A stretch of 31,520 nt of DNA from a virus, in IMG/VR virus record IMGVR_UViG_3300048837_000163, positions 1-31,520 of that record; one strand, given 5' to 3'. Below are positions 1-31,520 of the stretch, in pieces. The number at the start of each line of letters is the position of its first letter. Position 1 is the stretch's first letter. The notes under the pieces were generated by a model. That model was not told the DNA's origin and searched no databases. It saw only the letters and a program-made list of their open reading frames with translations. The translations under genes and the position numbers were made by a program.

Positions 1-2
1 CC

Positions 3-89
3 ATGACCCCCGCGCAATGTCTCGCCGTGATCTCGATGGCTGCCGCGCTGGCGGTGGTGTACGTGGTGATGACGGAGGTGAAGCGATGA
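3..89 (+). CDS. Tiny hydrophobic membrane peptide (28 aa)
   Basis: A plus-strand reading frame of 28 residues is almost entirely one hydrophobic stretch (residues 6-23, rich in Ala and Val), followed by a short charged tail ending in Lys-Arg. This is the layout of a single-pass membrane peptide. Its TGA overlaps the ATG of the next plus-strand gene (ATGA, 86-89), which suggests translational coupling. The start at base 3 is the first ATG visible. The window begins here, so the true start and its ribosome site may lie outside. Function unknown. It could be a piece of a longer protein. Confidence 0.42.
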   Translation: MTPAQCLAVISMAAALAVVYVVMTEVKR

Positions 90-214
90 AGCGCAAGCCC
101 AGAACAGCAAGCGATTGGATTGGCCTGCTGCTGTTCGTCGCGGTCGCGGCGGGCGTGGTGTGGCTGATCGCCAGCAGCGGGCCGGTCGCGGCTATCTGGC
201 CGGCGGCGAAGTGA
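86..214 (+). CDS. Small single-pass membrane protein (42 aa)
   Basis: A plus-strand gene of 42 residues has a basic N-terminus (Lys-Arg-Lys), one transmembrane segment at about residues 11-30 and a short C-terminal tail. The ATG at 86 was chosen over the upstream ATG at 17 because a strong Shine-Dalgarno, GGAGGTG, lies six bases before it and because it overlaps the stop of the preceding 28-residue peptide. It converges on the spanin gene with no spacing: its TGA ends at 214 and the Rz stop begins at 215. Role unknown. Small membrane proteins next to lysis genes can be holin-like or anti-holin-like, but nothing here proves that. Confidence 0.58.
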   Translation: MKRKPRTASDWIGLLLFVAVAAGVVWLIASSGPVAAIWPAAK

Positions 215-718
215 CTACTCGGCGGCCAGCGCCCGGTTCCACTCTTGCAGCCACTTGAGCTTCAGGGCTTCGCGGTCGGCGTCGTCAGCGAGCCGGTAAA
301 GCTCGACTGCAATATCGCGTCCAATCTCGAGCGGAACGTCTCGGCTGCCGGCGCTTCCATCAGCGGGGCTGGGGGTTCCGGCACCTGGCAGACCACCCGG
401 ACGGGCGGGCCGGCACAGGCGCACAGGGACAGTAGGCCGAGGGCGGTTGCTGATCTCGTCCAGTTGTTCTGCATAGCCGGTTGCCACCTGTCGGTTGAAT
501 TCGTCCTGACGCGCTGTAAGGGCCGCCACGCGCAGGGCACACTCAGACCCTGCCTTGCACTCGATCTCGTCGCGTAGGGCTTCCTGCGCGGCGGGTAAAG
601 CCTTGTATGCGTCGTGCCACGCACTGACGCGCCAGCCTGCGAGCGCAACGGCCACGACCATCCCCACGGCGCCCACGAGCCGCCACGGCACCAGCTTGAG
701 CCATGCCAGCGGGATCAC
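215..718 (-). CDS. Rz: Rz-like i-spanin
   Basis: This 167-residue protein is probably the inner-membrane spanin subunit, which with Rz1 fuses the inner and outer membranes at the end of lysis. An N-terminal transmembrane segment (about residues 12-30) is followed by a periplasmic helical part with two Cys (about 54 and 60), a Pro/Arg-rich middle and a charged helical C-terminus. The start is GTG at 718, overlapping the previous stop as GTGA. The second frame inside the gene encodes a lipoprotein (262-474), the classic nested Rz/Rz1 layout. The upstream order (endolysin, holin, small gene, spanins) agrees. Sequence identity to Rz is weak, so the call rests on layout and topology. Confidence 0.78.
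   Translation of the reverse strand: MIPLAWLKLVPWRLVGAVGMVVAVALAGWRVSAWHDAYKALPAAQEALRDEIECKAGSECALRVAALTARQDEFNRQVATGYAEQLDEISNRPRPTVPVRLCRPARPGGLPGAGTPSPADGSAGSRDVPLEIGRDIAVELYRLADDADREALKLKWLQEWNRALAAE
262..474 (-). CDS. Rz1: Rz1-like o-spanin lipoprotein, nested in Rz
   Basis: A 70-residue protein is encoded in a different minus-strand frame wholly inside the Rz gene. It opens with a basic N-terminus and a short hydrophobic stretch (residues 9-18) ending in a lipobox-like Leu-Ser-Leu-Cys (Cys18), which predicts signal peptidase II cleavage and lipidation. The mature part begins with a Pro-rich segment (about residues 23-42), typical of Rz1 proteins. The frame is open further upstream, but the ATG at 474 puts the signal peptide directly at the N-terminus. 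It should sit on the inner face of the outer membrane and pair with the Rz product. Confidence 0.75.
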   Translation of the reverse strand: MQNNWTRSATALGLLSLCACAGPPVRVVCQVPEPPAPLMEAPAAETFRSRLDAILQSSFTGSLTTPTAKP

Positions 719-903
719 TGCGGCGCCCCGGCGATCAGGCCGATTACTCTCGCTATGGAGTGCTCGGCCGCCGTGATCTCCCGCTGCACGACCTCGCGGT
801 GATTCACATTCGACTGGTCGCGGGCCGCCTCGCGGGCGCGGTTGAGCGCGGCGAGGGCTTCAGCCAGATGGTCCGAGAGCAGCATGGCAACGATCTCAGG
901 CAT
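715..903 (-). CDS. Small helical lysis-cassette protein (62 aa)
   Basis: This gene of 62 residues overlaps the holin gene at its start (8 bases) and the Rz gene at its stop (GTGA). The product is predicted to be mostly helical, with Ala, Glu and Arg spacing that could form an amphipathic or coiled-coil helix (residues 8-55), and no clear transmembrane segment. The family is not recognised. Its place between holin and spanins suggests a lysis-associated role, which is inference from position only. Confidence 0.6.
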   Translation of the reverse strand: MPEIVAMLLSDHLAEALAALNRAREAARDQSNVNHREVVQREITAAEHSIARVIGLIAGAPQ

Positions 904-1135
904 GGGGCGGTTCCTCGGGCGGCGTAGACGATGGCCGGTTCCTCGAGAACCAAAATCCGATTATTGACATCACGCCCGCTGTCAACACCCCGAGCATGAC
1001 GCCCAACTGATCGCGCCAGACTGGGGCAACGTGGACTTCCCCGAACAGGAACAGCACCAGCGCGCCGAAGTAGCCGAGAAGGAACAGCACCGACAGTCCG
1101 ATTTGCGCCACGGCCGTCACCCTCACAATGTTCAT
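896..1135 (-). CDS. Putative holin, two transmembrane segments
   Basis: A 79-residue protein has two hydrophobic segments (about residues 7-32 and 44-63) separated by a short polar stretch and ending in a Pro-rich, charged tail. Size, topology and position directly after the endolysin gene fit a class II-type holin, which would open the inner membrane so that the endolysin reaches the cell wall. The frame is open for 127 codons upstream, but that part is a shadow of the endolysin gene. The ATG at 1135 overlaps the endolysin stop as ATGA and puts a membrane segment near the N-terminus. Confidence 0.74.
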   Translation of the reverse strand: MNIVRVTAVAQIGLSVLFLLGYFGALVLFLFGEVHVAPVWRDQLGVMLGVLTAGVMSIIGFWFSRNRPSSTPPEEPPHA

Positions 1136-1626
1136 GCTTCGTTCTCGCTGGACGCCCCCGACGCCGTGAGCAACGGCAGCGGACCCGCCGCGGCGAGTTC
1201 GGCCACCCGCCCGAGCGGCCAGCGGTAGCCCAGCACCCGGATCCACTCGAACGGGGCGATGCTGACGCGGTTGCCCTGATTGCCGCCGAGCGTCATCAGC
1301 CGCCCGAGCTTGTCCGTGCCGACGACGAACCCGACATGCCCGCCCCCGGCCCGGTCGTAGACCACGACGCAGCCGAGCTTGGGGGCGTCGAGTGGTACGC
1401 CCCAGTTGAGCCAGTCCTTTGCCCTGTACCAGTGTTTCGCTACCGGCAGGTCGCATTCGCGCAGCACGGCGGCCACGAACGTGCCGCACCAGGGCGTCTC
1501 GTCGTCGGTCCACCACGACTTCAACTCGCGCAGCCAGCGCGCAATCGTGGGTGCGGTCTGCTTGCCGGGAATCTCGGCGGTGCCGAGATAGGCGCGAGCG
1601 TGCGTCAGCCAGACAGGTTCAGTCAT
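1132..1626 (-). CDS. Endolysin, TIGR02594-like CHAP/NlpC-type peptidase
   Basis: This 164-residue protein resembles the TIGR02594 family of phage and bacterial wall hydrolases with an NlpC/P60-CHAP-like fold. It begins with the typical ARAYLGTAEIPG stretch. The likely catalytic Cys is in TPWCGTFV (near residue 47) and the likely His in GGGHVGFV (near residue 97). The fold should cleave peptide bonds in peptidoglycan. No signal peptide is present, so release would depend on the holin encoded immediately downstream. The ATG at 1626 was chosen because the upstream extension reads as a shadow of the preceding gene. It overlaps that gene by 8 bases. Confidence 0.77.
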   Translation of the reverse strand: MTEPVWLTHARAYLGTAEIPGKQTAPTIARWLRELKSWWTDDETPWCGTFVAAVLRECDLPVAKHWYRAKDWLNWGVPLDAPKLGCVVVYDRAGGGHVGFVVGTDKLGRLMTLGGNQGNRVSIAPFEWIRVLGYRWPLGRVAELAAAGPLPLLTASGASSENEA

Positions 1627-1948
1627 TGAGATGCCTCCGCATGAATTCCCACGCCGCCAGCGCCAGCCCGCCCATGACGACCCAGCCGGTGCGCTCGATC
1701 CACGACCAGCGCGTCTCGCGCGCCAGCCGCCGTTCGTCCGAGCGCTCCTTGACGATCGGATCCAACTCGCTGCGCACCGAGCGAAGCTGGTCAATCAGCG
1801 CGTCGAGTTCCTTGCGGTGAATCTCGCGCACCTGGATCGTCTCGCGGCGCGCCTCGTCCATCAGTTCGCGAAGCTGCCCGATGTCGCGCTGCAGCGATTG
1901 AATCAGCGCGGGCCACGCCCAGTCAGCCGGGGGGTTGTTGTTGTTCAT
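1619..1948 (-). CDS. Coiled-coil protein with C-terminal membrane anchor
   Basis: A 109-residue protein has an Asn-rich N-terminus, a long charged helical segment (about residues 15-80) with heptad-like Leu/Ile spacing, and one C-terminal hydrophobic segment (about residues 84-101) followed by a basic tail. It therefore looks like a tail-anchored coiled coil. The ATG at 1948 is preferred over the ATG at 2062, because the extra 38 residues are a shadow of the gene upstream. It lies directly before the endolysin gene. It may be a lysis accessory or membrane-associated phage factor. The family is not recognised. Confidence 0.68.
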   Translation of the reverse strand: MNNNNPPADWAWPALIQSLQRDIGQLRELMDEARRETIQVREIHRKELDALIDQLRSVRSELDPIVKERSDERRLARETRWSWIERTGWVVMGGLALAAWEFMRRHLND

Positions 1949-2363
1949 CCGGACACTCTCCGTACACAAACCAGCCGAGCAGGCCATCGGCGTTGACCCG
2001 ATAGGCGAATTTGAGGACGCGCACGGTGCCGCCGTTCGGGTCCGGCTCGTCACACTCGACAATCAGCCCTGGCCGATCGACGGCCTGCTGGTCGGTGATC
2101 GCGTAGCGCGCGGCCCGCTCGTCGGTGTGGCAGGACCGATCGCAGTGACCGATGACGCGCTGCGGCGAGACGTTGGGATAGAACCGATCCGCACAGGCGC
2201 GGTTCATCCACGCCATCACGAACACGAAATCATCGTCGGCGCGATACTTGACCCAGCGTGGCTGCGGCCAGTTGTTCGCCATCCCGCGCTGTGCCGCATC
2301 CTGAAGTTTGAGCAGGTAGTACGCCCGCGACGGATCGAGGTTGCCGTCGATGAAGGTGCTCAT
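1923..2363 (-). CDS. Conserved-looking hypothetical protein (146 aa)
   Basis: This is a soluble 146-residue protein with no signal peptide or membrane segment. It contains several Trp, Tyr and Phe residues, two Cys-containing stretches (one with CDRSC near residue 70) and a Gln/Pro-rich tail. The start at 2363 is set by an ATGA overlap with the PagL-like gene. The upstream extension to 2450 is a shadow of that gene. It overlaps the next gene by 26 bases. The family and function are not recognised. Codon use and overlaps make it a real gene of the lysis/tail-fibre operon. Confidence 0.66.
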   Translation of the reverse strand: MSTFIDGNLDPSRAYYLLKLQDAAQRGMANNWPQPRWVKYRADDDFVFVMAWMNRACADRFYPNVSPQRVIGHCDRSCHTDERAARYAITDQQAVDRPGLIVECDEPDPNGGTVRVLKFAYRVNADGLLGWFVYGECPDEQQQPPG

Positions 2364-2752
2364 AGGCGCCACGCGACCGTGAGCAGATCCCGCCCGTAGT
2401 TCGGGCTGCACGATTGCCACGTCGAGAAGTGCCGCCACTGCACCGACCACCGCGCGCTACGATAGCGCACGCCGAGCGCCGCCGTGGCGTGGCAGGTGTA
2501 CGGGGCGGGGTTGTCTATATGCGCCGCCCCGAGGCCAAGCTCGAGCGCCCGGTAGCGGTCCCACGCCATCGCGTAGGCGATCGTCTGATCGGCCCACAGC
2601 ACGCCCACCTCGGCGCGCACCGGCCCGAGCGGCTGCGTCCACGACAATCCCCCCGCCACCGCCTCGCCGCGCAGCACCGCGGCCCCCGCCTCAAGCGCCA
2701 GTTCGGCGCGGGCGGGGAACGCGAGCAGCAGCAGAATGGCGAGTCGGATCAA
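2360..2752 (-). CDS. Small outer-membrane beta-barrel, PagL-like lipid A deacylase
   Basis: The 130-residue product starts with a clear Sec signal peptide (Arg, a Leu/Ile/Ala core, then Ala-Arg-Ala about residue 16). The mature part alternates polar and hydrophobic residues as in a small outer-membrane barrel. Near the C-terminus WRHFSTW holds the His-x-Ser pair that is catalytic in PagL-type lipid A 3-O-deacylases, and the protein ends in a barrel-like strand. The usual Asn after Ser is absent and the acidic triad member is not obvious, so activity is uncertain. The start is TTG at 2752, overlapping the tail-fibre stop. A phage copy could remodel host LPS, for example to block reinfection (inference). 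Confidence 0.6.
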   Translation of the reverse strand: MIRLAILLLLAFPARAELALEAGAAVLRGEAVAGGLSWTQPLGPVRAEVGVLWADQTIAYAMAWDRYRALELGLGAAHIDNPAPYTCHATAALGVRYRSARWSVQWRHFSTWQSCSPNYGRDLLTVAWRL

Positions 2753-3399
2753 TCCGCGACCATGAACGTGATGACCGGCGCGATGGTCGTTTCGTTACCA
2801 CCGATGCCCTTCGCGCTGCTCGAGCCGTCAAAGGCGGTCGTCATCGCGCGCACCTGCCAGTAGGTCGTCTCGCCCACGTCCACCGCCACCGCGGCGTGGT
2901 TGCCGTTGATGTAGCCGGGGCAGACGATCGACTGCCAGACATTGCCGGTGAGGCTCGGCGTGATGTCGGCCGGGAAGCCGCGCAGGTAGAACGAGGTCGC
3001 GGTCGTGGTGGCCACCAGATACGGCAGCCGCACCACGGCGATATTGCCCTGCAGCGTCCAGTACGCCGTGCCGGTGGCATAGTCCGTGTTGTCGAGCACG
3101 TTCCCCATGCGCATCGTGAAGCTGCCGCTCGACTTCACGCCGTAGCGCGTGTCGGCGGTCGTGCGGTTGAGCGCGTCGGTATCCGCCGAGGCATTGCCCA
3201 GCCCCGTGATGCGCTGGCCGTTCCACGGGGTTGCCGCCGTGGGCACCCCGTTGCCGTTCCTGAGCACGCACAGACTCAGCGCCGTGGCGATGCCGGCCAT
3301 TTCCGTATCGAGCTTCGAGATCGCGATCGGCGGACTGGCCGCTTCGGTCGCCCAGGTGTAGGTGAGGGTGTAGTTACCGCTGCCGTCGAATCCTGCCAT
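2749..3399 (-). CDS. Tail fibre or virion appendage protein
   Basis: This protein is 216 residues long. The N-terminal region, with GSGNYTLTYTW, an Asp-rich helix and WNGQRITGLGNASADTDALN (about residues 58-78), is typical of the head end of short phage tail fibres. The rest is beta-rich and Gly/Thr-rich, with no catalytic motif recognised. The ATG at 3399 has a GGAG ten bases upstream. It lies between the ejection-protein genes and the lysis genes, where podoviruses often keep receptor-binding proteins. Given its short length, it may be an adaptor or a fibre of one segment. Confidence 0.62.
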   Translation of the reverse strand: MAGFDGSGNYTLTYTWATEAASPPIAISKLDTEMAGIATALSLCVLRNGNGVPTAATPWNGQRITGLGNASADTDALNRTTADTRYGVKSSGSFTMRMGNVLDNTDYATGTAYWTLQGNIAVVRLPYLVATTTATSFYLRGFPADITPSLTGNVWQSIVCPGYINGNHAAVAVDVGETTYWQVRAMTTAFDGSSSAKGIGGNETTIAPVITFMVAD

Positions 3400-3421
3400 T
3401 TAGGTCTGCTCCAGTTGTGCT

Positions 3422-3676
3422 ATGTTCGCGGCCATGCCCGACCCGCTGGCGATCATCCTGCGACCCGTTGCGGCGGTATTGCTGTTCGGCCTTGCCGTGC
3501 TGCTTGCGCGGGCGCTGCGCCGGGTCATCCCGGCAGGACGGATCAAGCGGTGGCTGTACACACCGCACGCCATCATTCCGTCGAACGAGGCCGAGCGCCG
3601 CGACCTGACCGCCCCGCTCGTGCTGATCGGTGGAGTGCTTGCGGTGCTGATTCTCGCGGCGCTGTACATGCGCTAG
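3422..3676 (+). CDS. Two-pass membrane protein on the opposite strand (84 aa)
   Basis: An 84-residue plus-strand reading frame fills the only sizeable gap among the minus-strand late genes. It has two hydrophobic segments (about residues 10-30 and 62-80) separated by a basic, Arg/Lys-rich loop with an aromatic centre, a convincing membrane-protein pattern. Its stop shares four bases with the stop of the putative ejection gene (3673-3676). Neither ATG (3422 or 3434) has a good Shine-Dalgarno, which lowers confidence. The minus-strand frame over the same bases is low-complexity Ser/Arg/Ala and is taken as its shadow. Function unknown. Confidence 0.58.
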   Translation: MFAAMPDPLAIILRPVAAVLLFGLAVLLARALRRVIPAGRIKRWLYTPHAIIPSNEAERRDLTAPLVLIGGVLAVLILAALYMR

Positions 3677-5307
3677 CCCTGCGGCAGCAGGCCGCTCACG
3701 AGCGCCCGCCGCAGATATTGCGCGGTCACGTCACGCGCCGGCTGACTCAGCCTCTGCCGATACGCTTCCTCCATCGCTTGCGCCTGAAGTTGCGGCCTGG
3801 TCAGCCCCGCCATTGCCCGCCGCCCTGTCTGCGTCCCCACCGCGCCGAGCAGCGCCGCGCCGGCCGGGACCGCAAATTCGGGCGCCGCCGTGCCCGCGAC
3901 GATCGGCAGGCCGATGGCCGCCAATCGCTGTCCGGTGGGCGGGCTGCGCACGTTCATCGTTGCCGTTCCCGCATTGCTCAGTTCGCGCAGCGGGCCACCA
4001 CCACCCCGAGCATAGGATCCCTTGCCCAAGCCGCGGTTGCCGCTTGCCACGGCCTCGGAGAGCTTGGCCGCGGTAAACCCTCCGGGCGTGTCCTTCGACC
4101 GCGCCACGGCGTCCTCCAGCGTCTTGTAGATCCCGTAGCGGCTGTCGGCCGTGCGCAGCGCCTGCAAGCCGTCCGGCGGCACTACGGCCTCGATCGCTTT
4201 GGTCAGTTCGGCCTCGGCGGCCTCGAGCAGATCGGCCGCGTCGATGTGGTCCGGGTTCGATCCCGGCGAGTTGCGCAGGTTGCGCGCCCGCGTGCGGATC
4301 GCGCTGCGCATGTCCAGCAAATCATCGCTGGAGCTCACCGCGCGGGTTAACTGATTCTTCAGGAACCCGGACGCGCTGGCCGTGGCGCTGGCGGGCACCG
4401 CCGTCGTGGCCGTGACCGCATCGAAGGCGGGACCGAGTTGCGCCGTGACTTGCGGCGGAACGGGGAAGCCCTTCGCCTGATCGTACAGTGGCTCGAAGGA
4501 CCGATAGGCCGCGGCCAGCATGTCGTCGGCCTCGCCCGCCGCGATGCGCGCGCCGGGAGCGGCAGCAGTTTCAGCCGCGACCCGCTGGAACGAGTTCTGC
4601 GCATTGTCCCGCGCGCCGCGGATCACCGCGCCGACCCCAGGTACGGACTGCCAGCTTTCCTCCATCTGGTTCAGGATGCCGCTCGGGTTCATCTGCCCCG
4701 GCGTCAGGTCCACGCCTTTGTCGAGCAGTAGCTGCGCCTCGGGCGTGCGCTTGATGCCGTGCGCGACCTTGCCCGCTACGGCCCCCGCTGCGGGCAGCAC
4801 GCCACCGAGCGCGCCGCCGAGCAGCGCCCCCTCGGCCTTCTGGCCGGGATCGGCCATCAACGCGCCCTGCGCCACGCCTTCCGCCACGCCGCGCGTGATC
4901 GGGTTGGCGAGGGCTTTCGCACCCATCCCGACCCGACCGAGCAGGCCAGCCCCGCCGACCATCAGCGGGGCCGTTGCTGCGACCTCACCGACCATCGACC
5001 CGACCTGACCGCCGCCGGTCTGCATCAGTGGGGCGTCGAGTGCCTTCGATTCGGCCAGTTGCTCGTCATCGACCAGGCCCGCGACGTTGCCGAGGTGCCG
5101 CCCGACGTTCACCATCCCGCGTCCGACCCCTTCGCGCAGGTTCTGCCCGAACGAGTTACCGGCCGAAGGGTTGTATTCGGTCCGGTCCTCGGCTTCCTGA
5201 GCGGCAATGGCTTGCTGCCGGATGTAGTCGGCCGCCTCGGTGTCTCCCGCCGCCAGCGCCCGTTGCAGGGCGCGCAGGTGGTCCGCTGCCTTAAGGCCGT
5301 CGTTCAT
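3673..5307 (-). CDS. Putative internal virion / DNA ejection protein
   Basis: A 544-residue protein is rich in Ala and Gly, with long helical stretches and hydrophobic Gly/Ala segments (about residues 98-190 and 450-490) that could insert in membranes. These features are common in podovirus ejection proteins, which leave the capsid and form a channel across the host envelope. It starts at ATG 5307 with GAGGGG eight bases upstream and overlaps the previous gene by 17 bases. With the two genes before it (5291-6472 and 6462-7691) it occupies the usual position of ejection genes, after the tail genes. No enzyme domain such as a transglycosylase is visible. The call is by composition and context. 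Confidence 0.55.
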   Translation of the reverse strand: MNDGLKAADHLRALQRALAAGDTEAADYIRQQAIAAQEAEDRTEYNPSAGNSFGQNLREGVGRGMVNVGRHLGNVAGLVDDEQLAESKALDAPLMQTGGGQVGSMVGEVAATAPLMVGGAGLLGRVGMGAKALANPITRGVAEGVAQGALMADPGQKAEGALLGGALGGVLPAAGAVAGKVAHGIKRTPEAQLLLDKGVDLTPGQMNPSGILNQMEESWQSVPGVGAVIRGARDNAQNSFQRVAAETAAAPGARIAAGEADDMLAAAYRSFEPLYDQAKGFPVPPQVTAQLGPAFDAVTATTAVPASATASASGFLKNQLTRAVSSSDDLLDMRSAIRTRARNLRNSPGSNPDHIDAADLLEAAEAELTKAIEAVVPPDGLQALRTADSRYGIYKTLEDAVARSKDTPGGFTAAKLSEAVASGNRGLGKGSYARGGGGPLRELSNAGTATMNVRSPPTGQRLAAIGLPIVAGTAAPEFAVPAGAALLGAVGTQTGRRAMAGLTRPQLQAQAMEEAYRQRLSQPARDVTAQYLRRALVSGLLPQG

Positions 5308-6472
5308 AGTAGCCCCTCGCGCGATCTGAAACGGCCGGGTCCGCAGGAGCGGCCGAGGGCATTGCCTGTTCCGGGGGCAGGCCGAGCTTGGCGCGCACGA
5401 TGGCGTCGATGTTCGCCATCTTTGCTTCCCGAGCGTCAGGGCGGTCGGTGCGCTTCGGAACCATGTCGAGCAGCAGCGCCTGATCGCGGTCGGTGAACAC
5501 GCCCTCGCCCGCCACCCGGAACAGTTGCTTCAGGACCGGCGCCATTGCGGCCACGCCACCTTCGGCAATCTGCTGGTTCGCCGTGACGGCCGGAATGCGT
5601 CCGGCGATCGGCCCCGTGCTGGTATTGCTAAGGCCGCCCATCACGCCCTCGCGAGCGGTGGAATACATGTTCCAGACCTTCTCGACCTCACCAGCCTTCG
5701 CGGCCTGTGCTGCTGCGGCCTCGGCTTGTGGACGTGCGGCTGCGGCTTCCTGCCCCCGCAGCGCCGCGTCATAGGTCAGGTTCTGCCCGCGCGCCGCCGT
5801 GCCCGCGCTGATGTCCTGTCCGCGCATGGATACGTTCGCGCCGAGTTGCGCCGAGCCGCTGGGGATCTGGTGGCGCTGGTTCGCGCCTTCCTCACGCACC
5901 CGCGTGTCGGGCGTGGCGCCCTTCGGGATGCGGTGGATCACCTGCCCGCGCTCGTCCACCACGCCGATCGAGTCGCCCAAGTCGACGCGCTCGTACTTCG
6001 GCGTCGAGAGCGCCTGCTGCATCATCGCCCCGCCGAGCGCGGTCCCACTCTGGTACGGATCCATGCCGCCCATCGCCGCGGCAAGCGTCTGCGCCTTGTC
6101 CGAGAGCAGCATCGGGCGGCCCGTCTCCATGTCGAGCGGTGCCTCGATCGGCGCGCCCGTGGGCTGGCCCTGCTCGGTCAGCCGGCGCGGACCCTGCTCG
6201 CCCGCAAGCTGGCGAATCATCGCCTCGTTGGCGGCCTTCTGGCGTTCCACGTCCGCCGAGGCGAGGTCGTCGGCCTTGCCGCGCGCGCGACTGGCGATCC
6301 ACGCTTCGCCGAGCTGCGCGACCCCTTCCCACGGCGACATCTTCACTTGCACCGGTCCGCCCTGCTGCGGGACGCGCGAGCGCAGCGCGCGGACGGTCAA
6401 GGCGTCCGCGAGTTCCTGCTGTCGCTCGATCTGGCCGGGAACCCCGGTGACGATTCGGACGTTACGCGCCAC
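5291..6472 (-). CDS. Putative internal virion / ejection protein
   Basis: This 393-residue protein is Gln-, Ala- and Arg-rich and mostly helical. It has no signal peptide or clear membrane segment, and a Gln/Ala-rich central helix at about residues 215-265. It begins with GTG at 6472, preceded by a very strong AAGGAGG five bases upstream, which fixes the start. It lies between the S74-domain protein and the larger putative ejection protein, overlapping both. No catalytic motif was recognised. A virion-internal or ejection role is inferred from place and composition. A tail accessory protein is the main alternative. Confidence 0.52.
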   Translation of the reverse strand: MARNVRIVTGVPGQIERQQELADALTVRALRSRVPQQGGPVQVKMSPWEGVAQLGEAWIASRARGKADDLASADVERQKAANEAMIRQLAGEQGPRRLTEQGQPTGAPIEAPLDMETGRPMLLSDKAQTLAAAMGGMDPYQSGTALGGAMMQQALSTPKYERVDLGDSIGVVDERGQVIHRIPKGATPDTRVREEGANQRHQIPSGSAQLGANVSMRGQDISAGTAARGQNLTYDAALRGQEAAAARPQAEAAAAQAAKAGEVEKVWNMYSTAREGVMGGLSNTSTGPIAGRIPAVTANQQIAEGGVAAMAPVLKQLFRVAGEGVFTDRDQALLLDMVPKRTDRPDAREAKMANIDAIVRAKLGLPPEQAMPSAAPADPAVSDRARGYYERRP

Positions 6473-7691
6473 GGCGGCCTCCTTTGCGCATGGCCTTCGC
6501 CATCACCTGCGCGTAGTCCACCTTTCGATACCCGCTCGGGTCGCGCATGACCGCCTCAGGCTGCGTGCGCTCGACTTCCTGCGCCATCACGCCGATCTGC
6601 CGCTCGTCGGTCGGGTCGCCCTTCATCTCGTATTCGTAGACGTTCGGACCACCCGGCAACCGGCCGACCTTCTCGACGTTCTCCTTGAGGCGTTCGTCGG
6701 AGAACAGCGCGCCGAATCCGCCGGCAGCACCCGCCCCCGTGAGCGCCGCGCTGCCCAGCCCGAACAGCCCGCCCATCAGGTTGTTCGCTCCCGCCTGGCT
6801 CGCGTTGTACTTCGCCATGTTGGCGTCGAAGGCGTTCCAGTAGTTGCCCGCCACGTCTGTATTGCCCATGTTCACGCCCGCCGCCCCGGCGAACTGCGGC
6901 ATGTCCACCTGCGACGAGGCCCGCAGCGCGTTGAACTCATTCAGCGGCAGCGCCCGCTCGGCATACAGTTCGTTCATGCCCTGCGCCCGATTGCCGCGCG
7001 CCGTGTCGGCGAGGAACGCCATTTCCGGCAGCGCACCCGTAATTGCGCCCTCGCGCGCCCGCGAGTAGTCGAAGGTCCGTTCGCGGTTGAACTGGTCGCG
7101 CGCGTTGTTCCACGCGGGATCGTTTTCAACGACCCCCTTGTTGGCGAGTTGCGTCTCCAGTTGCGACTCGCGCTGCTGCCACGCCGGATCGAGATAGGCC
7201 GCCTGCCGGTTGTAGAGCGCGTCCTGCGTCTGCTGCCGCGCGCCGAGCAGATCGTCCGCACCGAACAGTTGCGGCACCTTCGACGTGTCGAGCGGCTGAC
7301 TGAGCGTGCTGTCGACGCGGCCCATCATGCCCTGCGCGACGTTGCCGAGTTCGCGCGACTGCGCCATCTGCTGATCGTAGAGGGCCTGCGCGTCGGGGGC
7401 GAGCTTCACGTCCTGCCGGTAGATCGGCGCGCCAGAGGGGTCCGTGCCCGTCACCGTGAACTCGCTCGAGCCCTGCGGGGTGTAGGTGTTCGTCCGGTTC
7501 AGCGCCGCGTTATATGACGCCGTGTCCTGGTTGCTCTGCGTCTGCGCAGCCGCCACGGCGGCCGGATCGGGCGTCTTCGGCTTCTTGCCGCCCTTCTTGC
7601 ACTCGGCCACCGGACCGTCGTAGTCGTACCAGTCGGCCTCGAGCACTTCGCTCGTTGCCATGTCGATCACGACGCGCGTGTAGATTTTCAT
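6462..7691 (-). CDS. Virion protein with C-terminal S74 chaperone domain
   Basis: This 409-residue protein carries a C-terminal intramolecular chaperone of the peptidase S74 type. The hallmark FSDERLKENVEKVG occurs near residues 330-343, followed by YEYEMKG, IGVMAQEVE and the terminal YRKVDYAQVMAKAM. In known cases this domain trimerises phage fibres and then cuts itself off. The N-terminal 300 residues are Gln/Asn/Ala-rich and partly helical, with a Gly/Ala-rich hydrophobic stretch (about 300-327) just before the chaperone, and do not look like a beta-helix tailspike. The start at ATG 7691 overlaps the GNAT gene stop as ATGA. Confidence 0.72.
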   Translation of the reverse strand: MKIYTRVVIDMATSEVLEADWYDYDGPVAECKKGGKKPKTPDPAAVAAAQTQSNQDTASYNAALNRTNTYTPQGSSEFTVTGTDPSGAPIYRQDVKLAPDAQALYDQQMAQSRELGNVAQGMMGRVDSTLSQPLDTSKVPQLFGADDLLGARQQTQDALYNRQAAYLDPAWQQRESQLETQLANKGVVENDPAWNNARDQFNRERTFDYSRAREGAITGALPEMAFLADTARGNRAQGMNELYAERALPLNEFNALRASSQVDMPQFAGAAGVNMGNTDVAGNYWNAFDANMAKYNASQAGANNLMGGLFGLGSAALTGAGAAGGFGALFSDERLKENVEKVGRLPGGPNVYEYEMKGDPTDERQIGVMAQEVERTQPEAVMRDPSGYRKVDYAQVMAKAMRKGGRRGA

Positions 7692-8137
7692 TCAAGCCAC
7701 CTGCATTCCGTTTTCAGCATTCCGAGCACCACCACGTCCTCGCCCGTCTCCAGCGCCTCGCGCATCAACCCCTCGCGCACGAAGCCGATGTGCAAATCGA
7801 ATCTCAGAGCATCTGCATTCGACGCCGGCACGTAGCCCGTCACCCTGCGGCAGCCGAGCTGCACGAACGGGTAGCGGAATGCCACGCGCAGGAATTCGCG
7901 GGTCATCCAACGTCGCCCTGGCACCGCCGCAATGTGCATGGCGATGTCCGCTCCCGAAAACAGGTTGTAGACCACCACGGCCAGCAACTCGCCGTCGCGC
8001 TCGAGGCCGATCGCCTCGCACCACTCGCCCCACGAGGGGACGTGCGGGATGCGCGCCTGCGCCCAGGCTGCCAGTCGGTCGCGCTCGTTGAGGATGATGC
8101 GACACCTAGAGACGGCCTCCGCTTTCGTAGACTGCAT
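7688..8137 (-). CDS. GNAT-family acetyltransferase-like protein
   Basis: A 149-residue protein shows the layout of phage-encoded GNAT proteins: a central strand LLAVVVYNLF, then MHIAAVPGRRWMTREF in the acetyl-CoA binding region, and a final VTGYVPASNADALRFDLHIGFVREGLMREA segment, where Asn and the following helix are typical of motif B. Such proteins are often found beside podovirus tail genes. The substrate is unknown. It could modify a host or virion protein. It overlaps the preceding tail gene by 32 bases and the following gene by ATGA. Confidence 0.7.
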   Translation of the reverse strand: MQSTKAEAVSRCRIILNERDRLAAWAQARIPHVPSWGEWCEAIGLERDGELLAVVVYNLFSGADIAMHIAAVPGRRWMTREFLRVAFRYPFVQLGCRRVTGYVPASNADALRFDLHIGFVREGLMREALETGEDVVVLGMLKTECRWLE

Positions 8138-9674
8138 CGGTCGCGCTCCACGTCACGCCCACCCCATCGACCGTCACGCGCAGCCGCGGCGCGATGGCGA
8201 ATCCCTCACCGATCACCGGGAACCACTGCCGGTAGACGGTGGCAGCCTGCGACCACGCCGCGGACCACACCCCGCCCCACGGATCGCCCGAGCCGCCTGT
8301 GATCGTCTGGTTGGTCAGCGTGGCGTTTTCGGCATAATCCACGTCCACGCCGACGGCGATTTCAGCGCTGCCGCTAATCGCGAGGATCGGGCGCAGCATC
8401 TGCATGAGCTTCGTCTTGCCGCGCGCGCCGAAATAGCTGTACGCCTGCCGCGCGCTCGCCTCGATTGCGTCCCCGCCGTCATCGGCGCCGCTGTCGGCCG
8501 TGACGAGCTTTCCAGCCCCGCCCCAGTACAGCGTGTCCTTGCTGACCCCGAAGCAGAATGCGTTCCAGCCCGTGTACTGGCACCAGCGGTTCGTGCGGGT
8601 GTTCATCACGTACTGCCGCGAGGTGCTGTTCTCGACGGTCGGCACATTGACGATCAGCTTCGAGCCGACGGGATGCACTTCGATCTGCCAGCCGAACCGC
8701 GCGCCGTGATAGCGCACGTCTTCAATCAGCACCGGGTCGATGCGGTCGCTGATGTTGCTGGCGCTGTCGGCCCGATTATCCGCAATGGCCTGCCGCATCG
8801 ACACCACGCCATCGGCGCAGACGATCAGCGCGTCGGCCCCGTACTTGACCCACGAGCGCTGCCCGGTGCAGACCGGGCGGCCGATGCGGAAGTGCGCCAC
8901 GCGCTGCCACAGCGTTGCGTCGGACGGGTCCGTGCCGGCAAACGCCACCACTTCGCCCATCGTCGACACGAAGCCGATGTAGTCGGTCAGGCTGTCGGCC
9001 GCGTCGGTCACGGTGATGATCGAATTGAGCGCGCCGCCCAACTTGAACAGGCTGCCCGTGTTCAGCTTCGTCATCGCGCCGGACTTCGTTCGCACCGGCA
9101 GGTAGTAGACGTTGAAGGTGTTCTTCTCGCCGTACCAGACCCGCTCGGCGTACACCGCACAGGTGAACAGGTTAGACGAGGTGAGCCCCGCCTCGGTGAG
9201 TGACGCGGCACTCCAGGTCGTGCCGTCGTACTCGAGCGGCGTATTCGTGCCGTTCACGCACGACAGGTAGTTCCCGCCCACCGTGGGGAAGTTCACATAG
9301 TCGAAGCGTGCCGATGTGAGCGCCTGCACCGTGGGGCCGGTCGAACCGACCACCGCCGTCGAGAGCGCGCCGCCCGCGGTGGCCTCCATGATGAGGTCCG
9401 CCGTGGTGTTCACGGCCACGAATACCTTCTGCCCGGTCAGGCCCCCGTAGACGATGACCGTCTCGCAATCCCCCGTGAAGGTCGCAAACGCCTCGTAGCC
9501 GTTCCGCACCCGCACGTCGGTATCGCCCGGAAACCAGTTGTCGAGCAGCAGCGCGTCCTCGGGCTTCATGTTCGCCACCGAATCGCGCGCATTGAGGCCG
9601 CCCACCGGAGGCGGCAGCGATGCCGACTGCGAGCGCGGCGCGCCACGGGGACGGGTGAGGGCGGCGGTTCTCAC
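8106..9674 (-). CDS. Tail hub/nozzle-type stabilisation protein
   Basis: The 522-residue product is beta-rich, with many Trp, Tyr and Gly-Asp turns spread evenly, consistent with a propeller-like tail protein. The N-terminal segment (PPPVGGLNARDSVANM, then LLLDNWFPG and VRNGYEAF) matches the start of many podovirus tail-tube or DNA-stabilisation proteins in the P22 gp10 position. The start is GTG at 9674, overlapping the adaptor stop as GTGA. The frame is open up to 9839, but that part shadows the adaptor gene. The protein should close the portal channel and form the short tail stump. The assignment is by pattern, not by a proven homolog. Confidence 0.65.
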   Translation of the reverse strand: MRTAALTRPRGAPRSQSASLPPPVGGLNARDSVANMKPEDALLLDNWFPGDTDVRVRNGYEAFATFTGDCETVIVYGGLTGQKVFVAVNTTADLIMEATAGGALSTAVVGSTGPTVQALTSARFDYVNFPTVGGNYLSCVNGTNTPLEYDGTTWSAASLTEAGLTSSNLFTCAVYAERVWYGEKNTFNVYYLPVRTKSGAMTKLNTGSLFKLGGALNSIITVTDAADSLTDYIGFVSTMGEVVAFAGTDPSDATLWQRVAHFRIGRPVCTGQRSWVKYGADALIVCADGVVSMRQAIADNRADSASNISDRIDPVLIEDVRYHGARFGWQIEVHPVGSKLIVNVPTVENSTSRQYVMNTRTNRWCQYTGWNAFCFGVSKDTLYWGGAGKLVTADSGADDGGDAIEASARQAYSYFGARGKTKLMQMLRPILAISGSAEIAVGVDVDYAENATLTNQTITGGSGDPWGGVWSAAWSQAATVYRQWFPVIGEGFAIAPRLRVTVDGVGVTWSATDAVYESGGRL

Positions 9675-10381
9675 GCCCCGATCACCCGCGGAATCGCCAC
9701 TTCGACGTTGGAATCCCCGCCGCCATTCAGGCTCAACACGGGCTTGGAACCATCCCGCGCCATCGCGTCGGCCACCTGCCGCTCGTAGTGCAGCAGTTCC
9801 TCGGCGTAGTCGAACCCCTTCGCCTTGCGCCAGCGCCACAGCAACCCCGCGAGGATCAGTTCGTCATCGAGCAGCGGCACGTCGGTATCGGCCGCAAACG
9901 CCGTCCTGTAGGTGGCCCCGCTCACGTCGGTACACCAGCACCGCGAGACGTACTCGAACGCGCCCGTATGCCCCGCCGTCGGCACCGGCAGGATCAGCAG
10001 ATTGCCGCCCCGCAGCCGGTACTCGTAGACCGGCGCCGAGAACGTCACGGCCTTGTAGGACTGCCAGATGCGCGGAGCGCGTGGACCGACGATCGGCTCA
10101 CCCGTGCTGCGGTTCCACAGGGTGTCATTGACGATATAGCGCAGTTCCTGCGTGCCGCCGATGATGCTCGCCAGCGTGCCCTGCGATTCGGTCGCGACGG
10201 TCGTCCAGGTGGCCTCGTGCGTGAGTGCTTCCCACCCATACCGGCGCGCCAGATCCCGCCCCTCGCTGTTCGCGAGCGCGAGCATCTGTGCCGAAACAGC
10301 CTCGGTACTGCCCACCACCGCGGAGGGCTGCGGCAGGGTCAGTTCTGCGCACGCGGCCCGGACGATGGCGAGCAGGTTCAT
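9671..10381 (-). CDS. Head-to-tail adaptor protein
   Basis: A 236-residue protein begins with a helical bundle (residues 1-48) that includes SEGRDLARRYGWEALTHEA. A beta-rich middle follows, with YRLRGGNLLILPVP near residues 120-133, and then a C-terminal helix with LLWRWRKAKGFDYAEELLHYE. This order is typical of podovirus adaptor proteins (P22 gp4 / T7 gp11 position) that bind beneath the portal. It sits directly before the tail hub gene and overlaps both neighbours by four bases, the usual adaptor-nozzle pairing. Confidence 0.66.
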   Translation of the reverse strand: MNLLAIVRAACAELTLPQPSAVVGSTEAVSAQMLALANSEGRDLARRYGWEALTHEATWTTVATESQGTLASIIGGTQELRYIVNDTLWNRSTGEPIVGPRAPRIWQSYKAVTFSAPVYEYRLRGGNLLILPVPTAGHTGAFEYVSRCWCTDVSGATYRTAFAADTDVPLLDDELILAGLLWRWRKAKGFDYAEELLHYERQVADAMARDGSKPVLSLNGGGDSNVEVAIPRVIGA

Positions 10382-10959
10382 GCGCGCTGCTTCTTCGTCT
10401 CAAGGGCCGCGAGTCGCGCCTCGAGGCTCGCAATGCGCGTGTCGCGGTCCTCGATCTGCACCGTGAGCGCCGTGATCTGCTCGCTGGCCTTGTTCGCGTC
10501 GCGGCTCGCGAGGTAGGTCGCGGCCTTCTTCTTCAGTTCCCGCGCACCCATGCCGACGCGCTGCATGGTCGGCTCGTTCATGTCCGCCACGTCTTCGACG
10601 GTGCGCACCCCGGCGTTGATGAGATTTTCGGCCTGCGCCTTCGACAGCGACGGCCACTGGCGCACCGACAGGCCCAGTTCAGGCTCGCTCTGGCCCTTCT
10701 TGAACGCGTCGTATTTGTCGCGGAAGTGCCGCGCCCACTCGGCCGGATAGCTGCGCAGCGCGACCATCCGATCGAGGTCCGCGAGCCATTCGACGGCATC
10801 CTTCTCGACGGTATCCTTGCTGCCCACCTGCCGCACGATCACGTAGTCGACATCGCGCATCACGATCCCGCCCGACTTGATCGAGGCGTCACGATCTTCA
10901 ATGGCGCGCTGCTCGAAGGTGATGAACGGCGGGCGCTGGGGCATCAGTGCGATTGACAT
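10378..10959 (-). CDS. Helix-hairpin-helix and coiled-coil protein
   Basis: This protein is 193 residues long. After a small N-terminal domain (residues 1-90) there is a helix-hairpin-helix-like stretch: PSLSKAQAENLINAGV, TVEDVADM and RVGMGAREL (about residues 103-140). The final 35 residues are a heptad-type coiled coil with ALTVQIEDRDTRIASLEARL. The ATG at 10959 was taken because the upstream open frame is a shadow of the DUF115 gene, and it overlaps that gene by 16 bases. The HhH may contact DNA or protein. The role is unknown, but its place between capsid and adaptor genes suggests head completion. Confidence 0.62.
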   Translation of the reverse strand: MSIALMPQRPPFITFEQRAIEDRDASIKSGGIVMRDVDYVIVRQVGSKDTVEKDAVEWLADLDRMVALRSYPAEWARHFRDKYDAFKKGQSEPELGLSVRQWPSLSKAQAENLINAGVRTVEDVADMNEPTMQRVGMGARELKKKAATYLASRDANKASEQITALTVQIEDRDTRIASLEARLAALETKKQRA

Positions 10960-12329
10960 GCGTGACTCCTCACAATGAACAGCGAGGCGACCGTCTGATC
11001 GTCCTCCCATTCGATAGCACCCAGCGCCGCGAGACGTTCGCGCCACCAGGCATGGGGCCGCACCGTCAGGTGCAGCGTCTGGTCGATCAGCACGCCCATG
11101 TCGTCCTCGGTCGTGCTGATCTGGAAAAATACCCGGTCCGCCGCGGCCATGATGTTCGCGAGTGCCACGTCCACCGACTCGGGCGGCAGGTGCTCCATCA
11201 CGTCGGTGCAGATCCCGTAATGCGCGTGCGGCGGCAAGGGTCGCGTCAGATCCCACTCGAGAAACGGCAGGCCCATCGCTTCCTCGTCGCGGCAGTTGTC
11301 CGCGAAATCGATCAGCAGCACGTCAAGCCCCGCCCTCGCGAGCGCCAGCGAAGCCCGCCCGGTGCCGCAGCCGAAATCCAGCACGAGGCCGGCGGGGCGC
11401 AGCTTGTCGAGGATCAGCGGGACGATTTCCTCGCCCGGCGACACGTTGCGGTACGAGTCCGTGGACCACATGCGCCGGTACTTGTCGCACTCCTCCAGAT
11501 CCTCGGCGCGCGTGTTCCACATTGCCGGGAGTAGCCCGTTGCCGTGAACGTGGATCGCGCAGCCCTCGTTCTTGAGCGCCTGCCCGGTGATCTGGAACTT
11601 TTCGGCCTGCGCCTTCATCGCGACACTCGCGCGATAGGTCTTGCCGGCCCACTGCACCTCGGCCACCGGGATGAAGCGATTCATCGGCTGGTCGTAAGCG
11701 TGCGAGGCGTCCCCGCGATGGCTGCTGTCGTAGCCGTACACCTCGAAGCGCCGGTAGCCCATCACGTAGGCGAGGCACATCGCGGAGTTACCGACCGCCG
11801 CACCACCGCCGATCAGTGCATAGCCGCCGGCCTTGCGACGTTCCACGGGGAACAATCGGTCCATCGTTTCATCGATGCACAGGTGCCACAGCGTCGTGCG
11901 CTCGGCGCGTGCCATCGTCGCGGCATCCACCTGCGAGGCGACGAGGTGATGCTTCGCCCACGGATCCACCAGTTCGGCGGTCTCGGGCTTCGCGTCCGCG
12001 AGCACCTGGTAATCGACCGCGATCCCGGCTTCGCGCAGGAACATGCTCGCGGCGTTCATCGCGAACACCGTCGCACCCTGCATCTGCCAGTCGTGAATGT
12101 CGTAGAGGTGATCGGCCATCGACGGGCCGCCACCGACCATCACGGCCACCTTGCCGTGCGCGGGCTGAAAGCCGACCCACGGCAGCGGCAGGGCCGCATT
12201 CGCCGCGATGTTGCGCTCGAGTTCCGCGTCGGAGGTGTTGCACACCACCAGCACGGGGAGAATGAGCGGCGCGGAGGCGTGCGGATTCTGCCACGGCATC
12301 TGCACGACGGTCGTCGTCGGTCGGGCCAT
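10944..12329 (-). CDS. DUF115-like / SAM-methyltransferase fusion
   Basis: A 461-residue protein has two domains. Residues about 55-260 resemble DUF115 (the Maf/MptE-like Rossmann family linked to flagellin glycosylation), with GKVAVMVGGGPSMADHL, FAMNAASMFL and a later GGGAAVGNSA loop. Residues about 310-445 form a class I SAM-dependent methyltransferase with motif I LDFGCGTGRASLAL and a CTDVMEHLPPESVD stretch. The start at ATG 12329 is supported by GGAGG five bases upstream. It lies just after the head genes, behind a strong hairpin. The two domains may act on one sugar-like substrate or virion protein. The reaction is unknown. Confidence 0.72.
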   Translation of the reverse strand: MARPTTTVVQMPWQNPHASAPLILPVLVVCNTSDAELERNIAANAALPLPWVGFQPAHGKVAVMVGGGPSMADHLYDIHDWQMQGATVFAMNAASMFLREAGIAVDYQVLADAKPETAELVDPWAKHHLVASQVDAATMARAERTTLWHLCIDETMDRLFPVERRKAGGYALIGGGAAVGNSAMCLAYVMGYRRFEVYGYDSSHRGDASHAYDQPMNRFIPVAEVQWAGKTYRASVAMKAQAEKFQITGQALKNEGCAIHVHGNGLLPAMWNTRAEDLEECDKYRRMWSTDSYRNVSPGEEIVPLILDKLRPAGLVLDFGCGTGRASLALARAGLDVLLIDFADNCRDEEAMGLPFLEWDLTRPLPPHAHYGICTDVMEHLPPESVDVALANIMAAADRVFFQISTTEDDMGVLIDQTLHLTVRPHAWWRERLAALGAIEWEDDQTVASLFIVRSHACQSH

Positions 12330-12343
12330 CCAGCCTCCAAAGA

Positions 12344-12366
12344 GGGGGCGCCGTGGGCGCGCCCCC
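12344..12366 (-). terminator. GC-rich hairpin after the capsid decoration gene
   Basis: The gap between the decoration gene stop and the DUF115 gene holds a perfect 8-bp GGGGGCGC/GCGCCCCC stem with a 7-base loop. On the transcribed minus strand it lies 9 bases after the TAA and is followed by TCTTT, then the GGAGG of the next gene. It is terminator-like, but the U run is short. Partial termination or mRNA 3'-end protection would let head proteins be made in excess over the downstream genes. Confidence 0.5.
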
Positions 12367-12375
12367 AGTGGGGAG

Positions 12376-12870
12376 TTACGAAACGTCGGTCGGGTCGTGA
12401 GGCCGGTTGATGGCGAGCGCCACCGTCACCACGTCCGACTTCGCTGAGGCCACCGTGCGCACGACCGCACCCTGCAGGATCGTGCCCGTCGCCACCGCCA
12501 CCGCGAGGCCCGACGCGGCACCGAGGCCCGCACCGTCCGCGAAGCTGACCGTGTTCGCCTTCGTCGCCACCGCGAGGCCGCTGATCTGATACCAGCCGTA
12601 CTGACTCGCGACGTTGGCCGACATCGCAATTGCCACCGGGCGGGCCGGACCCGTCACCGCGGACGTGTCGAGCGCCGTCTGGAAGCCGTCGTCGTAGTTG
12701 ACGATCGAGCCCACCACCGTCGAGGCCACGCCCTTCAGGTAGATGAACTCACCGCCACCGAGCGTCTCGTCGACCGCCGTGACGATCGTGCCGAGCGGGT
12801 GCTTCTGCACCGTCTCCGTGTTCGCGATCGGCTGGAAACCGACGAGCGATTCCGTGATTCTGAATGCCAT
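12376..12870 (-). CDS. Capsid decoration / head stabilisation protein
   Basis: This gene encodes 164 residues, beta-rich with many Ala, Val, Gly and Thr. It opens with an ITESLVGFQPIANTE stretch that leads into a compact sandwich containing HPLGTIVTAVDE, FIYLKGVA and a final Ala/Val-rich strand pair. These features fit small capsid cement proteins that follow major capsid genes in many phages. It is separated from the capsid gene only by the HNH endonuclease gene, and its own GGAGAA Shine-Dalgarno lies eight bases before the ATG at 12870. The family assignment is by context and composition. Confidence 0.63.
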   Translation of the reverse strand: MAFRITESLVGFQPIANTETVQKHPLGTIVTAVDETLGGGEFIYLKGVASTVVGSIVNYDDGFQTALDTSAVTGPARPVAIAMSANVASQYGWYQISGLAVATKANTVSFADGAGLGAASGLAVAVATGTILQGAVVRTVASAKSDVVTVALAINRPHDPTDVS

Positions 12871-12891
12871 TAACGTTTCTCCGAGAATTGG

Positions 12892-13518
12892 TTACTTGAG
12901 CGCTTTCGCAAAGAGCTTTTCCGGGGGGAAGCCATTGACGATTCGGCCGTTCATGGTGTTCGCATGGATGCCGAGGGCACGCGCCCATCCAGCAACGCTC
13001 AGGGTGATGCCGTTGTGCGTCAAAGTCCGAACATTCCGCCGATTGGCGGACTGCTCAGTCTTCGTTGCCCAGCGACAGTTCTGCGGCGAGTAATCACCGT
13101 CACCGTCCACGCGATCAAGTGACATGCCATCTTCCGGGTAGCCCATGTCAGACAGGAAGTTCTCAAACTTCTGCCACCGCTCGCAGACCTTGATGCCGCG
13201 ACCACCGTAGTACGCCCATTGCTGGCTACGGGGGTTGTTGCACCGCGAGAGCATTCCGCACCAGATGCGGTACGCCCTCGTGTTGGTCATGCCGTGCGTC
13301 TTGTTGCCGTGTCCGAGGACCGCAATCCGCTCGTCGTTCAAGCAGCCGCAACTCTTGACCTTGCCGCGCTTCAGGTCTTGCCCGTAGGCCGTGACGGTTT
13401 CGCCACAGTCGCACTTGCAGACCCAGCGCGCGTTCTGATCCTTCCCGCCCCTGTTTTGAGCGCGGTCGATCACGGTCAGTCGCGTATACCGCTGTCCCAT
13501 CCGGTCAATCAGTTTCAT
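12892..13518 (-). CDS. HNH homing endonuclease
   Basis: The 208-residue product matches phage free-standing HNH endonucleases. A zinc-binding N-terminal part has CKCDCG (residues 34-39) and CGC (57-59). The nuclease core runs from HGMTNTRAYRIWCGM through YYGGRGIKVCERW to SLDRVDGDGDYSPQNCRWA (133-151) and ends in EQSANRR. A C-terminal HTH-like unit with SVAGWARALGIHANTM (175-190) should bind DNA. The ATG at 13518 follows GGGGTG. The frame is open up to 13581, but a start there would place about 20 uncharacteristic residues before the zinc part. It sits as a selfish insertion between the major capsid and decoration genes. Confidence 0.8.
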   Translation of the reverse strand: MKLIDRMGQRYTRLTVIDRAQNRGGKDQNARWVCKCDCGETVTAYGQDLKRGKVKSCGCLNDERIAVLGHGNKTHGMTNTRAYRIWCGMLSRCNNPRSQQWAYYGGRGIKVCERWQKFENFLSDMGYPEDGMSLDRVDGDGDYSPQNCRWATKTEQSANRRNVRTLTHNGITLSVAGWARALGIHANTMNGRIVNGFPPEKLFAKALK

Positions 13519-13604
13519 CACATACACCCCAATCCCGAGAACCGGGTTGTAGTGTACAGCGTCTTGATTAACCTTGCCCATGTGATTGCCGAATCAGCCT
13601 AATA

Positions 13605-14597
13605 CTAGGCTTTCGCGACTCCCTGCAAGCTCCTGTTGGAGCATACGAGGTTTCCTTGCCATATCACGGGAACAACCATCGCGTCCTGGTTCACGCTGCG
13701 CAACTCCGGCATGATCTCCATGTCGGCGTCCTGGTGGACGACGATCGAGAGGTAGTCGGTGTTGATGAAGTAGGCGTGAGCCGAGCTGATGCCCGAAGCT
13801 GCCGAATCGTGGAACACGTCCGCGTTCTTGTACTTCATGGCGATCATGCCGGCCTGCCCGTCGTCCTCGGGGGCGTACCGCTTCAGGCTCGTCTGCGAGT
13901 TCTCGAAGAACGTGTAGTAGCTCTCATCCATCACGATCAGGTCGGGATGGTCCGCGCCGCGCGTGAGGCGCAGGTACAGGGGCAGCATCAGCGACTCGAT
14001 CGTCGTGGCAGACGGGGTGATGGCCGAACCGCCCTGAAGCGGAGCCGCCGCGGACTGCACGATGTTGCGCCAGAACGGGAAGTTCGTGGTGCTGTCGATG
14101 CCGCCCACGGTGCCGGTGCCGGCATCCGCGATGATCGACTGCAAGCCACCGACCTGATTGCTCAGGGAGCCGGCGCTGTAGAAGTCCTCCGCGAGACCGT
14201 TCGCCATCGACTTCTGCGCGTTCTTGATCTTCGTCTTGACGAGGTTGACGATGCGATTCTCGCCTGAGTTCGAGCGGATCTCGAGGCCCGAGGCCGCGAC
14301 GTTCACGCTCACCTGGCGCCACGGGTACTCCGCGGCCGAGATCACGTCCACCGCATCGACGTTGAGCGGGTCGTAGCCCGAATAGCGCGTGTACGTGCTG
14401 TTCTCGGCGTACTCCAGCGTTTCAACGATCGACAGGCCGCCGTCTTCGCGGCGAATGCGACCCTTCTCCGTCAGGCGACGAAACAGGGCGTTGTGGTTCG
14501 AGACGTTATCGGCAATCTCTTTCTTGTGATTGCGATACGTCGTGCTCACCAGTTCGGTGAACGTGGTGAACAGGGTGCTTTGACCGGGCGATGCCAT
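13605..14597 (-). CDS. Major capsid protein
   Basis: A 330-residue protein is placed right after the scaffold gene and matches the pattern of short HK97-fold podovirus capsid proteins. It has an N-terminal helical arm, a SIVETLEYAENSTYTRYSGYDPLN segment, a spine helix with NRIVNLVKTKIKNAQKSM (about residues 118-135), a P-domain with LRLTRGADHPDLIVMDESYYTFFE (about 209-232) and a C-terminal strand region ending in VVPVIWQGNLVCSNR. The ATG at 14597 has AGGAGA upstream. It forms the shell. Its stop codon is TAG, which shows that TAG is an ordinary stop in this phage. Confidence 0.78.
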   Translation of the reverse strand: MASPGQSTLFTTFTELVSTTYRNHKKEIADNVSNHNALFRRLTEKGRIRREDGGLSIVETLEYAENSTYTRYSGYDPLNVDAVDVISAAEYPWRQVSVNVAASGLEIRSNSGENRIVNLVKTKIKNAQKSMANGLAEDFYSAGSLSNQVGGLQSIIADAGTGTVGGIDSTTNFPFWRNIVQSAAAPLQGGSAITPSATTIESLMLPLYLRLTRGADHPDLIVMDESYYTFFENSQTSLKRYAPEDDGQAGMIAMKYKNADVFHDSAASGISSAHAYFINTDYLSIVVHQDADMEIMPELRSVNQDAMVVPVIWQGNLVCSNRSLQGVAKA

Positions 14598-14616
14598 TGA
14601 GGCTTCTCCTGTGGGG

Positions 14617-15663
14617 TTAGCCGCTCAGATTCCTGAGCGTCTGGCGAATGGTGTCGTCCATCGAGCCGGTCACGGGCTTGGCCGGGGGTGTCCCACGGCG
14701 CTGCACGTTCACAGCGGCGGCCTTTCTGGCAGCGGCGGCCTCGGCCGCTTCACGCGCCTTGCGCTCCGCATCCTGCTTGGCGAGGAGCTTCGCGCGCGCT
14801 TCCGGGTGGGCCCAGACGGCTTTGTTGTAAGCGGTGTCTGGATCGATTCCGCCCCGGACCAGTGCCAGCATGTCGTCGAACACGAGGTCGATGTGCTCGC
14901 GCGAGGGATCGTTCAGGAACTTCTGCGCCTGGCTGACCCGCTCGGCGTGCTCGGCCTCGGCTCGAGCGCGCTGGCTTTCTTGAATCGTTGACTCGAGATG
15001 CTGCAACCGCTGTAGAACGGGCGCGATCTCCGGGGCCGCTTGGCTCTCGTAGGAGGGCGGGGCGGACTCCGCGAGATTGATACCGTATCCGTTTGCAAGC
15101 TGCAACAGAGTGGCGCGTTTCTGTTCAGCCGTGCCAGTCGCGAGCGAGCGCCATGCGTTCATCACGTCGCGCACGACTTCCTTCGGCGTGCCGCCGAGCT
15201 GCCGCATCGCGTCGAAGTGTGGGGCGATGTCCTCGAACATGCTGTGCCCGAACGCCGCGGCGTCCTTGTACTGCGAAATGCCCTTGTGGAAGTCCTCCTC
15301 GCGACGGTGGATTTCCTGCTTCACGGGCTCAGGGAGGGCCGCGAACAGGGCCGCGGTGTCCTTCTTCCAGGTGTTCGGTGGGGCTTCCCACGGTTTCGGC
15401 TCGACGGGGGCAATCTCGGGCGCGACCTCGGGGGCGGCATCAAGCGCAACCTCGGGTGCCGTCTCAGTCAACTCGGCGCGCAGGAACCTGCCGTTTTCAC
15501 CACGCACCCGCTCGGACTTCGGCTCGGTCAGTTCGCGATACGTCTCGCGGATGGTGTCCTCCATCGCGCGCGGCTTGGCCTCGACAGGTGCAGCGGCTTC
15601 GACCGCCTCAACCGGGGCGGATTCAACTGCTACGGGCTCGGTTGCGAGCGTTTCGTCGGTCAT
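14617..15663 (-). CDS. Scaffold protein
   Basis: A 348-residue, highly charged protein has an Ala/Glu/Pro-rich N-terminal part (residues 1-90), a helical middle with PNTWKKDTAALFAALP and a segment of phage-scaffold character, and a long Ala/Arg/Glu coiled coil (220-320). It precedes the capsid gene, as scaffolds do, and should assemble the procapsid shell and then leave. It carries the short motif EDTIRETYRELT (36-46) near its N-terminus and a related DDTIRQTLRNLSG at its C-terminus (336-348). P22-type scaffolds bind the capsid through a C-terminal helix. It overlaps the zinc-ribbon gene by ATGA. Confidence 0.74.
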   Translation of the reverse strand: MTDETLATEPVAVESAPVEAVEAAAPVEAKPRAMEDTIRETYRELTEPKSERVRGENGRFLRAELTETAPEVALDAAPEVAPEIAPVEPKPWEAPPNTWKKDTAALFAALPEPVKQEIHRREEDFHKGISQYKDAAAFGHSMFEDIAPHFDAMRQLGGTPKEVVRDVMNAWRSLATGTAEQKRATLLQLANGYGINLAESAPPSYESQAAPEIAPVLQRLQHLESTIQESQRARAEAEHAERVSQAQKFLNDPSREHIDLVFDDMLALVRGGIDPDTAYNKAVWAHPEARAKLLAKQDAERKAREAAEAAAARKAAAVNVQRRGTPPAKPVTGSMDDTIRQTLRNLSG

Positions 15664-16034
15664 GGCGTCTCCAGTGCCCGTCGTTTGGCGGGCGGCAAGG
15701 TGGCGTAGGTCTCACGGATCACTTTGTCGAGCTTCGCGTCGGCTTTCGCCTCGGCTTCCTGTCGTCGTCGCTGGGCTTCTTTCTTCTCCTGCTCGAAGCC
15801 TTCGTAGGGTCGGGCGTTCGACCGCTTCAGATCCTCCCTGCGTGCGGCACGGCCCTCGATCCAGCGCCCCGTCGTGGGGGATTCGTAGCCGGGGAGGTCG
15901 CCCATCACGTTTGGAGCGCAGATCAGGATCTGCATCGGCCCGTGGCAGTGCGGCCCGTTGTGGCGCTCGTCCACTGACTGAAAGGCGTCTTCCTCGCGGT
16001 CGCATTCGCGGCAGAAATAGCGGTACAAAGGCAT
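15660..16034 (-). CDS. FmdB-like zinc-ribbon protein
   Basis: The 124-residue protein starts with MPLYRYFCREC, the opening of FmdB-type zinc ribbons, followed by PHCHGPMQ in place of the second Cys pair. The rest is a charged helical coil (about residues 62-110) ending in KVIRETYATLPP, which is nearly the same motif as in the scaffold. The ATG at 16034 was used because the family begins at MPLY. A GTG one codon earlier is possible. Both overlap the stop of the repeat protein. Proteins of this kind are common beside phage scaffold genes, where their role is not established. Confidence 0.66.
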   Translation of the reverse strand: MPLYRYFCRECDREEDAFQSVDERHNGPHCHGPMQILICAPNVMGDLPGYESPTTGRWIEGRAARREDLKRSNARPYEGFEQEKKEAQRRRQEAEAKADAKLDKVIRETYATLPPAKRRALETP

Positions 16035-17281
16035 CACAGCACCTCGGGTAGCAGCGACTCGATGGCCTGCCAGTCGTCTTGTTCCTGCCAGTCACGCAGT
16101 TCGCGGTACAGGATCCGCAGCGCGATCTCGGCCTGCATCGCTTCGGCGTCCATCGCATCGGCGCGGCGGCGCAGCGTCTCGGCGCGTGCCTCGAGCGCTT
16201 CGGTGCGGGCCGCGTCGGTCTCGCCCCTCGCCGGCTCGGGCGGCAGCACGGGCGCTAGGATCGCTTCGGCGCGTTCCGCGGTGCGCGGGTCGCCCGTTAG
16301 TTCGCGGTAGATGTCCCTGATCTGCTCCGCGAATTCGCGCTCGCGCTTGAGCTTGAGCTTGGCGCGGCGCTTGTCCCAGCCACGGTGCAGTCGATCGTCG
16401 CCGCCCACTTTGTCCGGCGCGACGATATTGGTCCCAGAGACCTGGATTGCGCCGAGCGTGATCGAGCCTTCGCCGGTCACGTCCTTCGTGGCGCTGCCGG
16501 TGCCGGCCACCTGAAGCGCGCCCAACGTGATCGCACCCGAGGCCGTTCGGCTGATCGTGCCGGCGCCCTCAACCGTGATCGGACCAAGCGTGATCGCGCC
16601 GTCACCGATTGAGCCGGTGAACGCTACGCCCTCGCCGGCCACCTCCACGGCGCCGAGCGTGATCGCGCCTTCGCCCGTGACGCTGCGCGTGGCGGTCCCT
16701 GAGACGACCAGCGGCCCGAGGGTGATTGCCCCCGTGCCCGTAACCGATCGCTCGCCCGTGCCTGCGACAGTCAGCGCACCGAGGGTTATAGCCCCCGAGC
16801 CGGTGATTTCCTCGCCGATGTCACCGCCGCCGCCGATCTCGCCGCCGACCGTGCCGGTTCCGGCGACTGTGATCGCGCCGAGGGTCAGTGATCCAGTGCC
16901 GGTTACGTCCGCCGAAACGCCACCGCCGGCACCGCCGAGCCAGAAGCCCAGCGGAGAGACGAACGCGGCCTGTAGCGGCGTGACGGTTCCAGTCCCGTCC
17001 ACCGTGACCGGCCCGAGCGTGATCGCCCCGGTCCCGGTGTGCGAAATCTCGCCAAGCCCCTCGACGGTCAGCGCGCCGAGGGTGATCGCACCCGTGCCGG
17101 GGATGACCCGTTCGCCCGTACCGCTGACTTCGATGGCGCCGAGGGTGATCGCACCCGTGCCGGTGATTTCACCAGCCGCCGCGCCGCCCATCCAAAAGGC
17201 GAGCAGCGAGCGCACGGAACCATCAATCGGTTTCCCGGCTCCGCCGAGCCAGAATGCGAGTGGTGACTTAAACCCGGCCAC
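16034..17281 (-). CDS. Repeat virion protein with ten GTGAITLG units
   Basis: This 415-residue protein has three parts. The first carries two SPLAFWLGG-type motifs (residues 6-14 and 26-33), and a third copy sits near 109-117. The second is a tandem array of ten ~20-residue units with the core TGxGAITLGxxxVxGTG (about 40-283), predicted to form a regular beta structure. The third is a charged helical C-terminus (297-415) with IRDIYRELT (321-329). The start is GTG at 17281 with GAGAGG upstream. It lies next to the scaffold and zinc-ribbon genes. Function unknown. It is probably an extended virion surface protein. Confidence 0.68.
   Translation of the reverse strand: MAGFKSPLAFWLGGAGKPIDGSVRSLLAFWMGGAAAGEITGTGAITLGAIEVSGTGERVIPGTGAITLGALTVEGLGEISHTGTGAITLGPVTVDGTGTVTPLQAAFVSPLGFWLGGAGGGVSADVTGTGSLTLGAITVAGTGTVGGEIGGGGDIGEEITGSGAITLGALTVAGTGERSVTGTGAITLGPLVVSGTATRSVTGEGAITLGAVEVAGEGVAFTGSIGDGAITLGPITVEGAGTISRTASGAITLGALQVAGTGSATKDVTGEGSITLGAIQVSGTNIVAPDKVGGDDRLHRGWDKRRAKLKLKREREFAEQIRDIYRELTGDPRTAERAEAILAPVLPPEPARGETDAARTEALEARAETLRRRADAMDAEAMQAEIALRILYRELRDWQEQDDWQAIESLLPEVL
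16433..17164 (-). repeat. Ten-unit GTGAITLG coding repeat
   Basis: Ten diverged units of about 60-80 bases encode the core Gly-x-Gly-Ala/Ser-Ile/Leu-Thr-Leu-Gly, followed by a Val-x-Gly turn. Single copies of the same core occur in the protein encoded at 19225-20604. Third-position changes differ between units, which suggests the array is old and kept by selection on the protein rather than a recent DNA slippage product. Confidence 0.85.
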
Positions 17282-17342
17282 GTTTTACCTCTCGGCCAGG
17301 AACGTCACGGACGACGGGTGGCCGACCGCCGCCCCACCGTCA

Positions 17343-17720
17343 TTAGCTCGCGGGGCAGGTCACCGTGAGCGCCGAGACCGCCACCGTATCGCCCGCGCCA
17401 ATCGTGGTGCTCGACAGGTTGATGTCGTTGCCCGACGTGCCGACCGTGGCGGTGAGCATGACCTCGGCGTCGCTGTCCTCGAAGGTCGCCTTCGTCACCG
17501 CAGAGGCGTTGCCCGTCGCGGACGTGTCGGACGTGATCGCACTCGCAGTCGCAACGCCCGTCGCCGCCCCGCCGAACGCCGGGTCGCTGAAGGTCAGCGT
17601 CGCCACCTCAGTATCGCCAGCCGTGCGGAACACGAGCAGGCCCGCGCCCGCGCCCTCGTCCATCAGGTCCACCACCGCATCGCAGGCCGCGTTACGGGCT
17701 TTGGTGCTCAGAGTTGCCAT
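17343..17720 (-). CDS. Small beta-rich virion protein (125 aa)
   Basis: The 125-residue product has an N-terminal helix with ARNAACDAVVDLMDEGAG, followed by a beta-rich part with repeated Thr, Ala, Val and Gly. It ends in strands around DTVAVSALTVTC. The pattern resembles small phage structural proteins that sit near the capsid or act as decorations. No enzyme motif is seen. It starts at ATG 17720 and overlaps the preceding gene by 29 bases. A 61-base gap follows before the repeat protein. The family is not recognised with confidence. Confidence 0.62.
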   Translation of the reverse strand: MATLSTKARNAACDAVVDLMDEGAGAGLLVFRTAGDTEVATLTFSDPAFGGAATGVATASAITSDTSATGNASAVTKATFEDSDAEVMLTATVGTSGNDINLSSTTIGAGDTVAVSALTVTCPAS

Positions 17721-17895
17721 CGTCTATCTCCTCGAATGAATTACCGTTCAGGCGGAACCCCCGCGCAGCGAGCGCGTGTTCCACCCATGTCCTTTGTGCC
17801 GGGGTCAGCTTCTCCACCCAGCCATCATCAATGGCGGGCCGACCATTGGCCCGCCAGACGATGCCGACGCCAGTGGCTTTAGGCTCAGGCTTCAT
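17692..17895 (-). CDS. Hypothetical protein (67 aa)
   Basis: A 67-residue soluble protein contains two Trp in its first half and a helical segment LTPAQRTWVEHALAARGFRL (residues 30-49). Its start overlaps the previous gene as ATGA and its end overlaps the next gene by 29 bases, so translation is probably coupled. Function and family are not recognised. It may be a small virion or chaperone-like accessory. Confidence 0.6.
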   Translation of the reverse strand: MKPEPKATGVGIVWRANGRPAIDDGWVEKLTPAQRTWVEHALAARGFRLNGNSFEEIDDGNSEHQSP

Positions 17896-18518
17896 GCCGA
17901 GGCAGGGTCGCTGCCAGTCACAGGATCCGCCGCGCCGCTCGTGGTGAGTTCGGAAGTCCAGCTTGCCGTGCTGTCATCCTCCTTCGTGACCGTGAGCGTG
18001 GTGCCACTGATGCTCCACTTGTTGCGCAGGAACCGCAGCGCCTGCCGCACGGTGCGAACCGTGGCGGAACCCGAGTCGGTGCCGGTGCCGAGGTTGCGGT
18101 TCAAGAGCTGGTCCGCGAACTGCTCGCCAACGTCATCAGCCACCTTCGCGGCGGTCAGGGCGTCGGCGTTGATCGATGTTGCGGTAATCGCATTGGCGGC
18201 CGTCGAGATCATCGTCGCGTCCACCTGGCCCGCCGTGGTGTAGGTGATCTGGTTCGTGAACACTTGCACCGTGACCGGAATCGCGCCAGTGCCGGAGAAC
18301 GTGAATGCGAGCAGCGCCCCGTTCGTCTCGGCCTGTGCCGGGGCGTAGGTGTGATAGCCCCCGCCCTCGTGAGTACAGGCACCCGAGCCAACCGAACCCG
18401 TGGCCTGCGTGCCTGCGTCAACGGTCACGGCGACGGTGACTGAGCCCGTGAAGGCCGTACCGTCCGCAGCCGTAATCATCTGCGCGCCGATCTTCTGGCC
18501 CGCCGTGTTCAGCTTCAT
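17892..18518 (-). CDS. Virion appendage protein (208 aa)
   Basis: This gene encodes 208 residues. The first 95 are a beta-sandwich with TAFTGSVTVAVTVDAGTQ and a GGGYHTYAPAQAETNG stretch, typical of phage baseplate-like or decoration modules. A short linker follows (about 100-130) with Ala/Thr-rich SINADALTAAKVADDVG. The C-terminal part has VRTVRQALRFLRNKWSI and SGTTLTVTKEDDSTASW, a pattern common in phage structural proteins. It overlaps both neighbours by four bases. It is likely exposed on the virion. No precise family is claimed. Confidence 0.62.
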   Translation of the reverse strand: MKLNTAGQKIGAQMITAADGTAFTGSVTVAVTVDAGTQATGSVGSGACTHEGGGYHTYAPAQAETNGALLAFTFSGTGAIPVTVQVFTNQITYTTAGQVDATMISTAANAITATSINADALTAAKVADDVGEQFADQLLNRNLGTGTDSGSATVRTVRQALRFLRNKWSISGTTLTVTKEDDSTASWTSELTTSGAADPVTGSDPASA

Positions 18519-19225
18519 TGGATCACCTGATTGATGTATTGAGCCATTGCTTGCGGGACGATGGAGCCGTCTGCGGCTTCGCGGACCTCAAGCATGATGC
18601 CGAGGCTGGTATCAGCCACATCGGAAGTCATTGTCACGTTGCCAACGGCGCCAGCGGAAGCGATTGCCTTGTAACCGCCCTTGATTTGCGCGTAACGGTT
18701 AAGCGCGAGCGCCGCGAGTTGCGTGAACGAGTTTGACGGCGTGCCGAGCGAACCTATGATGTTGTTCCCGCCGCCAGCGATTAAGGCAATCGCCCACGAG
18801 TTTGCATTGGCCGTCGTGATCTCGTTGCACGTCCACGTCACATCGGAAGTTGAATCAGTATTCGTTCCGGGCGTTCCGGCGATTGAGTCCGACTGATGCA
18901 CGCCTGTTAGCGCAAACACCAGCAGCGCCATTGAATCCTCGTTCCCGCCGGTCGTGAAGTTCCAAGACGTGCCTTCGCTGCCGCTGGCAATCTTTTCGTA
19001 CACCAGCAACCGAGACCAGTTGCCAGAAACGCTCGCGGTTGATGAGAGGGAGTGCGGGGCGGTCACGGTCTGGTGCCCGCCGCTGGAGGCAGGGGACGTA
19101 ACCAATGCGGCGATCACCAAATCGCCAGCCTGCGGGGCGCTGCTCATCGTGGCTGTCACGCTGGCAACTGCTGGCCCAGCGGTAACGCCAGTCGCCGTCG
19201 TGCCGGATCTGAGATCAATCGCCAT
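18515..19225 (-). CDS. Beta-sandwich virion protein (236 aa)
   Basis: The 236-residue protein is Ser/Thr/Ala/Gly-rich and entirely beta in appearance. It contains PQAGDLVIAALV, a YEKIASGSEGTSWNF stretch, and NSWAIALIAGG. This order resembles the protein at 21800-22729 (AGDTLLVLDAL, GKIHDGSETDPQI and CAVLLLVSH), so the two are probably distant relatives. Such sandwiches are often found in phage appendage or decoration proteins. Its start overlaps the preceding stop by one base and its stop overlaps the next gene as ATGA. Confidence 0.62.
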   Translation of the reverse strand: MAIDLRSGTTATGVTAGPAVASVTATMSSAPQAGDLVIAALVTSPASSGGHQTVTAPHSLSSTASVSGNWSRLLVYEKIASGSEGTSWNFTTGGNEDSMALLVFALTGVHQSDSIAGTPGTNTDSTSDVTWTCNEITTANANSWAIALIAGGGNNIIGSLGTPSNSFTQLAALALNRYAQIKGGYKAIASAGAVGNVTMTSDVADTSLGIMLEVREAADGSIVPQAMAQYINQVIQ

Positions 19226-20604
19226 TATTCCACCGTCACTTCGTGGCCGCTGCTGTTCACGAGCGTTCCATCCGAGTCAATCACGTACAGGTAAGCCGTC
19301 CCGGTTCGCGCGCCCTTGTTCGCTGTGACGGTGATCGACGTGCTTGACCACGACGTTACCGGCTGCATTTCAAATCCAGTGCAAGCGGCATACGTTGACG
19401 CATTGCCGAGCAACACCCGCGCGAAGGAGTTGTCCCAGTAGATACAGTCAATGTTCCACGTCAGCGAAGGCGGGGAAACGCCGCCGCCATCCCAGCCGAT
19501 CAGCCAGAAAATATTAGGGTCGAAGTCGCTATCGGCATCCCAGTCGTAATCCGTTACTGTCGAGTTGTTGACCTTGATAACGTAGTTGTGATTCGCCGTG
19601 TCAAACCAGACTTCGCAGAAGTTCCATGCCGCGCCGGTCATGCCCGAGCCATGCCAACTCACCGCCGCGTAATCGTCGTATCCGCCGTCCGAGACGTTCG
19701 CATTCACCGCGTCGTAGATGATGCTCTGCTGCTGCGTCCACGAGAATGTCATGTTCGTCAACGAGCGCGAATCGCTCATGCGGAGGAACTTTGACGAGTG
19801 CTCCCCTCCAGGAATACTGGTCGAAGGCCGGAACCACCACGACACATAAACCTTGCCGGTCTTCGTCTTCGATCGCGTTTCGTTTTCCAGCGTTGCGCCA
19901 GAACTGGTCGCGGTGTAGGTCGGCTTGGAGTTCGCCCGCGTCGTCCCTGTCGAGAACTTCACTCGGTCGTTATAGTTGACCTCCCATACCTCGCCGCTTC
20001 CGTCTGGAACGGTCGCGCCGTCCGTGATCGTCCCGTAGTCGCTGTTGGTGATGTTGTCCCACAGGATCGGCGCAGCAGTCGTCTTCGTACCGAATCCACT
20101 GCCGGTAATGACGTAGGATTCGCCGTCCACGAAATCCCCGGCTACGCCATCGTCCACCGTCACCGTCCCGCTCACCGTCACTTCGCCCAGCGTGATCGCG
20201 CCGCTGCCCGTCACCAGCCCTTCATTCGTGGCATTGATGACGATGGTGCCGATCCGCCCCGACTGCCCCGAGGCCCACGTCGGCAGGGACCACGAGAAGT
20301 CCGCGCCTTCAAAGCCGAACGTGCCCCTGATCCATGCCGAGCCGGACTCGAAGCGCAGCGTCCACCCCGGCCCCGGCGTACCCGAGGACGTGACCGCAAA
20401 CGATGTGACCTCGCCCGTCGTCAGGACGTTGCTTGAACGAGTCGCCCACGGGGCCGCCATCGTCCCCGACCCCATCTCGGTCACGCCGTCATAGACCGTG
20501 ATCGTGACGGGATCGGTGAGCGCGTCGAGTACAGCCTGTGCGCGGTCCGCGAGCGTGGACTCGGCGAGATAGGCTGCGCGGGTGGTGGAGTCGAGGGTGA
20601 TCAC
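19225..20604 (-). CDS. Modular virion protein with lectin/lyase-like domain
   Basis: The 459-residue protein is modular. Residues 1-125 form an N-terminal domain shared with the protein at 22729-24240 (both have MGSGTMAAPWAT-type and DFSWSLPTW-type stretches). A single GSGAITLGEVTVSGT unit follows (about 133-147). Residues about 150-395 form a jelly-roll, concanavalin- or polysaccharide-lyase-like domain with VYVSWWFRPS, WNFCEVWFD and IFWLIGWDGGG. The C-terminus (about 395-459) resembles an IPT/TIG-type Ig fold. The start is GTG at 20604, overlapping the upstream stop. It may bind or degrade a host surface glycan. Catalytic residues cannot be assigned. Confidence 0.64.
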   Translation of the reverse strand: MITLDSTTRAAYLAESTLADRAQAVLDALTDPVTITVYDGVTEMGSGTMAAPWATRSSNVLTTGEVTSFAVTSSGTPGPGWTLRFESGSAWIRGTFGFEGADFSWSLPTWASGQSGRIGTIVINATNEGLVTGSGAITLGEVTVSGTVTVDDGVAGDFVDGESYVITGSGFGTKTTAAPILWDNITNSDYGTITDGATVPDGSGEVWEVNYNDRVKFSTGTTRANSKPTYTATSSGATLENETRSKTKTGKVYVSWWFRPSTSIPGGEHSSKFLRMSDSRSLTNMTFSWTQQQSIIYDAVNANVSDGGYDDYAAVSWHGSGMTGAAWNFCEVWFDTANHNYVIKVNNSTVTDYDWDADSDFDPNIFWLIGWDGGGVSPPSLTWNIDCIYWDNSFARVLLGNASTYAACTGFEMQPVTSWSSTSITVTANKGARTGTAYLYVIDSDGTLVNSSGHEVTVE

Positions 20605-21302
20605 AATTGCCCTAGCAGTTGTTCGAGAACGCGCACGCTCGCGCGCTGTCGGCCCGCGACGAGTTCAGGCTGCAATCGTTCGATCTCAATGCGCGCACGC
20701 TGCGCCTCTATAGCAGCCTCGGTTGCGCGCTGTCTTGCACTGGCGGCTTTTTGTTCGCTCGCCATCATCGCCGCCACCTGCCCCGCGGTGAGTTGCCGCG
20801 GCGTCTCGACGGCGAGCGCGGGCGGTAGCTCGCCGGCCAGCGTGCGGCGAATGCTGCGCTCCATCGCCCGCTCGCGAGCCATTGCGTCCACGGCCTGGCG
20901 GCGCTGCCAGCCGGGATGCTTGACCGCGCGGCGGCGCAGCGGCGCACCCGCCACGTCCAGCGATTCGGCCACCTGCCAGAGCAGGTTCAGGCTCGTCGTG
21001 ACTGAGCCCCCGCGCTGCCAGAGCAGCGTCAGGTCTTGTTCGACGCTCGAGCCGGCCTCGGTGATAACCTGCCAGGTGAGCGCAAGATCCGACTCGACGG
21101 CCGTGATCGGGTCCGCGTCCACCTGCCATAACAGCGACAGATCGGCCGTCACCCCGCCGTTCACCTGCCAGACGATCGCCAGGTCGCGCTCGACCGAATC
21201 GAACACGTCCGCCGAGCCGTTGATGACGCCTTCGGTCGTGCCCGTGAGGCTCGTCCAGTTGAGCGAGCCGCCCGACAGCCGTGGTGCCCACCGGACCGCC
21301 AT
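20601..21302 (-). CDS. Virion protein with tandem LxLxWQ repeats
   Basis: This 233-residue protein has a short N-terminal region, then five repeats of the form Asp/Asn-Leu-x-Leu-x-Trp-Gln (Trp at about 45, 59, 77, 95 and 109), spaced 14 or 18 residues apart. The second half (about 120-233) is a charged, Ala/Arg/Glu-rich helix with SIRRTLAGELPP (150-161), related to the motif found in the scaffold and neighbours. A beta repeat followed by a basic helical tail is the same plan as in the GTGAITLG protein. It starts at ATG 21302, overlapping the upstream stop by one base. Function unknown. Confidence 0.64.
   Translation of the reverse strand: MAVRWAPRLSGGSLNWTSLTGTTEGVINGSADVFDSVERDLAIVWQVNGGVTADLSLLWQVDADPITAVESDLALTWQVITEAGSSVEQDLTLLWQRGGSVTTSLNLLWQVAESLDVAGAPLRRRAVKHPGWQRRQAVDAMARERAMERSIRRTLAGELPPALAVETPRQLTAGQVAAMMASEQKAASARQRATEAAIEAQRARIEIERLQPELVAGRQRASVRVLEQLLGQL
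20967..21182 (-). repeat. Five-unit LxLxWQ coding repeat
   Basis: Five coding units each give an alternating hydrophobic strand ending in Trp-Gln-Val or a close variant, separated by Gly/Asp/Ser turns. The two spacings (14 and 18 residues) suggest a beta-solenoid or hairpin stack. The repeats are recognisable at protein level and diverged at DNA level. Confidence 0.75.
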
Positions 21303-21799
21303 TACGCTGCCGTGTTGGCCTTGACGCGGATCGTGGCCGTGTCATTCGCAAAGGCGACCGTGGTCGCGCTCACGGTGCGCTTGAGCCAGACCCCGTGCGC
21401 TTCACCGGGGGCGAGATCGCCAATCGTGAGTGCGTTCGCCTCGTCCTCGGCGTCATCGAACGTCGGACCCGTGGGCGCCGTGCCCTCATTGGCGATCGTC
21501 TCGATGGTGTTCGCGACCCCTTCATCGGCGAGTGCGATCTGGATGGCCGTCGAAGTGGCGATCGTGTTCGCGGCGATCCAGACCTTGACCGCATAGGCCG
21601 TGTCGGTCGCATTCGTGTTCTTGACGAAAAAGCCCCGATACTCGCTCTCGCCCGCAGCCGCCTCGGCCGTGCCGATGTCATCGATCAGGTTCGAGCTGGC
21701 CTGCGTGGTGGAAATCGCCCCGCCGAGCGCGGCATCGGGGTCGGTGTTCGATCCGCCGCCGGAGAGATAGAACTTCAGGTCGGTCGCGACGATTGCCAT
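21302..21799 (-). CDS. Small beta-rich virion protein (165 aa)
   Basis: A 165-residue protein begins with MAIVATDLKFYLSGGGSNTDPDAALGG, a start shared by a known type of phage structural protein with an N-terminal FYLSGG strand. The rest is a single beta-sandwich with YRGFFVKNTNATDTAYAVKVW and APGEAHGVWLKRTV. No enzymatic motif is seen. The gene lies flush between its neighbours (stop of the previous gene ends at 21800, one-base overlap with the next). It is likely part of the virion surface or neck. The specific role is unknown. Confidence 0.64.
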   Translation of the reverse strand: MAIVATDLKFYLSGGGSNTDPDAALGGAISTTQASSNLIDDIGTAEAAAGESEYRGFFVKNTNATDTAYAVKVWIAANTIATSTAIQIALADEGVANTIETIANEGTAPTGPTFDDAEDEANALTIGDLAPGEAHGVWLKRTVSATTVAFANDTATIRVKANTAA

Positions 21800-22729
21800 T
21801 TAAACCTCGATCACGGTCGCGGCGCCTTCGCCCACGGTCCCGTCGGTGGAGTTGTAAGCGAACACAATCGGCGTATCCGATACGCCGAGCGTGCCGCCGT
21901 TCGGGATGATGTCCTCGGCAGGGATCAGCAGCACCGCTTCGCCCGCCTCGAGGTCGGCATCGAACGCCTGCCCAGTGAACTCGCCAATAACAGTATCGCG
22001 CGCGGCGTTAAGCACCACGCCCTCGACCCCCGTCGCGCTCGCCGCATTGGCGCTCGCGAGCAGTTTGACCGCGAGCGCGGCCGTGGCCGCATTGAGTGCG
22101 ATCACGATGGCCGCATTCACCGCACCACTACCGCCAGACTTCGTGACCGTGCCGGCGCTGATGTTCGTTGCGGTCGTCTGAATCTGGCAGTACGCCGCGA
22201 ACGAGTGATCGCCGCCGAGCGTCGTCTCCCATTCGCCTATTTTCGTGAATCCGGCCGGGGTACTGAATGTCAGCGCCCCGCTCGCGAGATCGTCGTTGTG
22301 TGAAACCAGTAGCAGGACGGCGCAGTTGTCGTCGCTGACCGTGAGGGCCGGGTATTCAATCGTCAGGTCGACGTTGTCCCCGCTTTGCGAGCTTGTGGCG
22401 TGGACCGCGCTCGCGATGGGCGAGTACGCCCCACCCAGCGCGATCATAATGGCCGAATGGCTGTTGGCGTTCCCGGTAATGTCGATCTGCGGATCGGTCT
22501 CCGATCCGTCGTGGATCTTGCCGAGGATAGTCAGGCGCCGCGAGGTCGAGCCGACGACGGTCGCGAGTTCGCTGTACTCGGCCGCTGAGTCGGCAACGGT
22601 GCCGTCCGCCTTGAGGGCGTCGAGCACGAGCAGCGTATCGCCCGCGTTGGCGCCCGCGGGCAGGCCGGGCGTGACGCTGGCGGCGTTCGCGTGTGCTGCG
22701 GTGCCGGCGGCGACGTAGGTGATTGCCAT
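21800..22729 (-). CDS. Beta-sandwich virion protein (309 aa)
   Basis: This protein of 309 residues is Ala/Thr/Ser-rich. Residues about 1-215 form a beta-sandwich related in plan to the protein at 18515-19225. The remaining ~95 residues form a second small domain with LNAARDTVIGEFTGQAFDAD and EAVLLIPAEDIIPNGG. No signal peptide, membrane segment or catalytic pattern is present. The start overlaps the upstream gene by one base (TGATG). It is probably an exposed decoration or appendage protein of the same block. The family is not named with confidence. Confidence 0.62.
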   Translation of the reverse strand: MAITYVAAGTAAHANAASVTPGLPAGANAGDTLLVLDALKADGTVADSAAEYSELATVVGSTSRRLTILGKIHDGSETDPQIDITGNANSHSAIMIALGGAYSPIASAVHATSSQSGDNVDLTIEYPALTVSDDNCAVLLLVSHNDDLASGALTFSTPAGFTKIGEWETTLGGDHSFAAYCQIQTTATNISAGTVTKSGGSGAVNAAIVIALNAATAALAVKLLASANAASATGVEGVVLNAARDTVIGEFTGQAFDADLEAGEAVLLIPAEDIIPNGGTLGVSDTPIVFAYNSTDGTVGEGAATVIEV

Positions 22730-24240
22730 CAGCGTGGCGCCACGTCAGCGCGGACGCCGGCGGGCACGATGCGCAACTGGCGACCCGCCCAGCGCACCGT
22801 ATCCCCGACCGAGCCCTGGCCGCTGTACTCGAACAGCGTGTGGTATTGGCCCCATTTCACGTGCGGGATGCGGCCATTGGTGGACGGCGGCGGGTGACAG
22901 TTGCCGCCCGACCAGTCGAAGCGCGGCGAGCCGTCGGCGTCGGCATCGACCCAGACGCGCAGCCGGCCGTTGCCGCCCTCCGCGTTCGTCTTGTAGCACC
23001 AGCGGGCGGCGATCACGATGTCATACCACTGCCCGACAGTGAGCGGTGAAATCAGGTCCGTGTAGCGGTTGCCGCCGGTCTCGATGTTCGCTTCCTGGTA
23101 GACCTGAATCCTCGGGGTCGCTGTCGTACCAGTAATCAGCAGGGCGAATATCGGGTCCTGGCCCGCGCCGCCCTCGGTGTTGTGGAACTGCCAGCAGTAG
23201 CCGGTGACGAGCGCGCCCGCGAAGGTCAGTTCCTCGATGCGGAATCGCCAGCCATACCACATTTCCGGCGCCCGACCATTGACATCGAAGTAGCGATCGA
23301 ACAGGGCCGGATAACTGCCCTTAAGCTCGGCACGATACGAGTCGATGCCCGGATATGCGCCACTCGGCAGGCTCGCGACCGTCTTTGTAATTCGTGTTCG
23401 GAACTGCCGTTCGCTCTCGAATGCGGCGATTGATGTTTCCATCATCCCAGCAATGCTGCCGCTGTCGATGTTGCCGTCGATATGGTGCCGCCAGTAACGT
23501 ACCCCATCTCGATAAAGGCCAGCAGACGACACCACTCCCAAGTCGTAATCGGTCCACGGTTCTTCCAACAGCAGCGCCGCATCCGATACCGTCACCGCGC
23601 ACGTCGCGCTCGCCGTCAAGATGCCGTCGCTGGCCGTCACGGTGACATTGCCCGAGGTGCCCGCGGCGCTCGCCGGGATCGTCACGAGGCCGGACTGGTT
23701 CACGGTCACGCCGGACGTGTACGCCGACACGCTGTAGATCACCGTGGCGCCCTCGGGGTCTACCGCCGTGAACTGGATCGTGCCGCCCGTCGCGGCAATG
23801 CTGGCCGTGGTCGGTGCGACCGTGAATGCCGGCGCCGCGTTGCCCGTGCAGACGATCGTGGCCGTGCCGATGGTGCCAGTCTGTGCCGCCTCCCAGCTTG
23901 CGAGCGACCAGGTGAAGTCCTGCGAGCTTGCACTCAGGCCGAACGATCCCCGCGCCCACCGTGAGGCGTCCGAGTTCTCGAAGCGGATATACCAGTTCGC
24001 GTCAGGCGTGGCCGTAGTGCCGACCGTGAAGCTCGACACCTCACCGATCAGGACCGATCCGCCCGAAGCCGTGGCCCAGGGTGCCGCCATCGTGCCGGTG
24101 CCCATAACGGCATCGGCGCCGTTGTAGACCGCGACGGTGATCGTGCCCGTCAGGCTCGCCACGATCGCCGTGGCGCGGCTCGCAGCCGTGGTGACTGCGT
24201 CGTAGGCGGCCTTCGTGGTGGCGTCGAACGTGGCGCTCAT
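22729..24240 (-). CDS. Virion protein with Ig-like and heparin-lyase-like domains
   Basis: The 503-residue protein has three modules. Residues 1-130 match the N-terminal domain of the protein at 19225-20604. Residues about 133-220 are an Ig/cadherin-like domain with FTVAPTTASIAATGGTIQF and GNVTVTASDGILTASATC. Residues about 225-480 resemble the heparin lyase I / polysaccharide lyase jelly roll, with WYGWRFRIEELTF, YCWQFHNTEGG, GQWYDIVIAARW and GRLRVWVDADADG. It could be a depolymerase that cuts capsule or other glycans. A binding-only role is possible because active residues are not assigned. It overlaps the small gene after the portal by ATGA. Confidence 0.7.
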   Translation of the reverse strand: MSATFDATTKAAYDAVTTAASRATAIVASLTGTITVAVYNGADAVMGTGTMAAPWATASGGSVLIGEVSSFTVGTTATPDANWYIRFENSDASRWARGSFGLSASSQDFTWSLASWEAAQTGTIGTATIVCTGNAAPAFTVAPTTASIAATGGTIQFTAVDPEGATVIYSVSAYTSGVTVNQSGLVTIPASAAGTSGNVTVTASDGILTASATCAVTVSDAALLLEEPWTDYDLGVVSSAGLYRDGVRYWRHHIDGNIDSGSIAGMMETSIAAFESERQFRTRITKTVASLPSGAYPGIDSYRAELKGSYPALFDRYFDVNGRAPEMWYGWRFRIEELTFAGALVTGYCWQFHNTEGGAGQDPIFALLITGTTATPRIQVYQEANIETGGNRYTDLISPLTVGQWYDIVIAARWCYKTNAEGGNGRLRVWVDADADGSPRFDWSGGNCHPPPSTNGRIPHVKWGQYHTLFEYSGQGSVGDTVRWAGRQLRIVPAGVRADVAPR

Positions 24241-24446
24241 ACGTGCAGCACGCCGCTGATCTCGCCCGTCGCGAGGGTCACGTCCTCACCGATCACCTCG
24301 ACGCGCACCGTGGGGTAATAGAGCACGTACTGCCCCGGCCCCTGCTTGGCGCAGGACTCGATCGCCTCGCGCTCGAGCCGGTGACGCGAGAGGATCACGC
24401 CATCGCGCGTGACCTCGATGTAGCCGTTGGCGGTGAATTCGATCAC
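24237..24446 (-). CDS. Small protein between portal and decoration block (69 aa)
   Basis: A 69-residue protein contains a likely small beta fold with FTANGYIEVTRDG, a helix REAIESCAKQG and the strand YVLYYPTVRVEVIG. Both ends overlap neighbours by ATGA, so it is translated with the portal. Family and role are not recognised. It may be a head accessory protein. Confidence 0.62.
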   Translation of the reverse strand: MIEFTANGYIEVTRDGVILSRHRLEREAIESCAKQGPGQYVLYYPTVRVEVIGEDVTLATGEISGVLHV

Positions 24447-26848
24447 TGCACTCTCGACGTGGCGCCCTTGATGCGCCCGTCGGCCCCCTTCTCGAACGTC
24501 ACGGCCTTCGGCCGCTCAACCGCGGCAATGACGGCCTGCATCCCGCTCGAGAACACCTCGGCCAGCCGCTCGAACGCCTGTGCCTGCTGCGCGCCGATCG
24601 CCTCGACGGCCGCCACGGTCGGGGCGGCCACATTGGCCCCGGCCTGCGCCAGTTCCGGCACCGGAACCGGAGTGAGCTTCGCGCCCCGCGGCACGCCATC
24701 GCGGCCCATGTCGAAGGCCACCTGTTTGGGTGCCTGCACGGCCGCGATGACGGCCTGGAACCCCTCCCGCACGCCCTCGAGCGTCTGCACGACCCCTTCC
24801 GTGGTCTGCATCGCGGGGACCATCTGCAACGCCTCCACGGCGCCGGTAAGCTGCTGCAGGAGCATCTGCTGCTGCTGCGCGATCTGCTGCAAGCCCATCT
24901 CGGCGCCCTGCGCGACCTGCCCGACCTGCTGCAGCGCGCCCTGGATCTGCTGGTCGTATTGCGTGAGCGCGGCCTGCTGCTGCTCCTGCGCGATCTGCGC
25001 CTGCGCGCCCTTCGCACTCTCCTGCTTGATCATGCCCATGACCTCCTGCGCGAATTGCTGCTGCACCTGCTGCGGCACCTCGTCGCCGGTCATCGCTTCG
25101 ATGCTGTCCTCGACCGCGTGGCCCATGCGTGCTCTGCGGACCACCGCGAGGCTGATCGACTTCGCCACGTCGATCGGCAAGCCCTGCGGCACGCCGGCCA
25201 TGATCGTCCCCACGGCCGTGATGACCTCGTTCATCCCCTCCATGTCGCGCTCGATCGTCTCCGCGACCGTCGAATCGCTCTCCACGTCCACGCGATACTG
25301 GCGCAGCGCGTCGGAGCGCATCACCTGCAGCAATTGCTCCCACGTCGGCTTGGACAGCGCCTCCACGACCTCGGGCGGCGGCTGCTGGCCGGCCATCTGC
25401 GCCTGCTGTGCAATCGCCTGCGCCTGCTGCTGCGCCTGCTGGGTCGGGAACTGCAGGTTCGTCGCAGCGGCCAGCGTCTCGGGCCGGAACCGCTCGGCAA
25501 TCACTTCGGCCTGCAACCGGAACACGTCGCGGATCGTGCGGGCAATCTCGCGCTGCAACCGCTGCAGGCGCATCGAGCCCCATTTCGACTTCAACTGCTG
25601 TGCGGCGGCCGTCTCGTTCGCGTCGGTGCTGCCGCGGATGATGTCCGACAGCCCCGTGATCTCGTAGATCGACTGCTTGATCTGATCGCGCGCGGCGTAG
25701 AGATGCTGTAGCACCTGTGCGAGCTTCTCGATCGGCAGCGTCCAGATCGCCTTGTCCAATCCACCCACGCTCGCGATCTCGCTGATGTTCGCGACCGGGA
25801 TCATCTCGTTATCCCCGGCGCCGAGGATGTTGGCGATCTCACCCAAGTTCGCGCTGTACGCACCGCGCACCTTGAGCGCATCCACGATCTTGTTGATGCG
25901 CGCCGATACCTTGTCGAGTTCCTTCGCCTGCTCCTCGTACATGCGATACAGCGGCACCGGCAGCAACGTGCGGGTGTCCTTGATCGCGTAGGCGGGGCGC
26001 GGGCTGGGGTAGAAGTCCACCAGGCTCAACGGGTCGGGCACTTCCTGCAACGGGCCGGCGGCATAGCTCGGCGCCACGAACAGCACGCGGCGCTGGTCGC
26101 GGTCCCAAATCTCCCACACCTCGACGGTCTTGAAAATCTCCCGCGTCGTGCGGTCGTCGCTGATCGCGGCGTGGTCCTTGCCCTCGCTGTAGGTCAACGC
26201 CTGTGCAATCTCAGGCCCGAACTTCTCCGCCGCCATTTCCTGCGTGAAGTCGTGCCGGTACGCGATCCACGGCACTTCCTCCCAGCGCTTGCCGGGGCCG
26301 TGCCTGAAGTCATCCCACTGCACCGCTTCACAGCGCACTTCCTCGCTCGTCAACCGCTCGGCCGGTTCCTGCACGTCGTCGGGTGCGCCCTCAGCGGCCT
26401 CCATCGGCTGCTGCGGCACGGGTGCGAACTTCGGCTCGTACTTGATGCGGATGACGCCCCGCCCCGTCACCAGCATGTCGAGCGCGAACGCCTCGGCCTG
26501 ATCGTCGAAGTCGTAGGCGTCGGTCTGCGCCGAGAGCGTGCGCTCGATCACGAGGCTCACGGCCTTGCCCACCGGATCCTCGTCGCGGAAGCGGCGCCGC
26601 ACGTCGGGCTGTGGTGTCGAGTTGTAGATCGCCGGGAGCAGCGTCTCGGTGTTGCTCCAGAAGATGTTGAAGGCGTGCGCTTTCTTGCGGCCGCCCTCGT
26701 ACATGTCCCAGAGCTTTTTGCTTTCCTCGCGCCAGTCCTTCTCGGTGCGCTCGGCAATCGACAGTTCCGCCAGCCATCTTCGGACCTTGCCCTGCGGGGT
26801 CCGCTCAATTTCCGCGGGCGTGGTGAGGGTCAGTGCTTCGTCGGTCAT
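24443..26848 (-). CDS. Portal protein, P22 type
   Basis: At 801 residues this is close in size to P22-type portals. The N-terminal part has WREESKKLWDMYEGGRK and NIFWSNTETLLPAIYNSTP, a hallmark start of this family. The clip and stem region follows (about residues 200-460). A long Gln/Ala-rich helical C-terminus (about 460-720) fits the barrel or crown helix of podovirus portals, ending in a short compact domain. It should form the dodecameric ring for DNA packaging and tail attachment. The start at 26848 overlaps the terL stop as ATGA. Confidence 0.85.
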   Translation of the reverse strand: MTDEALTLTTPAEIERTPQGKVRRWLAELSIAERTEKDWREESKKLWDMYEGGRKKAHAFNIFWSNTETLLPAIYNSTPQPDVRRRFRDEDPVGKAVSLVIERTLSAQTDAYDFDDQAEAFALDMLVTGRGVIRIKYEPKFAPVPQQPMEAAEGAPDDVQEPAERLTSEEVRCEAVQWDDFRHGPGKRWEEVPWIAYRHDFTQEMAAEKFGPEIAQALTYSEGKDHAAISDDRTTREIFKTVEVWEIWDRDQRRVLFVAPSYAAGPLQEVPDPLSLVDFYPSPRPAYAIKDTRTLLPVPLYRMYEEQAKELDKVSARINKIVDALKVRGAYSANLGEIANILGAGDNEMIPVANISEIASVGGLDKAIWTLPIEKLAQVLQHLYAARDQIKQSIYEITGLSDIIRGSTDANETAAAQQLKSKWGSMRLQRLQREIARTIRDVFRLQAEVIAERFRPETLAAATNLQFPTQQAQQQAQAIAQQAQMAGQQPPPEVVEALSKPTWEQLLQVMRSDALRQYRVDVESDSTVAETIERDMEGMNEVITAVGTIMAGVPQGLPIDVAKSISLAVVRRARMGHAVEDSIEAMTGDEVPQQVQQQFAQEVMGMIKQESAKGAQAQIAQEQQQAALTQYDQQIQGALQQVGQVAQGAEMGLQQIAQQQQMLLQQLTGAVEALQMVPAMQTTEGVVQTLEGVREGFQAVIAAVQAPKQVAFDMGRDGVPRGAKLTPVPVPELAQAGANVAAPTVAAVEAIGAQQAQAFERLAEVFSSGMQAVIAAVERPKAVTFEKGADGRIKGATSRVQ

Positions 26849-28314
26849 TCCTCACCTATCCGCGCACGGCGGCGCTGCGCAATGATTTCGCTCACGGTCA
26901 TCTGCGTCGATTTCGCGAACCGCACCGGCTTGGGCTTCGATTCGGCGCGCACCCACGGGCGGGCCATTACGCTATAACGTGTTTGGTCTGCCGCGTGATC
27001 CTCACCGTCGCTGTCGCAATCTTCAGGTCGCGCGTCGTCGTGCTGCAAGGCCGGCAGCGTGCGGATCAAATGCACGCAGGTATCGAAAAAGTAGATCATC
27101 GGCCGGCCGGTCTCTTCGTCACCGACCAGTCGCGAGCGCAGCATGTCCCAGCCACCGCTCGCCCCGCGCTTGCCGATCCGGGAATTGTCGGCGCGTTGAA
27201 AGAACACTCCGCGCTTCGACATTCGCTCGGCCAGCGACGGGCCGCCGTCCTCGGCAAATGCGGCCGGGTCGATGACCGAGTAGTCGATCTTCTCCCCCGG
27301 CTCTTCTCGGTCGCGGATGCCGTCTGCCACTTGTTCGGCCGTGAGTTTCAGACCGACGTTCGGCTGTCCTGGCTGCATTCCATACCACTCGCGGTATTGC
27401 ACCAGCGCGCCGCGCGGGATCTCGTTGAACTCGCCATCGGACACGGCGTACCAGCCGACCGAGAACGGCTTGGCCGATCCCCAGTCCATGCTCCGCAGCC
27501 TGAGCCAGTGCTTCGGAATCGCGAACGGCTTGATGACGTGCCGCTCGGTACTGAACTCGCTGAAGAATGCCCCGGCGACCACGTTCCAGTCACCCTCTTC
27601 CATCGCCTTGACGAGCGCGGGCGCGCCGAGGCCACGCAGGCGAGCGCGGTACTGCGGGTCGTCGGTTGCCATGCTCGGGTTATCTTCGAGCCGCGCCGGG
27701 ATGAACTGCCGCAGCATCCCACCCTCTTCGTCGGGCGTCTGCCACGCCTCGAGCGGGGTGCGGTTGTCGATGAATGCCGCCTTGACCCAGTGATGCCCGA
27801 TGTTGCCGGGATTGCTCGACGCCAGCACGCGCGGGAATTTCCCGATGAGGTTGTCTGGCAGGTTCAGTCCCACGGCGCGAACCCGCGAGCGCAGGAAGCG
27901 GTAGATGACATCGGTGAACGTCGTGAGTTCATCGATGAGCAGCAGGTGGATCTCGGCGCCGAGGTACTTGAAGCGGTCCTTCTCGTCCTTGCAGTGGCAG
28001 AGATAAATCTTGCTGCCGTTCCAGAATCGGATTTCGTCCTCGAGGATGCTGACCAGTCCCTTGAGTTGCCACGGCGCGAGCATGGCGCGCAGCCCCTTCG
28101 GGCCTTCGATGTGGTTCTTGACGAGATCTTCGCTGATGCGCCGGAACAGATAGCACTGCAGGCCCGGTATCTGAGCGCACCAGGTGACGGCCGAAACGCG
28201 CATGAGGTGGCTTTTCCCACCCTAACCTCCAGCCGCGCCGCCATACAGAATCTCTGTGGCGTGCGACTGGAAGGCTCTCCCTTGTTTTCTATGCAGCGTG
28301 AAGTTCAGTTCCAC
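26845..28314 (-). CDS. terL: Terminase large subunit with in-frame TAG in the Walker A loop
   Basis: The visible long ORF starts at ATG 28203, but the same frame continues upstream through one TAG (28222-28224) to a GTG at 28314. Those 30 extra codons include TLHRKQGRAFQ and ATEILYGGAAGG, the usual terL N-terminus and half of the P-loop. GGKS follows the stop. Later motifs are intact: LLLIDE (Walker B), ASSNP (motif III), and nuclease-type acids in SMDWGSAKP, DYSVIDPAAF and a final Asp-rich HAADQTR region. Skipping six bases would give a 487-residue protein of normal length. The ATG-only product lacks Walker A and should not be an active packaging ATPase. Possible explanations are ribosome hopping, inactivation or an assembly error. 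Confidence 0.82.
28205..28227 (-). other. Possible ribosome-hopping site GGT-TAG-GGT
   Basis: On the minus strand the codons are GGA GGT TAG GGT GGG AAA AGC. The same Gly codon GGT lies directly before and after the stop, so peptidyl-tRNA could leave one and land on the other. GGAGGT, just before the stop, is a strong Shine-Dalgarno-like sequence. A hairpin with stem GGGTGG/CCACCT (six pairs, one G-T) and loop GAAAAG follows (28222-28205). A stop next to a Gly take-off codon, plus a hairpin, recalls T4 gene 60. The function here is inference. Confidence 0.4.
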
Positions 28315-29002
28315 GGGTCCACCGCCTGTGAGGCTCGCCAACGCGGATTCGCCCGCTATTGCCCGTCTGCGCTGCATACGACGGGATGCCCTCGTGGTGA
28401 CGACGGCGCATGATCGTTCTTTTGCTTACTCCGTATTCGGCGGCGAGTTTGTAATCGGGCATCGTCCCGAGGCGCGCAAGACAGGACGCCGGCAGTTCTA
28501 CCGGCTGGAACTGGTTTGCCTCGATGCGGGGCGGCGGCGTGTTCCGCGATCGGTCGAACGATGCCGGGATGCCGAGGCTGTCGCGGTAATACGCAACCGC
28601 CTTGCGTGTCACGCCGAGCGATTCAGCGATGCGCGAATCCGCCACCGTTCCGAGTTGGTCGATGACGGCCTGCGACAGACCTCCAAGCCTGTTTTGAGAG
28701 CCGCCACCGCCGGCAGCCTTGGCGTTGTAGAGGCCGGTGAAGGATGCCATCCAGCGGCGTTCGGCCTCGCGCCAGTCTCCGGTGCATTCCTCGAGCAGTT
28801 CGATTCGCGGCGGCGCGCCAGATTCCACCAGCCCGCAAAGCCACGCGGCCTTTCCGCTGTGCTTGGGCCTCCCCCGCCTGGCGGCGTTGATGTGATCGGC
28901 AAGCCGGCGAGGCAGAGACAGCATGGTCTGCCCGACGTAGCAAACGACCCCGGTTACGGGATCGATCAGGGCGTAAATCTTATGAACCGGAGATCGTGAC
29001 AT
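28289..29002 (-). CDS. GIY-YIG homing endonuclease with two DNA-binding repeats
   Basis: The 237-residue product has a GIY-YIG nuclease domain at about residues 7-100: KIYALID for GIY, CYVGQT for YIG, Arg in LPRRLADH (residue 33) and the catalytic-type Glu in REAERRWM (about 79-81). Two similar HTH-like units follow, LGTVADSRIAESLGVTR (117-133) and LGTMPDYKLAAEYGVSK (178-194), each ending in Gly-Ile-Pro. These should bind DNA. The ATG at 29002 is preferred because the extension to 29062 shadows terS. It overlaps terS by 23 bases and the terL start by 26. It is free-standing, not in a visible intron. Confidence 0.84.
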   Translation of the reverse strand: MSRSPVHKIYALIDPVTGVVCYVGQTMLSLPRRLADHINAARRGRPKHSGKAAWLCGLVESGAPPRIELLEECTGDWREAERRWMASFTGLYNAKAAGGGGSQNRLGGLSQAVIDQLGTVADSRIAESLGVTRKAVAYYRDSLGIPASFDRSRNTPPPRIEANQFQPVELPASCLARLGTMPDYKLAAEYGVSKRTIMRRRHHEGIPSYAAQTGNSGRIRVGEPHRRWTRGTELHAA

Positions 29003-29387
29003 TGACGACCGCCTTGAGCGCGTTGCCATCCGGGTCTGCGTGCTTGTGCAAGGTGGCGTCACCGTACTTTTTCGGTTTCAGCTTGGCCGCGACCCATTTG
29101 CGGGCATCGACTCGCAGCCTGTCGCGGTTCGCGTCACCCGAAACATCGTCAGCGATTTCGACGATCTCTTGCGCGAGAACGTCCGCTGATTCCTCTCTGG
29201 CCCTCGCGTACTGGTCACGAAATGCCTCATCCTGAGACAGCCAACGAAGGATCGTCGTCTTTGCCGGCATCCCATCGTCAGCCTCGATCGCGCGCAAGGA
29301 CTCACCGATTGCAATACGCGCGCAGATGTTGGCGCCCAATTCAGGCGTAAAGATGCTCGGGCGTCCCACGGGGGTTATGTAGCGCAA
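28980..29387 (-). CDS. terS: Terminase small subunit
   Basis: The 135-residue protein matches Sf6-type small terminases: GRPSIFTPELGANICARIA, GESLRAIEADDGMPAKTTILRWL (a DNA-binding HTH, about residues 28-50), FRDQYARAREESADVLAQEIVEIAD and RLRVDARKWVAAKLKPKKYGD. Such proteins form a ring that recognises phage DNA and loads the large subunit. The longest start is TTG at 29387, which overlaps the previous stop. A GTG at 29369, giving VGRPSIF, is an equally possible start, and neither has a clear Shine-Dalgarno. The homing endonuclease gene separates it from terL. Confidence 0.83.
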   Translation of the reverse strand: MRYITPVGRPSIFTPELGANICARIAIGESLRAIEADDGMPAKTTILRWLSQDEAFRDQYARAREESADVLAQEIVEIADDVSGDANRDRLRVDARKWVAAKLKPKKYGDATLHKHADPDGNALKAVVNVTISGS

Positions 29388-29584
29388 TCGTCAGGCGGTG
29401 GACAGCCCAAAAAGTGTTCCTGCGCACGCCTGCGCCTGAGTTCGTAGGCACGCTCGACGCGGCGGATGGTGGTGATGGACACCCCGAACTCGTGGGCGAG
29501 CGCCTTGAGGGTGCAGAGGCGTCTGAGGCGCACGCGCTCGAGGATGACGGCTTCCTGCTCGGGGGTGAGGCGCTTGGAGGTCAT
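29375..29584 (-). CDS. Small HTH DNA-binding protein (69 aa)
   Basis: A 69-residue protein contains a helix-turn-helix, LCTLKALAHEFGVSITTIRRVERAY (about residues 23-47), of the kind found in Hin-like or sigma-region-4-like proteins, with basic flanks (RRRRAQEH). The ATG at 29584 overlaps the nuclease stop as ATGA, while the upstream open frame to 29659 is a shadow. It lies just before terS, so it may regulate late genes or assist DNA recognition. The target is unknown. Confidence 0.7.
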   Translation of the reverse strand: MTSKRLTPEQEAVILERVRLRRLCTLKALAHEFGVSITTIRRVERAYELRRRRAQEHFLGCPPPDDCAT

Positions 29585-29871
29585 CGAATCGCTCCAATGG
29601 CCTGCAGGGCTTCCTCGGGCGTCCTGACGACGTACACCGGCAGGCCCTTGCGCTGGCACTCGGCAATCGTCTCGGTCTGCGTGGCGCGGTCCTTGCGGGG
29701 TTTACGCTCCCCTTCCCGCTTGACCTCGAGCAGCACGAACCGGCCGTGGAGGCCGACGAGCAGGTCGAGCGGGAGTGAGAGTCGCCAGACCTTTGCGCCG
29801 GCGGCCTCGAGGGCTTCCACGATTGCTGGTTCGTTGCTGTCGCGCTTGGCGGCTCGGCGAAAGATGGTCAA
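29581..29871 (-). CDS. PD-(D/E)XK-type nuclease, VRR-NUC/Holliday-resolvase-like
   Basis: The protein is 96 residues long. It shows the compact nuclease pattern: SNEPAIVEALEAAGA (N-terminal acidic helix), LPLDLLVG with the first Asp, FVLLEVK with the ExK pair, and a Gln in RATQTETIAE. These match phage VRR-NUC or resolvase-like enzymes that cut branched or damaged DNA. A TTG at 29871 was chosen as start because a good AGGGGG lies four bases upstream. Another TTG at 29913, directly after the FDXHR-gene stop, gives 14 extra residues. Packaging-linked resolution of DNA branches is a plausible role (inference). Confidence 0.7.
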   Translation of the reverse strand: MTIFRRAAKRDSNEPAIVEALEAAGAKVWRLSLPLDLLVGLHGRFVLLEVKREGERKPRKDRATQTETIAECQRKGLPVYVVRTPEEALQAIGAIR

Positions 29872-29913
29872 GGTTCCCCCTAGCGTATGCGTGTTCAGGA
29901 ATCGACGCAGCAA

Positions 29914-30180
29914 CTAAGCCGGTACATCGGTCCGGATTTTTAAGATCGCGTCACGGCGAATCACATACGCTCGCGCTGGACCCATCCACGCACGGAACCA
30001 ACGCCCGTACTGGTTACGCCCCCACCCGGCCTCGTCCATTTCGGCGTCCGTTAGGCACCGACGCCCATAACCGGGGGCGTGTAGGTCGTATTTGCCAGTC
30101 CGGTGCTTGTCGAACGTGCTGGTGGTAGTGAACACCTTGCCGCAGGCGTTGCACAGCGAGACTTTCCCGCGCAGTTTCAT
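29914..30180 (-). CDS. FDXHR-type putative zinc-binding phage protein
   Basis: The 88-residue protein has CNACGKVF with a Cys-x-x-Cys, then FDKHRTG, the hallmark FDxHR sequence of a phage-specific putative zinc-binding family, then RRCLTDAEMDEAGW with a Cys that could complete the site. This is followed by WGRNQYGRWFRAW, as in relatives. The ATG at 30180 overlaps the winged-helix stop (ATGA). A GTG at 30189 would add three residues. The family is thought to bind zinc from its conserved Cys and His residues. Its role is not established. Confidence 0.76.
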   Translation of the reverse strand: MKLRGKVSLCNACGKVFTTTSTFDKHRTGKYDLHAPGYGRRCLTDAEMDEAGWGRNQYGRWFRAWMGPARAYVIRRDAILKIRTDVPA

Positions 30181-30476
30181 GCCGGCCACCAGGTCAGCAT
30201 GGGCCGACCCTTACAGGCCCGTGGCTCGCCCCGGCGGATGTGGTGCGGTTCCAGTTCCTTGAGGCGGCGGGCGACCGCGTGACGTTCGAGGCCGGTCAAC
30301 TGTGCCAGCTCGAGGTAGGTGGAGCCGGGGAACTCCCGCACCGCGTCCTTGAGGATTCGCTGGTGAGCGCCGGCAAAGTCTTTGGCGCGATCCCCGGCGC
30401 GGTGGCTGGTCTCGGGATCGTCCCGACGCGAACGGGGCGTGTCGGTGTACGGGGCGAAGGCGTCAAGCTGCTGCAT
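30177..30476 (-). CDS. Winged-helix DNA-binding protein
   Basis: A 99-residue protein begins with a short DPETSHRAGDRAKDF motif common in phage winged-helix proteins, followed by HQRILKDAVREFPGSTYLELAQLTGLERHAVARRLKELE (about residues 38-76), a MarR-like wHTH with recognition helix RHAVARRL. The tail has a basic wing-like end. It is preceded by GAGGA and overlaps the previous gene by 14 bases. It probably regulates phage genes or takes part in replication. The target is unknown. Confidence 0.74.
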   Translation of the reverse strand: MQQLDAFAPYTDTPRSRRDDPETSHRAGDRAKDFAGAHQRILKDAVREFPGSTYLELAQLTGLERHAVARRLKELEPHHIRRGEPRACKGRPMLTWWPA

Positions 30477-30672
30477 GGTGTTCCTCGCATAGCCGCCGCG
30501 CTTCCTCTGCGCTCGGCAGATTGGTGGCGATCAGGTGCGGGCCTTCCGGGTGCGACCGAGTAACCCAGCTTTCATAGAAGCCCCGGTGTCCGTTGTCGAA
30601 CCCGATGGCGCAAACTGAATAACGGCAGCACTTGCTGCGCTGAGCGTAGCGGTCGACCTTCTCCCACTTCAT
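30463..30672 (-). CDS. Hypothetical protein (69 aa)
   Basis: The 69-residue protein has three Cys in RSKCCRYSVCAIG (residues 12-24), aromatic residues in HRGFYESWVTRS, and a C-terminal helix SAEEARRLCEEHH. It has the look of a small phage protein of unknown type, possibly metal-binding. The ATG at 30672 overlaps the methyltransferase stop as ATGA. A longer open frame to 30978 exists, but its first part shadows the methyltransferase. Function unknown. Confidence 0.64.
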   Translation of the reverse strand: MKWEKVDRYAQRSKCCRYSVCAIGFDNGHRGFYESWVTRSHPEGPHLIATNLPSAEEARRLCEEHHAAA

Positions 30673-31391
30673 GCGAACAGCCTCCCCTGTGCATAGGCCG
30701 CAGCGATGCGCTCGCACGCGATGTCGAAATACTTGCGTTCGATCTCGATGCCGATGAACTTGCGGCCGAGGTTCGCGCAGGCCACGCCGGTGGTGCCGCT
30801 GCCCATGAAGGGGTCGAGAGCTACGCCAAGATTCGGAACGATTGCCGCCACTATTTTCTGAATTGTCGGCAACCACTTTTGCGTCGGATGGTCGGCTTTT
30901 TCCGCCGCCCTCACGGAATTTCGATAGCTGTCCGCCGATACGACGTTGACGCGCTTCGTGCTGGTGTCGCCAAACCATGCGCCCTTTCTGTACCCGTAAA
31001 TAGCCAGTTCAAAACCTGATGGCCACCATGTTCCAGGCATCGGGGGCGGCGGACATTCTTTGACAACACAAAACGGTTTCGGCGTTAGGCCGGAACCCCT
31101 AGCGGCCTCCGCAACAAGCCTGTACTGCTCGAACCCGCAGAAAACATGGAACGCATTGCACCGATCAAAACTCACTGAAAGAGCTGGGATAACTACGTCC
31201 TCGGTGACGCCGGGGCGATCAAAGTGAAATTCCATGCGCCTCGTGCCGTCCAAATCACTTGATCCAAATTTGTTTGGTATCTCGTAAGGCGGATCCGTCA
31301 CTACCGCATCCACCTTCGGCAGCGTAGGCAGGATTTCCAGGCAGTCGCCGTGGTACAGCGTGGCGTCGCCGATCTGCACGCACTCGCTCAC
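30669..31391 (-). CDS. DNA N6-adenine / N4-cytosine methyltransferase
   Basis: The 240-residue enzyme has DPPY (residues 33-36; catalytic motif IV) before FMGSGTTG (195-202; SAM-binding motif I), the order of beta-class amino-methyltransferases. HPTQK, with its usual position before motif I, and the final RKFIGIEIERKYFDIACERI support this. The start is GTG at 31391, overlapping the upstream stop as GTGA. The ATG at 31481 would extend it into a region that is coding in another frame. No restriction enzyme gene is adjacent, so it may protect phage DNA from host restriction (inference). The target site is unknown. Confidence 0.82.
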   Translation of the reverse strand: MSECVQIGDATLYHGDCLEILPTLPKVDAVVTDPPYEIPNKFGSSDLDGTRRMEFHFDRPGVTEDVVIPALSVSFDRCNAFHVFCGFEQYRLVAEAARGSGLTPKPFCVVKECPPPPMPGTWWPSGFELAIYGYRKGAWFGDTSTKRVNVVSADSYRNSVRAAEKADHPTQKWLPTIQKIVAAIVPNLGVALDPFMGSGTTGVACANLGRKFIGIEIERKYFDIACERIAAAYAQGRLFA

Positions 31392-31520
31392 GACAGCCCC
31401 CGCAGCCGCTTCACGTCGGCCCAGTTGTTGATCCACGTCGGCCACAGGTGACGCGGGGTCCGGCTGCACCAGTCCCGCCATTGCTGTTCTGCGGCAGGCA
31501 CCAGCGCGTCCGGGGTGTGC
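31388..31520 (-). CDS. C-terminal end of a cut-off phage gene
   Basis: A minus-strand frame runs from the window edge to a TGA at 31388 and gives 43 residues. It is rich in Trp (QQWRDWCSRTP, HLWPTWINNWADV), which favours a real protein. Its stop overlaps the methyltransferase GTG as GTGA, the same coupling seen across the window. Its N-terminus is outside the window, so function cannot be judged. Confidence 0.6.
   Translation of the reverse strand, partial: HTPDALVPAAEQQWRDWCSRTPRHLWPTWINNWADVKRLRGLS

What the first reader, a model, noticed from the sequence alone, without database searches (positions are those of the whole stretch)
28205..28314. terL P-loop interrupted by TAG but restorable by a 6-base ribosomal hop between identical GGT codons
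The terL frame extends upstream of the obvious ORF to a GTG at 28314. The 30 codons there encode the expected N-terminus and the first part of Walker A. The site reads GGA GGT TAG GGT GGG AAA AGC. A hop from the first GGT to the second removes exactly six bases and gives GGAAGGGKS, a canonical terminase P-loop. Simple readthrough would add two residues inside the P-loop. TAG ends several other genes here (capsid, Rz, endonuclease), so it is not a reassigned codon. A Shine-Dalgarno-like GGAGGT precedes the stop and a small hairpin follows it. T4 gene 60 hops between matching Gly codons across a stop. Only six bases and one stop would be skipped here, so this would be a very short version.
Basis: partly seen in the sequence, partly recalled or inferred. 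Interest (0 to 1): 0.9.

Follow-up and report, generated by a model that had tools for sequence, protein, structure and literature searches.

The report
Ribosome stop-hop in phage terminase P-loop
The DNA-packaging motor gene of this phage has a stop codon in the middle of its ATP-binding loop, many unrelated phages carry the same kind of interruption while the gene stays under strong selection, and the pattern fits ribosomes that jump 1-10 bases over the stop from one glycine codon to the next.

Summary
In detail: terL reads GGA GGT TAG GGT GGG AAA AGC at 28230-28210 (-). It is neither an error nor a lone pseudogene. Scans of 2.9 million viral contigs found 67 contigs (49 distinct sequences, many TerL families, one in a bacterial MAG) whose YGGAAGGGK P-loop is broken by a stop directly after one of its glycine codons. 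The P-loop resumes 1, 4, 5, 6, 7, 8, 9 or 10 nt later, never 2 or 3. In the scans that did not ask for a stop, all 14 distinct short TerL inserts still began with one. Both halves evolve under purifying selection. Where the landing codon is not constrained by the protein, its middle base is G in 23 of 23 cases. Lengths fall in all three frames, so no single readthrough or frameshift explains them; re-pairing of the glycyl-tRNA does. The window's family adds a frozen 60-nt element forming a strong hairpin that ends at the take-off codon (-31 kcal/mol; intact relatives average -18). The endonuclease gene is incidental: interrupted relatives lack it. Best reading: programmed short bypassing ("stop-hop"), akin to T4 gene 60 but very short. 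No natural stop-hop was found in the papers searched. Untested: protein-level proof, efficiency, purpose.

The parts
28222..28314 (-). first part of terL: GTG start, 30 codons (N-terminus to YGGAAGG), TAG
   Evidence: matches the N-terminus of intact relatives
28225..28275 (-). frozen upstream element forming the 5' hairpin (GCCUUCCAGUCGC...GCGGCUGGAGGU), -31.2 kcal/mol for the 60 nt ending at the take-off codon
   Evidence: (z about -4 against synonymous recoding)
28225..28230 (-). Shine-Dalgarno-like GGAGGT, overlapping the take-off codon
   Evidence: GGRGG at this place in 6/6 interrupted against 9/58 intact relatives
28225..28227 (-). take-off codon GGT (Gly)
   Evidence: role inferred
28222..28224 (-). 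in-frame stop TAG in the P-loop
28219..28221 (-). landing codon GGT; first codon after take-off, in any frame, that the same tRNA-Gly can read
   Evidence: role inferred
28205..28222 (-). hairpin after the stop (GGGUGG GAAAAG CCACCU)
   Evidence: similar sequence exists in some intact relatives, so weight is low
26845..28218 (-). second part of terL: resume codon GGG, then AAA AGC ... to the TGA stop (TerL ATPase and nuclease)
   Evidence: (PHROG 2)
28289..29062 (-). GIY-YIG-like endonuclease ORF between terS and terL; neighbour, not part of the mechanism
   Evidence: weak GIY-YIG match, E 0.007; absent from L082
28980..29387 (-). terS (context)

Best explanation
The site is a programmed short ribosomal bypass (stop-hop). 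The ribosome translates to the glycine codon before the stop (GGT, P site) and pauses at UAG. The peptidyl-tRNA-Gly lets go, the mRNA slides 6 nt, and the tRNA re-pairs with the next glycine codon it can read (GGT). Decoding resumes at GGG, giving the exact family P-loop GGAAGGGKS. In this phage family slipping is probably helped by a strong hairpin whose 3' arm ends at the take-off codon and refolds behind the ribosome, and by the SD-like GGAGG. Related and unrelated phages use the same trick at one of the three P-loop glycines with hops of 1 or 4-10 nt. Shown here: the sequence pattern, its recurrence, selection on both halves, landing-codon constraint, the structured element. Inferred: the hop itself, its efficiency, the role of hairpin and SD. 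Purpose is open: throttling TerL, or protection of the P-loop DNA from intron/intein homing endonucleases.
For: Recurrence: 67 contigs, 49 distinct sequences. All inserts found start with a stop although those scans did not ask for one. Lengths 1 (6), 4 (3), 5 (16), 6 (12), 7 (2), 8 (3), 9 (6), 10 (1), never 2 or 3, so only a hop to a readable codon restores every case. Where take-off is the last Gly (non-coding landing codon), the landing codon has G in the middle in 23/23 and is GGN in 15; the other 8 are AGC/AGT/CGA/CGC and agree with take-off at base 2 and in third-base wobble class. Readthrough or a frameshift in these 8 would put Ser/Arg before the catalytic Lys. Third-base match permutation P = 0.0007. 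First same-tRNA Gly codon lies at the needed offset in 31/49 and never earlier. dN/dS low in interrupted pairs, e.g. L182/L183 dS 0.81, dN 0.028; window/L082 dS 0.95, dN 0.119. No second full TerL in the records searched apart from two weak extra hits; no suppressor tRNA in the loci scanned. 60 nt before the stop identical between window and L082 while flanks differ; MFE -31 against -18.4 +/- 3.2 in 67 intact relatives; z -3.1 to -4.3 in six family members, none of 67 intact below -1.5. Stop after the P-loop Lys: no TerL hit.
Against: No protein, ribosome-profiling or reporter data. Some landing codons do not match the take-off tRNA (L008, L101, L201, L209), and the +1 cases L183/L198 (GGC to GCT) do not re-pair well. 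The upstream hairpin is strong only in the window's family and a few others. Formal covariation of the hairpin is weak: no pair changed on both sides, and L083 pairs only after a 2-nt register shift. The frozen 60 nt could partly reflect recent DNA exchange. In the papers consulted, stop-hops are reported only in synthetic constructs.
Confidence: 0.74

Rival explanations
1. Recoding without a hop: readthrough of the stop in +6/+9 cases and ordinary +1/-1 frameshifting in the rest, giving a P-loop with extra residues.
For: Readthrough and frameshifting are common in phages; the +1 group (L169, L182, L183, L198, L208, L216) is a plain +1 shift.
Against: Needs three different mechanisms at one site. 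Eight sequences with take-off at the last Gly would get Ser or Arg before the catalytic Lys. L087 and L132 have two tandem TAGs. A bare stop insertion (+3) never occurs.
Confidence: 0.1
2. Decayed or disabled terL (defective prophages, satellites) or sequencing error.
For: The sequences are from metagenomes, MAGs or uncultivated records as far as could be shown; no interrupted isolate phage was found with the two loci searched. L092, L154 and L216 have a second break downstream.
Against: dN/dS well below 1 in pairs with both members interrupted; otherwise intact 400-460 aa downstream ORFs in most; the same length kept while letters change (L185 TAAGC, L231 TAGGT); several metagenomes; a decayed gene would not always put the stop first and a readable Gly codon last.
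Confidence: 0.06
3. Removal at RNA level: the insert is a degenerate intron or is cut out by an RNA-processing enzyme.
For: A true group I intron sits in the same P-loop in L147; inteins also target it (PMC5050341).
Against: 1-10 nt inserts are too short for any known self-splicing intron; no Rfam match at the site; varied lengths and contexts, many non-U exon ends.
Confidence: 0.05
4. Split TerL: a 30-aa N-terminal peptide plus a second protein from an internal start.
For: ATG 28203 follows the P-loop.
Against: No start codon in the terL frame between TAG and that ATG; GGKS codons would be untranslated yet are conserved in all cases.
Confidence: 0.05

Closest known systems
T4 gene 60 programmed bypassing
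   Same: Gly take-off codon followed at once by UAG, landing on a matching Gly codon, a 5' stem-loop before take-off, a 3' stem-loop, an SD-like stretch near the landing site (features in PMC11194080 and PMC5009743).
   Different: Gap 6 nt (1-10 in relatives) instead of 50; no KKYK nascent-peptide signal; the stop lies between hairpins rather than inside a take-off hairpin; lies in the P-loop of an essential ATPase; recurs in many families.
Synthetic stop-hops (Weiss et al. 1987: +5 and +6 hops, matched codons flanking a stop)
   Same: Nine nucleotides (GGT TAG GGT) for one amino acid; +5 and +6 are the two commonest lengths here.
   Different: Those were constructs; the 2016 review PMC5009743 says no natural in-frame stop-hopping is known.
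Streptomyces phage Hau3 terminase, putative bypass
   Same: Terminase gene, short coding gap, SD proposed 5' of the gap (PMC5009743).
   Different: Take-off context KGWG and a UUA sense codon, not a stop in the GGAAGGGK P-loop.
byp elements of Magnusiomyces mitochondria
   Same: Short inserts skipped by ribosomes, many copies.
   Different: Mitochondrial and seemingly independent of mRNA context (PMC5009743); here phage, one gene, one motif.
P-loop introns and inteins of TerL
   Same: Same target site (group I intron in L147, intein in L081).
   Different: Those are long self-removing elements.

Membership tests
Programmed translational bypassing (T4 gene 60 type) | take-off codon directly followed by a stop | tested here: met
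Programmed translational bypassing (T4 gene 60 type) | landing codon matches take-off codon | tested here: met
   GGT/GGT in window; overall 20/43 identical, 39/43 same wobble class; a few mismatches
Programmed translational bypassing (T4 gene 60 type) | stimulatory 5' stem-loop | tested here: met
   presence only, in the window's family; stimulation itself not tested
Programmed translational bypassing (T4 gene 60 type) | take-off stem-loop holding take-off codon and stop | tested here: not met
   UAG lies at the junction of two hairpins
Programmed translational bypassing (T4 gene 60 type) | KKYK-like nascent peptide signal | tested here: not met
   the 30-residue N-terminus lacks it
Programmed translational bypassing (T4 gene 60 type) | one fused protein made from both ORFs | not testable with these tools
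   needs mass spectrometry or reporters; indirect support from dN/dS
Stop-hop (Weiss type) | matched codons flanking a stop, 9 nt for one amino acid | tested here: met
   by sequence: GGT TAG GGT; L096 and L188 GGT TAA GGT
Group I intron | catalytic intron core at the site | tested here: not met
   no Rfam match in window 24000-31520
Reassigned TAG code | TAG absent as a terminator, suppressor tRNA present | tested here: not met
   6 of 38 main ORFs end in TAG, no tRNA gene in window

The most novel reading that the evidence does not exclude
A large, previously unnoticed natural class of programmed short ribosomal hops across stop codons, arisen many times in the P-loop glycine run of phage terminase genes, with its own structured cis-element in some lineages; it may shield the P-loop DNA from homing introns and inteins or throttle the packaging motor.
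Probability: 0.7. Interest if true: 0.93.

Novelty: new variant of a known kind. Interest (0 to 1): 0.88.

Why it matters
T4 gene 60 and yeast mitochondria are the well-established natural bypassing systems, and in-frame stop-hopping had no known natural case in the review consulted (PMC5009743). Here dozens of minimal, compact sites in one essential gene offer a natural experiment on how ribosomes take off and land, testable in E. coli with short inserts. Gene callers would split or lose such terL genes, which are a main marker for phage taxonomy.

Tried and rejected
Endonuclease-bypass cassette as in T4 (rejected: endonuclease absent from interrupted relatives). TAG reassignment or suppressor tRNA. 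Scans one codon earlier and later were meant as controls but uncovered more interrupted terL genes; the scan after the Lys gave no TerL. L111-L114 and 25 of 26 genome-contig hits are chance. Two-piece tblastn hits in Felix O1-like records were unrelated frame errors elsewhere with intact P-loops. DNA search of isolate phages with L192 and L103: no interrupted isolate found. Covariation of the hairpin: too few sequences to be decisive. Internal re-initiation: no start codon in frame before the ATG.

Full report
OBSERVATION. On the minus strand, the terL frame runs from GTG 28314 through 30 codons to GGC GGC GCG GCT GGA GGT, then TAG (28224-28222), then GGT GGG AAA AGC. The downstream ORF is a TerL (PHROG 2); intact relatives read ...ATEILYGGAAGGGKSHLMR across this place. 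So the gene carries six extra bases with an in-frame stop inside Walker A.

RELATIVES. A protein search of viral contigs returned 80 TerL loci. Most are intact. L002 (the same record as L086, identical to the window over 8.7 kb) has the same +6. L003/L004/L005/L073 (81-85% identical, four metagenomes) have +5 and L008 (69%) has +8 at the same spot, each with TAG directly after GGA GGN in the upstream frame. The window clade (window, L082, L085) is one supported group nested in intact relatives. These +5/+8 relatives lack the endonuclease gene, so that gene is not tied to the interruption.

A GENERAL PATTERN. Scans for any insert of up to about 30 nt in YGGAAGG...GGK, without asking for a stop, gave 14 distinct TerL sequences with short inserts; all begin with a stop. 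One more, L132, came from bacterial genome contigs with a stop-led pattern. Scans for a stop after GGAAG and GGAAGGG, intended as controls, found more. A scan for a stop after the Lys found no TerL: L233-L239 look like one other protein family that simply ends there. In total 67 contigs, 49 distinct sequences. "Distinct" is not "independent origin": several belong to one family. The families themselves differ widely (LHxKQ, GPQ, YSPSPRQ, PHKPTVKQ types), so many origins are likely, but a tree was made only for the window's family. The two scans outside the GGAAGG position asked only for TAA/TAG, so TGA cases there are not counted.

WHY A HOP. Insert lengths are 1, 4, 5, 6, 7, 8, 9 and 10; 2 and 3 never occur. 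All three frames are needed, so no single readthrough or frameshift works. When take-off is the last glycine (23 sequences with gaps over 1 nt) the landing codon is not constrained by the protein, yet its middle base is always G; 15 are GGN, the other 8 are AGC, AGT, CGA or CGC and share base 2 and the third-base wobble class of the take-off codon. In these eight, readthrough or frameshift decoding would leave Ser or Arg before the catalytic Lys; a hop gives GGAAGGGK. Third bases of take-off and landing agree more often than in shuffles (P = 0.0007). Sliding to the first codon the same tRNA-Gly can read gives the right frame in 31 of 49 and never predicts an earlier landing; in the window it passes GGG at +5 and takes GGT at +6. 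For the earlier-glycine classes part of this follows from the P-loop's own Gly codons, so the last-glycine class carries the weight. L087 and L132 have two tandem TAGs, kept at 71% protein identity.

THE GENE IS ALIVE. In pairs where both members are interrupted, dN is far below dS downstream (L182/L183 0.028 against 0.81; L209/L230 0.030 against 0.51; window/L082 0.119 against 0.95). Upstream halves are short but also conserved. Downstream ORFs are otherwise whole in nearly all. Among 32 records searched with PHROG 2 no second full TerL was seen (two records have a weak extra hit, and 15 gave no match because the profile does not reach their TerL type).

CIS-SIGNALS. In the window's family the 60 nt before the stop are frozen: 100% identical between window and L082, 90-93% with L008, 73-87% with L103 (46% identical protein), falling to about 50% or less beyond. 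Intact relatives do not share it (codon identity about 0.3-0.5 against 0.71-0.90 for window with L103, L008 and L082). It folds into a hairpin ending at the take-off codon: -31.2 (window, L082), -32.8 (L008), -30.4 (L083), -23.7 (L103) kcal/mol, against -18.4 +/- 3.2 in 67 intact relatives. Against synonymous recoding z is -3.1 to -4.3 in window, L082, L008, L083, L103 and L172; no intact relative is below -1.5. With downstream sequence the window fold has z -5.5. Covariation is only one-sided and L083 pairs after a register shift. SD-like GGRGG lies at the take-off in 6/6 interrupted against 9/58 intact family members. Other TerL families show the hairpin only in part (L145, L199/L223, L209).

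KNOWN SYSTEMS. T4 gene 60 combines Gly take-off, UAG, matched landing, 5'SL, take-off SL, 3'SL and a nascent peptide (PMC11194080). Stop-hops of +5/+6 were made in constructs in 1987; the 2016 review states that no natural in-frame stop-hop is known and mentions a putative bypass in the Streptomyces phage Hau3 terminase (PMC5009743). No paper linking terminase to ribosomal bypassing beyond that review was found in the library; subscription papers are mostly not covered. TerL P-loops are hot spots for inteins with active endonucleases (PMC5050341), and L147 has a group I intron there. That makes protection of the site a plausible origin, as was proposed for gene 60; this is inference.

LIMITS. 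No expression data; the sequences are uncultivated contigs or MAGs as far as could be shown; the purpose is unknown.

Noticed in passing
L147:2290-2850: A real group I intron (Rfam RF00028, 58.7 bits) interrupts terL after a glycine codon of the same P-loop.
   Followed up: partly
L081 around 2900-3001: terL seems to carry an intein ending ...THN|S at the P-loop Ser.
   Followed up: no
window 12892-13581 (-): HNH endonuclease gene next to the major capsid gene.
   Followed up: no
window 28289-29062 (-): GIY-YIG-like ORF with HTH-like stretches inserted between terS and terL; the arrangement without it is seen in L082.
   Followed up: partly
L132:3600-3710 (-): terL in a Deinococcota MAG with two tandem TAG codons in the P-loop and a good ribosome-binding site before its ATG.
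   Followed up: partly
L185 and L231, 60 nt before the terL stop: A second family with a frozen upstream stretch (97-100% identical) although downstream dS is 1.65; only weak predicted structure.
   Followed up: partly
L182, L183, L198, L228, L169, L208, L216: A +1 group: a T inserted before the P-loop Lys codon makes TAA; looks like a plain +1 frameshift site.
   Followed up: partly
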